A program made the position numbers and the translations under genes. From the NCBI GenBank assembly GCA_017304655.1, contig JAFKLY010000010.1, forward strand, positions 64,501 to 128,500: a stretch of DNA of 64,000 nt. The letters run 5' to 3'. Within the stretch, counting starts at the first letter, position 1. Each line of letters starts with the position of its first letter. Below the pieces are notes generated by a model, which was given only the letters and a program-made list of their open reading frames with translations, made no database searches and was not told the DNA's origin. The stretch is from Sphingomonas sp. GTDB lineage: Bacteria; Pseudomonadota; Alphaproteobacteria; Sphingomonadales; Sphingomonadaceae. Below are positions 1-64,000 of the stretch, piece after piece.

Positions 1-590
1 CCCTTGTCGCACGGGATGTTGGTCTTAAGGCGCCCGCCGATTACCTCTTCCCCTCGCGCCTGCTCCCGCAAGTGCCGGACATCGCCGGCTGGGCCCTGCC
101 GCAGCTCCCGCCCGACGCAAATTGCCTGAGGAGTGCCCTGGCACTGGCGCAGACAATCCAGCGCCATTTCAACTATGACACCAAGGCGACCAAGGCGGAC
201 ACGCCGGTTGAAGAGGCTTTCGCGATTCGCCGCGGCGTGTGCCAGGACTTCGCGCACATCCTCATCGTCGCCCTGCGCGCGGCCGGGCTGCCAGCGGCCT
301 ATGTGAGCGGCTATCTGCGCACCTACCCGCCACCGGGCCAGCCCCGGCTGGTGGGTGCGGACGCCATGCATGCCTGGGTTGCGCTCTGGTGCGGGCCTCA
401 GCGCGGCTGGGTCGGGATCGACCCGACCAATGGCGTGCTGGCCAATGCGGATCATCTCGTCGTGGCCATGGGGCGCGACTATTCGGACATCTCGCCCATC
501 GACGGCGTGTTCGTCGGCGGCGCCTCGCAGAAGACGTTCAACTCGGTCGACGTCTCGCCAATCGACGCGCGGGCAATCGCTGGCGCCTGA
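1..590 (+). CDS. Transglutaminase-like family protein, C-terminal part (5' end outside window)
   Basis: The reading frame is open from the first full codon of the window, so the start lies upstream and only about 195 residues are visible. A papain-fold transglutaminase core is seen: the catalytic Cys in RRGVCQDFAH, the His in DAMHAWVALW and the Asp in GIDPTNG, in the order Cys-His-Asp. The short tail after GRDYSDISPIDGVF is typical of the cytosolic bacterial transglutaminase-like proteins, which act as peptidases or amidases. The substrate is unknown. The family call is strong; the biological role is not known. Confidence 0.85.
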   Translation, partial: LVARDVGLKAPADYLFPSRLLPQVPDIAGWALPQLPPDANCLRSALALAQTIQRHFNYDTKATKADTPVEEAFAIRRGVCQDFAHILIVALRAAGLPAAYVSGYLRTYPPPGQPRLVGADAMHAWVALWCGPQRGWVGIDPTNGVLANADHLVVAMGRDYSDISPIDGVFVGGASQKTFNSVDVSPIDARAIAGA

Positions 591-606
591 CCAGACACAA
601 CGAAAA

Positions 607-630
607 CGGCGCCGGGAGGCCCCGACGCCG
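607..630. terminator. Hairpin between the transglutaminase gene and rpsT
   Basis: Arms 607-616 and 621-630 pair over 10 positions with one mismatch around an AGGC loop. It lies between two convergent genes, 17 nt past the transglutaminase stop and 29 nt past the rpsT stop, so it could end both transcripts. There is no good U tract, so rho-independence is uncertain. Confidence 0.4.
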
Positions 631-658
631 GTTCAGGTTCCGCTATGGAACCGGGCGA

Positions 659-922
659 TCAGCCGAGCGCGGCGACGCGCTTGGTGAGACGGCCGAACTT
701 GCGCGAAGCCGTGTTCTTGTGAAGGACGCCGCGCGCCACGCCACGGGCCAGCTCGGGCTGCGCAGCAACCAGAGCTGCCTGCGCCGCCGTCTTGTCGCCT
801 GCGTCGAGCGCCGCTTCGACCTTCTTGACGAGGGTACGGATGCGGCTCAGCCGGCTACCGTTGATCGCGGCACGACGCTCGTTGCGACGGATGCGCTTCT
901 TTGCCTGAGGCGTATTGGCCAT
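659..922 (-). CDS. rpsT: 30S ribosomal protein S20
   Basis: 87 residues, the usual S20 length. The N-terminus [17 protein letters not shown] and the basic helical body are characteristic. S20 binds 16S rRNA early in assembly of the 30S subunit body. The frame is open further upstream, but MANTPQ is the conserved start and upstream residues do not look like protein. The gene stands alone on the minus strand. Confidence 0.97.
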
Positions 923-1077
923 TGAAATCCTCGAACTCGAAACTGTTGCATGAAGCCCGGTGCGAATCCCCGAAGAGAGCCAGCGAACCCGCGCGAAGGC
1001 CGGGCCATTAGCCGCCCTTGCCCCGATCGTCAACCGCCTTATGCCCGGAATGGCGCGCCGTGCGGCTTTAATCCCCC

Positions 1078-1656
1078 TCAGCGCGGGAGCGTCGTGACGA
1101 GTCGTCGCAGGGCAAAAGCCAGCACGATGAAGAACACGCCCTTGAACAGGAAGCTGATGCCGACGATCAGCGCCAGATAGGCCAGGCCATCCGCCGGGGC
1201 AGCGAACAGCAGGATGGCGCCCAGCACCAGATCGAGCAGGCCCAGAAACAGCCGCCACCAGCGATCCGGCACGAAACGGATGGCAGTGGCAATCTGGAAC
1301 ACCGCCGAGACCGTCAGCCAGAAGCCGATCGCCCAGACGAGCGACAGCGCCCCGAGATAAGGCGCGAAGAAGATCGCGAGACCAGCCGCGAGCGCCAGCA
1401 GGCCGAGGATCAGCTCAATCCAGCGACCGCGCTGCGCAAAGGCCGACAGGGCCGATGCAATGGCCGCAACCCCATACAGCACCAGCATGATGGCGAGCAG
1501 GAGCCCGGTCGCAAGGCCCGTCGCCAGAGGATTGGTGAGCGCGATGAAACCGATGAGAACGAGCGCGATGCCGTAAGCCATCACCCAGCCCCAACCGGAT
1601 CGCGATAGAGTGCCCCCATCGGGGCCGGCGTCGGAAAGCGTATCCTTCGATGCCAT
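1078..1656 (-). CDS. HdeD family (DUF308) membrane protein
   Basis: 192 residues with six hydrophobic segments arranged as three helical pairs, for example [18 protein letters not shown] and [18 protein letters not shown], which is the DUF308/HdeD pattern. HdeD of E. coli is linked to acid resistance; here only membrane location and family can be inferred. The start is ATG at 1656, because AGGAGG sits 5 nt upstream; an in-frame GTG two codons earlier would overlap that site. The neighbouring AI-2E gene on the same strand begins the block about 30 nt upstream, so the two may be co-transcribed. Confidence 0.85.
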
Positions 1657-1683
1657 GTGCACCTCCTGCGTGCTGGTTCCGGC

Positions 1684-2814
1684 CTAGGTGCGCGACGCCT
1701 TGTCGCCCGGTACCGACTCGGACCCTGTACCCGGAACCATAGCGCCTTCCGTCCCACCGCGCATGTCCGCGACGATCGTCCAGGTGGCAATGAACAGCGC
1801 CGCGATCACCGGCCCGATCACGATGCCGCTGAAGCCGAACAGTTCGATGCCGCCGAGCGTGGAGATCAGGACCACATAGTCCGGAAGGCGCGCGTCTCGC
1901 CCGACGAGGATCGGCCGCAACAGATTGTCGACCATGCCAATGACGAACAGGCCGCAGAACACGAGGATCAACCCCTTGGCGATCGCCCCGGTGGCCAGCA
2001 GGTAGATGGCGACCGGCACCCAGACGAGGCCGGTGCCGATGGCCGGCAGCAGCGAGAAGAAGCCCATCATCACGCCCCAGAGCAGGGCGCCTTCCACATC
2101 CAGCAGCCAGAAGACGATGCCACCGATCAGCCCCTGCACGATGGCGACGACGATGCTGCCCTTGATCGTTGCACGAATCACCGTGACGAACTGGCGCATC
2201 AGCGCCTCGCGCTGGGCCGGGTGCAACGGCGTCATATTCATCACGCGATCCGCCAGCGTATCGCCATCGCGCAGCAGGAAATAGGTGAGGTAAAGCGTCA
2301 CGCTGAGCGCGACGAGCAGGCTGAACGCGCCCTGGCCGATGATGACCGCGCGCGTGGCGATGGTGCGGAAGCTTGCCGCAAGCCCCGCATCCAGCCGCGC
2401 CTGCAACGCAGCGAAATCTGTGAGGCCGAACCGCTGCAGATAGTGAACCACCCAATCCGGCAAGCGGGCCTGCACCTGCGCGAACAGATCCGCGAAATTG
2501 ATCTGGCCGGACTGGACCTTGCCGTAAAATACGCTGGCCTCGTTGACGAGCGCCAGCGTGAGCAGGATCGCCGGGACGATGATGACTGCCACAATCAGCA
2601 ACAGGGTAAGCGCCGCTGCGCTGTTGCGATGGCCGGGGATCGCCGCCAGCACCCGCCGGTTGAGCGGGTTGAAGAGAATGGCGGCGATGAGGCCCCAGAG
2701 CACGGCAACGAAGAACGGCTCCAGAATCAGCGCGAAGGCGACCGACACGACGAGCACGAACACGAGGAAGAAACCATCCTCAAAGCGCATGGACGGGCGA
2801 GTTGCAGGCTCCAT
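1684..2814 (-). CDS. AI-2E family transporter (PerM/YdiK type)
   Basis: About 376 residues. Paired N-terminal helices (FFLVFVLVVSVAFALILEPFFVAVLWGLIAAILF) are followed by a polar middle section and a C-terminal run of helices with the family-like GLVWVPVAIYLLATG and DNLLRPILVG segments. Family members export small molecules (autoinducer-2) or act as Na+/H+ antiporters; the substrate cannot be read from sequence. Start is ATG 2814; a TTG one codon upstream is also possible. Likely co-transcribed with the HdeD-like gene 27 nt downstream. Confidence 0.88.
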   Translation of the reverse strand: MEPATRPSMRFEDGFFLVFVLVVSVAFALILEPFFVAVLWGLIAAILFNPLNRRVLAAIPGHRNSAAALTLLLIVAVIIVPAILLTLALVNEASVFYGKVQSGQINFADLFAQVQARLPDWVVHYLQRFGLTDFAALQARLDAGLAASFRTIATRAVIIGQGAFSLLVALSVTLYLTYFLLRDGDTLADRVMNMTPLHPAQREALMRQFVTVIRATIKGSIVVAIVQGLIGGIVFWLLDVEGALLWGVMMGFFSLLPAIGTGLVWVPVAIYLLATGAIAKGLILVFCGLFVIGMVDNLLRPILVGRDARLPDYVVLISTLGGIELFGFSGIVIGPVIAALFIATWTIVADMRGGTEGAMVPGTGSESVPGDKASRT

Positions 2815-2913
2815 CAACGGGTATCCATTTCTTCACCGGGCGCGCATGGGCCGCCCGCACCTGACAGTCTTCCGATCACCCGGCGGCCATGCGTGGCCCC
2901 GGGGCTAGCACGC

Positions 2914-3264
2914 CTAGACTCCGAACTGCGCGGCCCAGACTTCGGGCTTGAAGCCCACGAGCAGATCGCCCGCGCCAGTGACGACGGGGCGCTTGATGAC
3001 CGAGGGGTTCGCAACCATCAGCGCGATTGCCTTCGCCGCATCGAGATCGGCCTTGTCGGCATCCGGCAGCTTCTTGAAGGTCGTGCCCGCCTTGTTGACC
3101 AGAGGCTCCCAGCCGATGGCGTCCACCCAAGGAGCCAACTCCTGCGGCGTCGGCGGCACTTTCTTGTAGTCGCGAAAGTCATACGCAATGCCATGACCCT
3201 CAAGCCACGTCCGCGCCTTCTTGACGGTGTCGCAATTGGGGATGCCGTGCAGGGTAAGCGTCAT
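2914..3264 (-). CDS. ArsC/Spx-like thioredoxin-fold protein (YffB group)
   Basis: 116 residues starting MTLTLHGIPNCDTVKKA, with Cys11 at the position of the arsenate reductase nucleophile, and a C-terminal SVIKRPVV segment that is the family's second signature. The pattern fits YffB-like ArsC-family proteins, which bind or use glutathione rather than reduce arsenate. No ars genes are nearby, so an arsenate role is not supported. The open frame runs 17 codons further upstream, but MTLTLHG is the conserved start. Confidence 0.85.
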   Translation of the reverse strand: MTLTLHGIPNCDTVKKARTWLEGHGIAYDFRDYKKVPPTPQELAPWVDAIGWEPLVNKAGTTFKKLPDADKADLDAAKAIALMVANPSVIKRPVVTGAGDLLVGFKPEVWAAQFGV

Positions 3265-3324
3265 GGGATTGACCAAAGCTCCGTAATCAGAAGGACGAAT
3301 GGGGCGCAGCGGCAAACCGCCGCA

Positions 3325-3759
3325 TCACCCGGCCCCGGCCTCGTCCAGCGCCTCGAACTTGTCGGCGAGGGTCAGCCGGTCGAGGATCGCGGCGGTCTCG
3401 TCGCGCACCTTGAGCATGATGCGGCGCAGCTCGCACTGATCCTCGGGCAGGCAATTCTTGCAGGGCTGGTGCGCATAGCGGCTGGCGCAAGGCACAAGCG
3501 CCAGCGCGCCATCGGTCAGGCGGAAGATGTCGCCATAACGGATGTCGATGGGCGCCAGCGCCAGCCAGTAGCCGCCATCGCGCCCCCGCCGCGTGGCGAC
3601 GAGGCCGGCCCGACTCAGCTCGGACAAAATCACGGTGAGGAACTTGGCGGGAATGTTCTGCGCGGTCGCGATATCGGAGAGCTGGATCGGCCCCTCGCCA
3701 TAATGCCGCGCAAGGTGCTGGAGTGCGCGGATCGAGTAGCGAGTGCGTTGCGAGAGCAT
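3325..3759 (-). CDS. Rrf2 family transcriptional regulator
   Basis: 144 residues starting MLSQRTRYSIRALQHLA, the typical Rrf2 N-terminal helix. A winged helix follows (residues about 25-65, including the wing RRGRDGGYWLALAP). Cys91, Cys100, Cys103 and Cys109 are clustered, as in Rrf2 proteins that hold an Fe-S cluster or sense redox state. Downstream (61 nt) lies the ArsC/Spx-like gene on the same strand, so control of thiol chemistry is a reasonable guess but not shown. No isc or suf genes are in the window. Confidence 0.88.
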   Translation of the reverse strand: MLSQRTRYSIRALQHLARHYGEGPIQLSDIATAQNIPAKFLTVILSELSRAGLVATRRGRDGGYWLALAPIDIRYGDIFRLTDGALALVPCASRYAHQPCKNCLPEDQCELRRIMLKVRDETAAILDRLTLADKFEALDEAGAG

Positions 3760-3828
3760 ACTCACCTTATTTGGCAGAGAATGCGAAAGCGCAAGGGGTT
3801 TAGGGGATTTGCGCGTGCGAGATCGCCA

Positions 3829-3880
3829 TCCCGGCGCAGGGCCGGGACGGGAGGTCGACGGCCCCGGCGAAGGCCGGGGC
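3829..3880. repeat. Two consecutive GC-rich hairpins (REP-like doublet)
   Basis: First hairpin: TCCCGGC (3829-3835) and GCCGGGA (3841-3847), 5-nt loop. Second: GCCCCGGC (3861-3868) and GCCGGGGC (3873-3880), GAAG loop. They lie just downstream of the DAHP synthase stop and upstream of the Rrf2 start. They could end the DAHP synthase transcript or be a dispersed palindromic repeat. Confidence 0.5.
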
Positions 3881-3892
3881 ATACGCAGTGGT

Positions 3893-5266
3893 TCAGGCGG
3901 CTTGCTTGCGCCGCTCGGCCAGCTCGTCATTGAGCATTTCGGCCAGCAGGAAAGCCAACTCCAGGCTCTGCGCCGCGTTGAGACGCGGATCGCAATGCGT
4001 ATGGTAGCGGTCGGCCAGGCTCTGCTCGGTCACGTCGACCGCGCCGCCGGTGCACTCCGTCACATTCTGCCCGGTCATCTCGGCATGGATGCCGCCGCCG
4101 AAGCTGCCCTCGGCCCGGTGGACGGCAAAGAAGCCGCGCACTTCCGCGAGGATACGCTCGAACGGGCGGGTCTTGTAGCCATTGGCCGCCTTGACGACAT
4201 TGCCGTGCATCGGATCGCAGGACCAGACCACCGGGTGCCCTTCACGCAGCACGGCGCGCACGAGCGGCGGCAGGCCCGCCTCGATCTTGTCGTGGCCATA
4301 GCGCGTGATGAGCGTGATACGGCCGGACTCGCGCGCCGGATTCAGCGTGTCGAGCAGGCGCAGCAGCTCGTCGGGCTTGAGGCTGGGGCCGACCTTCATG
4401 CCGATGGGATTGCCGATGCCGCGCAGATACTCGACATGCGCCGAGCCCTCGAAACGCGTGCGATCGCCGATCCACAGCATGTGTGCGCTGGTGTCGTACC
4501 AGTCGCCCGTGAGCGAATCCTGCCGGGTCAGCGCCTGCTCATAGGGGAGCAGCAGCGCTTCGTGGCTGGTGTAGAAGCTCGTGCCGCCAAGCTGGGGCAC
4601 GGTCTCGGGATTGAGGCCGCAGGACTTCATGAAGTCCAGCGCCTCGCCGATCCGGTCCGCCATTTCGTGGAACTTCTTGGCCCACGGGCTGCGGCCCATG
4701 AAGTCCAGCATCCAGCCATGCACGCGATCCAGGCTGGCATAGCCGCCGGTCGAGAAGGCGCGCAGCAGATTGAGCGTGGCCGCCGACTGATTATAGGCGC
4801 GAATCATGCGGGCCGGGTCGGGCTCGCGGCCTTCCGCCGTGAAGGCGATGTCATTCACATTGTCGCCGCGATAGCTGGGCAGCTCGACGCCATCGACCAC
4901 CTCGGTATTGGCCGAGCGGGGCTTGGCGAACTGGCCCGCCATGCGGCCGACCTTCACCACCGGCAGCTTGCTGGCGAAAGTGAGGACCACCGCCATCTGC
5001 AGCAGCACGCGGAAGGTGTCGCGAATGTTGTTCGGGTGGAATTCCGCAAAGGATTCAGCGCAGTCGCCGCCCTGCAGCAGGAACGCCTCGCCACTGGCGA
5101 CCTTGGCAAGATCGGCCTTGAGGTGACGCGCCTCGCCGGCAAAGACGAGCGGGGGGAAGCTGCCGAGCTGCGCTTCGGTCGCGGCCAGCGCCGCGCTGTC
5201 GCGATATACGGGCATTTGCAGCCCTTCATGATCCCGCCAGCTCGCGGGGCTCCAGTTCGCCGTCAT
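3893..5266 (-). CDS. aroG: Class II 3-deoxy-7-phosphoheptulonate (DAHP) synthase
   Basis: 457 residues, the usual length of the plant-like class II enzyme. It condenses phosphoenolpyruvate with erythrose 4-phosphate, the first step of the shikimate pathway. Diagnostic segments are [10 protein letters not shown] (metal-binding Cys), [36 protein letters not shown] and WSCDPMHGN. The start [19 protein letters not shown] is preferred over an ATG five codons upstream because family members begin with this W-P-x-S-W-R block. It is monocistronic here; no other aro gene is in the window. The symbol is generic, as class II names vary. Confidence 0.95.
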
Positions 5267-5343
5267 GTCACAGAACTCCAACCATCCGCCTGCCCAGATG
5301 GGGTGCGGCGGACCGGGGGCAAGCCCCTACGCCTTCGGGCTTC

Positions 5344-5378
5344 GGGACGCAAGTTAGATGGTTCTTTATAATGAAGTG
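5344..5378. repeat. Copy 1 of a dispersed 35-nt AT-rich element
   Basis: The core TTCTTTATAATGAAGTG (5362-5378) is identical to 60734-60750. Flanks match too: GGGACGCAAGTTAGA here against GGAACGCACTTAGA there, followed by three variable bases. It lies between the divergent DAHP synthase and XRE genes. See copy 2. Confidence 0.6.
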
Positions 5379-5438
5379 CGTCCCTGAGTGGGGCATCCAC
5401 GCCTCTCCGGCACGCCCCTTCTGCACGCCAGACGCTCA

Positions 5439-5478
5439 ATATCCATCATAATAAGTGCGATATTGATATTCTGGATAT
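5439..5478 (+). promoter_or_regulatory. Inverted repeat upstream of the XRE regulator (possible operator)
   Basis: ATATCCA at 5439-5445 and TGGATAT at 5472-5478 form a perfect 7-bp dyad with centres about 33 nt apart (three helical turns). The spacer holds further GATAT half-sites. The block is AT-rich and ends 30 nt before the XRE start, so it is a plausible autoregulatory site and promoter. No experiment supports this. Confidence 0.4.
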
Positions 5479-5508
5479 CAGTTCTGCACTTTGATATAGC
5501 ATCGACTC

Positions 5509-5775
5509 ATGATGACATCCGCCCAGATGCGCGCCGCCCGCGCGCTGCTCGGCATCGACCAGCGCCAGCTGGCCGATCTGTCCGGCGTCTCCTTGCCCAC
5601 GGTCCGACGCATGGAAGCCAGCGACGGCAATGTTCGCGGCAATGTCGACAGCCTCGTCAAGGTGGTCGAGGCGCTCGGCCGGGCCGGTGTCGACCTGATC
5701 GGCGATGACACGCCCAGCCCCGAGGGTGGACGGGGCGTGCGCCTGAAAGCCCCCCAGCGCAGGAATGAGCCATGA
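5509..5775 (+). CDS. Small XRE (Cro/CI-type) helix-turn-helix regulator
   Basis: 88 residues. A helix-turn-helix occupies about residues 5-40 (AQMRAARALLGIDQRQLADLSGVSLPTVRRME), followed by a short helix VDSLVKVVEALGRAGVDLI and a polar tail. Its stop overlaps the SulP start as ATGA at 5772-5775, so the two are translationally coupled and the regulator probably controls the transporter operon. Upstream DNA holds an inverted repeat. Confidence 0.88.
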   Translation: MMTSAQMRAARALLGIDQRQLADLSGVSLPTVRRMEASDGNVRGNVDSLVKVVEALGRAGVDLIGDDTPSPEGGRGVRLKAPQRRNEP

Positions 5776-7490
5776 CCACGCAAGCCCCCAAAGCCCGCTT
5801 TGCCGAGCTCTACACGCCCAAGCTGGTGACGGTGCTGCGCGAAGGCTATGGCGCGGCCGGGCTGAAGGCAGACGCGCTGGCTGGGCTCACCGTCGCCATC
5901 GTGGCGCTGCCGCTCTCCATGGCCATCGCGATTGCCTCCGGCGTCGGACCGGAGCGGGGGCTCTATACCGCCATCGTCGGCGGCTTCATCGTCTCGATGC
6001 TCGGCGGCAGCCGCTTCCAGATCGGCGGACCGGCCGGCGCCTTCATCGTGCTCGTCGCCGCAACGGTCGCGCGCTACGGGCTGGACGGCCTGCTGCTCGC
6101 CACCTTCCTCTCGGGGCTCATGCTGATGGCCGTCGGCTGGCTGCGGCTCGGCACCTTCGTCAAGTTCATCCCCTACCCGGTGACGGTGGGCTTCACCGCC
6201 GGCATTGCCGTCATCATCCTGGCGAGCCAGCTCAGGGACCTGTTCGGCCTCACCCTTTCAGGCCCGGAGCCGGGCGAGCTGCTGCCCAAGCTGGAGGCGC
6301 TGGCCGCCGCCCTGCCCACGCTCAATCCCGCCGCGTTCGGGCTGGCGGGTGCGGCCATCGCGATCATCCTCGCCTGCCGCGCATGGCGGCCGCACTGGCC
6401 GGCCTATCTCATCGCAGTCGCGATCACCGCCATTGCCGCGACCGCGCTGCACCTGCCGGTGGAGACCATCGGCTCGAAATTCGGCGGCATCCCACGCAGC
6501 CTGCCCGCGCCCAGCCTCCCCGATCTCAGCCCCGCCCGCATCGTCGAGATGCTGCCCACCGCCCTCTCCTTCACACTGCTCGGCGCCATCGAGAGCCTGC
6601 TCTCGGCCGTAGTGGCGGACAGCATGAGCGGGCGGCGCCACCGCTCCAATTGCGAGCTGGTGGCGCAAGGCGCGGCCAATTGCGCCAGCGCCCTCTTCGG
6701 CGGCATCTGCGTGACCGGCACCATCGCCCGCACCGCGACGAATGTGCGCGCCGGCGCGCGCGGCCCGATCTCGGGCATGCTCCACGCCGTCTTCCTGCTC
6801 GCCTTCATGATCGTCGCCGCGCCGCTCGCCAGCTACATCCCGCTCGCGGCGCTGGCCGGCGTGCTGGCGACGGTCGCCTGGAACATGGCCGAGCGCGAGC
6901 AGATCGTCACGCTGGTCAAGGCCTCGCGCGGCGACGCGCTGGTGCTGCTGGTCACGCTCGGCCTCGTCATCTTCAAGGATCTGAGCCTGGGCATCCTCGT
7001 CGGCTTCACCCTCGGCACGTTGCTGTTCCTCAACCGCATGGCGCAAGCCGTGGAGGTGGAGACCGGCCAGCCGCTGGTCGAGGGCGACCGGCCCGACACG
7101 GCCGGCCCGCGCACGCCCTATGAAGGTGGCCAGCCGAGCGATCCCGATATTGCGCTGTGCCGCATCTCCGGCGCCTTCTTCTTCGGCGCGGCGGGCGCCG
7201 TCTCGGCCATGCTGGACAAGCTGAGCGAGCATCCCCGCGCCTATGTCCTCAACATGGCCGACGTGCCGATGCTCGATTCGACCGGCGCCGCCACGATCGA
7301 GGCCTTCGCCCGCAAGGTAGCGCGACGCGGCGCAGCGCTCTACATTGCCGGCGCACGCCCGACCGTGCGGCATATGCTGCGCAGCCACGGCGTGAGCCCG
7401 CCGCTCGCCCGCTTCCACGGCTCCATGCCCGAGGCTATCGAAGCGGCGCGGGCCGGAAAACGCGAAGTGGCCGACGAAACGCTGCACTAG
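5772..7490 (+). CDS. SulP family inorganic anion transporter with C-terminal STAS domain
   Basis: 572 residues. The N-terminal two thirds is hydrophobic with SulP hallmarks: LAGLTVAIVALPLSMAIAIASGVGP, RFQIGGPAGAFIVLV, PYPVTVGFTAGIAVII and SLLSAVVADSMSG. The STAS domain lies at about residues 455-555, with VLNMADVPMLDSTGAATIEAF as the anti-sigma-antagonist-like loop. SulP proteins carry sulfate, bicarbonate or dicarboxylates; the substrate is not predictable. It is coupled to the upstream XRE gene through a 4-nt overlap. Confidence 0.93.
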   Translation: MTTQAPKARFAELYTPKLVTVLREGYGAAGLKADALAGLTVAIVALPLSMAIAIASGVGPERGLYTAIVGGFIVSMLGGSRFQIGGPAGAFIVLVAATVARYGLDGLLLATFLSGLMLMAVGWLRLGTFVKFIPYPVTVGFTAGIAVIILASQLRDLFGLTLSGPEPGELLPKLEALAAALPTLNPAAFGLAGAAIAIILACRAWRPHWPAYLIAVAITAIAATALHLPVETIGSKFGGIPRSLPAPSLPDLSPARIVEMLPTALSFTLLGAIESLLSAVVADSMSGRRHRSNCELVAQGAANCASALFGGICVTGTIARTATNVRAGARGPISGMLHAVFLLAFMIVAAPLASYIPLAALAGVLATVAWNMAEREQIVTLVKASRGDALVLLVTLGLVIFKDLSLGILVGFTLGTLLFLNRMAQAVEVETGQPLVEGDRPDTAGPRTPYEGGQPSDPDIALCRISGAFFFGAAGAVSAMLDKLSEHPRAYVLNMADVPMLDSTGAATIEAFARKVARRGAALYIAGARPTVRHMLRSHGVSPPLARFHGSMPEAIEAARAGKREVADETLH

Positions 7491-7506
7491 GCCAGGGAGA
7501 AACAGC

Positions 7507-8211
7507 TTGAAAGATCATCTGGCACTCGGCCTTGGACTGCTCCTGCTGGCGGCACCGCTCCAGGCGCAGGATCTCAACTCTGCCGAAATCGTGGTGACGG
7601 CCAATCGCGTGGAGCAAGACAGCTACAGCCGCGACATGCCCGCCGTCGGACTGCGTCGGCCGGCAGACTATCTTGTCCAGCAAGTGGTCATCCGCGGCGA
7701 CACGCGAGACCCCAAGGAGCGGCGGCGTGAAATCTACGAGATGCTCGGCAAGGCTGTGGGCATGGCAACCAAAAGCGGGATCGAGCTGGCCTATGGCGAT
7801 TATATCCTGACGCCGTTGACCGCAGAGAATGTGACCGACCTCGCGCTCAAGAACGACAACCGGCCAGACAGCCAGCGCGTGGACTTTCTGGTCAAGGTGC
7901 GGCTGAGCGGAGTCACCGGGCAGCAAGCCGAGGCAAAGATCGCCAAGTTCATCGACGCCGTTCCCGAGGTCGGCCGCGCACAAATGGACGCGTTCGACGA
8001 TTCCACGCTCTCGGTGGTTGGACCGGACAGCTATCGCCAGAAAATCGCCGCCGTGATCGCCGAGGATGCACGGATGCTCGCCCAGACCGTGGGCGAGGGC
8101 TATGCCGTCGAGATCGAGGGCCTGAACATGCCCGTCCAATGGACGCGCGCCGGCGCATCGGACGTGCTGCTCTACATCCCCTACAAGCTGACCGTGGTAC
8201 CCAAACGCTAA
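7507..8211 (+). CDS. Secreted SIMPL-like protein of unknown function
   Basis: 234 residues with a signal peptide (KDHLALGLGLLLLAAPLQAQ). The start is a TTG at 7507 with GGGAG 7 nt upstream; no ATG gives a signal sequence. The mature part begins AEIVVTANR, like the start of a TonB receptor plug, but there is no plug or barrel. The order of segments (VVIRGDT, a helix ending in KSGIELAYGDYILTPL, then YRQKIAAVIAEDARMLAQTVGEGYAVEIEGL and a final beta strand) resembles SIMPL-domain periplasmic proteins. The family link is an inference. It follows the SulP gene by 16 nt and may share its transcript. Confidence 0.7.
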   Translation: MKDHLALGLGLLLLAAPLQAQDLNSAEIVVTANRVEQDSYSRDMPAVGLRRPADYLVQQVVIRGDTRDPKERRREIYEMLGKAVGMATKSGIELAYGDYILTPLTAENVTDLALKNDNRPDSQRVDFLVKVRLSGVTGQQAEAKIAKFIDAVPEVGRAQMDAFDDSTLSVVGPDSYRQKIAAVIAEDARMLAQTVGEGYAVEIEGLNMPVQWTRAGASDVLLYIPYKLTVVPKR

Positions 8212-8220
8212 CCCGGCGCG

Positions 8221-9177
8221 TCAGTAGCCGCGCGAGAAGTCCACGACATGCTCGAGCGGTTCGCCGGCGAGATAGTGGCGCAGGTTCTTGACGAAACGCC
8301 GGGCGCCGCGCTCGAAGGCGCTCCGCTGGCTGCGGCCGGAGAGGTGCATGGTAATGAGCGCATTGGGCGCCTTCCACAGCGGGTCGTCCGCCGGCAGCGG
8401 CTCGGGGCTCGTCACGTCCAGAAAGGCGCTGCCGACCTGCCCCGCTTCCAGCGCCGCGATGAGCGCGCCCTGATCGATCAGATCGCCGCGCGCGATGTTC
8501 ACCAGGCGCACGCCCGGCTTCATCGCCGCCAGCTCCGCCGCGCCGATCATCGTGCGCGTGTCGCTGGTGCTGGGCGCGGCGAGGACCACGATATCGAAAT
8601 CGCCCAGCCGCGCGCGCCAGTCGTCCGCGCCGATGATTTGCGCCGCCGGATCGGCCAGACGCCGCACGCCCGTGACATCGACGCCGAAGGCGCGCAGGCG
8701 CGTGCCGATCTCGCTGCCGATGGCGCCATAGCCGATGACCAGCGCCCTAGCTCCGAGCAACTCGAAGTCGCCGGGCGGGGCGCCGCGAAGCCACTCGCGC
8801 CGGTCATGCGCGCGCACCACCTCATCGAGCCGCTTGGCCAGCGTCAGCACGCCGAGCACGGCAAAGTCGGCCACGACATCGGGCATCAGGCCCGCGCCAT
8901 TGGTGAAGATCTGTTCGCGCGCCTGAATCTCGTCGAGAGCGAATGCATCGAGCCCGGCGAGGATGGTGTTGATCCATTTGGCATTGACCGCCGCGCGCGG
9001 TGCCTTGGCATAGATACCGTCCGTGAACTCGTCGAACCAGCCGATCTCGGCCTGCGGCGCCAGTGCCATCGCCTCGTCCAGCGTGGTGAAGCCGCGCACA
9101 TCCACACCGGCGGGCAGCAGTGCCTCCAGCTGCGGGCGATAGCGCTCGGGGAAAACGATCAGGGGGCGTCCACTCAT
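8221..9177 (-). CDS. D-2-hydroxyacid dehydrogenase, NAD-binding
   Basis: 318 residues. The Rossmann dinucleotide motif is in ALVIGYGAIGSEIGTRL. The catalytic triad is visible: Arg in LVNIARGDLI, Glu in TSPEPLPADDPLW and His in ALITMHLSGRS. The N-terminal substrate domain is shorter and divergent (WFDEFTDGIY), as in GhrA-like glyoxylate/hydroxypyruvate reductases. The exact 2-ketoacid cannot be told. It is convergent with the SIMPL-like gene (10 nt apart). Confidence 0.88.
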   Translation of the reverse strand: MSGRPLIVFPERYRPQLEALLPAGVDVRGFTTLDEAMALAPQAEIGWFDEFTDGIYAKAPRAAVNAKWINTILAGLDAFALDEIQAREQIFTNGAGLMPDVVADFAVLGVLTLAKRLDEVVRAHDRREWLRGAPPGDFELLGARALVIGYGAIGSEIGTRLRAFGVDVTGVRRLADPAAQIIGADDWRARLGDFDIVVLAAPSTSDTRTMIGAAELAAMKPGVRLVNIARGDLIDQGALIAALEAGQVGSAFLDVTSPEPLPADDPLWKAPNALITMHLSGRSQRSAFERGARRFVKNLRHYLAGEPLEHVVDFSRGY

Positions 9178-9214
9178 CTGCAGCCTCTCCGGTCCACTGG
9201 CCCTCGCGGGGCGA

Positions 9215-9763
9215 TTATCTTGCCTGTTCCTTCAGCTCGACGGCAAGACCCGCCCGCAGCGACGGCATGCCGGCAGGCTCAGCAAAGAGGATGTCGTCCA
9301 CTTTCCACCCTCCTTCCTCGCGCAGCATGACGAAGCGGATGCGCCGCCGCGCGTTCCAACCGAGATCATACGAAACCACCGCCTCATAGCCCGGCCCGCG
9401 CATCTTGCGAACCGTCGTCGCCAGCACGGCAAAGCGCTTCGAATCCCAATCCTGGCATTGGCAGAACCAGTCGAAATCCGAGAAGGTCGTGACTTCATCG
9501 CGCGGCTGATGCGTTTGCCACTGGCGGATGAGATCGCGGGTGCGGCGCGTGTAAGGCGCCAGATTCTCGCTATAGCCCGGCCCCATCGGCTCGCGCTGGT
9601 AGATGGCGTAAAGCGCCTCGATGGTCGCCTTGATCTGCGCCGGTGCCGGATCGGGCGCCCTGGCCGCCAGCCCGCCGGGCGCGAGGCACAGCAGAGCGGG
9701 GATCAGGGCGGGCCAGCCTCTAGCCAAGGACCGGCTTCCAGTCCCAGCCGAGCGGGTCGCCAT
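9215..9763 (-). CDS. Exported DUF3828-like protein
   Basis: Up to 182 residues: a signal-like hydrophobic stretch (WPALIPALLCLAPGGLAARA), then an alpha/beta domain with WFCQCQDW, VRKMRGPGYEAVVSYDLG and RRRIRFVMLREEGGWKVDDI, the last typical of NTF2-like/DUF3828 proteins that end in a Trp-Lys-Val-Asp-Asp strand. Two starts are possible: ATG 9763, overlapping cysS by 44 nt, or TTG 9727, which gives a shorter, more usual signal peptide and has GGAAG upstream. Function unknown. It lies downstream of cysS in the same direction. Confidence 0.72.
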   Translation of the reverse strand: MATRSAGTGSRSLARGWPALIPALLCLAPGGLAARAPDPAPAQIKATIEALYAIYQREPMGPGYSENLAPYTRRTRDLIRQWQTHQPRDEVTTFSDFDWFCQCQDWDSKRFAVLATTVRKMRGPGYEAVVSYDLGWNARRRIRFVMLREEGGWKVDDILFAEPAGMPSLRAGLAVELKEQAR

Positions 9764-11405
9764 CCATCACCTCGACGCCCTGGGCGATGAGATCATCACG
9801 CAGCGCGTCGGATGCCGCGAAGTCCTTCTCCGCGCGCGCCTCCTTGCGGCGGATCAGCGTCGCCTCGATCTCGGCCTCCGTGATGGTCGCGGCCTTGGGC
9901 CGGACGCGCAGGTCCGCGCGGTCGAGCGTGAGCAGGCCGAGGCCGAGCACGGCGTCCATGGCCTCGACCAGTGCGCGCTTTTCCTCCGTCGGCACTTTCT
10001 TCACGGCCAGCGCCTCATCGAACAGGGTGAGCGCCACGGCCGTGTTGAGATCATCGCTCACTGCCTCGTCGAACCGGGCGAGCAGCGGCGCCAGCTTGGG
10101 GTGACGCACGGCATCGGCCGCGACCACATCCCTGAGCGGCGCGACCGCCATCACCATGCGCTTGAGGCGGGTGAGCGCGGCGGCGAGATGATCCCAGCCG
10201 AATTCCAGCTCGCTGCGATAATGCGCCTGCAGGCACATCATCCGGTACGCAAGCGGATGGAAGCCGCGATCGATGAGCAATTGCAGGCGCAGGAACTCGC
10301 CGGCCGACTTGCTCATCTTGCCGGTGCGGTCGATCAGGAAATTATTGTGCATCCAGAGACGCGCGCCGCTGTTCTGCGCGCAATCGAGATGGCCATGCGC
10401 GGCATCGAAGCCGGCGATCGCCTGATTCTGGGCAATCTCATTGGGGTGGTGAATCTCGCGATGGTCGATGCCGCCGGTGTGGATGTCGAAGGGCAGGCCG
10501 AGCAGCGCGCGGCTCATCACCGAGCATTCCAGATGCCAGCCCGGCGCGCCCTTGCCCCAGGGCGAATCCCATTCCATCTGCCGCGTCTCGCCCGGCGGCG
10601 TCTTGCGCCAGATGGCGAAGTCGGCATCATTTCTTTTGCCTTCAACTGAATCAATCCGCCCCTCTCGCAAAAGGGCGCGGGCCTCTCTAATAGATTCAAT
10701 TGCCGAATCTAGGTCTTCAAGGTTACCGAGCGCATGAGCTAGTCTTAAATACCGTTCGGAATTTGACTTTCTTTTGCTTGCATTTTCTAGAAAGTCTCGA
10801 AACTGCCGGATTTTTTCAAGTACCGCCTCTTGGCTATTTTCGGCCTGCTGAATACTGTAAAACCATTCGTTCGCAGCGGAGAGGAATTCGTCTTGCCGAG
10901 CGAGCCGGCCATAATCGGCCACGGTCGAGACGTCGAAATAGAGGCCCGAGGGCAGTTCGTAGCAGTGCCTGTCCGCGATGCTCTTCGCGAACTCGATCAT
11001 CTGCGGCACATAGTCGGTCGCGATGGACCAGTGGGCCGGCTGGCGAATGTTGAGCGCCTTTACGTCCGCCCAATAAGCCTGCGTGTAATGCTGCGCGATG
11101 TCCCAGATGGACTGCGCCTGCTGCGCCGCCATCTTCTCCATCTTGTCCTCGCCCGCATCGGCATCGTCAGTCAGGTGGCCGACATCAGTGATGTTGATGA
11201 CATGGGTGAGCTTGTAGCCCTTGAAGCTGAGCGTACGCCCCAGCGTGTCCGCGAACACATAGGCCCGCATGTTGCCGATATGCGGATAATTATACACGGT
11301 CGGCCCGCAGCTATAGACACGCGCCTCACCCGGATGGACGGGCTCGAACGGCTCCAGCGAGCGCGTGAGGCTGTTGAACAGGCGCAGGGGCACAGTGTCG
11401 GTCAT
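9720..11405 (-). CDS. cysS: Cysteinyl-tRNA synthetase with an in-frame insertion
   Basis: 561 residues, about 100 longer than E. coli CysRS. It charges tRNA-Cys. HIGH-type motif: CGPTVYNYPHIGNMRAY (residues 33-49); KMSKS at 363-367; zinc-site candidates are Cys33, Cys294 and the GGIDHREIHHPNE block at 311-323. That block and NITDVGHLTDDADAGEDKM differ from the common HGGGxDLxFPHHENE enzyme and suggest a divergent CysRS lineage. Residues about 172-246 interrupt the conserved YGRLA...EGKRNDADFAIW segment with a charged helical insert. The DNA for it (10681-10860) is about 42 percent GC by count, well below its surroundings. MTDTVPLRLFN is chosen as start; upstream codons are not conserved in type. 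Confidence 0.93.
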   Translation of the reverse strand: MTDTVPLRLFNSLTRSLEPFEPVHPGEARVYSCGPTVYNYPHIGNMRAYVFADTLGRTLSFKGYKLTHVINITDVGHLTDDADAGEDKMEKMAAQQAQSIWDIAQHYTQAYWADVKALNIRQPAHWSIATDYVPQMIEFAKSIADRHCYELPSGLYFDVSTVADYGRLARQDEFLSAANEWFYSIQQAENSQEAVLEKIRQFRDFLENASKRKSNSERYLRLAHALGNLEDLDSAIESIREARALLREGRIDSVEGKRNDADFAIWRKTPPGETRQMEWDSPWGKGAPGWHLECSVMSRALLGLPFDIHTGGIDHREIHHPNEIAQNQAIAGFDAAHGHLDCAQNSGARLWMHNNFLIDRTGKMSKSAGEFLRLQLLIDRGFHPLAYRMMCLQAHYRSELEFGWDHLAAALTRLKRMVMAVAPLRDVVAADAVRHPKLAPLLARFDEAVSDDLNTAVALTLFDEALAVKKVPTEEKRALVEAMDAVLGLGLLTLDRADLRVRPKAATITEAEIEATLIRRKEARAEKDFAASDALRDDLIAQGVEVMDGDPLGWDWKPVLG

Positions 11406-11630
11406 GGCTCGCTCGGTCAGAAAACGCGTTCTCTTGAGGCGCTTTCCACCCGCCGTCAACCGGGCGGGGCCGGGCTTTACTTCCGGATGGACATGTGCGC
11501 GGCTTAGAGTATAACTTGAAGTAACAGGTCAATATTACAGAATATTTCGTTATATTTCATATTGAAATACATCGGATTTTTACCCGGCAATGAAATCCTG
11601 CAGCTCCATTTCTGATGGAGGACTGTTACC

Positions 11631-12227
11631 ATGACCAGTATATCCGGGTCATTTCAAATGCACTCGATGCAATCCCCGCGCTCCATGATGGACAAGCGGA
11701 TCGATGCGGCGGTTTCAGCCGGGAGTATCAGCACGGAAGACCAGACCGCGCTGGACTCGGCGCTCGATGCCATTGACAGCACGCTCTCGGCCGGCAGTGC
11801 CAAGCAGACCAGCCGGCTCGCACCCGCCGACATGAAGGAGCAAATCGACAGCCTGATCGACGGACAGGTTTCCGCCGGCACGCTGACCGAGGATCAGGCC
11901 ACGGAACTGCGCAACTTCTTCGCACAGGGACCATCCGCAGCCGACGGAAGCTCGGCGAGCGGCACGGAAGAAACGGGCGAGCTGGCAGGGATCGGCGGCA
12001 CGCGGGGCATGCGCCCGATGGGGCCGCCGCCCGGTCCGCCGCCCGGCGGCAGCGATGAGGAAAGTTCATCGGACGACGAAACGAGCATCACCGACCAGCT
12101 TGATACGCTCATCGCGTTTCTCGAAAAGCTGCGGCAAAGCCTCTCGTCAGACAACGGCTACAGCCTTGCCGGCAGCACGAGCAGCGGCAGCACGGCCAGC
12201 GGTCTGGTCGTGGATCAGCTTGCCTGA
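11631..12227 (+). CDS. Hypothetical protein with a duplicated helical motif and Pro/Gly linker
   Basis: 198 residues, not recognised. Two related segments stand in tandem: MDKRIDAAVSAGSISTEDQTALDSALDAI (about 20-48) and MKEQIDSLIDGQVSAGTLTEDQATELRNFF (about 65-94). Both read hydrophobic-Asp, 'SAG(S/T)(I/L)(S/T)xEDQ', then a helix. A Gly/Pro linker GMRPMGPPPGPPPGG, an acidic Ser run and a helical C-terminus follow. No signal peptide is seen. GGAGG lies 9 nt before the ATG. Upstream DNA (11510-11600) is strongly AT-rich and probably holds the promoter. Confidence 0.78.
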   Translation: MTSISGSFQMHSMQSPRSMMDKRIDAAVSAGSISTEDQTALDSALDAIDSTLSAGSAKQTSRLAPADMKEQIDSLIDGQVSAGTLTEDQATELRNFFAQGPSAADGSSASGTEETGELAGIGGTRGMRPMGPPPGPPPGGSDEESSSDDETSITDQLDTLIAFLEKLRQSLSSDNGYSLAGSTSSGSTASGLVVDQLA

Positions 12228-12245
12228 CCATGAAGCGGGGACGGG

Positions 12246-12275
12246 GGGCGGGTCCGACAAGATCGCGGCCCGCCC
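12246..12275. terminator. Hairpin between convergent hypothetical gene and infC
   Basis: GGGCGGG (12246-12252) and CCCGCCC (12269-12275) pair perfectly around a 16-nt loop, between the two convergent stops. It probably serves both transcripts. Confidence 0.5.
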
Positions 12276-12290
12276 TTCCCTAAAACAGGC

Positions 12291-12842
12291 TCACGCCTTG
12301 GGCGAGAGCACCATGAGCATCTGGCGCCCTTCGAGACGCGGATAGGATTCCACCTTGGCGACCTCGGCCGTATTCTCGGCAACGCGCTGGAGGAGTTGCA
12401 TGCCGAGCTGCTGATGCGCCATCTCGCGGCCGCGGAACCGCAGCGTGACCTTCACCTTGTCACCCTCGCCGATGAAGTCGAAGACCTTCTTCATCTTGGT
12501 GTCATAGTCATGGTCATCGATGTTCGGACGCATCTTGATCTCTTTGATCTCCTGCGTCCGCTGGGTCTTGCGGGCAATATTGGCCTTTTTCTGCGCCTCG
12601 TACTTGTACTTGCCAATATCGAGGTACTTGCAGACCGGCGGATCGGCCGTGGGCGAGACCTCGACGAGGTCGAGGCCGACCTCGGCTGCCTGCTCGATCG
12701 CCTCACGCGTGAACATGATGCCAAGATTTTCGCCATTCTCATCAATGACGCGCACCTTGGGCACATTGATGAATTCATTGTAGCGCGGGCCGTTCATCGG
12801 CGGGGGCGGCGCCAACGGGCGGCGCATCATCGGGGGTCGGAT
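12291..12842 (-). CDS. infC: Translation initiation factor IF-3 (ATC start)
   Basis: 183 residues from an ATC codon at 12842. IF-3 binds the 30S subunit and checks start-codon pairing. The N domain ([24 protein letters not shown]), the linker with [17 protein letters not shown], and the C domain ([32 protein letters not shown]) are complete. AAGGAG is 10 nt upstream of ATC and about 22 nt from the first ATG, so ATC fits best. Rare starts (AUU, AUC, AUA) are the known basis of infC autoregulation. rpmI and rplT do not follow; the next gene is convergent. Confidence 0.95.
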
Positions 12843-13004
12843 AGCCAGTTCTCCTTGGGCTGTAATCGTCTCTGCGGCTAACTTAACGGTTTTTCCCGGA
12901 AACGGAAAGAGGCGTGCCACCAAGGGCACGCAACTGCGGCGCCTTAGCCACAGTTGGTTAACGGGAGTCAAATGCCGAAAGCCGTCGGGCTGTCATATAG
13001 GGTG

Positions 13005-13472
13005 TCATGATGCTCGCCGCGAGTCCCCCGACGCGGGATAACGGAAGTGGACGAGCGGATAGGGGCGCCCGGCCGGATCACATGGCGACCGCCCGGTGCG
13101 CACGAAGCCCCGCCGCTCATAAAAGGCCACGGCCTGCGGCGCCTGTTCGCTTGCATCCACCTTCGCATCGGGCACGAGGCGCAGAGCGTGCGCCACGAGC
13201 GTGCTGCCAAACCCGCGCTCATGCAGGGCAGGATCAACGAACAGCGAATCGATCTCGTCCGTCCCCATGCCGAGGAAAGCCTGCACCTGCCCGGCCTCGT
13301 CGACCGCGACCCAGAGGTCGACCTGCGGCAGATGCTCATGCTCGACCATCACGTCGATCTCGGCGCGGTCCTGCGCCGACAGGAAGCCGTGCGTCGCATC
13401 GACGGCGGCCCGCCAGATCGCGAGGGCGCGCGGCAGGTCCGCCGCCGTTCCCTTGCGGACGGTGATGGTCAA
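13005..13472 (-). CDS. GNAT family N-acetyltransferase
   Basis: 155 residues. GNAT fold: N-terminal [28 protein letters not shown], the beta4 strand [25 protein letters not shown] with the acetyl-CoA loop (RGFGS in place of RGxGxG/A), and [13 protein letters not shown]. It resembles the YjaB/PA4866-like group that starts with 'THxFLS'. Start is TTG 13472, whose TTGA overlaps the thrS stop by 4 nt, so it is coupled to thrS. The substrate is unknown. It sits between thrS and infC. Confidence 0.88.
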
Positions 13473-15469
13473 CGCAGGTCCGGCGCCGTCGCCTCGCCAA
13501 CAAGCTGCGCGATCAGGTCCTCGACGCGCATCACCTTCTGATGCTCGTCGCTGCCCAGGCGGCGCAGCGCGACCGTGCCTTCCTCCGCCTCGCGCCGGCC
13601 GACGACCAGCAGATACGGCACCTTGGCAAGGCTGTGCTCGCGCACCTTGTAGTTGATCTTCTCGTTGCGCAGATCCGTCTCTGCGCGGATGCCGGCGGCG
13701 GTGAGCCGCGCCACGACATCGCTCGCATAGTCGTCCGCATCCGACACGATCGTCGCGACCACAGCCTGCGTGGGCGCCAGCCAGAGCGGGAACCTGCCGG
13801 CATAATGCTCGATGAGAATGCCGATGAAGCGCTCATAGCTGCCGAAGATGGCGCGATGGAGCATCACCGGGCGGTGGCGCGCGCCATCCTCGCCAATGTA
13901 GCTCGCGTCCAGCCGCTCGGGCAGCACGCGGTCGGACTGGATAGTGCCAACCTGCCAGGTGCGGCCGATCGCGTCGGTCAGGTGCCATTCCAGCTTGGGC
14001 GCATAGAAGGCGCCTTCGCCGGGCAGCTCTTCCCAGCCATACTCGTCCGTGGCGAGGCCCGCGCGGACGACGGCGTCGCGCAGCTCGGCTTCCGCCTTGT
14101 CCCACATTTCCTCGGTGCCGAAGCGCTTCTCCGGGCGAAGCGCCAGCTTGATCGAATAAGTGAAGCCGAAATCCTTGTAGACGCGGTCGGCAAGACGGCA
14201 GAAATCCTGCACTTCGTCGACGATCTGGTCCTCACGGCAGAAGATGTGGCCATCATCCTGGGTGAACTGGCGCACACGCATCAGGCCGTGCAACGCGCCA
14301 TGCGGCTCGTTGCGGTGACAGCAGCCATTTTCGACCAGGCGCAGCGGCAGGTCCCGATAGGATTTGATCCCCTGCTTGAAGATCAGGATGTGCGCCGGGC
14401 AGTTCATCGGCTTCAGGGCCATCCACTGCACATCGTCCGACACCATCGGGCCTTCATCCTCGACGTTCGGCGTCTCGTCGGGAATGACGAACATATTCTC
14501 GCGATACTTGCCCCAGTGGCCGGACTGCTCCCATTGGCGCGCGTCCATGACCTGCGGAGTCTTCACTTCCTTGCTGCCGGCGCCATTCACCGCGCGGCGC
14601 ATATAATCTTCCAGCGCACGGTAGATGACATAGCCATTGGGGTGCCAGAAGACGCTGCCATGCGCTTCCTGCTGGAGGTGGAACAGGTCCATGTCCTGCC
14701 CGAGGCGGCGATGATCGCGCTTGGCCGCTTCCTCGAGACGCGTGAGATGCGCGTCGAGCTGCTTCTTGTTGAGCCAGCCCGTGCCATAGATGCGCGAAAG
14801 CTGGGCATTCTTCTGGTCGCCGCGCCAGTAAGCGCCCGAGACGCGCATCAGCTTGAACGCCTGCGGGTCGAGCTTGCCGGTGGAGGCCAGATGCGGCCCC
14901 CGGCACATGTCCAGCCAGTCGCTGCCGGACCAGTAGACCGTCAGTTCCTCATGCTCGGGCAGTTCCGCTGCCCATTCCGCCTTGAAGCGCTCGCCCTGAC
15001 CGCTCCACCGCTCGATGAGCTGGGCGCGCGACCAGACCTCGCGCCGCAGCGGCTTGTCGGCAGCGATAATCTCCCGCATCTTCGCCTCGATCGCCGGCAG
15101 GTCGTCCTCGGTGAACGGGCCGCGATCGGCCGCGGGCGCGAAGTCATAATAAAAGCCATCGTCCGTGGACGGGCCGAACGTGATCTGCGTGCCGGGGAAC
15201 AGCGCCTGCACCGCCTCGGCCAGGACATGCGCATAATCGTGGCGGACCAGCTCAAGCGCGTCCGCCTCGTCCTTCGCCGTCACCAGCGCGAGCTGCGCGT
15301 CCGCCTCGATGGGGCGCATGATGTCGACCAGTTCGCCATCCATGCGCGCGGCGATGGCCGCTTTGGCCAGGCCGGGGCCGATGGCGGCCGCGATCTCCCC
15401 CGGCGTGGTCCCGCGCGCAACCTCGCGCTGCGAGCCATCGGGGAGCGTAATCTTCACCAGTTCCGTCAT
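13469..15469 (-). CDS. thrS: Threonyl-tRNA synthetase
   Basis: 666 residues. Domains in order: TGS (1-65), editing domain with the zinc-type [12 protein letters not shown] helix, class II catalytic core ([14 protein letters not shown] and [26 protein letters not shown], where Cys and His bind zinc), and an anticodon-binding domain ([20 protein letters not shown] to [19 protein letters not shown]). It attaches threonine to tRNA-Thr and removes mischarged serine. It heads a minus-strand set thrS-GNAT-infC. Confidence 0.97.
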
Positions 15470-15605
15470 CGGTTTCGTTCCTGTCTGCGCGCCTGCGCTT
15501 AGGCAAGCGCGGCTGACTTGAAAAGAGGCAGGAAAGAGAGGAGCCGCGCCACGCCCCTTTCCCTTTCCGGGCGGGGCCTGCGGCGGTGCGTGTCAGTGCG
15601 TGAGC

Positions 15606-15764
15606 GTGACGCGCAAGCCGAGGCCCCCCGGAGTCCGGGTGGCGGTAGTCGTCGTCGTGGTGGCGATCAACCTCGGCATGGCGGCGCTTCTAGCGGCAAG
15701 AGGTGAATTTGTCACGAATGTTGCGGAGGAAGTCGCGCCGCAAGGATTGGTGACGCCAAGCTAG
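15606..15764 (+). CDS. Possible small single-span membrane protein
   Basis: A 52-codon frame starting at GTG 15606: basic N-terminus TRKPRPPGVR, one hydrophobic helix VAVVVVVVAINLGMAALLA, then a short acidic tail ending QGLVTPS. This is the layout of a small inner-membrane protein. There is no clear ribosome site upstream. The stop overlaps the pYEATS gene stop by 3 nt on the other strand. The rest of 15470-15760 shows no other gene; the run of GTC/GTG codons could also be chance. Confidence 0.35.
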   Translation: MTRKPRPPGVRVAVVVVVVAINLGMAALLAARGEFVTNVAEEVAPQGLVTPS

Positions 15765-16918
15765 CGCTGACGGAACGCTTCGGGCGCATCCGGCAGGGTC
15801 GCAAGGTTCAGTTCAAGCCTTTCGCCATCCTCCAGCAGAACACCGACGGTGAAGGCGCCATAAGCGATGACTTCCAGCGTCGCGGTGCCATCCGGGCCGA
15901 ACGCCACCTTCTTGGGGTCCGGGCCGAAGGTCGGATGGAGGTAGATGGTCGCCGTCTGCCCGGAGCGACTTTCCGGTCGATCGGCCGTGAGAAGCAGCCG
16001 GATCGTGAAGAACTGATCGAGCTTGTCCAGCGGCGTGACAGACGCGCTGAGACGGCAACCGCCGGCCACCGAATCCCCGCCGAACTTGCCGCGCCAGGGA
16101 TCGTCGGGAAAGTCGCTGGTTTGCTTGGCGATGGCCTTGGCTGAATCGACACTCTCGCTCGGGGCCAGCCGCACCGCCGTCTCCGCAATGCTGCGCGCGT
16201 CGTTCGCTTGCTGGTTTGGCAAGGTCGTGACTGACGTCTGCTGAAGCAGCCCCGCTTTCTTCTTGGACTCGATCAACGCATCGATCTGCCCTTGCGCATC
16301 ACTCCGGCCCGCAACCATCTCCGCGATGAAATAGCGCCGCATCGCGATATAGACGATCAGGAAACCATTGGCGGCAAAGGCGACCGCGATGATGGTCGCC
16401 GGCGCCGGACCGGCATCAGCGTGGCCGAGCATCAGCCGGCTCGAATAAGTAAAGGCCCGCTGAAAGGCTGCCTCCCAGAAGGTATATTGCGTCAGCGTGA
16501 GACCGATGAGGATCTTGGTCACCCAATCGGCGACCTGCTCCAGATTGGTGCTTTCCTGATAGCCCGTCGCAGTGAGCGCGCCACCAGCCTGCTGCGCGCC
16601 GCTCACCCCGTCTGACAGGCGCACCTCGCGGACCGAAGGCAGACCGAACAGCAGGCCAAGCAACGCGCCCACCAGCCAGGAGGCCAGCGCCGTAAGCCCG
16701 GACCAGAGCAGGAACTGCGCCAGATCGAACAGGATGAAGAAGCGCCGCAGGATTCCCGCGATCAGCAGGAGCGACAGGGCCGCGGATGCCAGCATGCACA
16801 AGGTGGCCAGCGCACGCTCGGTGTGGATGACCCCGCCGCTGCGATCCCGAAAAACGGCTTCGCCCTGTTTCGTCCGATAACCGAAGATCGACGGTATCGC
16901 ATCCCATCGCATGTTCAT
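15761..16918 (-). CDS. Membrane-anchored pYEATS domain protein
   Basis: 385 residues. Three hydrophobic regions (about 37-57, 65-93, 172-193) make a membrane module. A Gln/Ala-rich cytosolic linker (210-270) follows, then a C-terminal beta-rich domain (about 285-378) with TIYLHPTFGPDPKKVAFGPDG and AYGAFTVGVLLEDGERLELNLA, which match the prokaryotic YEATS (pYEATS) pattern. Eukaryotic YEATS domains read acylated lysines; pYEATS proteins are proposed parts of signalling or conflict systems. The ligand here is unknown. Start MNMRWD is chosen; upstream residues are not membrane or domain sequence. It diverges from the YjgN gene. Confidence 0.75.
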   Translation of the reverse strand: MNMRWDAIPSIFGYRTKQGEAVFRDRSGGVIHTERALATLCMLASAALSLLLIAGILRRFFILFDLAQFLLWSGLTALASWLVGALLGLLFGLPSVREVRLSDGVSGAQQAGGALTATGYQESTNLEQVADWVTKILIGLTLTQYTFWEAAFQRAFTYSSRLMLGHADAGPAPATIIAVAFAANGFLIVYIAMRRYFIAEMVAGRSDAQGQIDALIESKKKAGLLQQTSVTTLPNQQANDARSIAETAVRLAPSESVDSAKAIAKQTSDFPDDPWRGKFGGDSVAGGCRLSASVTPLDKLDQFFTIRLLLTADRPESRSGQTATIYLHPTFGPDPKKVAFGPDGTATLEVIAYGAFTVGVLLEDGERLELNLATLPDAPEAFRQR

Positions 16919-17223
16919 GACCCGACACCCCCAAAGGCCTGATCCATGGGCAGGGACACTAGCACGCGCGCTTGCCGGCCGGAGAGGAGAAGCGACCGAA
17001 ATGGCGAATCCCGGGCGCGCGCTTCTCCTGTCGCAGACTATGGACCAGTGCCCCATCACTGCGCAAAGCAGAGAACAAATCCCTGTCCGGCCACGACACA
17101 ATCACGCCATGGCAGTATTTCATTCCCCACCATCAAATATCTGCTTCATTCCGTCTTTGCTTGACAGTCGTGGCGAGAGCCGTGACTTCTCCGGTTCAAG
17201 ACTATCTGGGGGAGCTATCGCCG
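16919..17223. other. Intergenic region between divergent pYEATS and YjgN genes
   Basis: 305 nt without a gene. It holds the promoters of both genes. A TTGACA at 17162-17167 is a possible -35 for the YjgN gene, without a convincing -10. GGGGGAG at 17210-17216 is its ribosome site. No repeats were noticed. Confidence 0.4.
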
Positions 17224-18306
17224 ATGAGCGATGATCAGGGACGCGCATTCGGCTTCGAGGGCACATGGCGGGACTATGCGCCGATCGCCTTCACCAACCT
17301 GTTGCTGACCATCGTGACGCTCGGCGTCTATCGCTTCTGGGCGACAACGCGCACGCGGCGCTATCTGTGGAGCCGCACGCGCTTCATCGATGAGCCGCTG
17401 GAGTGGACCGGCACCGGGCTGGAGCTGCTGATCGGCTTCCTGCTGGTGCTGGTGATCTTTCTCGGCCCGCTGCTCTTCTTCCAGTTCGGCATTCAGGCGC
17501 TTGTCCTGCAGGGCCATGGCGACATTGCCTTCGCCATCGGCGCACCGCTGTTCCTGCTGATCTTCTACCTGGGCGGCGTCGCACGGTTCCGCATGGTGCG
17601 CTACCGGCTGAGCCGCACCTTCTGGCACGGCATTCGCGGCGGCAGCGACGACAAGGGCTGGGCCTATGGCTGGTCCTATTGCTGGCGCTACATCGTCGCC
17701 ATGATCCCGCTCTATCTGCTGGTGCCATGGGCCATGACATCGCTGTGGAACGACCGCTGGAGCGCGATGAGCTTCGGCCCCTATCGCTTCTCGGCCAAGG
17801 CGATGCCGGGGCAGATCTACAAGCGCTTCCTGCTCTTCTACCTCGTGCCGTTCATCATGTTCATCGTCATGGCGGTGTTCGGCGGCGCCATGTTCGCCAC
17901 GATGTCGGCTGCACCACAGGCCGATCCATCCCAGCCGCCAGCCGGCTTCTGGCTGTTCTTCGCCGCGCTGTTCATCGGCATTTACGGGGTGCTGCCCGTC
18001 ATCGCGCTGATCTTCTACGCCAAGTTCTTCCGCGTCGCGATCGGCAGCTTGTCACTCGACACGCTGGATTTCCACTTCACCGCGCGCAGCAAGGCGTGGC
18101 TGAAACTGATCCTGGGCGATGTCGCGCTGGTGATCTTCACGCTCGGCATCGGCGCGATCTTCCTCTCCTACCGGCACTGGAAGTTCTTCGTGACGCATCT
18201 GGACGCGAGCGGCGAGATCAGCCTCTCGCAGCTCACCCAGTCGACCACCGCCGCGCCGGGACAGGGCGAGGGGCTGGCCGACGCGTTCGACATCGGGGCG
18301 ATCTGA
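17224..18306 (+). CDS. YjgN family (DUF898) membrane protein
   Basis: 360 residues starting MSDDQGRAFGFEGTWRDYAPIAFTNLLLTIVTLGVYRFWATTRTRRYLWSRT. The 'FxGTwxdYxxi...LLxxxTLGxYxFW' block, repeated in DFHFTARSKAWLKLILGDVALVIFTLGIGAIF, is the DUF898 signature. About eight membrane helices. Function unknown. The start is set by GGGGGAG 7 nt before the ATG; the open frame upstream is not used. It is followed 16 nt later by an M48 peptidase, a pairing common in proteobacteria that suggests the two act together in the membrane. Confidence 0.9.
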   Translation: MSDDQGRAFGFEGTWRDYAPIAFTNLLLTIVTLGVYRFWATTRTRRYLWSRTRFIDEPLEWTGTGLELLIGFLLVLVIFLGPLLFFQFGIQALVLQGHGDIAFAIGAPLFLLIFYLGGVARFRMVRYRLSRTFWHGIRGGSDDKGWAYGWSYCWRYIVAMIPLYLLVPWAMTSLWNDRWSAMSFGPYRFSAKAMPGQIYKRFLLFYLVPFIMFIVMAVFGGAMFATMSAAPQADPSQPPAGFWLFFAALFIGIYGVLPVIALIFYAKFFRVAIGSLSLDTLDFHFTARSKAWLKLILGDVALVIFTLGIGAIFLSYRHWKFFVTHLDASGEISLSQLTQSTTAAPGQGEGLADAFDIGAI

Positions 18307-18322
18307 GGCGCATGATCCGCGC

Positions 18323-19405
18323 ATGACACACCTCGGCCCCGACGAGCGGATCTGGCACTATGATGGCGCCAGTGCGACGCGCCATCATCCGCGCATCGAC
18401 TGGACGGCGGACGGGTTTACGCTGCGCTGGGACACCGGCAGCAGCGGCCCGCATGGCTGGAGCGCGCTGGTGCCGGTGGACGGCACGGGCGGCCGCGCGG
18501 TCTATGGCCTGCGCGGCCAGTCCGGCTGGCGGCTGGGCTTCACCGGTGCGCCGCCGGAGAGCTTCGTCGCGCACTTGCCCCTGCCCGCCCGCTACGGGCG
18601 CTGGATCGACCGGATCGGCCTGTGGCGCGCCATTGGCCTGTTCGGCGCAATCGCCAGCGTCGTCGTGGTGCTGGCGCTCAAGGCGCCCGGCTGGATCGCG
18701 CCGCACATCCCGCGCAGCTGGGAGGATCGGCTGGGCGATGCCATGATCGGCGATTTTGGCGGGCGGCTGTGCGAGACGCCGCAAAGCGCCGCCGCCATCG
18801 AGAAGCTGCGCCGGGAACTGGGCGATGATGTGCCGATCCGCCGCATCGGCATCGCCAACGTCAACATGGTCAATGCCGTGGCGCTGCCGGGCGGGCACAT
18901 CCTCCTCTTCCGCAAGCTCATCGACGAAGCGGATTCACCGGACGAAGTGGCCGGCGTGCTCGCGCACGAGATTGGCCATGTGCGCAACCGCGACACGCTG
19001 ACCGCGCTCGTCCGCCAGCTTGGCCTCAGCGTCATCCTGGGCGGCTTCAACGGGCAGGTGGGCGGCACGATCAACGGCCTGCTCTCGATGAGCTACAGCC
19101 GCGAGGCGGAGAAAGCGGCGGACGATTACTCCATCGCCGCGCTGCGCGCCGCCAATGTCTCGCCTTTGCCGACAGCCGCCTTCTTCGCCAAGCTGACCAA
19201 GCTCTCCGGCGGTGAGACCGTCGAGCGATCGACAAGCTGGATGGCCTCACACCCCGTTTCCGCCGAGCGGGCCAAGGCGTTCCGCGATTCCGCGCGCAAG
19301 GGGCAGGCCTATGCGCCATCGCTCACCCGCGCCGAGTGGCAGGCGATCGTGAACGCCTGCCGGGACGACAAGGACGTGGCACCGCCGCCAAGCTTCGGCT
19401 TTTGA
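18323..19405 (+). CDS. M48 family metallopeptidase
   Basis: 360 residues. A cytosolic N-terminal beta domain (IWHYDGASATRHHPRIDWTADGFTLRWDTG) precedes one membrane helix (AIGLFGAIASVVVVLALKA, about 107-125). The catalytic zinc site HEIGH is at 215-219, followed by VRNRDTL and the third ligand in SYSREAEKAADDY. M48 enzymes of this kind (HtpX/BepA-like) degrade misfolded membrane or envelope proteins. Substrate unknown. It lies between the YjgN and hydrolase genes in one direction. Confidence 0.93.
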   Translation: MTHLGPDERIWHYDGASATRHHPRIDWTADGFTLRWDTGSSGPHGWSALVPVDGTGGRAVYGLRGQSGWRLGFTGAPPESFVAHLPLPARYGRWIDRIGLWRAIGLFGAIASVVVVLALKAPGWIAPHIPRSWEDRLGDAMIGDFGGRLCETPQSAAAIEKLRRELGDDVPIRRIGIANVNMVNAVALPGGHILLFRKLIDEADSPDEVAGVLAHEIGHVRNRDTLTALVRQLGLSVILGGFNGQVGGTINGLLSMSYSREAEKAADDYSIAALRAANVSPLPTAAFFAKLTKLSGGETVERSTSWMASHPVSAERAKAFRDSARKGQAYAPSLTRAEWQAIVNACRDDKDVAPPPSFGF

Positions 19406-19436
19406 CCTGACGGGCCGGGAGCGGCAAAAGGCCGGC

Positions 19437-20192
19437 ATGACCGACCATGCCGACACGCCCGCCGCCTTCCTCACCCGCCCGGACGGGCTGCGCCTCGCCT
19501 ATCGCTTCCGCCCCGGCGCGGGGCCGGCGCTCGTCTTCCTGCCCGGCTACATGTCCGACATGCAGGGCAGCAAGGCCATCGCGCTCGATGCCTGGGCGGC
19601 GGCGCAGGGCCGGGCGATGCTGCGGCTCGATTATGCCGGCTGCGGCGAGAGCGAGGGCGCCTTCGAGGATGGCACGCTGGCGAGCTGGCGGGACGACGCG
19701 CGCCTCATCATCGACGCGGTGGTGCCCGAGGGGCCGCTTCTGCTCATCGGCTCCTCCATGGGTGGCTGGCTGGCCCTGCTGCTCGCGCAGGCGCTGGGCG
19801 CGCGGGTCGCCGGGCTGATCGGCATCGCCGCCGCGCCGGACTTCACCGACTGGGGCTTTGACGACGCACAGAAGGCGACGCTGCAACGCGAGGGCAGGCT
19901 GGTCGAGCCGACGCCTTATGGCGACCAGCCTTATGTGACCACCCGCGCCTTCTGGGAGTCCGGCGAGGCCTTGCGGCTGCTCGACGGGCCGATCGCCATC
20001 GATGGCCCGGTGCGACTGCTGCAGGGACAGGCAGACGCCGACGTGCCCTGGCACATCGCCCTGCGCACGGCCGAGCGGCTCCGTTCAGCCGATGTGCAGA
20101 CGATCCTCGTCAAGGACGGCGACCATCGCCTCTCGCGCCCGCAGGACATCGCCCTGCTGATCGCGACGGTCGCCCGTCTCACGGAGTCCTGA
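19437..20192 (+). CDS. Alpha/beta hydrolase
   Basis: 251 residues. Nucleophile elbow GSSMGG (Ser in LLLIGSSMGGWLALL), oxyanion strand VFLPGYMSDMQGSKAIAL, acid Asp in LLQGQADADVPW and His in KDGDHRLSRPQD. This arrangement resembles palmitoyl-protein thioesterase ABHD10-like and other short serine hydrolases. The substrate is unknown. It is followed by the TPR gene after 6 nt. Confidence 0.9.
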   Translation: MTDHADTPAAFLTRPDGLRLAYRFRPGAGPALVFLPGYMSDMQGSKAIALDAWAAAQGRAMLRLDYAGCGESEGAFEDGTLASWRDDARLIIDAVVPEGPLLLIGSSMGGWLALLLAQALGARVAGLIGIAAAPDFTDWGFDDAQKATLQREGRLVEPTPYGDQPYVTTRAFWESGEALRLLDGPIAIDGPVRLLQGQADADVPWHIALRTAERLRSADVQTILVKDGDHRLSRPQDIALLIATVARLTES

Positions 20193-20198
20193 CGCCTT

Positions 20199-21113
20199 AT
20201 GCTCATCGTCGCCGCCGCGCTCACCCTCGCGCAGCTTTCCCAGCCGACCGGACACGATCCGGAAGTGGAAGCCATCCTGCGCCGCCGCGACGAGCGCCGC
20301 CGCGCGGAAGCGCTGGGCAAGACCGATCCCTCCCCTCCGGCGCAGACGGACGATCGCGCCGCGCTGGCCGCCGTCGTGCCGCCCGCCATTGCCGATCGTC
20401 TGGCCGGCTGCCTCGCCACCGCGAACCTCAAGGCGCAGGACGGCATTACCGAAGCGGAAGCCTGGGCGCGCACTGGCGGCGGCGCTTATGCGGCGCAATG
20501 CCATGGCTATGCGCTGGGCAAGGCCGGGCGCTGGACGGAGGCGGCCGGCCTGTTCGAGAGCGGCGCCGTGACCGCCGGGCTGGATGCCGCCACGCAGGCG
20601 CGCCTTTGGTCGCAGGCGGGCAATGCCGCGCTGGCCGGCGGCGACGCCGCGCGGGCGCTGCGCGATCTCGATCAGGCGCTTTCCGCCCCGCTGCCGCGCA
20701 CGCTCTCCACCGGCGAAATCCATCTCGACCGCGCCCGCGCCCGCGTGGCCACTGGCGATCTCAAGGGCGCGCGGGCCGATCTCGACGAGGCCGTCGTCCT
20801 CGCCAATGCCGATCCGCTGGCCTGGCTGCTCTCCGCCACGCTCGCCCGGCGCATGGACGACCTGCCGCTCGCCCGCACCCATATCGAGCAGGCCGCCCAG
20901 CGTGCGCACAACGACGCCGCCATCGCGCTGGAGCAAGGCGTGATCTACGCGCTCTCCGGCGACCGGGATGCCGCCGCCCGCGCCGCCTTCACCCGCGCGC
21001 ATGAGCTTGCCGCGAAAGACAGCGACGTGGCGAAGCAGGCCGCCGACTATCTGACGCAGCTCGGCGATGCACCCGCCCCGCCCGCAACGCCGCCGCGCGA
21101 GACCGGACGCTGA
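20199..21113 (+). CDS. Tetratricopeptide-repeat protein
   Basis: 304 residues. A short hydrophobic N-terminus (LIVAAALTLAQL) could be a weak signal peptide. Helical pairs follow with TPR spacing: AGRWTEAAGLFESGAVTAG, QAGNAALAGGDAARALRDLDQAL, ARVATGDLKGARADLDEAVVLAN, and HIEQAAQRAHNDAAIALEQGVIYALSGDRDAAARAAFTRA. TPRs bind protein partners. It ends the cluster YjgN-M48-hydrolase-TPR; the partner is not identifiable. Confidence 0.85.
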   Translation: MLIVAAALTLAQLSQPTGHDPEVEAILRRRDERRRAEALGKTDPSPPAQTDDRAALAAVVPPAIADRLAGCLATANLKAQDGITEAEAWARTGGGAYAAQCHGYALGKAGRWTEAAGLFESGAVTAGLDAATQARLWSQAGNAALAGGDAARALRDLDQALSAPLPRTLSTGEIHLDRARARVATGDLKGARADLDEAVVLANADPLAWLLSATLARRMDDLPLARTHIEQAAQRAHNDAAIALEQGVIYALSGDRDAAARAAFTRAHELAAKDSDVAKQAADYLTQLGDAPAPPATPPRETGR

Positions 21114-21486
21114 GGCAACGCAGGCAGACGAAGGCCCGCACCGCGCCGGCGCAACAGCGCGCAACGCTGGAAGTTTACGAAGTTGATCACAGGGGTGCAT
21201 CAACTTCCGCTTCCATGCACGTTTGGCGCCGCCCTTGAGACAACCGCGAGACTCTGCCCCGCGAAAGCTGTGTGGCTCGGAGGGGGCCGTGAAAGCTGCC
21301 ATGAGAATAAGCCATGCCATGCCCGATCTGATCCCTACCGACGAGAGGAGTGTCCGTCCGTGCTGCCATGGTGGCCGAGGTGTAGGACAGGGGGAAAGCG
21401 AGGTTGGGAGCGGATATGGCGGAGAGCCGGCATGCCCTCCAGAAGCTGACAGTTCGGACACGACGCCAAAGCGGACGCTCATACAG

Positions 21487-21622
21487 CCCTCTCCCGCCTT
21501 CGCGGGAGAGGGAGGGGCCCGGCGCGAAGCGCTGGGAGGGTGAGGGTCTTTCCGGGGTCCACGGCCGAAGATTTAAGTAGAAAGACCCTCACCCAACCCT
21601 CTCCCGCGAAAGCGGGAGAGGG
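21487..21622. repeat. Nested triple-hairpin element in a 600-nt intergenic region
   Basis: Hairpin A: CCCTCTCCCGC (21487-21497) and GCGGGAGAGGG (21502-21512), loop CTTC. Hairpin B: the same arms at 21597-21607 and 21612-21622, loop GAAA. Between them GGGTGAGGGTCTTTC (21538-21552) pairs perfectly with 21580-21594. The whole is a composite palindrome between convergent genes, probably a dispersed repeat family that can act as terminator. The rest of 21114-21713 holds no supported gene; 21623-21713 includes one more partial CCCTCTCCC. Confidence 0.6.
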
Positions 21623-21713
21623 CTAAAGGAAGGCGTCAGCTTCCCTCTCCCAATTCAGTCGCTAGCGGTCCAACAACGCAGGCCCAAAAGCAGACGAAAG
21701 TCAGGCCGGTCGC

Positions 21714-22457
21714 CTAGAAGCGGATATGCCCGTAGCGTTCGTTGAAGGTTTCCATGTCGCCCCTGGCGAGCAGGCGCGCCTGCTGGATCCACTCGTCGCG
21801 GATGATGTGGCCACGGAAGCTGCCGAGATGTGAATCGATGAGCTCGATATCCTCGGGCATCCAGCTGGCGATATCGTCGAAACGATAGACGCCCAGGCTG
21901 TTGAGGAGACGCGCGAGCTGTGGCCCCACGCCCTTGATGAGCAGGAGATTGTCCGGCTGACGATCCGTCGACGCGGATGGCACATCAGCAGACGGTTCGA
22001 GGGGACGCACCTCCGTGGGCGAAGGCGCCTCTGGCGGCGCCAGTTCGGAGACGGGAGCAAGGTCCGGCTCTTCATCGACCATCGAATCGTCCGCGACCGG
22101 CTCGATATGCGTGAGAGCCTCCGCAAGCGCCGGGCCAAGCGGGTCAGGCGTCATGTCCGCCATGGCCTCTCCGAAGCGGCCTGCCTCATCGGCCGGAGGC
22201 GCTTCGTCATTCGCAGGCATCGCCGGCTCGGCTGTTTCGATCGGCTCTGCGACAGTCGCGGCGACGATGTGACGCGGGTCCGCCGGCGGTTGCCGAGGCG
22301 AGACGACCGGCCATTCGATCAGCTCTTCATAAGGATCGCTTACATCGACGACGACGGGCGCTTCCCGGCGTTGTCCCCAGCTCCACCAGGCCGTGAGCAG
22401 GCCGATGCCGAAGGACAGCAGCACGCCATACCAATAGAAGGCGACGAGCGCGATCAT
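21714..22457 (-). CDS. Membrane protein with C-terminal helix-hairpin-helix domain
   Basis: 247 residues. One N-terminal membrane helix (ALVAFYWYGVLLSFGIGLLTAWW), a long acidic Pro/Ala-rich linker (about 30-165), then a helix-hairpin-helix domain DNLLLIKGVGPQLARLLNSLGVYRFDDIASWMPEDIELID. The C-terminal domain is like those attached to NADH dehydrogenase-like and ribosomal L17/L21-fusion proteins; its ligand is unknown. Its ATG overlaps the stop of the 30-residue gene upstream (ATGA), making it the last gene of a coupled trio. Confidence 0.85.
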   Translation of the reverse strand: MIALVAFYWYGVLLSFGIGLLTAWWSWGQRREAPVVVDVSDPYEELIEWPVVSPRQPPADPRHIVAATVAEPIETAEPAMPANDEAPPADEAGRFGEAMADMTPDPLGPALAEALTHIEPVADDSMVDEEPDLAPVSELAPPEAPSPTEVRPLEPSADVPSASTDRQPDNLLLIKGVGPQLARLLNSLGVYRFDDIASWMPEDIELIDSHLGSFRGHIIRDEWIQQARLLARGDMETFNERYGHIRF

Positions 22458-22546
22458 GCGCGGTTCCGCCAGATGCCGGCGCCCATGAGAAGGCCAATGC
22501 CGAAAGCGCCGAGGAACAGCAGCAAGGTCTGGGCGAGCAACGGCAT
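22454..22546 (-). CDS. 30-residue membrane protein, coupled on both sides
   Basis: Reads MPLLAQTLLLFLGAFGIGLL followed by MGAGIWRNRA: a single membrane helix with a Gly-rich face and a basic end. Its ATG shares one base with the OmpA stop (TGATG) and its stop overlaps the next start (ATGA). Perfect coupling on both sides argues that it is translated. Its helix resembles that of the downstream HHH protein (FGIGLLTAWW against FGIGLLMGAGIW), which hints at a duplicated anchor. Confidence 0.7.
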   Translation of the reverse strand: MPLLAQTLLLFLGAFGIGLLMGAGIWRNRA

Positions 22547-23262
22547 CAGGCGCCTCCCTGCGTCACGGTGAAAGTGATGCGGCGATTGGCCGGATTGGCA
22601 AGATCGCCCGGCCGCACCGGCCGACTCGATCCATAGCCCTTCGCGGTGACGAGGCTCGCGGAAATGCCGCGCGCGACCAGTGCATCGCGCACGCGGGATG
22701 CGCGCTCCTGCGACATTGTGCGGTTGACCCACACATCGCCCGTGCCATCGGTATGCCCGGCAATCTCGACCTGATAGCCTTCGCAGCGCTGCAGCGCGGC
22801 GGCGACATCCCGGATGATCGCCTGCGACGTGGGATTGAGCCATGCGCTGCCCGGCTGGAAGCTCATCACCCGGCCGCCGACGGCGACGTCGACATCATGC
22901 TGGCAAGTGCCCGGCGGGGCCGGATCGGCGGCGGCAACTGCGGCCGAAGCGGGCTGTGCAGCGAGCGAGGCCGATGGGGCGGGACGTGCGGCGGGCGCGG
23001 GCGTAACCTTTGGCGAAGGCGCAGGCGGCATCGCCTCAGCCGGTGCAGCCTCGCCGGGAGCCGGTTCGGGCGCCAGGTCATTGCGGGGCGCAGGCGCGAT
23101 CGCCGCCGTCACGCTCTGATCGCCCTGCGCGAGCATCGGGCCGTGTGCGGGCGGTGCAAGACTGGCCTGAAAGGCCGCGCCCTGCCCCATTGGCCCGTGC
23201 AGGACGAGCGCCAACACGGCCGTCCCGGCCGCGCCGATCGCTATCTTCAGCCCGTCACGCAT
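22546..23262 (-). CDS. OmpA family protein with Ala/Pro-rich linker
   Basis: 238 residues. N-terminal membrane anchor or signal (MRDGLKIAIGAAGTAVLALVL), an Ala/Pro linker (about 30-120), then a peptidoglycan-binding OmpA C domain: FQPGSAWLNPTSQAIIRDVAAAL, VEIAGHTDGTGDVWVNRTMSQERASRVRDAL and GYGSSRPVRPGDLANPANRRITF. It ties the cell wall to a membrane. Start ATG 23262 is chosen because the hydrophobic segment follows at once; an upstream ATG adds 21 polar residues. It is the first gene of the OmpA/30-aa/HHH operon. Confidence 0.9.
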   Translation of the reverse strand: MRDGLKIAIGAAGTAVLALVLHGPMGQGAAFQASLAPPAHGPMLAQGDQSVTAAIAPAPRNDLAPEPAPGEAAPAEAMPPAPSPKVTPAPAARPAPSASLAAQPASAAVAAADPAPPGTCQHDVDVAVGGRVMSFQPGSAWLNPTSQAIIRDVAAALQRCEGYQVEIAGHTDGTGDVWVNRTMSQERASRVRDALVARGISASLVTAKGYGSSRPVRPGDLANPANRRITFTVTQGGA

Positions 23263-23375
23263 GGTGCTGATTCTGTCCCCGCTGATCTTCTCGCCCGGAA
23301 CGCTCGCAAATTCGGCAGGGACCATCAATCCCCCAGCAGGGATCGTTCCGATTTGAGACGGTTGCCATGGCCGCC

Positions 23376-24659
23376 TCAGTCCGCCCCTGCGAGCGCCTCA
23401 CGCGCGACTTCCCGCCAGCCGAGATCGCGGCGACAGAAGCCGCCGGGAAACGCGACCTGGTCAGCGAGCGCATAAGCCGTGTCGCGTGCTTGCGTGACGC
23501 TCTGGCCGACGGCGGTGACATTGAGCACGCGCCCGCCATTGGCGACCAACTGCCCGTCCCGTAGCGCCGTGCCGGCCTGGAAGATGCGGCTGCCATCCGG
23601 CGCGGACGGCAGGGTGATGGGCGCGCCTTTCTCCGGCGTGCCGGGATAGCCCTTCGCCGCCAGCACGATGGTGAGCGCCGCCATATCCGCGAGCACCGGC
23701 GCAGTGGCCCCGGCCAGCGCGCCCTGCGCGACGGCCAGCAGCAGTTCGACCAGATCGCTCTCCAGCCGCATCATCAGCACCTGGCACTCGGGATCGCCGA
23801 ACCGGCAATTATATTCGATGAGCTTCGGCCCTTCCGTCGTCAGCATCAGGCCGGCGAACAGCACGCCCGAATAAGGCGTGCCGCGCTGCGCCAGCGTGGC
23901 GACCGTGGGGCGGATGATCCGCGCCATCACCTCGGCTTCCAGCGCCGGCGTCAGCACAGAGGCGGGGCTGTAAGCGCCCATGCCGCCGGTGTTGGGGCCG
24001 GTATCGCCATCGCCGACGCGCTTGTGATCCTGCGCGGAGCCGAATGCGACGACATCCGTCCCGTCCGTGAGGGCAAAGAAGCTGGCTTCCTCGCCTTCCA
24101 TGAATTCTTCCAGTACCACTTCCGCACCCGAGGCGCCGAAGCTGCCGCCGAACATGTCCGCAATCGCCGCTTCCGCCTCGGCGCGGGTCAGCGCGATAAT
24201 CACGCCCTTGCCGGCCGCCAGCCCGTCCGCCTTGATGACGACCGGCAGCGAAAAGCCATCCAGCGCCGCCAGCGCCTGCGCGGCACTGGTGCAGCGCACA
24301 TAGCCGGCCGTGGGAATGTCCGCCTCGCGGCAGAGATCCTTGGTGAAGCCTTTGGAGCCTTCCAGCTGCGCGGCGGCCGCACTCGGGCCGAACACCGGGA
24401 TGCCAGCAGCGCGCAGGCTGTCCGCGATGCCATCGACCAGCGGCGCCTCCGGCCCGACGACAACGAGGCCAACAGCCTGCGTGCGGCAGAAGGCGATCAC
24501 GGTAGCATGATCGGCAAGGTCGAGGTCGACCAGCGTGGCATGCTCGGCTATGCCGGGATTGCCCGGCGCGGCGAACAGGGCGGTGCAGCGCTCGGATTGC
24601 GCGAGTTTCCACGCCAGGGCATGTTCGCGGCCACCATTGCCGAGCAGAAGGATGTTCAT
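23376..24659 (-). CDS. purD: Phosphoribosylamine-glycine ligase
   Basis: 427 residues, standard length. Second step of purine synthesis: joins glycine to phosphoribosylamine with ATP. Seen are the N domain [22 protein letters not shown], the ATP-grasp segments [38 protein letters not shown] and [18 protein letters not shown], and the metal site [12 protein letters not shown]. Start codon ATG 24659-24657 shares the palindrome CATG with the divergent xseA. Confidence 0.97.
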
Positions 24660-26154
24660 GGAAGAGGGTCCAGTGCGGTTCGATGCGTCCGGCCGCCTGT
24701 TAGCGCAGGAGCGGCAGGGGGACAATCTGGCCCCGCTCAGCGTCTCGGATTTGTCGATGCAGCTCAAGCGGACGGTCGAGGACCGCTTCGGCCACGTCCG
24801 CCTGCGCGGCGAAATCTCCGGCTGGAAGCGCGCGGCATCGGGCCATGCCTATCTGGCACTGAAGGACGAGAGCGCGCTGATCGACGGGGTGATGTGGAAA
24901 GGCACAGCCGGACGCCTCGCCTTCGCGCCGGAGGATGGGCTGGACGTGATCGTGACCGGCAAGGTCACGACCTATCCCGGCCGCAGCAAATATCAGATCG
25001 TCATCGAGAGCATGGAGCTGGCTGGCGAAGGCGCGCTCATGCAGCTGTTCGAGCGCATGAAGGCCAAGCTCGCCGCCGAGGGGCTGTTCGATCCGGCCAA
25101 GCGCCGGCCCATCCCCATGCTGCCGGACGTGATCGGCGTCGTGACATCGCCCACGGGCGCCGTGATCCGCGACATTCTCCACCGCCTGGCCGACCGTTTC
25201 CCCAGCCGCGTGATCCTCTGGCCAGTGCTGGTGCAGGGAGATGGCGCGGCGGCGCAGATCGCCAATGCCGTGCGCGGCTTCGGCGCGCTCGCGCCCGGCG
25301 GCCCGATCCCGCGGCCCGACGTGCTGATCGTCGCGCGCGGCGGCGGCTCGATCGAGGATCTCTGGTCGTTCAACGAGGAAATCGTGGTGCGGGCCGTGGC
25401 GGATTCGCCGATCCCGGTCATCTCCGCCGTGGGGCATGAGACCGATACGACGCTGTGCGACTTTGCCGCCGACCTGCGCGCGCCGACACCGACCGCCGCC
25501 GCCGAGATGGCCGTGCCGGTGCGTGCCGAACTGATGGCGCAAGTAAGCGAGGCGGACGCCCGGATGCGCCGCTGCCTGGCGCGCGGGATGGAACGATCGC
25601 GCGAGCGGCTGGAAGCGCAGCGCCGGCTGCTGCCCCGGCCCGACCTGCTGCTCGGCCAGGCGCGACAGCGCGCGGACGATCTGGCCGACCGGCTGCGGCG
25701 CGGCCTCTCGCATCGCCTCAGCATCGCGCGGCGCGAGCTCTCCGAGGCCGCGGGCGCCCTGCGCCCCGCCCTGCTTGAGGCGCAAGTGACGCGGGGCCGC
25801 GAGACGCTGGCGCGCGTGCGGCTGAGCCCCGCGCTGCTCGACCGGCGTCTGACCGATGCGCGGCGCCAGTTTGACGGCCTTTGGCGCCTCGCCCAGTCGC
25901 TCAACCCCGATGCGCCGCTCAGCCGGGGCTTTGCGCGGGTGATGGCTGGCGACCGGCTGATCCGCACCAGCCGAGACGCGCTGGCTGCGGGATCGGTGAC
26001 GCTCAAGTTCACCGATGGTGATGTGTCCGCCGTGACGGGCGCCGGCGCCGAGGCAGTCTCGGGCGATCCCCATCCCGCCGTCCCGCCGCCGTCCGCACGA
26101 CCGGCGCGCAAACCAGCCCCCGCGACGACCCGACAGACCGATCTGTTCGACTGA
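24658..26154 (+). CDS. xseA: Exodeoxyribonuclease VII large subunit
   Basis: 498 residues. N-terminal OB fold ([44 protein letters not shown]), catalytic domain ([43 protein letters not shown] and [30 protein letters not shown]), then long coiled-coil helices (540 nt) and a C-terminal RGFARV segment. The enzyme cuts single-stranded DNA with XseB, which is not in the window. ATG 24658 gives [11 protein letters not shown] 24673 is an alternative that would avoid overlap with purD. Confidence 0.95.
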
Positions 26155-26200
26155 GGCGCATGGCCTTGCGCCGCTCGCCGGCCTTGGTCATGGTCCAGGC

Positions 26201-27094
26201 ATGATCGTCTTGCGCTCCGGCCTCGCCATCGCTCCGCTGGTGCTTCTGGCAAGCTGCGCCACAGACAATCCGCCGGCACCGCTGCCCGCCGCGCCGCCGC
26301 CAGCCAGGGCCGCCGAAGCGCGCCCGGCCGGAACCTCCGGCCCGGCCACCCTGCAGATCGCGGGCACCGCGCGGCAGGGCGCACTGCTGCGCGGCGTGGC
26401 GCCCGGCGGCACCGTGGCACTGACCCTCGATGGAAAGCCGGTCCCCTTCGATCCGCAGGGCCAGTTCATCCTCGCTTTCGACCGGGATGCGCAACCGAGC
26501 GCGACCCTCGTCGCCACGCTGGCCAATGGTGAAGCGCAGCGTCGCGTCTTTTCGGTCGAACCGGGCAATTGGCGGATCGAAAAGGTGAATGCGTCGATCA
26601 CCGGCAGCGCGACCACCGAGGAATTCCGCCGCCTTCGCGCCGGGGAACTCGAACAGATTGCCGCCGCGCGCGCACGCCAGGAAGTCAGCGAGGGTTGGCG
26701 CCAGCGCTTCATCTGGCCCGTGAAAGCCCGCATCTCCGGCGTCTTCGGTTCGCAGCGCATCTATCGCGGCACGCCCGGCAGCTACCATAGCGGGCTCGAT
26801 CTCGCGGGCGGGGCAGGCACGGTCTATGTCGCACCGGCCGATGGCGTCGTGGTTCTCGCAGCGGAGACGCCCTTCACGCTGGAGGGCCATCTGCTCATGA
26901 TCGATCACGGCATGGGGCTCAACAGCGCCTTCCTGCACAGCCAGAAACTGCTGGTGAAACAAGGCGATGTGGTGAAGCAGGGCCAGCCGCTCGGCCTCAT
27001 CGGCGCGACCGGACGGGTGAGCGGCCCGCATCTCCACTGGAGCCTGAAATGGCAGGATGCGCGGATCGATCCACTGCCTTTGCTGGAACCCTAG
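26201..27094 (+). CDS. M23 (LytM) family peptidoglycan peptidase, lipoprotein
   Basis: 297 residues. A lipobox LASC follows the hydrophobic start MIVLRSGLAIAPLVLLASC, so it is probably anchored in a membrane. After a beta domain and the helix TTEEFRRLRAGELEQIAAARARQ comes the peptidase: YHSGLDLAGGAGT holds the first His and Asp zinc ligands and GPHLHWSLKW the His-x-His. These residues are intact, so an active D,D-endopeptidase is likely. It follows xseA by 46 nt. Confidence 0.93.
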   Translation: MIVLRSGLAIAPLVLLASCATDNPPAPLPAAPPPARAAEARPAGTSGPATLQIAGTARQGALLRGVAPGGTVALTLDGKPVPFDPQGQFILAFDRDAQPSATLVATLANGEAQRRVFSVEPGNWRIEKVNASITGSATTEEFRRLRAGELEQIAAARARQEVSEGWRQRFIWPVKARISGVFGSQRIYRGTPGSYHSGLDLAGGAGTVYVAPADGVVVLAAETPFTLEGHLLMIDHGMGLNSAFLHSQKLLVKQGDVVKQGQPLGLIGATGRVSGPHLHWSLKWQDARIDPLPLLEP

Positions 27095-27624
27095 CGCCCC
27101 GGATACGTTGACTGGTCACCTGTCTAAAAAGCGTGGTTGCCGTAGCGGTAACTTACGTAAGCGGAAGCTGTGTCTTCGGTGCACCTGACAGATGGACAAT
27201 AAGTGATGTTCTGCGGCAGGAAGCTCGGCGACACGCGTCGCAAGCTTGTCGAATCGTCCTCGGACAACCGCTTTTGCGAACAGTTTGCAACAAACAAGAA
27301 TTTGTTAATTTCCTATGAAAACAGGCCTGCCCACGTAAGGAGTTGGCAACATTTGGCGCGTTCGCGTAATTTTCTGCTGCGGCGCGGAACAACTGTGTCG
27401 CTTTCCAACATGAAGATTGTTGCCCTAATGTGACACCCCTGCCAAAACCGGGTGTTGACGCCGCACCAATGCTTTACAGAAACGCACGGGCCGCGCAGGT
27501 TCCTCATCAGTACGAGCAGGGGAATTACGCGCGCAGTTGCCACGGGGGTGGTGCGCGCGCCCTTGCCCGTTGGGCGTCTGATGCACAGGCGTCCGACTTC
27601 ATTTCCAGAGCAAGGGACTGGATC
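27095..27624. other. Long leader region of TonB receptor 1
   Basis: 530 nt with no supported gene. It holds a perfect 10-bp palindrome CTTACGTAAG (27152-27161) and a 6-bp dyad AACAAA (27289-27294) / TTTGTT (27301-27306) in AT-rich DNA. The receptor frame stays open back to 27430, but residues before the GTG at 27625 look non-coding. No cobalamin riboswitch core was recognised. Confidence 0.4.
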
Positions 27625-30600
27625 GTGAAAAAACTCTCTTCACAAACATTGCTGAAGGCCGCGACCGCGCCGGCAGTGCTGGGCCTCGCCCTGCTGTCGT
27701 CCGCCGCGTTCGCACAGGCTCCGCAGGCTGCCGATGAAGCGGCCGAAGAAGATGCCATCATCGTCACGGGTTCGCGCATCTCGTCGCCGAACCTGGAATC
27801 CACCATTCCGCTCGCCATCGTGACCGGCGACTCCCTGATCAAGCAGGGCAACACCAACATCGGTGACTCGCTGAACGACTATCCGCAGCTGCGCGCCACG
27901 CGCGGCCAGCAGAACCCGAACCTCGGCGTCGGCATCTCCGGCCTCAACCTGCTCGACCTTCGCGGCCTGGGCACCGTTCGCACGCTGGTGCTGGTCAACG
28001 GTCGCCGTCACGTCGGCGCGGACATCCTGAACAACGCGACCTCGGTCGACATCAACACGATCCCGGCCAATCTGGTCGATCGCGTCGACATCGTGACGGG
28101 CGGCAACTCCGCCGTCTACGGTTCGGACGCCATCGCGGGCGTGGTCAACTTCGTCCTCAAGAAGGACTATGACGGCATCGAGATCGGCGCCAAGTCCGGC
28201 ATCTCCACGCCGGAAGGCTATGGCTCGAACTACAATCTGTCGTTCCTGGCCGGCAAGAACTTCGCCGACGGTCGCGGCAACATCACGCTGGCCCTCGAGT
28301 ACAACCACCAGAACCGCGTCTATGCCAATGACGTGCCCTGGCTGCGTCGCGTCGATGGCCTCGTGATCACCGATCTCGACCCGACCGGCCTCGTCAACGG
28401 CAGCGACGGCGTGCCCGACCGCACCTACTTCTACGATCAGCGCCAGGCGTCGATCCACGTGAACGGCCTCGTTCCGATCACGCAGCCGACCGTTGGCAAT
28501 CAGTGCGGCATCGGCATCAGCAACGGCGTGACCGCCGGCACGCCGTACAACTGCACCTATATCTTCGGAAATGACGGCACGCTCGCTTCCCAGACCGGCA
28601 CGCGTGTCGGCAGCGGCGTGATCGGCACCATCATTGGCGGCAATGGCCAGACCGGCCGCGAGGGCGACCTGTTCACGGTTCTGCCGCGTCAGGACATCTT
28701 CAACGCCAACGCGATGGGCCACTACGAGTTCTCGCCTGCGTTTGATCTGTTCTTCGAGGCGAAGTATTCGCGGATCGTTTCGTTCGGCGGCAACGCCGGT
28801 ACGGCCAGCATCCAGGGGACCTTCGCGCAGTTCGACATTCGCGAGCGCGTCCGTCTGGACAACCCGTTCCTGAGCACCGCAGCTCGCACCCAGATCGCCA
28901 ACGCGATTCTGGCATCGGGCTGCAACCCCAGCCTCACCGCGTCCTGTAACGTGACCGGCATCAGCAGCACCACCACCCGGACGGCCTTCGGCGGTCAGGG
29001 TGTGGGCGGACCGCTCAACGCGGCCGATATTGCTGCAATCAACGCAGGCACCTATCGCTTCATCGTTGCGCGCAACCTGGACGATCTGGGTGCCCGCGAC
29101 GAACGCTTCCTGCGTCAGACCTATCGCGCGGTCGTCGGCCTGCGCGGCACGTTCAACGACACCTGGAAGTATGAAGTGTCCGCCAACTACGGCCGCTTCA
29201 CCGAGCACACCGATGCGACCGGCTATGTCGACAAGCAGCGCTTCATGCTCTCGATGGACGCGGGGCGTAACCCGGTCACCGGTCAGATCCAGTGCCGTGC
29301 GCAGTTCGATCCGACTGCGGCCGTCGCTTTCCCGAGCAGCACCGCCAACTCGGCGCGTCTGGCTGCGGACATCGCGGCGTGCGTTCCCTACAACCCGTTC
29401 GGTCGGGCCGATAACCGGGCTGCGGTGAACTACTTCGGCGTCACCTACAACAATGACAGCTGGATGGATCAGCTCGACTTCTCCGGCTACATCGCCGGCG
29501 ACACGGGCGGCTTCTTCAACCTGTGGGGTGGCCCGATCAGCTTCGTCCTCGGTGGCGAATATCGCGAGGAAGGCGCTCACTACGGTCAGGACGATTTCTC
29601 GGCCAATGGCAACACCAACGCCGTGGCTTTCGGCTCCTTCGATCCGCCGAAGTTCAAGGTGTCCGAGGCGTTCGTCGAAGTCCGTGTTCCGATCCTGAAG
29701 GACATGCCGTTCTTCCACGAGCTGACCGCTTCGGGCGCCGCGCGCGTCTCGAAGTATAACGGCAGCACCGGCACGGTCTGGGCCTACAATGCCGGCCTCG
29801 ACTGGGCTCCGGTTCGCGACATCCGCTTCCGTGGCAACTGGAGCCGCTCTGTTCGCGCCCCGAACCTGACCGAGACCTTCGGTCCGCTGGTGCCGAACTT
29901 CGCGCCGGGCTTCGTCGATCCCTGCGCCACCAACAACATCGGTGCCGGCACGCAGTATCGCGGTGCGAACTGCCAGGCCGACCTCGGTTCGCTGCTGGTG
30001 GGTCTGCCGAACAACTCCTACTCGCTGGCGATCCTGTCGGGTGTGAACCCGAACCTGCAGGCTGAAACTGCGGACTCGCTGACTGTGGGTGCCGTGATCC
30101 AGCCGCGCTGGATCCCCGGCCTGACGATGTCGATCGACTACTACAACATCGAAGTGAACGGCGTGATCGTCTCGCTCACCGCGCAGACGATTGCCAACAG
30201 CTGCTATGACCAGCCGACCCTGAACAACCCGTTCTGCGGCCTCTTCCAGCGTTGGCGCGGTCCGGGCACGGGTTCCCTTGGTGAACAGCCGGGTCAGATC
30301 CAGGGCAACACCCTGATCAGCGCTCCGTTCAACTTCGCCAAGCGCGTCCGTCGCGGCATCGACGCTCAGCTCGCTTACCGCACGGACATCGGCGGCGGCG
30401 TGAAGCTGATCGTGAACGGCATCTACACGCACAACTTCAAGAACAGCAACTACGAGAACCCGTCGTTGCCGAACTTCGAGAACCGTATCCTGGGCGAGCT
30501 CGGCGATCCGCTGGACGAGTTCCAGGTGAGCGTCGACCTGAAGAAGGGTCCGTTCACGTTCGGCTATCAGATGCGGTATATCGGCCCGATGTGGACCGGC

Positions 30601-30894
30601 GCCTATGAGGACTTCAACGCCCTCCAGGATCGCCCGGCCCAGAACCTCGATTATGCCGATATCCTGCAGTATCCGGCCGTGACCTATCACGACGTCAGCT
30701 TCCAGTGGGACCTGGAAGAGGCAGGCATCGCCAAGAACTTCGTGTTCTTCGCCGGTGCGGACAACCTCTTCAACAAGATCCCGCCGCTGGGCTCGACCGC
30801 TACGGGCGAGCGCCTGGCCGGTGGCGGCAATGGCGGCCCGATCTATTCGGTGCGCGGCCGTCAGCTGTACGCCGGCTTCCGGGCTCGGTTCTGA
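27625..30894 (+). CDS. TonB-dependent outer-membrane receptor (1089 aa)
   Basis: The signal peptide KKLSSQTLLKAATAPAVLGL...AFAQ follows a GTG start with AGGGA 7 nt upstream. The plug domain starts DAIIVTGSRISSPNLES and contains GLGTVRTLVLVNGRRH and DRVDIVTGGNSAVYGSDAIAGVVNFVLKK. A long 22-strand-type barrel ends in YAGFRARF with the terminal Phe. It is larger than iron receptors (700-800 aa), as in sphingomonad/Caulobacter receptors for sugars, peptides or plant compounds. No TonB-box regulator (FecR-like) is adjacent. A strong terminator follows, then a 2OG oxygenase gene. Confidence 0.93.
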   Translation: MKKLSSQTLLKAATAPAVLGLALLSSAAFAQAPQAADEAAEEDAIIVTGSRISSPNLESTIPLAIVTGDSLIKQGNTNIGDSLNDYPQLRATRGQQNPNLGVGISGLNLLDLRGLGTVRTLVLVNGRRHVGADILNNATSVDINTIPANLVDRVDIVTGGNSAVYGSDAIAGVVNFVLKKDYDGIEIGAKSGISTPEGYGSNYNLSFLAGKNFADGRGNITLALEYNHQNRVYANDVPWLRRVDGLVITDLDPTGLVNGSDGVPDRTYFYDQRQASIHVNGLVPITQPTVGNQCGIGISNGVTAGTPYNCTYIFGNDGTLASQTGTRVGSGVIGTIIGGNGQTGREGDLFTVLPRQDIFNANAMGHYEFSPAFDLFFEAKYSRIVSFGGNAGTASIQGTFAQFDIRERVRLDNPFLSTAARTQIANAILASGCNPSLTASCNVTGISSTTTRTAFGGQGVGGPLNAADIAAINAGTYRFIVARNLDDLGARDERFLRQTYRAVVGLRGTFNDTWKYEVSANYGRFTEHTDATGYVDKQRFMLSMDAGRNPVTGQIQCRAQFDPTAAVAFPSSTANSARLAADIAACVPYNPFGRADNRAAVNYFGVTYNNDSWMDQLDFSGYIAGDTGGFFNLWGGPISFVLGGEYREEGAHYGQDDFSANGNTNAVAFGSFDPPKFKVSEAFVEVRVPILKDMPFFHELTASGAARVSKYNGSTGTVWAYNAGLDWAPVRDIRFRGNWSRSVRAPNLTETFGPLVPNFAPGFVDPCATNNIGAGTQYRGANCQADLGSLLVGLPNNSYSLAILSGVNPNLQAETADSLTVGAVIQPRWIPGLTMSIDYYNIEVNGVIVSLTAQTIANSCYDQPTLNNPFCGLFQRWRGPGTGSLGEQPGQIQGNTLISAPFNFAKRVRRGIDAQLAYRTDIGGGVKLIVNGIYTHNFKNSNYENPSLPNFENRILGELGDPLDEFQVSVDLKKGPFTFGYQMRYIGPMWTGAYEDFNALQDRPAQNLDYADILQYPAVTYHDVSFQWDLEEAGIAKNFVFFAGADNLFNKIPPLGSTATGERLAGGGNGGPIYSVRGRQLYAGFRARF

Positions 30895-30922
30895 CCTTCG
30901 CGCTCCGGCGCAATCGAAACAG

Positions 30923-30953
30923 GGGCGGGGGCGCAATCCCCCGCCCTTTTTTT
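30923..30953 (+). terminator. Rho-independent terminator of TonB receptor 1
   Basis: GGGCGGGGG (30923-30931), loop CGCAAT, CCCCCGCCC (30938-30946), then seven T. A textbook intrinsic terminator 28 nt past the receptor stop. It makes the downstream oxygenase gene depend on read-through or its own promoter. Confidence 0.9.
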
Positions 30954-31002
30954 GGTCCGCCGCGCCTATCGGCCGGCAGGGCTGCATGATAGGGCATGAC
31001 AC

Positions 31003-32001
31003 ATGGTTCGACCCGTTGCCGGAGACGCTGTCCGCCAGGCCGATACGCTCGCGCGGCAGGGACGTGTTCCCGAGGCCTATCGCCTGCTTGAGACGGCCAT
31101 TGCCGGCGGCGACGCGTTGGCCGCCGCGACGCTGGCGAATTGGCGCCTTTCCGGCCAGATCATTCGGCGCGATCTTGGCGCGGCGCGCGATCTCTTCGGC
31201 CGCGCCGCTGCGCTGGGGCTGGAGGAGGCCGCGCCGATCTACATCGCCCTGCTGGCCAATGGCGCCGGCGGTACGAAGCGCCAATGGGCACAGGCGATCG
31301 CGCTGTTGAAGGCGCGCGGCGGCGGCGATGCAAAAGCGCAATGGCAGGCGGACCTGCTCGACGCCATGGCGCTTACCGAGGTTGGCGATCCGCTGGACGT
31401 ACCTCCAGTGCAGCAGCGCTGCGCCCAACCCCGGGTCGAAACGGTCGCCGGCTTCATGACGCCGGACGAGTGCCGCTACCTCGTCGAACTGGCGACGCCG
31501 ATGCTTCAACCGTCAGTGGTCGTCCATCCCACCACGGGGCAGTTCGTTCGCGATCCGGTTCGCCGGGCAAAGTCGGTGGGTTTTCCTTTCGTGCAGGAAG
31601 ACCCTGTGCTCCACGCCATCAATCGGCGCATCGCGGCGGCGACGGGGACGCGCTACGATCAGGGCGAGCCGCTGCAGGTGCTGTGCTACGACCCGGGCGA
31701 CGAATACAAGCTGCATGTCGATGCCTTGCCGCCCGGCAACAACCAGCGCGTGAAGACATTTCTGGTGGCCTTGACCGCCGATTTCGATGGCGGAGAAACC
31801 AGTTTCCCGCATCTGGGCCTCGACTGGCGCGGCCATGTGGGTGACGCGCTGCATTTCGCGAATGTCGACTCGGTGGGCAAGGTCGATCAGCAGACCCAGC
31901 ACACCGGCAAACAAGTAACGCGCGGGCGCAAATATCTGCTTTCCAAATGGATCAGGGCGCAGACGCTCGATCTCGCAGGTCCGCCGAACCGCCCCTTTTG
32001 A
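31003..32001 (+). CDS. Prolyl-4-hydroxylase-like 2OG-Fe(II) oxygenase with Sel1-like N-terminal repeats
   Basis: 332 residues. Residues 1-125 are Sel1/TPR-like helical repeats (AYRLLETAIAGGDALAAATLANWRLSG, ARDLFGRAAALGLEEAAPIYIALLANGAGG). Residues 145-320 are a P4H-type double-stranded beta helix: iron ligands His238 and Asp240 (YKLHVDAL) and His300 (QQTQHTGKQ), with Lys310 as the 2-oxoglutarate anchor. Such enzymes hydroxylate peptides or small molecules. Placed between two TonB receptors it recalls the known fiu-ybiX (piuA-piuC) pairing of a receptor with a 2OG oxygenase. Substrate unknown. No signal peptide, so cytosolic. Confidence 0.9.
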   Translation: MVRPVAGDAVRQADTLARQGRVPEAYRLLETAIAGGDALAAATLANWRLSGQIIRRDLGAARDLFGRAAALGLEEAAPIYIALLANGAGGTKRQWAQAIALLKARGGGDAKAQWQADLLDAMALTEVGDPLDVPPVQQRCAQPRVETVAGFMTPDECRYLVELATPMLQPSVVVHPTTGQFVRDPVRRAKSVGFPFVQEDPVLHAINRRIAAATGTRYDQGEPLQVLCYDPGDEYKLHVDALPPGNNQRVKTFLVALTADFDGGETSFPHLGLDWRGHVGDALHFANVDSVGKVDQQTQHTGKQVTRGRKYLLSKWIRAQTLDLAGPPNRPF

Positions 32002-32062
32002 GCGACGACTGAACAGGCTTGGATGCGCTGCGGACGGCCGTTCGTCACGCCTGCTGCGCATT

Positions 32063-32094
32063 TTTATCCATATAGGACATTTTATCCAATTAGG
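32063..32094 (+). promoter_or_regulatory. Two 14-nt direct repeats in the leader of TonB receptor 2
   Basis: TTTATCCATATAGG (32063-32076) and TTTATCCAATTAGG (32081-32094) differ at two central bases and are spaced 18 nt start to start. They lie in the 370-nt AT-rich gap 32002-32371, which has no gene. The same gap holds a short terminator-like hairpin CGCCG-CTC-CGGCG plus five T at 32297-32314, 58 nt before the receptor start. A regulator site is plausible but unproven. Confidence 0.4.
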
Positions 32095-32371
32095 CTCGTA
32101 AATACGCCGGCAGTTTACGGAAATTTACCTTAGACGGTCGACCAATATGACGCTACGGAATGCTTGGATTATTCGTCATAAACGTTAGAGAATGTTGCTT
32201 TTTCGTTACAATTTTCTGGAAAAATTTCCGTGCCAGTCGGACAGGGCTTTACTTATACGTCAACCTTGGAAAATCTGGGCCATTCGCACGGATTAGCGCC
32301 GCTCCGGCGTTTTTGTCCGGGCCAACAGCTCATCGGCGGATTACCCGCTGAAGATCAAGGGATAGGAACAA

Positions 32372-35335
32372 GTGAACAACACTTCGATGACCGCGCGTCT
32401 GCGCGCGGGGGTCGCGATCGCGATTGTGAGCGCCGCCCTCCTCAACAGCCCGGCTTTGGCCCAGGGCACCGAACCTCAAGGCGCCGACGACAGCGACGCC
32501 GGCGAAATGGTCATCGTGACCGGCTCGCGCATTGCCCGTCCGGAGCTCTCTTTCCCGAACCCGATCGTCGCGATCGACGCGGCCGTGATCGAACAGTCGG
32601 GCAAGACCAACCTGACCGACTTTCTCGTCGATACACCGGCCCTGATCGGATCGCAGACCAACATCCAGGTTGCGGGCTCCAACCTCCTCAATGCCCAGTC
32701 CGTGGGCGTTAACGAGCTGAACCTGCGCAACCTCGGCACCAGCCGCACGCTTGTGCTGGTCGATGGCCGTCGCCACGTCGCCGGCTCACCCGGCACCGCC
32801 GCGGTAGACATCAACACCATCCCGACCGATCTGGTCGAGCGCGTCGACGTGCTGACCGGCGGCGCCTCCGCCATTTATGGCGCCGATGGCGTCTCGGGCG
32901 TGGTCAACTTCGTCCTCAAGCGCGACTTCGAGGGCCTGCGCCTGCGCGGGCAGGTCGGCATTTCGCAGCGTGGCGACGCAGGTTCGCGCTTCGTTGCCGG
33001 CACCTATGGCCACAACTTCGCCGATGGCCGGGGCAACATCACCATCGCCTATGAGTTCAACGAAACGGATCGCTTCAGCCAGCGCAACCGCCTGAACTAC
33101 GGCAAGACCGGCCCCTCCTGGGCGCTCGCCCGTAACCCGGCCGACCGTCCGGACGATCCAAACGTCCCCGATCGCCTGCTGTTCACCGATCTGCGCTGGG
33201 CAGACAGCTCCATGGGCGGCGCGGTCGATCTCGACGGCGATTTCACGCCCGACCGGACCGGCGAAGGCGGCATCTATGATCTGGGCACCTATCTGCCCGG
33301 CACGGCCTTCACCATCGGCGGCTCGAGCACGCCGCGCGAGAGCTATTATGGCGACTTCACGCCCTATACGCGTCGCCACATCGCCAATGTGATGGCGCAT
33401 TATGAAGTCAGCCCTGCGCTCGATATCTATGCCGAGGGCAAGTATGTCCGTTCCTCGGCGATGACGCTCGCGCAGCCGACCTACGACTTCTACACCACGT
33501 TGTTCGCCGACAATGCCTATCTCGCGCAGCGTTATGGCGCTGCCGCGATCACGGGTGACGCGACGATCAGCCGCGACAATTTCGACTTCGGCATCCGCCA
33601 GTACGAGCTGGAGCGCGAGCTGTTCCGCACCGTCATCGGCGCGAAGGGCGATCTCTCCAGCCACCTGCGCTATGACGTCTCCTACGTCTTCGGCCAGTCG
33701 ACGCAGACATCGACCAACCGCAATGACCGCATCTCCGACCGTTATTACGCGGCGCTCGATGCGGTGGTTGGCCCCAATGGCCAGGTCACCTGCCGGATCA
33801 ACCTGCCGGGCGAGACCGACATTCAGGCGTTCAGCTACAATGGCACGGTGTACAGCGGCCCGCCGGTTACCTTCCAGAAGGGCCAGTGCGTCCCGCTGAA
33901 CATCCTGGGTTATGGCGCTCCTTCGCAGGCCGCGCTCGACTTCGTCACCGTGGACCACTCGGACTGGGCGCGTATTCGCCAGCATGTCGTCAGCGGCGCC
34001 ATTTCGGGCGACACCGGCGGTTTCTTCAACCTGCCCGGCGGCCCGGTCGGCTTCGCGGTTGGCGCGGAGTATCGCAAGGAGAGCAGCAACTACGTGCCCT
34101 CCAGCTACAGCCTGGCCGGCTCGCTGATGGACAATGCCCCGGCCAAGGTCGACAAGGGCAGCTTCGACGTCAAGGAAGTGTTCGGCGAGATCAACCTGCC
34201 GCTGCTCGCCAACCTGCCCTTCGCGCATGAACTGTCGATCGGCGCGGCGCTGCGCTACTCCGATTATTCGACGGTCGGCAGCACGACGACGTGGAATGTC
34301 AACGGCACCTATGCGCCGATCCCGGACATTACCATTCGCGGCACTTACTCCGAGGCGGTGCGTGCGCCGAACATCACTGAGCTGTTCGCCGGCGGCAGCG
34401 GCACCTATGAGTTCATCACCGACCCGTGCGGTCCGGAGCGTCTGGCGGAAGGCACGCAGTATCGCGCAGCCAACTGCGCAGCCGCCCTTTCCGCGCTCGG
34501 CGTGAACCAGGCGACGTTCGATCCCGCGAACGACGTGACCTCGCCGGCCAACAGCAGCCTTCTCGGCTTCCAGGGCGGCAACCCGACGCTGCAGGAAGAG
34601 ACCGCAAAGACCTGGACCGCCGGCGTCGTGCTGCGCCCCAGCTTCATCCGGGGTCTGAGCCTGACCGCCGACTGGTATGACATCCGCCTCAAGCAGGCGA
34701 TCCAATATTCCACGGCGCAGGACATTGTGGATCTGTGCGTGGACCAGCCGACCCTCAACAACATTTATTGCAACGTCATCAGCCGCAGTGCTTCGACGGG
34801 ATATATCTCGAATTTCTCGATCATCCCGGCGAACGTCGCCTCGTTCCAGACTGCCGGTCTGGACGTGACGCTGAACTATCGCTTCGAGCCTTCGCCGGCT
34901 CTGGGCACGTTCAACCTGCGTCTGGTCGGCAACTATCTGGATCGCCTCCAGTTCGTGCCGAGCGTCGGCGCGGCAATCGAGAACGAGCGGGATTCGTCCG
35001 TCTATCCGGCGCCGAAATACACCGCCAACTTCGACCTGACCTGGTCGAAGGGGCCGTTCACGATGAACTACGGCATCAACTGGTGGTCCAAGACCCGCCG
35101 CGTGACGCGCGAGCAGGAAGCGGCGAACCCGGATTACGCGCCCGCCCAGTACATCTGGTACAGCCAGAAGTGGGAGCATGAGCTCTATGTCCGCTACACG
35201 GTGGACGACCGCTTCGACATCTATGCCGGCGTGAACAATCTGTGGGATCGCAAGCCCGATGACGGCGCTGTCGCCTATCCGATCAGCGCGGTCGGCCGGT
35301 CCTTCTATGTCGGCGTGAAGACCAAGCTCTTCTGA
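32372..35335 (+). CDS. TonB-dependent outer-membrane receptor (987 aa)
   Basis: GTG start with AGGA 7 nt upstream. Signal peptide ends ALLNSPALAQ. The plug begins MVIVTGSRIARPELSFPNPIVAID and contains LGTSRTLVLVDGRRHVAG and ERVDVLTGGASAIYGADGVSGVVNFVLKR. The barrel ends SFYVGVKTKLF. It shares the layout of receptor 1 (for example a Cys-containing DQPTLNN[P/I]xC loop: DQPTLNNPFC there, DQPTLNNIYC here), so the two are paralogues of one subfamily. Ligand unknown. Confidence 0.93.
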   Translation: MNNTSMTARLRAGVAIAIVSAALLNSPALAQGTEPQGADDSDAGEMVIVTGSRIARPELSFPNPIVAIDAAVIEQSGKTNLTDFLVDTPALIGSQTNIQVAGSNLLNAQSVGVNELNLRNLGTSRTLVLVDGRRHVAGSPGTAAVDINTIPTDLVERVDVLTGGASAIYGADGVSGVVNFVLKRDFEGLRLRGQVGISQRGDAGSRFVAGTYGHNFADGRGNITIAYEFNETDRFSQRNRLNYGKTGPSWALARNPADRPDDPNVPDRLLFTDLRWADSSMGGAVDLDGDFTPDRTGEGGIYDLGTYLPGTAFTIGGSSTPRESYYGDFTPYTRRHIANVMAHYEVSPALDIYAEGKYVRSSAMTLAQPTYDFYTTLFADNAYLAQRYGAAAITGDATISRDNFDFGIRQYELERELFRTVIGAKGDLSSHLRYDVSYVFGQSTQTSTNRNDRISDRYYAALDAVVGPNGQVTCRINLPGETDIQAFSYNGTVYSGPPVTFQKGQCVPLNILGYGAPSQAALDFVTVDHSDWARIRQHVVSGAISGDTGGFFNLPGGPVGFAVGAEYRKESSNYVPSSYSLAGSLMDNAPAKVDKGSFDVKEVFGEINLPLLANLPFAHELSIGAALRYSDYSTVGSTTTWNVNGTYAPIPDITIRGTYSEAVRAPNITELFAGGSGTYEFITDPCGPERLAEGTQYRAANCAAALSALGVNQATFDPANDVTSPANSSLLGFQGGNPTLQEETAKTWTAGVVLRPSFIRGLSLTADWYDIRLKQAIQYSTAQDIVDLCVDQPTLNNIYCNVISRSASTGYISNFSIIPANVASFQTAGLDVTLNYRFEPSPALGTFNLRLVGNYLDRLQFVPSVGAAIENERDSSVYPAPKYTANFDLTWSKGPFTMNYGINWWSKTRRVTREQEAANPDYAPAQYIWYSQKWEHELYVRYTVDDRFDIYAGVNNLWDRKPDDGAVAYPISAVGRSFYVGVKTKLF

Positions 35336-35361
35336 GCCGGGGCAAGCCAGCAGACAAAAAG

Positions 35362-35394
35362 GGGGCCGGGAGCGATTTGCTTCCGGCCCCTTTT
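35362..35394 (+). terminator. Rho-independent terminator of TonB receptor 2
   Basis: GGGGCCGGGAGC (35362-35373), loop GATTT, GCTTCCGGCCCC (35379-35390), then TTTT. One mismatch pair in the 12-bp stem. It is 27 nt past the receptor stop and before the convergent oxygenase gene. Confidence 0.85.
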
Positions 35395-35421
35395 GCATGT
35401 CTCGCCGCTCGCGATGTTGGC

Positions 35422-36669
35422 CTAGCCGTCCAGAACCGTGTCGAAGGCGACGGTCATGCGCTCGCCCTGCGGGAACGGCCGTGTGCCATGCCACAGGAAG
35501 CTGGGGAACAGGGCAAGGCGGCCGACTTTCGGCTCGATGACGCGCAGGGGTGGCAGACCGGTGCGCAGTGTCTCTGGCGGCTCGCCGATGGTGAGCCAGC
35601 CGGCATGATGGGATTGATCGCCAAGCGGCGGCAGCGTCACATAAAAGGCGGAGCTGAGCGTACCCTGCGGATGGACGTGGCTGACATGGAAGCCGCCATC
35701 CAGCAGCCGCACGGACCAGCTATCCGACACATGGAAACCGGCGCGATCACAGCCCAGCAGCGGATGTCGCGGATCGTGCGGCGGCAACGCATCAAGATAG
35801 CGCCGCACGGCAGCGCGAAGCGCACGGCGCGCGCCCTGAATCTCGATATCATCATGGTGGAACAGCCGGCCGGCGGTCTGCGTGCCGCCGCGCAACGACT
35901 GGTCGAACGGATGCGAACGCGCGCCATGCAGGCGACGCAGGCAGACGGCCAGCGCATTGAGCGCTTCGGTCGAAAGATCAACGTCGACCGTCTCGACCAA
36001 TCCGGGCTGACCGACGAGCCACGCATGGCGGGTGTCGCCGACAAGACGCCACGCCGTCTCCAGCAGTCCCCACCCGCCCTGATGACGCGGCTGATCGCGC
36101 ACGAAGCCTTCCGCCACCGTCGCGGCCTTCACGGCGTCGCCAGTGCGGATGAGATGGCGGACATGCGGCAGCGAAAGCACGCCGCCTGCCTTGGCCGCCG
36201 CCTGGAATAGCCCCTCGGCGCGAGTCAGGTCGCCCAACTCACTGGCCGCCACGGCTTCCAGCAGGGTGAAGAAGAGATGATCGCCCGCCCAGCGGCGTAC
36301 ATCCGGCACGAGTTGCAGGATCGCGCCATGCTGCTCGGCATCGCTGAGCTGGCGCAGGCAGGCAACCACAAGCGCCAGATCGCCCCGCGCGCGACGGATG
36401 GTCCAGCTCAGAAATTCGCGAAAGGCCTCCGGCTCGCCGCTCTGCGAGAGAAGCTGGGCCATCACCAGATGCCCCTCCACCCAATCCGGATGCTCGGCCA
36501 GAAGCGCTTCGACCGCGCGCAGCGCGGGCGCGGTTTCCCCCTGCTCGAACAGGCGAACCGCAGCGATCAGCCCCGCCTCGCGGTCCAGCGGCTCGAGCGA
36601 GCACTCATCGGGGACGGGAAGCGGCGCCGCATGGGGTGCGGGCGCTCGGAGATTGAAATGCGCGGTCAT
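35422..36669 (-). CDS. 2OG-Fe(II) oxygenase (2OG-FeII_Oxy_5 type) with TPR-like N-terminus
   Basis: 415 residues. The first 260 are helical repeats (ALRAVEALLAEHPDWVEGHLVMAQLLSQSGEPEAF, AAKAGGVLSLPHVRHLIRTGD). The C-terminal 130 form a jelly-roll oxygenase: HVSHVHPQGTLSSAFYVTLP gives His331-x-His333 in place of His-x-Asp, GRLALFPSFLWHGTRPF gives His394, and Arg404 is the likely 2-oxoglutarate anchor. Unrelated in sequence to the P4H-like enzyme at 31003, yet both have N-terminal helical repeats and lie by the TonB receptors. MTAHFNL is the start; 20 upstream codons are not conserved in type. Convergent with receptor 2. Confidence 0.85.
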   Translation of the reverse strand: MTAHFNLRAPAPHAAPLPVPDECSLEPLDREAGLIAAVRLFEQGETAPALRAVEALLAEHPDWVEGHLVMAQLLSQSGEPEAFREFLSWTIRRARGDLALVVACLRQLSDAEQHGAILQLVPDVRRWAGDHLFFTLLEAVAASELGDLTRAEGLFQAAAKAGGVLSLPHVRHLIRTGDAVKAATVAEGFVRDQPRHQGGWGLLETAWRLVGDTRHAWLVGQPGLVETVDVDLSTEALNALAVCLRRLHGARSHPFDQSLRGGTQTAGRLFHHDDIEIQGARRALRAAVRRYLDALPPHDPRHPLLGCDRAGFHVSDSWSVRLLDGGFHVSHVHPQGTLSSAFYVTLPPLGDQSHHAGWLTIGEPPETLRTGLPPLRVIEPKVGRLALFPSFLWHGTRPFPQGERMTVAFDTVLDG

Positions 36670-36772
36670 GTCGCCCCCAATAACGACGCGGCGCGAGGGG
36701 CATTTAGGGCTGCGACACGACCCTGCCAAAGAAAAGCGGGCGAGGTCTGCGAGGACCCCGCCCGGCTGTTGC

Positions 36773-39352
36773 TCAGGCGACGCTCAGCGTGAGCCCGCCA
36801 TCGCCTTCGTCGATCCGCACGGTCGATCCATCCGGCACTTCGCCGCGCAGGATGAGGTCGGCGAGCGGATCCTGCAGATATTTCTGCACCGCGCGCTTGA
36901 GCGGCCGCGCGCCATAGACCGGATCATAGCCGACCCGACCCAGCCAGGCGCGCGCGCCCTCGGTCAGATCGAGCGTCACCTTGCGGTCCTTGAGCAGCTT
37001 GCCGACGCGCGCCACCTGAATATCCACGATCGGCGCCATGTGCTGCGCGCCGAGGCGGTGGAACAGGATGACCTCGTCAAGCCGGTTCAGGAACTCGGGG
37101 CGGAAATGCGCCCGGACGATCTCCATCACCTGATCCTCGACCTTTTCCACCGGCTCGTCATCGGCCAGGCTGGTGAGGAACTGGCTGCCAAGGTTCGACG
37201 TCAGCACGATGATCGTGTTGGTGAAGTCGACCGTGCGGCCCTGTCCGTCGGTCAGGCGACCATCGTCGAGCACCTGAAGGAGCACGTTGAACACGTCGCC
37301 ATGCGCCTTCTCCACCTCGTCGAATAGCACGACCTGATAGGGCCGGCGCCGCACCGCCTCGGTGAGCACGCCGCCTTCCTCATAACCGACATAGCCCGGA
37401 GGCGCGCCGATCAGCCGGGCGACGCTGTGCTTCTCCATGAACTCGCTCATGTCGATGCGCACCATGGCGTTGCTGTCGTCGAACAGGAATTCGGCGAGCG
37501 CCTTGGTCAGCTCGGTCTTGCCGACACCCGTGGGGCCGAGGAACAGGAAGCTGCCGAGCGGACGATTGGGGTCCTGCAGACCGGCGCGGCTGCGGCGCAC
37601 GGCGGTGGCGACAGCCTTCACGGCCTCGGCCTGACCAATGACGCGCTTGCCCAGCTCCTCCTCCATGTGGAGCAGCTTCTCACGCTCGCCTTCCATCATC
37701 TTGTCGACCGGGATGCCCGTCCAGCGCGAGACGACGCCGGCGATATCCTCGCTGGTCACTTCCTCGCGCAGCATCGCGCCCTTGGACGCGGACTGCGCCT
37801 CCTCAAGCTGCTTCTCCAGCGTCGGGATCGTGCCATATTGCAGCTCGCCGGCCCGGGCATATTCACCCGTGCGCTGCGCCTGCTCCAGCGCGATGCGCGC
37901 GGCATCGAGCTGTTCCTTGAGCTTCGCTTCGCCGGCAATCTTGTCCTTCTCCGCCTGCCAGCGCGTCGTCAGCTCGGCAGACTGCTGCTCGAGATTGGCA
38001 AGATCTTCTTCCAGCGTGGTGAGGCGATCCTTGCTGGCCTGATCGGTCTCCTTCTTCAGCGCCTCGCGCTCGATCTGGAGCTGCATGATCCGGCGATCGA
38101 GATTCTCGATCTCCTCGGGCTTGGACTCCACTTCCATGCGGATGCGGCTCGCGGCCTCGTCCATGAGGTCGATCGCCTTGTCCGGCAGGAACCGGTCGGT
38201 GATGTACCGATTGGAGAGCGTCGCGGCCGAGACGATCGCCGCGTCCGCGATGCGCACGCCATGGTGCGTCTCATATTTGTCCTTGATGCCGCGCAGGATG
38301 GATATGGTGTCCTCCACCGTCGGCTCACCCACGAAGACGGGCTGGAAGCGCCGCTGAAGGGCCGGGTCCTTCTCGACATATTTGCGATATTCATCGAGCG
38401 TGGTCGCGCCGATGCAGTGCAACTCGCCACGTGCCAGAGCGGGCTTGAGCAGGTTGGAGGCGTCCATGGCGCCGTCCGTCTTGCCCGCGCCGATCAGCGT
38501 GTGCATCTCGTCGATGAAGAGGATGATGTCGCCTTCGCCGGCCTTCACTTCGTCGAGCACGCCCTTCAGGCGCTCCTCGAACTCGCCGCGATACTTCGCG
38601 CCCGCGATCAGGCTGCCCATGTCGAGCGCCATCAGCGTGCGATCCTTGAGCGTATCGGGCACGTCGCCATTGGCGATACGCAGCGCAAGCCCTTCCGCGA
38701 TCGCCGTCTTGCCGACGCCGGGCTCGCCGATCAGCACCGGATTGTTCTTGGTGCGTCGGGCGAGAATCTGGATGGTGCGGCGGATTTCCTCGTCGCGGCC
38801 AATGACCGGATCGAGCTTGCCCTCCCGAGCGGCCTCGGTGAGGTCGCGGGCGAACTTCTTGAGTGCATCGTAGCGATCCTCGGCGGAGGCGGTGTCGGCG
38901 GTCTTGCCCTTGCGCAGCTCATTGATCGCGGCATTGAGCGCCTCGGCCTTCACGCCGGCAGCGGCCAGCGCCTTGCCGGCAGTGGTCGTGCCAGCCAGCA
39001 CCAGCGCGAGCAGCATCCGCTCGACGGTCACATAGCTGTCGCCGGCCTTCTGGGCGATCTGCTCCGCCTGATCCAGCACGCGCACAGCGTCATTGTCCAG
39101 GCCAGGCGTCTGCTGCGCACCGGAGCCGGAAACGGACGGCACCTTGGCCAGCGCCGCGTCGGTCTCGCGCAGCGCGGTCGCAGCGTCACCACCGGCGGCG
39201 CGGATCAGGCCGCTCGCCATGCCCTGCTCATCCTCAAGCAGCGCCTTGAGCACATGCTCCGGGCCGATCCGCTGATGGCTCATGCGGATCGCGACAGTCT
39301 GCGCGCTCTGGAGGAAGCCCTTGGCGCGGTCGGTAAATTTCTCGAGGTTCAT
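36773..39352 (-). CDS. clpB: ATP-dependent disaggregase ClpB
   Basis: 859 residues, as in E. coli (857). N domain ([39 protein letters not shown]), first AAA+ ring with Walker [14 protein letters not shown] and Walker [15 protein letters not shown], coiled-coil M domain ([20 protein letters not shown]...), second AAA+ with [14 protein letters not shown] and [10 protein letters not shown]. It rescues aggregated proteins with DnaK. MNLEKF is the conserved start. Monocistronic; see the heat-shock-type promoter upstream. Confidence 0.98.
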
Positions 39353-39375
39353 GATATCTCCCTTCGCGACGCCCG

Positions 39376-39403
39376 AGATAGTGTTGCTATTCTGCAACAC
39401 AAG
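39376..39403 (-). promoter_or_regulatory. Putative sigma-32 promoter of clpB with a dyad spacer
   Basis: On the minus strand: CTTGTG (39403-39398), 16-nt spacer, CTATCT (39381-39376), which fits the alphaproteobacterial heat-shock pattern CTTGNN-N16-18-CTATNT. The 7-bp dyad GTGTTGC/GCAACAC (39381-39387, 39394-39400) overlaps both boxes. It lies 24 nt from the start codon. Confidence 0.5.
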
Positions 39404-39504
39404 GGGCCGGCAGAAGTTTTGCGCCTTCTAGCTCTGGAACGGGTCACCGCCCGCACAGCTGTCGAAGCACGGCTGACATGGGTCTCTGCTAAACCGTGCA
39501 GATC

Positions 39505-40641
39505 CTATTTCCGGAAGAGTTCAATATAGTCATGGAACAGAAAGAGACGGTTTCGCCGTCCTCCGGTGATTTCCACCAAAACGCCGTATTCGACCATATC
39601 ATGAATAAGCGTTGCGGCGGTATTGGTCGTGGTCGAAAGCGACGCTGTTATCGCCTTCACGTCAATGACGGGCTGAGCGTAGAGATTGCGCATCAATCTC
39701 TGGGCATTTTCCTGACGCCGATGACTGAAACGCGGCAGGACTTCACGCTCGATGCGTTCCTTCAGTGCCAGGATCGACCGGAAGACCCCAGCCGATGCGC
39801 GCGCCGTTTCCTCCACGCCATGCAGGAAGAAGATGAGCCATTCACGCAAGTGATTGCCCTCGCGCACAGCCATCATATGGTCGACATAAGCGGTCTTGTT
39901 CCGCTCAAAATAGTCCGACAGATAGAGTGCGGGCTTCACCAGCAGCCTTTCCGAGGCAAGGTAAAGCGAAATCATCAACCGTCCTAATCGCCCATTGCCA
40001 TCAAGGAACGGGTGGATCGTCTCGAATTGGTAATGCGCAATCGCAATCCTGACGAGTGGCGGCACCAACAGATCGGTATTGTGCAGGAATGTTTCGAGAT
40101 CGCTCATCAATGCGGGCACATGGTCATGGTGCGGCGGCACGAAAACGGCGTTCTTCAGGCTGACCCCGATCCAGTTCTGGCTGATCCGAAATTCACCTGG
40201 CCGTTTCGTTTCACCGCGCACCCCATCCAACAGGATCGCATGCGTCTCTCGCAGGAGACGGTTGGACAGTGGCAGGCGTTCCAGACTATCGATGGCGAAC
40301 GTGATTGCGCGAATATAATTCTGCACTTCTCCCCAGTCGTCGCGCACCTCGGGCAGCAAATCCTCCGCGTCCTTGAACGCGTCCTCGATGTTGGTCTGGG
40401 TTCCTTCAATGCGGCTCGACTGCGTGGCTTCCTTGGCCACGTACATGCGGATGAAAAATTCTATATCAGGAATCAATTGAGCGAAGGCATTCAGTTCGCC
40501 AAGCGCCCGGTCGGCCTGGCCCAGCAAGTGGAGCACGTGCGGATCAGATATCGTCCAGCCGTGGTTGACCTTCTCCGGCAGGAAGCTGCGATATTCGCGC
40601 TGGGCTTCGTAACGCCCTGCCTGATACGCTGGGAGATCCAT
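39505..40641 (-). CDS. Fic family AMP-transferase with self-inhibitory helix and C-terminal winged helix
   Basis: 378 residues. Active site HPFLDGNGR at 210-218 matches HPFx[D/E]GNGR, including the catalytic His. An N-terminal inhibitory motif [S/T]xxxE[G/N] is seen as SSRIEG (75-80), so this is a class II Fic enzyme with built-in inhibition. The flap is in WIGVSLKNAVFVPP. The C-terminal 70 residues (AITASLSTTTNTAATLIHDMVEYGVLVEITGGRRNRLFLF) form a winged helix, suggesting DNA binding. Fic enzymes put AMP on target proteins; target unknown. Start ATG 40641; an in-frame TTG lies seven codons upstream. The region is less GC-rich than its neighbours, which hints at transfer. Confidence 0.93.
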   Translation of the reverse strand: MDLPAYQAGRYEAQREYRSFLPEKVNHGWTISDPHVLHLLGQADRALGELNAFAQLIPDIEFFIRMYVAKEATQSSRIEGTQTNIEDAFKDAEDLLPEVRDDWGEVQNYIRAITFAIDSLERLPLSNRLLRETHAILLDGVRGETKRPGEFRISQNWIGVSLKNAVFVPPHHDHVPALMSDLETFLHNTDLLVPPLVRIAIAHYQFETIHPFLDGNGRLGRLMISLYLASERLLVKPALYLSDYFERNKTAYVDHMMAVREGNHLREWLIFFLHGVEETARASAGVFRSILALKERIEREVLPRFSHRRQENAQRLMRNLYAQPVIDVKAITASLSTTTNTAATLIHDMVEYGVLVEITGGRRNRLFLFHDYIELFRK

Positions 40642-40660
40642 ATTCGCGAAAGTGGCCCTC

Positions 40661-40767
40661 AATCTGACATTGTGATTTCCATATGTCAGATTCGCGCCAA
40701 CATCAAAATCTTATTTGAATTTGATCCCTATTTTCTGATTTATGATTTTCCGTATGTCAAATTTCGC
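40661..40767 (-). promoter_or_regulatory. Operator-like repeats in the fic promoter
   Basis: Inverted repeat AATCTGACAT (40661-40670) / ATGTCAGATT (40683-40692) is perfect over 10 bp. A longer pair of direct repeats is seen at 40664-40695 and 40735-40767, consensus (+ strand) CTGAYWTNRTGATTT(T)CC then RTATGTCARATT(T)CGC. Start-to-start distance is 71 nt. On the minus strand copy B supplies TTGACA. Their place directly upstream of a Fic protein with a winged helix suggests autoregulation. Confidence 0.5.
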
Positions 40768-40782
40768 CCGTGCGAAAGAGAT

Positions 40783-40815
40783 GGGGCCGCGTTGACGCGC
40801 GTCAAGCGCGGCCCC
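40783..40815. terminator. Long hairpin after the M28 peptidase gene
   Basis: GGGGCCGCG (40783-40791) pairs with CGCGGCCCC (40807-40815); inside, TTGACGC/GCGTCAA continues the stem, with one unpaired G. It lies 9 nt past the M28 stop (minus strand) and on the far side of the fic promoter. No U tract. Confidence 0.5.
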
Positions 40816-40824
40816 GGTCGGAGC

Positions 40825-42537
40825 TTACTTGTCGGCCTTGCGGGCATTGGGCGCGAACAGATCGCCGAAGAAATCGCCCTTGAGCCACAGCGGCGGCACG
40901 TCGCCATCGGCCATGGCGCGCGTGATGCGATAATTCGCCTCGGCAAAGCGCGCGCCGGCGCGCCAGATGATCGGCTGGTTCACATCGTCGCCAACCTGAT
41001 GATAGTTGGCCTCGTCGAACGCGCGATAAGCCTTCTCGCCGCCATTGCCGAAGCCGGTGGCGAGGAACACCGCCGGCACGCCCTGCTTGACGAACATGTA
41101 ATGATCCGAGCGGACGAACACCGTCTCCTCGGGGATCGGATCGGGCGCGACTGTCACCTGCATCGGCGCCACGGCCTGGGCGGTGAGCTTGCCGAGCGTG
41201 GAGTGATCCGCGCCATAGGCCGTCACGTCATTGAAGGCATAGGTCAGCACGGGCATGTCGAGATCGACATTGCCGACGATCTTCCCGATCGGCACGGCGG
41301 GGTGGCGGGCGAAATAGTCGGCGCCGAGCAGGCCCTTCTCCTCGCCGGTCGAGGCCAGGAAGATGACCGAGCGGCGCGACTTCACCTTGTCCTGCGAGAG
41401 TACGTGCGCGACCTCCATCAGCGTCGCGACGCCCGCGGCATTGTCCATCGCGCCATTGTTGATCCGGTCCTTGCCCACCGGGTCGCCGGGCTTGGCCGGG
41501 CTGATGCCGATATGATCAAGATGGCCGGACAGCACGACATATTCGCCGGCCAGCGCCGGATCGCTGCCGGGGATCATCGCCACGACATTGGGACTGGTCA
41601 CGCGGCTGCTCTTGCTCTCGCCGAAGAGGCGGGCCGACGTCCTGAGCGCAAAGCCCTTTGGCCGGAAGCCCTTGCGATCCGCCTCCTTGCGGATCTGCGC
41701 GAGCAAACGCGGCGCGCCGGCGAAGAGCGCGGTGGCACCCTTGTCGCCCAGCCCGCCGGCCGCGCGAATGCCCGGCGTCTCGTCGAACGGCTTGCCGTCC
41801 GGCCCGACCCAGGTGAAGGCCGGCTGCAAGCCCAAGGCGATCCGCCGCGCCCAGGGACGTTGCTTGGCCGACTGGTTGGTATCCACCTGGATCACGCCGA
41901 TCGCGCCATGCGCTTGCGCGATCTCATATTTGCTGTTGACCAGATAGGCAGCCGTCTCGCTCGGCAGACCTTCCGGGAAACCGCGCAGCATGACGACGAT
42001 CTTTCCCTTCACGTCCAGCCCGGCATAATCGTCCAGCTTCAGGCGCGCATTGCTCAGGCCATAGCCGACGAAGACGAGCGGCGCGGAGACATCCAGCTTC
42101 GGCTCCGTCGCGCTCAGGCCGACGAGACTGTCGACCGCCTGCGCGAACGTCGCGCTGCCCACCGGGCCGCTCACCGTGATGCCGGCCGGCGCATCGACCC
42201 GCTCGGTCTTCTGGAAGGTGATCTGCTGCAGCCAGTCGGCCTTGCCGTCCTTGCGGTCGCCAAGCGGCGTCAAACCGAGTGCCGCGAAGCGCTGCGCGAC
42301 GAACCGGGCGGCAATTTCATGGCCGCGACTCCCGGTGTCGCGCCCTTCCAGCAGATCGTCGGCCAGGAAGGTCACGTCCGCCTTGACCCGATCGGCCGAG
42401 AAGCGCGGATCGGCCGGCAGCGCCTCTTCCGGGATCAGAGTCGGCGCGGACGCTACGGCTTGCGCACAAAGCGGCGCTGACACGGCAAACGGGAGCGACG
42501 CGGAAAGCAGGAGGGCGGCGACGAAACGAAGTCTCAT
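40825..42537 (-). CDS. Exported M28 family metallopeptidase
   Basis: 570 residues. Signal peptide MRLRFVAALLLSASLPFAVSAPLCAQ. A protease-associated domain (about 120-250, VFVGYGLSNARLKLDDYAGLDVKGKIVVMLRG) is inserted before the catalytic part. Two-zinc site: GHLDHIG (His, Asp), NNGAMDNAAGVA (Asp), STGEEKGLLGADYF (catalytic Glu and ligand Glu), LDMPVL (Asp) and a C-terminal NYHQVGDD (His). Likely an aminopeptidase acting in the periplasm. It diverges from the M16 peptidase gene. Confidence 0.93.
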   Translation of the reverse strand: MRLRFVAALLLSASLPFAVSAPLCAQAVASAPTLIPEEALPADPRFSADRVKADVTFLADDLLEGRDTGSRGHEIAARFVAQRFAALGLTPLGDRKDGKADWLQQITFQKTERVDAPAGITVSGPVGSATFAQAVDSLVGLSATEPKLDVSAPLVFVGYGLSNARLKLDDYAGLDVKGKIVVMLRGFPEGLPSETAAYLVNSKYEIAQAHGAIGVIQVDTNQSAKQRPWARRIALGLQPAFTWVGPDGKPFDETPGIRAAGGLGDKGATALFAGAPRLLAQIRKEADRKGFRPKGFALRTSARLFGESKSSRVTSPNVVAMIPGSDPALAGEYVVLSGHLDHIGISPAKPGDPVGKDRINNGAMDNAAGVATLMEVAHVLSQDKVKSRRSVIFLASTGEEKGLLGADYFARHPAVPIGKIVGNVDLDMPVLTYAFNDVTAYGADHSTLGKLTAQAVAPMQVTVAPDPIPEETVFVRSDHYMFVKQGVPAVFLATGFGNGGEKAYRAFDEANYHQVGDDVNQPIIWRAGARFAEANYRITRAMADGDVPPLWLKGDFFGDLFAPNARKADK

Positions 42538-42708
42538 GAAAGAAAAACCTTGCAAAAATCAGTGGTTGGCGCGGACATTAGCCCGACTGCCCGGCCTGTC
42601 CAGCCATCTCCCCGATTGCGTGGCGGCGTGACGAGGCTATGTTCGGCGATCATTCAGGCGCACCCTTCTAGCCGCCTTGACCGTGCCCCCTTGTCTCTGG
42701 AGACATGA

Positions 42709-45579
42709 ATGCCCTTCACCGTCCGGAAGCGCTCCTTCGCCATCCTCGCTGGCGTATGCAGCGCCGCGCTCATTCTGTCCTCGCCAGCGCTGGCGCAAAG
42801 CGCGCCCGCCTCCGCCGCGGCCAGCGCCACAGCCAAGCCCGCGCCGCTCACCGACCTGATCAAGAACGTGAACATCCCCTATGAGATGTTCACGCTGAGC
42901 AACGGCCTGCGCGTCATCGTCCATACCGATCGCAAGGCGCCGGTCGTGGGCGTCACCGTCTATTATCGCGTCGGCTCGAAGAACGAGCCCAAGGGCAAGA
43001 CCGGCTTTGCGCATCTCTTCGAGCATCTGATGTTCGGCGGATCGGAGAATGTGCCCGAGTTCGACGAGCCGCTGACCGCCGCCGGATCGACCGCGACCAA
43101 TGGCTCCACCTGGTTCGACCGGACCAACTATGTCGAGACCGTGCCGACCGGCGCGCTCGACCTCACATTGTTCATCGAAGCGGACCGCATGGGCCATCTG
43201 CTCGGCGCCGTCACCCAGACCAAGCTCGATGCCCAGCGCGCCGTGGTGCAGAACGAAAAGCGCCAGGGCGACAACCAGCCTTATGGCCTGGTCGAATATG
43301 CCCAGCTCGCCGCACTGTTTCCGGAAGGCCACCCCTATGCGCACTCGACCATCGGCTCGATGGCCGATCTCGACGCCGCCAGCCTGGACGATGTGAAGAC
43401 GTGGTTCCGCGACAATTACGGCCCGAACAACGCCATCCTCGTGCTCGCCGGCGACATCGACGTGGCGACCGCCAAGGCGAAGGTGGAGAAATATTTCGGT
43501 GGCATCGCGGCCGGACCGGCCGTGAAGCCCGTGGTCTCGACCGTGCCGACCCTGCCCAAGCGCATCGACCAGGTGATGAAGGACCGGGTGGCGACGACGC
43601 GCATCTACCGCATGTGGGCGACGCCGGGCCGCAATGATAAGGCGGCGCCGCTGCTCGCGGTCGGTGCTTCCGTGCTTGGCGGCCTTGCCAGCTCGCGCCT
43701 CGACAATGAGCTGGTCCGCAAGGAGCAGATCGCCGTGCAGGTCACCGCCAGCCTCCAGCAGTTCGAGCAGATCGGCATGCTGGAAGTGACGGCGGACGTG
43801 AAGCCGGGCGTCGACCCGGCGCTGGTCGAGAAGCGGCTGGACGAGATCATCGCCGGCTACATCAAGAGCGGCCCCACGGCGGACGAAGTGACGCGCGTGG
43901 CGACACGGCAGGTCTCCGGCGAAATCGCCGGGCTGGAAGTCGTCGGCGGCTTCGGCGGCAAGGCAGCCACGCTGGCGGAGGGGCTGCTCTATGCGGGCGA
44001 CCCCGGCCAGTACAAGAAGGACCTCGCCGCCATCGCCGGAGCAACGCCAGCCGGTGTGAAGGCTGCCATGCAGCAATGGCTCACGCGCCCCGTCTATGCG
44101 CTCAAGGTCGAGCCGGGCGAGCGCGCCGCCTATGAAGAAGCGGGCGTGAGCGCGCCGGGTGCAGCCAGCGCTGGCGAGGCGAAGGCGGACGCGCCGCCCA
44201 AGCCGACCCTGCCGCTGCCCGCGGTGACCGCCAGCCCGGCGCTCGACTTCCCCGATGTCGAGACGGCCACGCTGAGCAACGGCATCAAGCTGCATCTCGC
44301 ACGGCGGACCACCATCCCCACGGTGCAGATCGCCGTCAGCTTCGACGCCGGCATGGCGAGCGACCGCAAGGATCGGCTGGGCCTGGGCGCACTGATGCTC
44401 AGCCTGCTGGAGGAAGGCACCAGAACCCGCTCGACGATCCAGATCGCCGAGGAGCAGGAGCGGCTGGGCGCCAACATCTCGACCGGCCAGAGCATGGACC
44501 GCACCACGGTCTCGCTCTTCGCGCTCAAGGCCAATCTGGCGCCGTCGCTCGACCTGTTCCAGGACGTGATCCGCAACCCCGCGTTCGAGCCGAGCGAAGT
44601 GGAGCGGCTGCGCGCGATGCAGCTCACCGGCATCGCGGCGGAGAAGACGCAGCCGCAGGGGCTCGCCAGCCGCGCCATCTATCCGCTGCTTTATGGGCCG
44701 AGCCATCCCTATGGCGTCTCGTCGAGCGGGCGCGGCGACACCGATACGGTGAAGGCGATCACGCGCGACGACCTCGTCAGCTATCACGGCGACTGGCTGG
44801 TGCCCGGCAAGGCCGAGATCTTCGTGGCCGGCGACGTGACCATGGCCGAGATCAAGCCGCTGCTGGACGCCCGCTTCGGCGCATGGCCGGAGAACCGCCG
44901 CCTGAAGCCGACCAAGGATTTCTCCGTGCCGATCCCGGCGGCGAAGCCGGGCATCTTCCTCATCGACCGGCCGCAATCGCCCCAGTCGATGATCCTGGGC
45001 GGGTTCGTCACCACGGCCAAGGGCGGCGACGATCTCATCGCCTTCAATGCCGCCAACAGCATTTTGGGCGAGGATTTCCTCTCGCGCCTCAACACGGACA
45101 TTCGCGAAGTGAAGGGCTGGTCCTATGGCGTGCGCGCCTATCTGACCACGCGCCAGCAGCGCAGCCCCTATATCGTCGCCGCGCCGGTGCAGGCGGACCA
45201 GACCGGCCCGGCCATCGCCGCGATGCGGGACGACATCGTGCAGTTCCTCGGGCCCAAGGGCGTGACCCCGCAGGAATTCACCCGCGTCGTGAAGGGCGAA
45301 ATTGCCCAGCTTCCGGCGCTGTACGAGACGACCGGCTCCGTGCTCGGCCAGATGCAGGCGGACGCGCTCTATGGGCGGCCCTTCAACTATGTCGAGACGC
45401 TCGGCCAACGTTATGCGACGCTGACCCCGCAGGCGCTCGACGCGGCGGCGCGCGCCCTGATCGATCCGGCCAAGCTGAGCTGGGTCGTGGTGGGCGACAA
45501 GAGCAAGATCAAGAGCCAACTGGATGCGCTCGGCCTGCCGATCACGGAGATTGACAGCGGCGCCCCTGCCACCAAATAA
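42709..45579 (+). CDS. M16 family metallopeptidase, two-module, exported
   Basis: 956 residues. Signal peptide ends LILSSPALAQ. The first module (about 58-270) has the inverted zinc motif HLFEH at 102-106 with a downstream ligand Glu near NEKRQGDN. The second pair of modules starts at ATLSNGIKLHLARRTTIPTVQIAVSFDAG, where the zinc motif is lost (LGALMLSLLEEGT), as expected for the non-catalytic half of pitrilysin-like enzymes. It cleaves peptides in the periplasm. GTCTCTGGAGACATGAATG holds GGAG 9 nt upstream of the ATG. Confidence 0.93.
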   Translation: MPFTVRKRSFAILAGVCSAALILSSPALAQSAPASAAASATAKPAPLTDLIKNVNIPYEMFTLSNGLRVIVHTDRKAPVVGVTVYYRVGSKNEPKGKTGFAHLFEHLMFGGSENVPEFDEPLTAAGSTATNGSTWFDRTNYVETVPTGALDLTLFIEADRMGHLLGAVTQTKLDAQRAVVQNEKRQGDNQPYGLVEYAQLAALFPEGHPYAHSTIGSMADLDAASLDDVKTWFRDNYGPNNAILVLAGDIDVATAKAKVEKYFGGIAAGPAVKPVVSTVPTLPKRIDQVMKDRVATTRIYRMWATPGRNDKAAPLLAVGASVLGGLASSRLDNELVRKEQIAVQVTASLQQFEQIGMLEVTADVKPGVDPALVEKRLDEIIAGYIKSGPTADEVTRVATRQVSGEIAGLEVVGGFGGKAATLAEGLLYAGDPGQYKKDLAAIAGATPAGVKAAMQQWLTRPVYALKVEPGERAAYEEAGVSAPGAASAGEAKADAPPKPTLPLPAVTASPALDFPDVETATLSNGIKLHLARRTTIPTVQIAVSFDAGMASDRKDRLGLGALMLSLLEEGTRTRSTIQIAEEQERLGANISTGQSMDRTTVSLFALKANLAPSLDLFQDVIRNPAFEPSEVERLRAMQLTGIAAEKTQPQGLASRAIYPLLYGPSHPYGVSSSGRGDTDTVKAITRDDLVSYHGDWLVPGKAEIFVAGDVTMAEIKPLLDARFGAWPENRRLKPTKDFSVPIPAAKPGIFLIDRPQSPQSMILGGFVTTAKGGDDLIAFNAANSILGEDFLSRLNTDIREVKGWSYGVRAYLTTRQQRSPYIVAAPVQADQTGPAIAAMRDDIVQFLGPKGVTPQEFTRVVKGEIAQLPALYETTGSVLGQMQADALYGRPFNYVETLGQRYATLTPQALDAAARALIDPAKLSWVVVGDKSKIKSQLDALGLPITEIDSGAPATK

Positions 45580-45611
45580 CCGACCATCACACAGACAAGG
45601 GAGAGCCCGCC

Positions 45612-45914
45612 ATGGCCAAGGTCGACGGTGCCTATGACATCATTACCAAGACTCCGATGGGCGATCAGCCGAGCGTCTTCACCGTCATCGTCGATGGCGA
45701 CAGCTTCAACGGCACCAATGCCGGGCCGCTGGGCTCGCTCGACGTGAAGAACGGCAAGGTCGATGGCAATCGGCTGACCTGGACGATGGAAATGACCATG
45801 CCGATGCCGATGACGCTCAGCGCCGAGGCGGTGGTGACGGACGGCAAGATCACCGGCACGATCGACGCCGGCGCATTCGGCACGCTGACGATGGCGGGCA
45901 CCCGCCGCGGCTGA
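45612..45914 (+). CDS. Small beta-rich protein of unknown function
   Basis: 100 residues: MAKVDGAYDIITKTPMGDQPSVFTVIVDGDSFNG, then alternating strands with VKNGKVDGNRLTWTMEMTMPMPMTLSAEAVVTDGKITGTI. The layout suggests a small beta-barrel or lipocalin-like fold. No signal peptide. AGGGAG lies 8 nt before the ATG, and the gene follows the M16 gene by 32 nt, so they probably share a transcript. Function unknown; similar small proteins appear widely in alphaproteobacteria. Confidence 0.8.
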   Translation: MAKVDGAYDIITKTPMGDQPSVFTVIVDGDSFNGTNAGPLGSLDVKNGKVDGNRLTWTMEMTMPMPMTLSAEAVVTDGKITGTIDAGAFGTLTMAGTRRG

Positions 45915-45938
45915 TCGCGCCGACCACATCGCCATCAT

Positions 45939-45978
45939 GAATAAGGGGCGACCGTCCATCGACGGCCGCCCCTTATTC
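45939..45978. terminator. Bidirectional terminator between the small beta protein and pal
   Basis: GAATAAGGGGCG (45939-45950) and CGCCCCTTATTC (45967-45978) pair perfectly over 12 bp; CCGTC/GACGG forms an inner stem. A/T-rich outer ends give a tail in both directions between convergent genes. Confidence 0.85.
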
Positions 45979-45997
45979 ATGCCTGAACCTTAAGCGA

Positions 45998-46510
45998 TCA
46001 GTCGACGGTGACAGTCACCGCGCGGCGGTTCTGCGCCCAGGCCGCCTCGTCCGATCCGAGCGCGGCGGGGCGCTCCTTGCCGTAGCTGATCGTCGTGATC
46101 CGCGCCGGATCGACGCCCAGCGCCGCCAGATAGTTCTTGGCGGCATTGGCACGGCGTTCGCCCAGCGCGAGGTTATATTCGCGGGTGCCGCGCTCGTCGC
46201 AATGCCCCTCGACCGTGACGCGCTTTTGCGGATAGCGCAGCAGCCATTCGGCCTGGCTGCGCAGCACCGTGCGGTCTTCATCATCGATGTCGCTCTTGTC
46301 GGTATCGAAGAAGATCTTGTCCGACGAGACGCTGGCGATGAAGTCGGCCTGGCTACCCGGCGTCGGGCCGCTCGGCGTCGGCGTGGGGGTGGGAGCCGGC
46401 GGCGTGGTGTCGGCTGGCGGCGGCGGCAGCACTTCAGGCGCTTTCTTGGAGCAAGCCGACAATGCCAGCGCGGCACTGGAAACCAGCAGTATCACAGATG
46501 TCGATCGCAT
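45998..46510 (-). CDS. pal: Peptidoglycan-associated lipoprotein
   Basis: 170 residues. Lipobox LSAC with Cys20 follows MRSTSVILLVSSAALA. A Pro/Thr linker (VLPPPPADTTPPAPTPTPTP) leads to the OmpA-like domain: FFDTDKSDIDDEDRTVLRSQAEWLL, VTVEGHCDERGTREYNLALGERRANAAKNYL and SYGKERPAALGSDEAAWAQNRRAV. It anchors the outer membrane to peptidoglycan and binds TolB/TolA. Last gene of the tol-pal block; no CpoB (YbgF) gene follows. Confidence 0.96.
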   Translation of the reverse strand: MRSTSVILLVSSAALALSACSKKAPEVLPPPPADTTPPAPTPTPTPSGPTPGSQADFIASVSSDKIFFDTDKSDIDDEDRTVLRSQAEWLLRYPQKRVTVEGHCDERGTREYNLALGERRANAAKNYLAALGVDPARITTISYGKERPAALGSDEAAWAQNRRAVTVTVD

Positions 46511-46617
46511 GGGTCTTCTCCTTCTGTCTTCGCTCATCGTCTCACGGTTCGCCGTATGCTCGGGGCGTTTTACCGTCTAGTCAACAGGTAAGATTAATGG
46601 ATTCCGTCACTTAATTC

Positions 46618-47961
46618 TCACTGCAGCAGCGGGCCCCAGGCAGGATCGGAGCCATCGACCGGCGTCTCGATATGCCGCTCATGCACGCCAGTCAGATCGA
46701 CCTGCCAGATCGAGGACTTGCCGCTGCGACCCGGTGTCGTGCGGAAGAACTGAAGCACGCGGCCATTGGGGGACCATGTCGGCGCCTCGTCCTGCCAGCC
46801 ATTGGTCAGCAGCCGCTCGCCACTGCCGCTCGGGCTGATCACGCCAATCCGGAAATTGCCGGCAATCTTGGTGAAGGCGATCAGGTCACCGCGCGGGCTC
46901 CACTCGGGGGTCGCATAGCGCCCGCCGCCAAAGCTGATCCGCGACTGGTTCGATCCGTCCGCATTCATCGTGTAGATTTGCTGCCCGCCGGAACGATCGC
47001 TCTCGAACACGATGCGCGTGCCATCCGGCGAGAAGGAGCCGCCGACGTTGATGCCCGGCGTGTTGGTGAGGCGAACCGGCCTGCCGCCGCTTACGGGGAG
47101 CTTGTAGATGTCGGTATTGCCGCCGCTCGCCATCGAGAACAGCAGCGTGCGCCCATCCGGCGACCAGCGCGGGGCGAAGATGGCGTTGTTCGTTTCCAGA
47201 ATGGCGCGCTGGCGGCCCTGATCGACATCGTAGATGTAGATGCGCACCGTCTTGCCGACATAGCTCACATAAGCGATCGACTTGTAGTCCGGCGACCAGC
47301 GCGGCGTCAGAGCCAGCGATTGCCCATTGGTGATGAAGCGGTGATTGGCACCGTCGCTATCCATGATGGCGAGGCGCTTGACGCGATTGTCCTTCGGCCC
47401 GGTCTCGGCAATGTAGGCGATGCGGCTGTCAAAGAACGGGCTCTCGCCGGTGAGGCGCGAATAGATGAGGTCGGCGCAGCGATGCGCGGCGCGGCGCCAG
47501 TCGCGCGGGGCGACGACATAACCCTGGCGGGTCATCTCGCTCTTGAGCGCAACGTCATAGAGGTAGCAGCCGACCGTGATCTGCCCGTCGCCACCGGCGG
47601 AGCGCACGAAGCCCTGCACCAGCGCCTCGGCATTCATGGCCGACCAGCGATCGAACGTCGGGCTGGTCACTTCGGGGATCGTCGGCTTGGGCACGCCGGA
47701 CGGGCCAAGCGGCGCGAACAGGCCGCTGTTGCGCAGATCGTTGGCGATCACCTCGGCGATCTTCTGGCCAAGCAGGTCCGTCGAGCCGGCGGGCGTGTCG
47801 ACATTCTGCTGCGCCGGCATATCCGGAATGGCGATGCGCAGATCATTCTCGATCGTGTTGGTCACGTCCACGCTGAGCTGCGCGTTCGCCGGCATGGCGG
47901 CGAGCAACGCAAGCGCACCCAAAGCGCCCTGGACCATCCTCTTGTTGAGCATCTGCATCAT
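46618..47961 (-). CDS. tolB: Tol-Pal system beta-propeller protein TolB
   Basis: 447 residues. Signal peptide ends LLAAMPANAQ. The N domain (LRIAIPDMPAQQN...IANDLRNSGLFAPL) precedes a six-bladed propeller with repeats such as LTPRWSPDYKSIAYVSYVG, FAPRWSPDGRTLLFSM, SFSPDGTRIVFESDRSGGQQIY and ATPEWSPRGDLIAFTK. Periplasmic; it joins Pal and TolA. Start ATG 47961 overlaps the tolA stop by 4 nt. Confidence 0.97.
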   Translation of the reverse strand: MMQMLNKRMVQGALGALALLAAMPANAQLSVDVTNTIENDLRIAIPDMPAQQNVDTPAGSTDLLGQKIAEVIANDLRNSGLFAPLGPSGVPKPTIPEVTSPTFDRWSAMNAEALVQGFVRSAGGDGQITVGCYLYDVALKSEMTRQGYVVAPRDWRRAAHRCADLIYSRLTGESPFFDSRIAYIAETGPKDNRVKRLAIMDSDGANHRFITNGQSLALTPRWSPDYKSIAYVSYVGKTVRIYIYDVDQGRQRAILETNNAIFAPRWSPDGRTLLFSMASGGNTDIYKLPVSGGRPVRLTNTPGINVGGSFSPDGTRIVFESDRSGGQQIYTMNADGSNQSRISFGGGRYATPEWSPRGDLIAFTKIAGNFRIGVISPSGSGERLLTNGWQDEAPTWSPNGRVLQFFRTTPGRSGKSSIWQVDLTGVHERHIETPVDGSDPAWGPLLQ

Positions 47962-48803
47962 TGTCCCAAACTCGCATAGATTCGAAGCGGCCGCAGCCAC
48001 TTCCACTGATCATAATATTCCGGCGGCAGATTCTTGAACGGCGAGGCGCGCAGCACGGCCTGGACGGCGCGCTCCGCGTGCAGATCCGCCTGAGCGCGAT
48101 TGCTCGCGGTGATGCCTTCCTGCCCGATCACCTCGATCTGGCCGATGACGGCGCCGTTGCGATCCAGCCGGACGCTGAGCAGCGTCACCAGCTTCTCGGC
48201 GTCAGCACCGGAAGGCGGCCGCCAGAACGGCTTGATCTGGCGCGTGATCTCCGCGTTGAGCGCACGGGCGGCGACGGCGCTCATCGGCGCGTTCGATCCG
48301 GCGGCGGGCGCGGGATTGCGCGATGGTGGCGCATCGGTGTCCAGCCCCTTGAGGAAATCGGCACCCAGACGCGGCGCGCGCTGGGGCTTGGCCTGCGGCT
48401 TGGGCTTGGCATCGGCGGACTTGGGGGCCGGCTGCGGCGTCGGCTTGGTCTTGGCAGGCGCCGGCTTTTCCGAAGGCTTCTCAACCGGCTTGGGCTTGGC
48501 CGCCGCGCCCGGTTTGGGCGCCGGCGCGGGCGTCACGACCGGCGGCGCGGGCACCGGTTCGGGCGGGGCCGCATCCGGCTCGACCTGCCCCAGTTCCGGC
48601 GCTGTTGCCGGCTCGGGCATGGCCGTGGAGGGATTGGGCGTGCTGCTGCGCAACGCCACCTCGTCCGCCAGCGACACATCGATGGCGGGCGGCGCCGGCG
48701 GGATCGTCACGCTCGTCTGCAACAGTCCGAGCGAGAGCGCCCCGAACAGCAGGACATGCCCTGCCGTCGAAACACCCAGGCCAAGGCGTTCGCTGCGATC
48801 CAT
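47958..48803 (-). CDS. tolA: Tol-Pal system protein TolA
   Basis: 281 residues. One N-terminal membrane helix (LGLGVSTAGHVLLFGALSLGLL) with the SHLS-like position replaced by AGHV, a long Pro/Lys/Ala linker (about 55-190), and a C-terminal domain (ALNAEITRQIKPFWRPPSGADAEKLVTLLSVRLDRNGAV...NLPPEYYDQWKWLRPLRI). It passes the proton-driven force from TolQR to Pal and TolB. Start MDRSERLG is chosen; the upstream open frame overlaps tolR. The tolR stop is 10 nt upstream. Confidence 0.93.
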   Translation of the reverse strand: MDRSERLGLGVSTAGHVLLFGALSLGLLQTSVTIPPAPPAIDVSLADEVALRSSTPNPSTAMPEPATAPELGQVEPDAAPPEPVPAPPVVTPAPAPKPGAAAKPKPVEKPSEKPAPAKTKPTPQPAPKSADAKPKPQAKPQRAPRLGADFLKGLDTDAPPSRNPAPAAGSNAPMSAVAARALNAEITRQIKPFWRPPSGADAEKLVTLLSVRLDRNGAVIGQIEVIGQEGITASNRAQADLHAERAVQAVLRASPFKNLPPEYYDQWKWLRPLRIYASLGQ

Positions 48804-48813
48804 CCCGTCCCGC

Positions 48814-49284
48814 CTATTGCTCGGCGGATGAACGCGCGGTTGACGAATTCGATCCGCCGCCCGCCGCCGTCGTGACCAGCGCGACCCGATCCAGCCCGGC
48901 ACGATTGAGCTCGCCCATCACGCGCATCACGCGGCCATAATCCAGCCCGGAATCGGCGCGCAGAAAGAGCTGCTCGCCCGGATCGAGCCGGCGGCGCAGA
49001 TCGTCGAGCCGCGCCGGCAGATCGGCCTCCGCCACCGGCTCGTCATTGACGAAGATCGCGCCGTCCTGGTCGATCGAGAGCACCGTCGGCCGCTGGTCCT
49101 GATCGAGCGCCTTGGCGCGCGTCTCCGGCAGGCGGATCGGCACGCCGGTGACGAGCAGGGGCGCCGTCACCATGAAGATGATGAGCAGCACCAGCATGAC
49201 GTCGACCAGCGGCGTCACGTTGATGTCCGCCATGGGTGCGCGACGGCCGCCGCCGCGCCGGCTGGGAGGCAGGCCCATGCTCAT
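48814..49284 (-). CDS. tolR: ExbD/TolR family protein
   Basis: 156 residues. MADINVTPLVDVMLVLLIIFMVTAPLL holds the single membrane helix with the proton-path Asp. The periplasmic part (RPTVLSIDQDGAIFVNDEPV...LFLRADSGLDYGRVMRVMGELNRAGLDRVALVT) is complete. The basic N-terminus (SRRGGGRRAP) follows the positive-inside rule. Its ATG overlaps the tolQ stop. Confidence 0.95.
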   Translation of the reverse strand: MSMGLPPSRRGGGRRAPMADINVTPLVDVMLVLLIIFMVTAPLLVTGVPIRLPETRAKALDQDQRPTVLSIDQDGAIFVNDEPVAEADLPARLDDLRRRLDPGEQLFLRADSGLDYGRVMRVMGELNRAGLDRVALVTTAAGGGSNSSTARSSAEQ

Positions 49285-49994
49285 CCCACTTCAAGCTCCC
49301 GGCTGAAGGTTGTGTAGACGCCATCGGCAAAGCGCTGGAGCCGCGCTTCGAGCCGATTCACGCCATGGCTGAGGCGGTTATAGGCAATGACCGCGGGAAT
49401 GGCGGCGAACAGGCCGATGGCCGTCGCGAACAGCGCCTCGGCGATGCCCGGCGCCACCACAGCGAGGCTGGTGTTCTGCTCGCCCGCGATCGCCGTGAAG
49501 CTGCGCATGATGCCCCAGACCGTTCCGAACAGGCCGACGAACGGCGCGACCGAGCCGATGGTGGCCAGGATGTTCAGCCGGTCCGAAATCTTGTCGATCG
49601 CGCCGGCGACGGCCGAGCCCATGGCGGTGCCGATGCGGTCGCGCGTGCCCACGCTGTCCATGTTGCGCAGCGCGGTCGAGCGGCGCCATTCGGCAATGCC
49701 CGCAGAGAGTATCTGCGCGCTTGGCAGGTCCTCGCGCCCGCGCTCCTTGACGAAGACATCCATGTCCTTGGCTTGCCAGAAGGCGCTCTCGAACTCCTCG
49801 CAGCCCTTGCGGGCCTTGCCGAGACGGGCGGTAAAGCTGACGATGATGCCCCAGGTCCAGATGCTGGCGAGCAGCAGGCCGATCATCACGATCTTCACCA
49901 CAATGTCCGCCTCCATGAAGAGCGTGACGGGCGAGAGCGTGATGGGTCCGGCGGATGCCGGTGCGGCAGCGGCAAAAATGAGCGGCAGGGTCAT
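49281..49994 (-). CDS. tolQ: Tol-Pal system proton channel subunit TolQ
   Basis: 237 residues with three membrane helices: [45 protein letters not shown] and [23 protein letters not shown], the last two being the conserved MotA/TolQ/ExbB core. A Thr/Ala-lined path and the GTVWG motif are present. With TolR it uses the proton gradient to energise TolA. Start MTLPLIF is chosen as the first codon after the ybgC end. Confidence 0.96.
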
Positions 49995-50013
49995 GAGGGG
50001 GACATATCTCCTG

Positions 50014-50490
50014 TCAGGACGGGTTCGCCATGGCCGCGTCCCGCGCGCCAAGGCTGTTGAAAGTTGCGATCCAGTCCGCCGGCTGGCGGCGCGGACGGCC
50101 AGAGGGATCGACGAAGGCCACGGTGACGGCGGCCTGCGCCAGCAGCGTCTCCGCGCGCCACACCGCCTGATCGATCACGCAGCGCGCGGCGCCGACTTCC
50201 CGCACGCGGCTGCGAACCAGCAACGCGTCGTCGAGCCGCGCCGGCGCGCGATAGCGAATATCGACCTGCGAGACGGCATAATGGCCAAGCCCCTGCTCGG
50301 CGGCAGCGCGCTGGTCGATGCCCGAGACGCGCAGCATGTCCGAGCGCGCACGCTCCATGAAGCGCAGGAAATTGGCATGATAGACGACGCCGGACAGGTC
50401 CGTATCCTCATAATAGACGCGCACCGGAAACAGATGCTCCCCCGCAACGAAAAAACCCGAAACAGGCAGAGGTTCCAGCGGCGCCGACAT
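50014..50490 (-). CDS. ybgC: YbgC/4-hydroxybenzoyl-CoA thioesterase family acyl-CoA thioesterase
   Basis: 158 residues, hot-dog fold. The catalytic signature VRVYYEDTDLSGVVYHANFLRFMERARSDML holds the active-site Asp and the H-A-N-F-L-R-F/Y-E-R block. YbgC is the usual first gene of the tol-pal operon and hydrolyses acyl-CoA or acyl-ACP near the membrane. tolQ begins 19 nt downstream, so the whole 45998-50490 block is one probable operon. Confidence 0.95.
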   Translation of the reverse strand: MSAPLEPLPVSGFFVAGEHLFPVRVYYEDTDLSGVVYHANFLRFMERARSDMLRVSGIDQRAAAEQGLGHYAVSQVDIRYRAPARLDDALLVRSRVREVGAARCVIDQAVWRAETLLAQAAVTVAFVDPSGRPRRQPADWIATFNSLGARDAAMANPS

Positions 50491-50673
50491 GGCGGCAGAC
50501 CCTAGGCCAGAGGACTCGCGCTGGGAACCCCTGTTGTCACATCACTGTCAAGCGGATTGCGGTAAATCGAAAAGGCTGGAAAAGCCGAGATTTGCGCGAG
50601 ATAGGGTCGCAAAAGGGGACGGTGTGTGCGCATGGCGCCGGGCAGGGCGTGGCAAAGCCGGGATGGCTCGCGA

Positions 50674-51693
50674 TCAGTCGAACAGTCCCCCCTCACCGCC
50701 CTCGGGCGGATTGAGGCCGAGATGCTTCCAACCCGGACCATTCAGCACCCGTCCGCGCGCCGTGCGGGCAATGAGACCGAGCTGGAGCAGAAAGGGCTCG
50801 ATGACATCCTCGATCGTGTCGCGCGGCTCGGAAAGACCTGCCGCCAGCGTCTCCACGCCGACCGGCCCGCCCTTGTAGATGTCCGCGATCATGCCGAGGT
50901 AGCGCCGGTCCATGGCATCGAGGCCGAGTTGATCGACCTCCAGCCGCGAGAGCGCATCATCGGCTGCGGGCGCATCGACAATGTCGTGCCCTGCGGCATG
51001 GGCAAAATCGCGCACCCGGCGCAGCAGCCGGCCAGCGATGCGCGGCGTGCCCCGTGCGCGCCGGGCAATCTCGGTGCAGCCGTCAGTCGCAATGGGGAGC
51101 GAGAGCAGCCGCGCGGCACGGGCAATCACTTGCTCAAGCTCGTCCACCGCATAGAAATTCAGCCGCACCGGAATGCCGAAGCGATCGCGCAGCGGGGTGC
51201 TGAGCAGGCCCTGCCGCGTGGTGGCGCCGACCAGCGTGAAGCGCGGCAGATCGATCCGCACCGAGCGGGCGGACGGCCCCTCGCCGATCATGATATCGAG
51301 CGCGCGATCCTCCATCGCCGGATAGAGGATTTCCTCCACGGCCGGATTCATCCGGTGGATCTCGTCGATGAATAGCACGTCGCCTTCATCGAGATTGGTG
51401 AGCAGCGCCGCCAGATCGCCCGCCTTGGCGATCACCGGGCCGGAGGTGGAGCGGAAGCCCACGCCCATTTCCTTCGCCACGATCTGCGCCAGCGTGGTCT
51501 TGCCGAGGCCCGGCGGCCCGAAGAACAGCACATGATCGAGCGCTTCGCCCCGCGCGCGGGCCGCCGCGATGAACACGCGCAGATTTTCCCGCGCCGCCTT
51601 CTGCCCCACGAACTCGTCGAGGCTCTTGGGCCGCAGGGCGGCATCGGCATCATCGGCGAGGCGCGCGGCGGAAAGGATGGGCGAGGAACTCAT
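50674..51693 (-). CDS. ruvB: Holliday junction branch-migration ATPase RuvB
   Basis: 339 residues. AAA+ motor: Walker [15 protein letters not shown], Walker [16 protein letters not shown], sensor [19 protein letters not shown], arginine finger in [18 protein letters not shown], and the C-terminal winged helix [24 protein letters not shown]. It drives RuvA along junctions. MSSSPILS is the start; the upstream open frame overlaps the antiparallel gene. ruvA lies 658 nt upstream, not adjacent. Confidence 0.97.
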
Positions 51694-51830
51694 GCCTGTC
51701 TCATATCCCGACCCGCGCGATATTCCAGCCCGCCCGATCGCAGTCGGGACGGGATTGCCGAGGCACGGCGGCCCTGATAGCCCTTGCGCGACGTCGCCAC
51801 AGACGCGGCGCCCATGAGAGGAGCTGAGCC

Positions 51831-52340
51831 ATGCGTCCGTCCACCCCTGCCCTTGCCCTGCTGCTGGCCAGCATCGCCACATCGGCCCTTGCCCAGCCGC
51901 CGGCCCGGCCGCCGCGCGCGAAGGGACCGGCGCTCGATCTGGCAATCGAGGCCGCGCAGATCGCGATCCGCACCTGCCTTGCCAATGGTTACAAGACCAC
52001 GGCGCTGGTGACGGACAGCGAAGGCGTGCCCGTCGCCATGCTCTCCGCCGATGGCGCCGCCGCAATCACGCAGACCATCGCCCCGCGCAAGATCGCGACC
52101 GTCATCCGCTACAAGGTGGCGAGCGGCACGATCGCCGAGCGGATCAAGACCGACACGGCGCTGGCACAAGAGGTGAAGGACGACCCCAAGATCGCCGGCA
52201 TGGCCTGGCCGGGCGCTTTCCCGCTGATGGCGGGCAATGAGCAGATCGGTGCCATCGCCGTCTCCGGCGCGCCGGCCGGCGAGAAGGATGAGGCCTGTGC
52301 CAGGCCCGCCGTGGAGGCGATCTCCGCCCGACTGAAATAG
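51831..52340 (+). CDS. Exported GlcG/HbpS-like heme-binding protein
   Basis: 169 residues. Signal peptide [21 protein letters not shown]. The mature part is a GlcG/HbpS (DUF336) domain: [40 protein letters not shown], then [58 protein letters not shown]. HbpS proteins bind heme or take part in glycolate use; neither can be decided here. It stands on the plus strand between ruvB and ruvA, splitting them. GAGAGGAG lies 8 nt upstream of the ATG. Confidence 0.9.
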
Positions 52341-52351
52341 CGCACGCGCGC

Positions 52352-52960
52352 TCACTTCGCCGCCTTCCGCAGCGCGAGGCGGACCATCGCATCGAGCGTC
52401 GCGCCCTCGCCCAGCTCCTCATAAGCGGCGTTCACCGCTACCGATGCCTCGCCGGGCTTGAAACCGAGGGACGCGAGCGCCGACAGCGCATCGGCCTGCA
52501 CGCCGCCGGTCACCGAAGCGGCGGGCGCACCGCCGATGGTCAACGGCGAGGTCGCCAGCGCGCCGACCTTGTCCTTCAGCTCCCGCACGATGCGCTCGGC
52601 GAGCTTGGGGCCGACGCCGTTTGCCCGCGCGACCATCGCCTTGTCCTGCACGGCGATGGCGCGGGAGAGTTCAGCAGGATCGAGCGCGGAAAGGATCGCC
52701 AGCGCGACACGCGCGCCGACGCCCTGCACGCCGGTGAGCAGCCGGAACCAATCCCGCTCCGTCTCGCTCGCAAAGCCGACGAGGCGGATGAAATCCTCAC
52801 CCACCAGCATCTCGGTATGGATGGTGACGGCCTCGCCCACGCCGCCAAGCGCCGACAGGCTGCGCGCGGACATGGCGACCAGATAGCCCACGCCGCCGAC
52901 ATCGACGACGGCACTGTCCAGTCCGGTGGAAGCGAGCAGGCCTTTCAAATGCGCGATCAT
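52352..52960 (-). CDS. ruvA: Holliday junction DNA helicase subunit RuvA
   Basis: 202 residues. OB-fold N domain ([30 protein letters not shown]), two helix-hairpin-helix motifs ([17 protein letters not shown] and [19 protein letters not shown]), a variable linker and the C-terminal RuvB-binding helices ([19 protein letters not shown]). Start MIAHLKG is conserved. ruvC is not upstream; a lipoprotein gene is. Confidence 0.97.
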
Positions 52961-53039
52961 GCGCCAGGGTCTAGCGATGTTCCCGCTTCGTTTCCACCCT
53001 TTCCATGAGAGCGGAGCCAAGAGCGGACGGGCGCCGTCG

Positions 53040-53621
53040 CTAGTGCACCCAGTCCAGCGTCAGCCGCTCGAAATGCCAGCGCAGCTGGGCGGGCGTGGCG
53101 CCGTCGACATCATTGACGCGGCGCAGGACGGCCTCGCCCGCGAGGCGGACCGGGCGCCCATCCTTATCCACGCCGGTGATGGTGACTGGGGCCGTGTAGA
53201 AACTGGAGCCAGCGGCGCCTTCCATCGTGCCGGTGGGCACGGCAACGCTGGTCTTGCCGAGATCGGCGAACAGGGCCGCGAACTGCGCCTCACTCCACTT
53301 GCGCTGGTCGGCGGGGCTGAGCAGCGCCCAGGCCTGCCGATATTCCCGCAGCTCGATCGCGCGGGTGAATGACAGGAGAATGTTACGCGCGCCCTTTTCC
53401 CCTCGCTCGGCCTCCGGCGTCAGAGGCGGCGGGGCGAGATCGGGCGCGCCATCGGCAGCGGCGGCATTCACGCCGGCTAAGGGCGCGCCCGGGGCGACGG
53501 CATTCACGGTCGCCTCTGTCGCCGGGGACGTTGCGGCATCTGGCTGCTTGTCCTGCCGAGTGCCGGACTGCCCGCAGGCGGCGAGTGCAAGGGCGGATGC
53601 CAGAGCGGCGGTTGTCTTCAT
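53040..53621 (-). CDS. Putative lipoprotein of unknown function
   Basis: 193 residues. [20 protein letters not shown] has a lipobox (LAAC). A low-complexity Ala/Pro stretch (about 20-70) leads to a helical and beta C-terminal domain: [52 protein letters not shown], then a beta part ending [13 protein letters not shown]. The fold may be NTF2-like. Function unknown. An upstream ATG at 53630 is possible. Confidence 0.8.
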
Positions 53622-53689
53622 CCTATCCATCGCCTTCAAAACCCGGAAGTGTGCCGACCGTTCCAGACGACCGCCGGCCACTCACGCCT

Positions 53690-54382
53690 CTAGCCCAGCC
53701 GCGCGAACAGGCGATTCGCCTGACCCCAGCTCATGCCCTTCATGAACCCATCGACATAAGCGCCGGCCTTCGCGCCGAAGTCCATGGCATAGGCGTGCTC
53801 ATACATGTCGAGCGCGAGCAGTGGGACGCCGCCGGCGAGCGTCATCGTGTGATCGGCCGCCCATTGATTGACCAGCCTGCCGTCATGTGGGCTGAAGGTG
53901 AGCAGCACCCAGCCGGAGCCGCCGCCGAGCGCCTTGCCCATGGCGGCAAATTCCCCGGCCCAGCGATCGACACTGCCGAAATCCTTCTCGATCGCCTTGC
54001 CAAGCGCCGGGGAGAGCGCCTGAGTCGCGCCGAGTCCGGCGAAATAGAGCTCGTGCAGGATCATCGAGTTCCACGCCATCAGCTCTTCGCGCTTGAGCCC
54101 GTTGAGGACGAATCCCGGCGCGCGCGGCATATCAAGCTTGCCGATCTCCGCCCGGATGGCGCCGAGCCGGGTGACGGCCCCGACATAATTATTGTCATGA
54201 TGGCTCACGATCAGCTTTTCCGACAGCCAGCCCAGCCCCTTGGGATCGAACGGCAACGGCTGCGGCGAGAAGGCCGGAGCGGCGGGGGCCTGCGCCATCG
54301 CGCCATCGGCGAGACCTGCGAGCGCGGCGAAAGCGGTGCTCGCCGCGAGAAAATCGCGACGGTTGGGTTCGAAGGTGGTCAT
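53690..54382 (-). CDS. Fe/Mn superoxide dismutase with Tat signal
   Basis: 230 residues. The N-terminus MTTFEPNRRDFLAASTAFAALAGL is a twin-arginine signal, so the enzyme is exported folded. Metal ligands by motif: His61 (SHHDNNY), His110 (MILHELYF), Asp192 and His196 (LDMYEHAY). Compared with standard SodA/SodB the first helix lacks three residues and the KHH pair, as in a separate exported branch of the family. The DxxxH site is intact, so it is probably active. It may remove superoxide in the periplasm. Divergent from rpmH. Confidence 0.88.
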   Translation of the reverse strand: MTTFEPNRRDFLAASTAFAALAGLADGAMAQAPAAPAFSPQPLPFDPKGLGWLSEKLIVSHHDNNYVGAVTRLGAIRAEIGKLDMPRAPGFVLNGLKREELMAWNSMILHELYFAGLGATQALSPALGKAIEKDFGSVDRWAGEFAAMGKALGGGSGWVLLTFSPHDGRLVNQWAADHTMTLAGGVPLLALDMYEHAYAMDFGAKAGAYVDGFMKGMSWGQANRLFARLG

Positions 54383-54499
54383 GGGGACCTCTCTCTCTGT
54401 AGGGGGAGACGACTCTGCCAGGACATGATACCCTGTCGGCAAGACGGCGTCTGCGGTCATCCGGCTGGTCCGTGATGCCCCAAAGCACGTCCGCCCAGA

Positions 54500-54528
54500 T
54501 TGACAAATCCGCCCGCTTTCCCTATCGG
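54500..54528 (+). promoter_or_regulatory. Putative rpmH promoter
   Basis: TTGACA (54500-54505), 17-nt spacer, TATCGG (54523-54528). It lies 84 nt before the rpmH start and is the best promoter match in the gap. A GAGGAA ribosome site is at 54600-54605. Confidence 0.5.
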
Positions 54529-54611
54529 CGCGCCTTCGGACAGGCGGCCGCCCGGTTGTGGCGGCCCTTTTTGTCGATTCTGCAGACCGATTCGATTTTG
54601 AGGAATGAACG

Positions 54612-54743
54612 ATGAAGCGCACCTTCCAGCCGAGCAATCTGGTTCGCAAGCGCCGGCACGGCTTTCGCCTTCGCATGTCGACGGCGGCGGGCCGCAAGCT
54701 GCTGAACGCACGTCGCGCCCGCGGCCGCAAGATTGTGGGTCGC
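54612..54743 (+). CDS. rpmH: 50S ribosomal protein L34, reading straight into rnpA without a stop
   Basis: Codons 1-44 are L34: [20 protein letters not shown] then [21 protein letters not shown]34 normally ends at residue 44 (..RGRKKLSA). Here codons 41-44 read IVGR and codon 45, where the stop should be, is the ATG of rnpA in the same frame. The combined frame is 54612-55103 (163 aa). A TGA exists at 54745-54747 in the +1 frame, overlapping the rnpA ATG; reading it would give ..RGRKLWVA, again 44 residues. So the sequence shows a true fusion, a one-base change, or a frameshift. The ribosome site GAGGAA is 6 nt upstream. Confidence 0.85.
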
Positions 54744-55103
54744 ATGACCCGCCGCGCCGACTTCCTGGCCGCGAATCGCGGCCTGCGCGCCCCCATGCCC
54801 GGCTTCGTGCTCCTGGTGCATGATCGGCGCGATGGCGACCCCACGCCGCGCCTCGGCATTACCGTGACCAAGAAGATCGGCGGCGCCGTCATCCGCAACC
54901 GGATGAAGCGCCGCTTTCGCGCGCTTGCGGCTGTCGCCCTGCCGGAGCACGGCATCACCGGCGCGGACCATGTGCTGATCGGCCGCGCGGGCGGCGTCGA
55001 GCGGGACTATGGGTTGCTTGAGGCCGAACTGGGCAAGGCGTTGAAGCGCCTCGCCGCGAAACATGCCGAGGGGACGGCTGGCCGGGCATCGCCCCGCTCA
55101 TGA
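54744..55103 (+). CDS. rnpA: Ribonuclease P protein component (fused in frame to rpmH)
   Basis: 119 residues if started at ATG 54744: [61 protein letters not shown]. The RNR motif ([11 protein letters not shown]) and the conserved [11 protein letters not shown] strand are intact; the length is normal. It binds RNase P RNA and helps remove tRNA leaders. No ribosome site is visible before the ATG, so it depends on read-through from rpmH or on coupling. The stop overlaps the yidD start (ATGA). Confidence 0.92.
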
Positions 55104-55312
55104 TCGCCCGGCTGCTCATCCTCATCGCGCGGGCCTGGCAGATCGGGCCGAGCCGCATCCTGCCGCCCACCTGCCGCTATGCCCCGAGCTGCTCGGAATA
55201 TGCCATTGAGGCGCTGGGGAAGCATGGCGCGATAAAGGGTGGCTGGCTGGCGTTGAAGCGGCTATTGCGCTGCCACCCCTGGGGTGGCCATGGCTACGAC
55301 CCCGTGCCCTGA
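55100..55312 (+). CDS. yidD: Membrane protein insertion efficiency factor YidD
   Basis: 70 residues: [20 protein letters not shown] then [23 protein letters not shown]...[16 protein letters not shown]. The Cys-containing CRYxPSCSEYxxEAL and RCHPWGGxGxDPVP motifs are diagnostic. It is a small membrane-associated protein that helps YidC. It overlaps rnpA by 4 nt and precedes yidC by 36 nt. Confidence 0.97.
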
Positions 55313-55348
55313 GGCACGCAATTACAAGAGACGGGAAGCTAGAGAGAC

Positions 55349-57058
55349 GTGGACGACAAGCGCAACATCATCCTCGCCGTGGTCCTGACCATCGCGATCC
55401 TGTTCGGCTGGCCCTATCTCTCCAGTCACTTCTTCCCGGCGGCCAATCCGCCCGCGGCGAAGACGGCAGCGACCGCTGCCGGACAGCCCGCCAGCCCAGG
55501 CGCCGCCGCGCCGGCCGCCGAGCGCGCGCAGACCATCCGGGCGCTGCCGCAAGTGCTGGGCGAGAGCCCGCGCGTCACCATCGACACGCCCAAGCTCAAG
55601 GGCTCGATCGCGCTCAAGGGCGCGCGCATCGACGATGTCGTGCTGCCGACCCACAAGGAAACGATCGCCAAGGATTCGCCGCCGGTCCGCCTGTTCAGCC
55701 CCAGCGGCACCAAGGACGCCTATTTCGCCAGCTTCGGCTGGAGCGGCGAGGGCGTGAAGCTGCCCGACGCGAACAGCCTGTGGACCGCCGACCGCCAGAC
55801 GCTGACGCCAGCGACGCCGGTGACGCTGCGCTGGGACAATGGCGCGGGCCAGCGCTTCGTCATGAAGCTCTCGGTCGACACGGACTATATGCTCACCATC
55901 GCCCAGACGGTGGAGAATGCCGGCACTGGCCAGATCGTCGCGCGGCCCTATGGCCTGCTTTCGCATCTCGGCATTTCCAAGACACCCTCGACCTGGACGA
56001 TCCACACCGGCCCGATCGGCGTGTTCAACAACGCCGCCAACTATTCGGTCAATTTCAAGACGCTCGATGAGGAAGGCGACCAGCGCCTCTCCACCACCGG
56101 CGGCTGGATCGGCTTTACCGACCTCTACTGGCATGCCGCGCTGATCCCCGCGCAGACGCTCCCGGTCGAGGCCCAGTTCCGCACCGGCGGCGAGAAGCGC
56201 TATCAGGCCGACATGACCTATGCGCCGAGCGTCATCGCCCCGGGCAAGGCCGTGACGACCACCAGCCGGCTGTTCGTGGGCGCCAAGGAAACGGCGGTGC
56301 TGGAGCGCTACACCGACAAGGACGGTGTGGCCCTGTTCGACCGCGCGATCGACTGGGGCTGGTTCCGCTGGTTCGAGAAGCCGATCTTCTATCTGCTCGA
56401 CTGGCTGTTCAAGCAGATCGGCAATTTCGGCGTGGCGATCATCTGCCTCACCTTCATCGTGCGCGGCCTGATGTTCCCGGTCGCCCAGCGCCAGTTCGCC
56501 AGCATGGCGGCGATGCGCGCCATCCAGCCGAAGATGAAGGCGATCCAGGAGAAGTATAAGGACGACAAGCCAAAGCAGCAGCAGGAGATCATGGAGCTGT
56601 ATCGCTCCGAGAAGGTCAATCCGCTCGCCGGCTGCCTGCCGATCTTCCTGCAGATCCCGATCTTCTTCGCGCTCTACAAGGTGCTGATGCTGACCATCGA
56701 GATGCGGCACCAGCCGTTCATCCTGTGGATCAAGGACCTCTCCGCGCCCGATCCGCTGCACGTGCTCAACCTGTTCGGCCTGCTGCCGTTCACGCCGCCG
56801 GGCTTCCTGGGCATCGGCGTGCTCGCGATCATCCTGGGCATCACCATGTACCTGCAGTTCAAGCTGAACCCGGCGCCGATGGACGACATGCAGAAGCAGA
56901 TCTTCGCGCTGATGCCATGGATGATGATGTTCGTGATGGCACCCTTTGCCGCCGGCCTGCTCATCTACTGGTGCACGTCCAACCTGCTCACCATCGCGCA
57001 ACAATGGTGGCTTTACCGGCAGCACCCGGTGCTGAGCCAGCCGGCCGCCGCGAAGTAG
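55349..57058 (+). CDS. yidC: Membrane protein insertase YidC
   Basis: 569 residues from a GTG start (VDDKRNIILAVVLTIAILFGWPYL). N-terminal membrane helix, an Ala/Pro linker, the large periplasmic beta domain (about 75-340) and five C-terminal helices: WLFKQIGNFGVAIICLTFIVRGLMFP, the cytosolic hairpin QPKMKAIQEKYKDDKPKQQQEIMELYRSEKVNPLAGCLP, then QIPIFFALYKVL. The hydrophilic groove Arg is in FIVRGLMF. It inserts membrane proteins with or without Sec. Confidence 0.97.
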   Translation: MDDKRNIILAVVLTIAILFGWPYLSSHFFPAANPPAAKTAATAAGQPASPGAAAPAAERAQTIRALPQVLGESPRVTIDTPKLKGSIALKGARIDDVVLPTHKETIAKDSPPVRLFSPSGTKDAYFASFGWSGEGVKLPDANSLWTADRQTLTPATPVTLRWDNGAGQRFVMKLSVDTDYMLTIAQTVENAGTGQIVARPYGLLSHLGISKTPSTWTIHTGPIGVFNNAANYSVNFKTLDEEGDQRLSTTGGWIGFTDLYWHAALIPAQTLPVEAQFRTGGEKRYQADMTYAPSVIAPGKAVTTTSRLFVGAKETAVLERYTDKDGVALFDRAIDWGWFRWFEKPIFYLLDWLFKQIGNFGVAIICLTFIVRGLMFPVAQRQFASMAAMRAIQPKMKAIQEKYKDDKPKQQQEIMELYRSEKVNPLAGCLPIFLQIPIFFALYKVLMLTIEMRHQPFILWIKDLSAPDPLHVLNLFGLLPFTPPGFLGIGVLAIILGITMYLQFKLNPAPMDDMQKQIFALMPWMMMFVMAPFAAGLLIYWCTSNLLTIAQQWWLYRQHPVLSQPAAAK

Positions 57059-57177
57059 CATCGCGCCCGGCCGTACCGCTGGTGCGGCACGGGACTGCCC
57101 CGACCGGGGCCGCCCGGTTGCTCTCGCTCGCGTCAGCCGACGCGCGCCAGGAGCCCAGGGCGAACGGAGATTTGTGA

Positions 57178-57822
57178 ATGACCGAGTCCGACGATCAGGC
57201 CGACCGCATCGAGGAAGCCCGGCGCATTTTTGCCGGGCCGATCACCTTCCTCAAATCCGCGCCGAGCCTCAAGTTCCTGCCGGATGCGAGCGTGCCGGAG
57301 ATCACCTTCGCCGGGCGCTCCAATGTCGGCAAGTCCTCGCTCATCAACGCGCTGACCAATCGCAGCGCGCTCGCCCGCACATCCAACACGCCGGGGCGCA
57401 CGCAGGAGCTCAACTTCTTCGACGTGGGCAATCCGCTGCGCTTCCGCCTCGTCGACATGCCGGGCTATGGCTATGCCAAGGCGCCCAAGGAGCTGCTCAA
57501 GCAATGGCGCTTCCTGGTGAACGACTATCTGCGCGGGCGGCAGGTGCTCAAGCGCGCGCATGTGCTGATCGACAGCCGGCATGGGCTGAAGGAGGTCGAC
57601 GACACGCTGCTCGACATGCTGGACGATGCCGCCGTGAGCTATCGCGTCGTTCTGACCAAGGCGGACAAGATCAAGGCGAGCGAGCTGGCCGACATGACCG
57701 AGCGGACGGCCGCCGCGATCCGCAAGCGCCCCGCCGCGCACCCGGAGATCATCGTCACGTCGAGCGAGAAAGGCATGGGCCTGCCCGAGCTGCGCGCCGC
57801 GGTGATCGAGGCGCTGGACTGA
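57178..57822 (+). CDS. engB: Ribosome biogenesis GTP-binding protein EngB/YsxC
   Basis: 214 residues. G1 [15 protein letters not shown]2 region [14 protein letters not shown]3 [15 protein letters not shown]4 LTKADK and G5 TSSEKGMGL are all present. It assists late 50S assembly and is often essential. It follows yidC by 119 nt in the same order as in many bacteria (rpmH-rnpA-yidD-yidC-engB). Confidence 0.97.
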
Positions 57823-57904
57823 GCGTCCCCCCGGCGCGAGCGCTTCCGTCCGCACGCAAGCCGGGCTAAAGGCCGGTCCTCCCTCTCCGGCAAGGACGCG
57901 CGGC

Positions 57905-58567
57905 ATGCTCAGGCTCATCATCGGCAACAAGGTCTATTCGAGCTGGTCGCTGCGTGGCTGGCTGGCCGCGAAGCAATCCGGCCTGCCGTTCGAGGAAGTG
58001 GTCGCCCCGCTTTACGACGAGGCATGGCCGGAACGGAAGGCGCAGCCCGACCTCGCGCCGTCGCTCGGCAAGGTGCCGATCCTGTGGGATGGCGACATAC
58101 CGGTGTGGGACAGCATCGCCATCATCGACTATCTGGATGCGCTGAGCGGCGGCACGAAATTCTGGCCGGCGGACAAACCGGCGCTGGCCCTCGCCCGCTC
58201 CATGGCGGCGGAGATGCACGCCGGCTACCAGCCGCTGCGCCAGGCCTGCACGATGAACATGCGCCACGTGCTGCCCCCGCGCGATCTCACGCCGGAGGTG
58301 GCGGCCAATGTCGCGCGAATCATCGATCTGTGGGGGCAGGCGCGCAGCCGGTTCGGCGCCGGCGGCGATTATCTGTTCGGCGCGTTCGGCGCGGTCGACA
58401 TCATGTTCGCGCCGGTCGTGACGCGCTTCGTGACTTATTCGATCGCGCTGCCGGACGCGGCGCAGGCTTATGTGGACGCCGTGCTGGCGCATCCCTTCAT
58501 GATCGACTGGACCGCAGGCGCGGCGGCGGAGAGCTGGGTCATCCCGCAGTTCGAACCCGCTGCCTGA
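57905..58567 (+). CDS. Glutathione S-transferase family protein
   Basis: 220 residues. Thioredoxin-like N domain: MLRLIIGNKVYSSWSLRGWLAAKQSGLPFEEV, with Ser in the NKxYSSWSLR active-site position, LGKVPILWDGD (cis-Pro) and VWDSIAIIDYLDAL (Glu/Asp-Ser glutathione contact). The all-helical C domain ends WVIPQFEP. Family members conjugate or isomerise small molecules with glutathione. The substrate is unknown. Confidence 0.9.
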   Translation: MLRLIIGNKVYSSWSLRGWLAAKQSGLPFEEVVAPLYDEAWPERKAQPDLAPSLGKVPILWDGDIPVWDSIAIIDYLDALSGGTKFWPADKPALALARSMAAEMHAGYQPLRQACTMNMRHVLPPRDLTPEVAANVARIIDLWGQARSRFGAGGDYLFGAFGAVDIMFAPVVTRFVTYSIALPDAAQAYVDAVLAHPFMIDWTAGAAAESWVIPQFEPAA

Positions 58568-58571
58568 CCCA

Positions 58572-59033
58572 TCAGCTTTCGCGTGGCGGATAGGGCGTGC
58601 CGTCGCGGTGCTGATAGCCCTGCGTCGTGAAGATCATGTCGATATCCGAATAGCCGCCGCCCGCGGCCCGCTCCCCCGCGCTGAAGCAGAGGAAAGTGCA
58701 GTCCGCATCACTACGATTGACCAGATGATGGCCATTGCGCACGCCCATGGCCCAGGCGACGCAATCGCCCGGATGGAGGATCGTCTCACCCTCATCCTCG
58801 ATCAGCACCGCCTCGCCGGCGAGCATCACCAGAAATTCGTCCTCGCCCTCATGCCAGTGGCGCTGGGAGGACCAGCCGCCGGGCTTGAGCACCACATGGC
58901 TCGCGCCCAGCACCGTGAGGCCGGCATGCGTGCCCAGCCGGCGGACCCAGCGCCCGGCCATCTGCTCATGGAATGGCGCGGGATAGCCGGTGGTGTTGAG
59001 CTGCGGGACGGCATCGAGGTCGATCTTGGGCAT
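58572..59033 (-). CDS. Cupin domain protein
   Basis: 153 residues. Cupin motif 1: GGWSSQRHWHEGEDEFLVMLAGEAVLIEDEGE, with His-x-His and Glu metal ligands; motif 2: HPGDCVAWAMGVRNGHHLVNRSD. The residues match a metal-binding single-domain cupin. Substrate unknown. ATG 59033 is preferred over 59039 because AAGGAG is 6 nt upstream of it and would touch the earlier ATG. Convergent with the GST gene (4 nt apart) and divergent from dapE. Confidence 0.9.
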   Translation of the reverse strand: MPKIDLDAVPQLNTTGYPAPFHEQMAGRWVRRLGTHAGLTVLGASHVVLKPGGWSSQRHWHEGEDEFLVMLAGEAVLIEDEGETILHPGDCVAWAMGVRNGHHLVNRSDADCTFLCFSAGERAAGGGYSDIDMIFTTQGYQHRDGTPYPPRES

Positions 59034-59133
59034 GGGCATCTCCTTGCGCAATGGGGTGCCGGAGCAATAGCGCCCTTGCAGCGCGCCGTCGCGTCTCTTC
59101 CCTTGGCCCGGCGCATTGGCTAACGCGGACGCC

Positions 59134-60267
59134 ATGACCCTGCCCCTCACCGATCCCGCCGCCCTTGCCGAAGCGCTGATCGCCTGCCCGTCCGTGACGC
59201 CCGCCACGGGCGCGGTGTTCGATTGCCTGGAGGCAATGCTGGCGCCGCTCGGTTTCACCGTATCGCGCTTCGTGGACGGGGAGGCGCCCGAGGAGCCGGT
59301 CGAGAATCTGCTCGCCGTGCGCGCGGGGACCGGCCCGCATTTCGCCTTTGCCGGCCATCTCGACGTCGTGCCGCCGGGCGAGGGCTGGACCAGCGACGCC
59401 TTCCGGCCCGAGCGGCGGGGCGAGCTGCTTTACGGGCGCGGCGCAGTGGACATGAAGGGATCGATCGCCGCCTTCGTCGCCGCGGTGGCGCGCGCCGGGA
59501 ACGAAACCGGCCCGCTCAGCCTGCTGATCACGGGCGACGAGGAAGGCGACGCCGTCCACGGCACCCGCGCGCTGATGCGCCACATGGCAGCGCGCGGCGT
59601 GACGCCCGATCTCTGCCTCGTCGGCGAGCCGACATCGGTCAACCGGCTGGGCGACATGATCAAGATCGGCCGCCGCGGCTCGGTGAACATGTGGATCACA
59701 GTGCCCGGCATGCAGGGCCACGTCGCTTATCCGCATCTGGCGAAGAACCCCATCTCGCCGCTGGTGCGCATCCTCGCCGCGATCGAGGCGATCGTGCTCG
59801 ACGAGGGCACCGACTGGTTCCAGCCGAGCAACATCGAGATCACGGACCTGCATGTCGGCAATCCGGCGACCAATGTGATCCCCGGCAAGGCGACCGCGCG
59901 CCTCTCGATCCGCTTCAACGATCTGCACAGCGGCGCCAGCCTCACCGAGCGGATCGGCGCCATCGTCGCGGCAGAGGGCGGCACGCTGGACGCGAAGATC
60001 AGCGGCGAGGCGTTCCTCACGCCGCCCGGCGCGCTCTCGGCGCTCGTGAGCAATGCGATCGAGGCGGAGACCGGCGTGGTGCCGGAGCTTTCGACCAGCG
60101 GCGGCACGTCCGATGCGCGCTTCCTCTCCGCGCTCTGCCCGGTGGTGGAGTTCGGCCTCATCAACGCGACCATGCACAAGCTGGACGAGGCCGTGGCCCT
60201 GCCCGACCTGGAGCAGCTCACGCGCATCTACGGCCGCATCCTGGGCCACGTCCAAACCGCTTGTTAA
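59134..60267 (+). CDS. dapE: Succinyl-diaminopimelate desuccinylase
   Basis: 377 residues, M20 family. Zinc and catalytic motifs: FAGHLDVVPPGEGW (His, Asp), YGRGAVDMKGS (bridging Asp), ITGDEEGDAVHGT (catalytic Glu and ligand Glu), LVGEPTS, and the C-terminal INATMHKLDEAV (His). It releases succinate in the lysine/meso-diaminopimelate pathway that feeds cell-wall synthesis. ATG 59134 is chosen over an in-frame TTG six codons upstream. Confidence 0.95.
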   Translation: MTLPLTDPAALAEALIACPSVTPATGAVFDCLEAMLAPLGFTVSRFVDGEAPEEPVENLLAVRAGTGPHFAFAGHLDVVPPGEGWTSDAFRPERRGELLYGRGAVDMKGSIAAFVAAVARAGNETGPLSLLITGDEEGDAVHGTRALMRHMAARGVTPDLCLVGEPTSVNRLGDMIKIGRRGSVNMWITVPGMQGHVAYPHLAKNPISPLVRILAAIEAIVLDEGTDWFQPSNIEITDLHVGNPATNVIPGKATARLSIRFNDLHSGASLTERIGAIVAAEGGTLDAKISGEAFLTPPGALSALVSNAIEAETGVVPELSTSGGTSDARFLSALCPVVEFGLINATMHKLDEAVALPDLEQLTRIYGRILGHVQTAC

Positions 60268-60314
60268 CGCTGAGCGGATAATCTGGCCGGATAAACAAAC
60301 CGGATGAGGATGCG

Positions 60315-60716
60315 ATGGAGCCTGAGATGACGGCCTATTCCATCGAGACGGACCAGCAAAAGCGGCTGATTTCCATCGTGATGCGCGGCTATTGGGACCA
60401 GCCGACCTTCGACCTTTTCGCTGCCGAGTATGAGCGTGCGATGATCGGCATGTACCGCAGCGGCGGCCTGACTTATGCGCTGGTCGACGGGCGGGAGTTC
60501 GCCGTGCAGGCGCGGACCATCTCCGAGCAGTTCGCAGCGGTCATCGCGCGGTGCAAGCCCTATCATGCGCGGCGCACGGCATCGGTGGTCCCGGCCCATC
60601 TCAACAAGCTGCAGGCCGAGCGGGCGGGCAATGGCGGCGAGCTGATCGCCCACTATTTCACCGACATGGACGCGGCGAAAGCCTGGCTGTTCGGCACCGA
60701 CGCCCCGGCCCGGTGA
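60315..60716 (+). CDS. Small STAS/SpoIIAA-like protein
   Basis: 133 residues: YSIETDQQKRLISIVMRGYWDQPTFDLFAAEYERAM, then LTYALVDGREFAVQARTISEQFAAVIARC and a final YFTDMDAAKAWLFG. The strand-helix order and the closing 'DxxxAxAWLFG' helix resemble SpoIIAA-like/STAS-SEC14 proteins. Ligand unknown. The gene begins 47 nt after dapE, with GAGGATGCG just upstream. Confidence 0.75.
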   Translation: MEPEMTAYSIETDQQKRLISIVMRGYWDQPTFDLFAAEYERAMIGMYRSGGLTYALVDGREFAVQARTISEQFAAVIARCKPYHARRTASVVPAHLNKLQAERAGNGGELIAHYFTDMDAAKAWLFGTDAPAR

Positions 60717-60750
60717 GGAACGCACTTAGACAATTCTTTATAATGAAGTG
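60717..60750. repeat. Copy 2 of the dispersed 35-nt AT-rich element
   Basis: TTCTTTATAATGAAGTG (60734-60750) equals 5362-5378. The left part GGAACGCACTTAGA aligns with GGGACGCAAGTTAGA at 5345-5359. It sits at the junction of the convergent STAS-like and smr genes, and the smr stop codon (60738-60740) lies inside it. Confidence 0.6.
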
Positions 60751-61313
60751 GCTCTGCGCAGGATGATGTAGAGCGCCCCATCCCCGCCATGGCGCGGATG
60801 GGCGGTGCGCACGCTGGCGATCCGGCCGGCATGGACACTGCGCGCCAGCCAGTCGCCGATCTCGGCCCGGATGGCGCCGCGCTTGCCGGTTTCTCCCGGC
60901 AGCGGCCGGAGCGCGCGCGGCTTGCCGGTGACGACCAGCAGCACGCGCCAGCCCTGCGCCACCGCTTCGCCCAGCAGCCGGTCGAGCCGCAGATGCGCCG
61001 CCGCGAGATTGAGCCCGTGCAGATCGATGCTGTGATCCGGCGCCAGTTGCCCTGAGCGAATGCGCTTCTCCCAGCTGCCATCGAGCACGGGCGCCGGCTC
61101 GGGGCGAGGCGGGGCAACCGGCACGGGGAGGCGCGCCGGCGGCACGCGCCCCTTGACCCGGCGTTCGGCTGCACGCGCGGCAGGCGATGCCTCAGCCTCG
61201 GCAGGCGCAGGATCGACCGACGGCCGGGCGCGGGGCACGCGCAGCGGCGTGACGGTGCGCGTCAGCTTGTGCCAGAGCGCCCGTTCCTCAGGGGAGAGGT
61301 GACGGCGCGACAT
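60738..61313 (-). CDS. Smr/MutS2-type endonuclease domain protein
   Basis: 191 residues. Basic N-terminus (MSRRHLSPEERALWHKLTRTVTPL), an Ala/Arg linker, then the Smr domain: SIDLHGLNLAAAHLRLDRLL (D-L-H-G motif), GWRVLLVVTGKPRALRPLPGETGKRGAIRAEIGDWL and VRTAHPRHGGDGALYIILRR (the GGxGAxYVxLRR end). Smr domains nick DNA or RNA. The start overlaps mltA by 26 nt, suggesting coupling. The last codons are formed by the AT-rich repeat. Confidence 0.9.
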   Translation of the reverse strand: MSRRHLSPEERALWHKLTRTVTPLRVPRARPSVDPAPAEAEASPAARAAERRVKGRVPPARLPVPVAPPRPEPAPVLDGSWEKRIRSGQLAPDHSIDLHGLNLAAAHLRLDRLLGEAVAQGWRVLLVVTGKPRALRPLPGETGKRGAIRAEIGDWLARSVHAGRIASVRTAHPRHGGDGALYIILRRATSL

Positions 61314-62547
61314 TTTGGGCAGCAGTCAGCCGGGCATAGGTGCCGATGGGCAGCAGCAGCAGCGCGCTGCCCCGGCCGGACATGCCGCCGGCAATCGTGC
61401 GGGCGCGATCGCCCGCGCCCCAGAAGGTATCGAACCGGTTGGCGCCCTTGATCGCCCCGCCGGTATCCTGCGCGACCCAAAGCCCGTTCGGCTCGGCGCG
61501 ATCGAGCGAGAGCAGCACCGGCGCGCCCAGCGGCACGAAGGTCGGGTCCGCCGCGACCGTCGCTTCCGGCGTCACGGCGATGCCGAGCGCGCCAAGCGGA
61601 CCAGCGCCGGTCAGCTCGCGGAAGAACACATAGCTCTTGTTCTCGTTCATGATCGCCATGCCCTCGATGGGGTTGGCGCGCAGATAACTCATGATGTCGG
61701 GCATCGAGCCGATCTGGATCAGCCCGCGATCCTTCATCAGCTTGCCGATGCCGGTATAGTCGCGGCCATTCTGCCCGTCATAGCCGACCCGCATGATGCC
61801 GCCATCCGGCAGGCGGAGACGGCCACTCCCTTGAATTTCAAGGAAAAATAGTTCGACCGGATCATTGGCATAGGCAATTTCCAGCCCGCGCCCGGAGAGC
61901 GAGCCGGCGGTGATCGCGGCGCGATCGTCATAGGGCACGAAGCTCGTCGCCTGCACCTTGCCCCGGATGCGCTTGCCCTTCAGGCTGTCGCTGAACAGCC
62001 CGAGATCGACGTCGATGAGGTCAGCGGGGCGCTTGTAGAGCGGCGTCTGGCAGCCGGGCATCGGCGTGCGGCAACCGGCAATCTCCGGCTCATAATAGCC
62101 GGTGGCATAGGCCTTGCCATCGCCGACCTGCACGGCCTCGAAATAGCGGCGGAAGAACTCGCGCGCGTTGGATTCGCTCCAGCTCGCCGCTGCCGCGCAG
62201 GCCGCCTGCCAGTCGCTGCCGCTGGTGAGGCCGCTCTGGTCGCGCCGCCGCTGGAGCGAGGGGCAGGAGAGGCGGAAGGCGCGCAGCGCCAGCGCGGTGC
62301 GCGTGTCACCATTCGGCAGAACCGTATCGAGATCAGGCCCCAGCGTGAGGCCAGCCGCCACGGCGGCACCGGGACCGGTGTCGCTCGGCGTCGTGCCAGT
62401 GGCGGGCGGCGTCACCGGCAATGTTGGTCGGGGAGTCGAGGGTTTCGGCTGCGCGACAGGCGGGCGCGAACCGGGCGAGCCCGGCGGAATGACGCGACCG
62501 CACGCGGCCAGCGCCAGCGCGCCAGCCATGGCCAGCAGCCATTTCAT
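61288..62547 (-). CDS. mltA: Membrane-bound lytic murein transglycosylase A
   Basis: 419 residues. Lipobox LAAC follows MKWLLAMAGALA. After a Pro/Thr linker come the MltA domain (YFEAVQVGDGKAYATGYYEPEIAGCRTP, LIDVDLGLFSDSLKGKRIRGK) and the 3D domain (LFFLEIQGSGRLRLPDGG..., FDTFWGAGDRARTIAGGMSGRG), with the catalytic Asp in RFDTFWG. It cuts glycan strands to 1,6-anhydro muropeptides. Upstream lies the Tim44-like gene, downstream Smr, the usual alphaproteobacterial order next to secB. Confidence 0.95.
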   Translation of the reverse strand: MKWLLAMAGALALAACGRVIPPGSPGSRPPVAQPKPSTPRPTLPVTPPATGTTPSDTGPGAAVAAGLTLGPDLDTVLPNGDTRTALALRAFRLSCPSLQRRRDQSGLTSGSDWQAACAAAASWSESNAREFFRRYFEAVQVGDGKAYATGYYEPEIAGCRTPMPGCQTPLYKRPADLIDVDLGLFSDSLKGKRIRGKVQATSFVPYDDRAAITAGSLSGRGLEIAYANDPVELFFLEIQGSGRLRLPDGGIMRVGYDGQNGRDYTGIGKLMKDRGLIQIGSMPDIMSYLRANPIEGMAIMNENKSYVFFRELTGAGPLGALGIAVTPEATVAADPTFVPLGAPVLLSLDRAEPNGLWVAQDTGGAIKGANRFDTFWGAGDRARTIAGGMSGRGSALLLLPIGTYARLTAAQNVAPSPLP

Positions 62548-62593
62548 CGACGTGGTGACCCCTGTCGGCACGGCAGCGCGCCCCGAAAGCCCG

Positions 62594-63250
62594 TCAGCCC
62601 TCGTCCGTCTCCGCCAGCTGCCAGTTGGGATCGCGGCTGCGCAGATCGCGGCTGAACGTCCAGGTCTCGACCGTGGCGATGGCATCGTCCAGCGAGCCGG
62701 CGACGACCGCGCCATCCTTGTTGCGCGTGATAGCGGACAGGTCTGCCTCGAAATGCACGGACACATAGGCCGTGCCATTGTCGACGCGCGCATCGGAGAC
62801 ATGGGCCGTGTCGATCCGCACGAGCTTGTTGTCCAGCGTCAGGCCCTGCGCCTCGCGCTCGGTGATGGCGGCATCGAACGCGTCATACACGTCCTGCTCG
62901 CAGAAGCGCTTCAGCGTCTCGCGATCGCCCTTCCAGAAGGCTTCCAGGATCATGCCATAAGCCGAGCGGGCGCCGTTGAGGAACTGGCTGACATCGAAGC
63001 TGCGATCCGCCGCGATCAGCGCACGCAGACCGGCCTGCGCCGGCACGGCGATTGCGCTCTCGGCGGCACGCTGGCCAGCCTGAGCGCTGTCGCCCTGCAG
63101 ACCGGCGGGCGTGCGCGGCGTGGCGGCGCGATCATCGACCGGGGTCGGCAACTGACGCTGCTGCTCATGGCCGGTGCGGCGCCCGAGAACGGAGAACAGC
63201 CGCAACGCAAGCAAAGCGAAGATCATGGCCAGAACGACAATGACGGTCAC
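62594..63250 (-). CDS. Tim44/TimA-like domain membrane protein
   Basis: 218 residues. GTG start; membrane helix VIVVLAMIFALLALRLFSVLG; polar linker; then a Tim44-like (NTF2-fold) domain: FLNGARSAYGMILEAFWKGDRETLKRFCEQDVYDAFDAAITEREAQGLTLDN and VSVHFEADLSAITRNKDG...ETWTFSRDLRSRDPNWQLAETDEG. Alphaproteobacterial TimA is proposed as the ancestor of mitochondrial Tim44. Its role here is unknown. It diverges from secB and leads mltA and smr. Confidence 0.9.
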   Translation of the reverse strand: MTVIVVLAMIFALLALRLFSVLGRRTGHEQQRQLPTPVDDRAATPRTPAGLQGDSAQAGQRAAESAIAVPAQAGLRALIAADRSFDVSQFLNGARSAYGMILEAFWKGDRETLKRFCEQDVYDAFDAAITEREAQGLTLDNKLVRIDTAHVSDARVDNGTAYVSVHFEADLSAITRNKDGAVVAGSLDDAIATVETWTFSRDLRSRDPNWQLAETDEG

Positions 63251-63428
63251 GTGATCCGGATCCTTCCAACACAGCGGAACCCGCTAGACATAAGCGTCTT
63301 TGGCTGAACATTCAAACCTGCAACGCTTAAACTCTCGTCAACGCTAGGCGGCGGAACCAAAAAAAGCACGCCCTTTCTCCGAAAATACGCCGCAGCCCGT
63401 GCGCGGACCGTCGCAACATGGCCCGCAG

Positions 63429-63527
63429 CGGGGCAGCGAGCGCCCCGACCAAGTCATTGCCCTGCCCCGGCCTGCCTGCTAAGCGCCGCGCCCTAGGGAC
63501 GGGGAGGACTTCTTTCCTGAGGGCAAT
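63429..63527 (+). ncRNA. Candidate structured RNA or leader upstream of secB
   Basis: The 364-nt gap 63251-63614 has no gene but holds ordered pairing: hairpin CGGGGC (63429-63434) / GCCCCG (63442-63447), then ATTGCCCT (63456-63463) with AGGGCAAT (63520-63527) enclosing CCCCG (63465-63469) / CGGGG (63500-63504). This could be a small RNA or the 5' leader of secB. No known family was recognised; chance pairing in GC-rich DNA is possible. Confidence 0.25.
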
Positions 63528-63614
63528 CGTCCGTCCTGAGACTTTCCAGCCACGCGCTCCGGCGATCCCTCGCCGGCGGCCCGGCGGCGACAGCCCTGAA
63601 AGACAGGAACGAGC

Positions 63615-64000
63615 ATGACCGACACGACCGCAAATGGCGCCGACAACCAGCCGCAGATCGGCCTCATCGCGCAATATGTGAAGGATCTCTCCTTCGAGAA
63701 CCCGAATTCGCCCGCCGTCTACCAGTGGCAGGAGCAGCCGCAGATCGACGTCAACTTCAACATCAGCAACAACCAGGTTGCCGATGACGTCTTCGAGGTT
63801 TCGCTGAAGGTGACCGCCAGCGCCAAGGCCGATGCCGGCACCGCCTTCGCCGTGGAGCTGGTCTTCGCCGGCCTGTTCGGCATCCGCAACGTGCCCGAGG
63901 AGCAGATCCGCCCGTTCCTCTATGCCGAGGCGCCGCGCCTGCTCTTCCCCTTCGCCCGCCGCATCCTGGCCGACGCGGTGCAGGATGGCGGCTTCCCGCC
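63615..64000 (+). CDS. secB: Protein-export chaperone SecB (3' end outside window)
   Basis: 128 residues visible, most of the protein. [39 protein letters not shown], then INFN-type strands (VDVNFNI-like: [28 protein letters not shown]) and [46 protein letters not shown] are characteristic. SecB keeps precursors unfolded and passes them to SecA. AGGAACGAGC holds AGGA 7 nt upstream of the ATG. The window ends inside the last helix region. Confidence 0.97.
   Translation, partial: [128 protein letters not shown]

Follow-up and report, generated by a model that had tools for sequence, protein, structure and literature searches.

A low-GC helical insert in the cysteinyl-tRNA synthetase of a sphingomonad, probably exchanged between cysS alleles

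The cysS gene of the window, i.e., the whole 64,000-nucleotide stretch of sphingomonad DNA analysed here, encodes a cysteinyl-tRNA synthetase (CysRS) with an in-frame insert of 80 residues at a point where nearly all relatives have 8. We consider this insert likely to be an accessory CysRS domain that cysS alleles gain or replace through short-tract recombination with one another, a reading that covers its origin and nature, not its function. Synthetase insertion domains are usually regarded as old, clade-wide features. Most species lack any domain at the CysRS loop described here, and the few per cent that have one carry differing low-GC helical domains, whose versions agree between genera and conflict among close relatives. 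Should the exchange be confirmed, the loop would offer a natural record of a new domain entering a housekeeping enzyme and would raise the question of what selects for variety on the CysRS surface. No account of sphingomonad CysRS inserts was found in the open-access literature.

The insert corresponds to residues 188-267 of the window CysRS and interrupts the conserved segment YGRLA...GRIDSVEGKRNDADFAIW, with its 80 residues lying between YGRLA and RIDSVEGKRNDADFAIW, where the relatives that were read out have about 8 (Table 1). The YG..DFAIW stretch spans 102 residues in the window versus 31-36 in all relatives read out; in the other relatives of the first survey, the alignment segments are interrupted at this point and leave no space for an insert of this kind. 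The original prediction had proposed some 65 extra residues inserted in frame in this gene; the extra segment is real and slightly larger, with a net gain of 71 residues over the 31-residue form of the stretch.

The GC content of about 42 percent, which had been described as far below that of the neighbouring DNA, was reproduced (0.428 for positions 10680-10859 versus approximately 0.60-0.65 around them). The GC3 of the insert is about 0.43, compared with 0.83 for cysS upstream and 0.86 downstream of it, and the lowest GC3 among the 2894 80-codon windows of the 64 kb (0.375) lies in the insert, the next-lowest gene being at 0.575. In approximately two-thirds of the own genome (2.46 Mb, 1958 ORFs), the insert is the sole credible internal 60-codon segment with a GC3 below 0.5, once four other listed ORFs are set aside as apparent out-of-frame readings, judged by eye. 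The acquired look ascribed to this AT-rich, foreign-looking segment inside an essential gene is in agreement with these values. The AT-rich tract continues past the insert to about position 10620, through homologous codons, and the last residues of the insert together with this flank, LREGRIDSV.GKRND, match those of L176, a carrier of the subtype A defined below.

Table 1. Features of the window cysS gene and CysRS inserts found in other genomes
Feature	Coordinates	Strand	Remarks
cysS, cysteinyl-tRNA synthetase with insert	9720..11405	minus	561 aa; low end includes stop codon
80-residue putative accessory insert, RQDEF...LLREG	10659..10898	minus	replaces 8-residue linker; comparison with relatives, GC3, AF2 models (four helices)
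13 homologous cysS codons (RIDSVEGKRNDAD)	10620..10658	minus	directly downstream of insert; AT-rich synonymous codons
Novosphingobium sediminis (L041), insert at CysRS loop			found by whole-protein scan
Sphingomonadales MAG (L042), insert at CysRS loop			found by whole-protein scan
Novosphingobium sp. 28-62-57 (L043), insert at CysRS loop			found by whole-protein scan

The ORF enclosing cysS extends from 9720 to 11459 on the minus strand (579 codons), with M at 11405 as the likely start. The protein passes TIGR00435 (356.3 bits, cut-off 340), matches tRNA-synt_1e (PF01406, E 2e-73) and is the single CysRS match in its own genome, which is 99.6% complete. Across 43 homologues, window included, the CGPTVYN.HIGN, GWHLECSVM, IHH..E and KMSKS columns are invariant, and the HIGN, KMSKS and Cys/His zinc-ligand motifs are kept; since the class I and zinc-site motifs are all preserved in the window enzyme, this otherwise complete protein is presumably active. 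The CysRS of Borrelia burgdorferi (PDB 3sp1), the nearest solved sequence, and that of E. coli (1li5/1u0b) have the same fold and motifs as the window enzyme, but a short loop takes the place of the 80-residue insert. In E. coli CysRS, this loop lies around residues 155-170, ahead of the GWHLECS motif of the zinc site, and its length varies among known CysRS structures. The best NCBIfam model for sphingomonad CysRS is PRK14536, which, together with the nearest structure coming from Borrelia, suggests that these enzymes may be a distinct CysRS subfamily.

Inserts at the same loop, located in the connective-peptide (CP) region between YG.L and R[IV]..V.GK, occur in 13 other sphingomonad species, which makes 14 carrier species with the window. 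They are low-GC, stop-free, in frame, mostly helical and about 40-98 residues long, and their GC3 is low in every case measured (0.31-0.58 versus 0.63-0.87 for the rest of the gene). When genome contigs were scanned with the full-length protein, three further carriers came to light, each with its insert at this loop (Table 1). With one genome surveyed per species, carriers amounted to at least 6 of the 384 genomes with a match in the family sample, 6 of 185 in a Novosphingobium-like genus sample and 4 of 94 in the own genus of the window, these frequencies being lower bounds because carriers were first spotted through matches that were split or weakened, and subsequently read. In the tree, the named rows closest to the window are Sphingobium species, which makes Sphingobium its probable genus. 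The comparison with relatives revealed a segment that is variable, as had been considered, and not unique, since other species hold different inserts at the same site; conservation of the same segment in all close relatives was not found.

Nine of the 14 carriers have long inserts (80-98 aa) and five have shorter ones. Subtype A of the long inserts includes L041, L129, L176 and L137 (REDDL..., RK(S/A)LKKY.(D/S)L..IW), with the conserved ends R[EQ]D[DE] and REGRI, while subtype B includes L043, from Novosphingobium, and L175, from the genus of the window (SW Z 21.9). The two subtypes are related, with B members scoring 39 bits in leave-one-out searches. Comparisons among L041, L129 and L137 gave SW Z values of 12-43, six long inserts had leave-one-out HMM scores of 39-92 bits, and L152 and L132 were weaker members. 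By sequence, the long inserts make up a single fast-diverging superfamily, seen only in CysRS and so far only in sphingomonads. The window insert shares the site and the low GC3 of this superfamily, and its homology is marginal (7.9 bits in the leave-one-out HMM, a score reached by 3 of 1000 shuffles, and a Z of about 5 with L137), so it may have arisen separately. Four short inserts have exactly the same length, 49 aa measured from YG.L to the G/A-R motif, and the fifth has about 42 aa; no clear relationship connects the short forms with the long ones, and not every short form is clearly related to the others. L177 (genome G079, genus of the window) represents a third kind of about 42 aa with a GC3 of 0.31, which overwrites the otherwise conserved YG.L motif.

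The relationships among the inserts contradict the enzyme tree. In the backbone tree, calculated with the insert removed, carriers are scattered among insert-less relatives and do not group; 4 changes are needed for each form, with 2 forced by starred branches, in a tree obtained by a quick method, with many open forks and with the G239 carrier (L137/L134) left unlabelled in the count. The window and L175, its nearest backbone, share 86% of their backbone amino acids and 14% of those of the insert, and the corresponding values for the window and L176, of the same genus, are 85% and 22%. On the other hand, L176 and the N. sediminis protein L041, from another genus, are 76% identical in the backbone and 55% in the insert. 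One way to account for the single fixed site, the detectable homology of the long forms and the conserved subtype A ends would be a helical insert already present in the CysRS of the sphingomonad ancestor, lost in most lineages and kept, with fast divergence, in a few. We regard this as unlikely, as it requires very many independent losses, each restoring a similar 8-residue linker (RA.TEEGE), insert similarity contradicts backbone similarity both within and between genera, and GC3 amelioration is absent from every carrier measured.

The codons next to the inserts are altered as well. The downstream flank of 14 codons, composed of the last G codon of the insert and the 13 codons listed in Table 1, has a mean GC3 of 0.61 in the nine long carriers versus 0.83 in 88 insert-less genes (p 6e-4), and its nucleotide identity to the nearest insert-less relative is also lower in long carriers (p 0.005), where these p-values treat carriers as independent and come from several tests on few genes. 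Long carriers are normal again from 17 codons downstream of the insert. On the upstream side, there was no significant excess divergence across the long carriers (p 0.26), and dips were seen in single cases, such as L129 versus L088 (0.63 nucleotide identity with 0.90 amino acid identity). Selection or local mutation after insertion could also have altered the downstream codons.

If unrelated stretches of AT-rich coding DNA had entered a tolerant loop by separate illegitimate insertions and had little or no function there, this would agree with the variable loop length in known CysRS structures, with the lack of clear common ancestry between short and long inserts, and with a window insert that has no close relative. 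Nevertheless, the SW and leave-one-out scores given above show homology among several long inserts from different genera, the amino acids of long inserts are under constraint (pN 0.33 versus pS 0.85 for L041 and L129), the four 49-residue short forms are identical in length, and the neighbouring cysS codons changed too, all of which makes such unrelated insertions improbable.

Repeated gain or replacement of inserts across sphingomonad cysS would be the best reading of these sequences. According to the recombination model that we favour, the insert would be a protein-level accessory domain in a naturally length-variable connective-peptide loop, and its source would be the cysS of another, lower-GC lineage already carrying such an insert. 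Short-tract homologous recombination, the route that we infer, would have been anchored by conserved cysS sequence on both sides of the insert and would have imported about 14 downstream codons along with it.

The palindromic elements of Rickettsia and Wolbachia are in-frame coding insertions that are repeated in many genes of one genome. The CysRS insert resembles them as a tolerated in-frame coding insertion in an essential gene, but it is present in one copy, has no strong palindrome and is confined to a single gene and site across genera. The suggestion that it might be a self-inserting element of this kind was not upheld: neither a strong palindrome nor a target duplication was detected, and the absence of an obvious palindrome that had been remarked on was corroborated, with imperfect arms only (19 nt at 74% and 11 nt at 91%), which do not coincide with the insert boundaries. 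Related segments in other genes of the own genome, searched for by protein and DNA, were not found, the insert giving one protein match and chance-level DNA matches only. HMMs of the inserts matched nothing but CysRS in 398 genomes of the family and 333 of the order, with no convincing other gene, and in 385 class genomes they matched CysRS only, apart from one marginal match (E 0.002). Repeated occupation of one loop of one gene, together with the altered downstream cysS codons, fits an exchange of cysS alleles better than the insertion of an element. A weak match in genome G090 (L032), which lies in a DNA methyltransferase-like ORF, and a match in genome G882 (L171) were judged to be due to chance.

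Donor searches with the insert alone gave nothing convincing in phages, plasmids, IMG/VR/viral contigs or genome contigs. CysRS genes are present in phages and plasmids, with 65% identity for the best of them, but none was retrieved with the insert as query. A single conserved site, a patchy distribution and an AT-rich composition are also reminiscent of homing or splicing elements, such as a mini-intein, an intron or a bypassing element, that would be removed from the product. We hold such an element to be highly improbable: the insert matches no intein in Pfam or NCBIfam, no intron family and no Rfam family at E up to 1, and shows no excess RNA structure (fold z -0.84). It begins with RQD and ends with REG followed by R, whereas an intein has a Cys/Ser start and an HN end followed by Cys/Ser/Thr; its size is 80 aa here and falls to about 40 codons in some other species, the inserts are always in frame without stops, and their amino acids are constrained.

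The pN and pS values of L041 and L129, the open frames of all inserts and the lack of an RNA family or fold signal indicate that the domain would act, if at all, as a protein. AlphaFold2 models, which the original prediction had called for, contained four helices both in context, at lower confidence (block pLDDT about 57-78), and for the isolated insert (mean pLDDT 80, pTM 0.68). We regard an up-down bundle of four helices, with the catalytic motifs left undisturbed, as the probable fold of the insert. A fold search with the insert alone returned generic four-helix bundles (FliS, HPt, cytochrome b562), without a significant Foldseek match, and Pfam, PHROGs, PADLOC and NCBIfam gave only weak, mutually inconsistent helical matches. 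A TPR repeat was considered and rejected (TPR_8 at 20.1 bits versus a gathering threshold of 25.7, over about 25 residues only, with no TPR match in other inserts).

The editing domains of IleRS, ValRS and LeuRS are likewise extra domains placed between the HIGH and KMSKS halves, as CP1 insertions in the CP region (PMC7373986). Unlike those family-wide, catalytic domains, the CysRS insert is helical, fast-diverging and present in a few per cent of species, and its comparison with CP1 editing domains gave no Pfam match and only generic four-helix bundles in the fold search. CysRS has been reported to need no editing, owing to zinc-based selection (PMC7373986). According to the passage on Iyer et al. 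in PMC13114784, lineage-specific insertion domains of RNA polymerase and other housekeeping enzymes mark lineages. The CysRS inserts resemble those insertions, so far as that passage describes them, in being extra domains accreted at tolerated loops of a universal enzyme, but their occurrence is sporadic, close relatives have different ones, and they disagree with the host-gene tree.

With respect to function, our guess is that the insert most likely acts on a protein-protein contact at the CP face of CysRS, either forming or blocking it. The net charge of the inserts, near neutral to acidic (-6 to +3, that of L129 counted on a shorter insert boundary), does not favour a tRNA-binding role. Patchy, fast-diverging alleles exchanged between genera would fit the evasion of a CysRS-binding inhibitor, toxin or phage factor, a guess that we offer as possible though doubtful; it is no less probable that the insert is neutral, stabilising or mildly regulatory. 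A pool of swappable helical domains, diversified by a CysRS-binding antagonist and serving as an allelic shield on a translation enzyme, is a rather doubtful extension that we mention tentatively. Cysteine is absent from all 1006 residues of 13 inserts (window, L041, L042, L043, L129, L130, L132, L133, L137, L152, L154, L175 and L176), which is only weakly unexpected, at about 1% for composition-matched windows if these are independent.

No insert-specific partner gene was identified among the cysS neighbours, and the downstream dehydrogenase is also present in an insert-less relative. Between cysS and infC, the plus strand carries a 198-aa ORF (11631-12227) with S/D-rich stretches and repeated EDQ motifs. 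Genomes G555, G605 and G386 contain a second CysRS with 36-43% identity, and G614 and G683 have a divergent CysRS only, which suggests cysS replacement in this group. Additionally, an ordinary-length cysS is located on the Sphingomonas parapaucimobilis plasmid NZ_CP155753.1 (285021-286439), a possible vehicle for cysS exchange.
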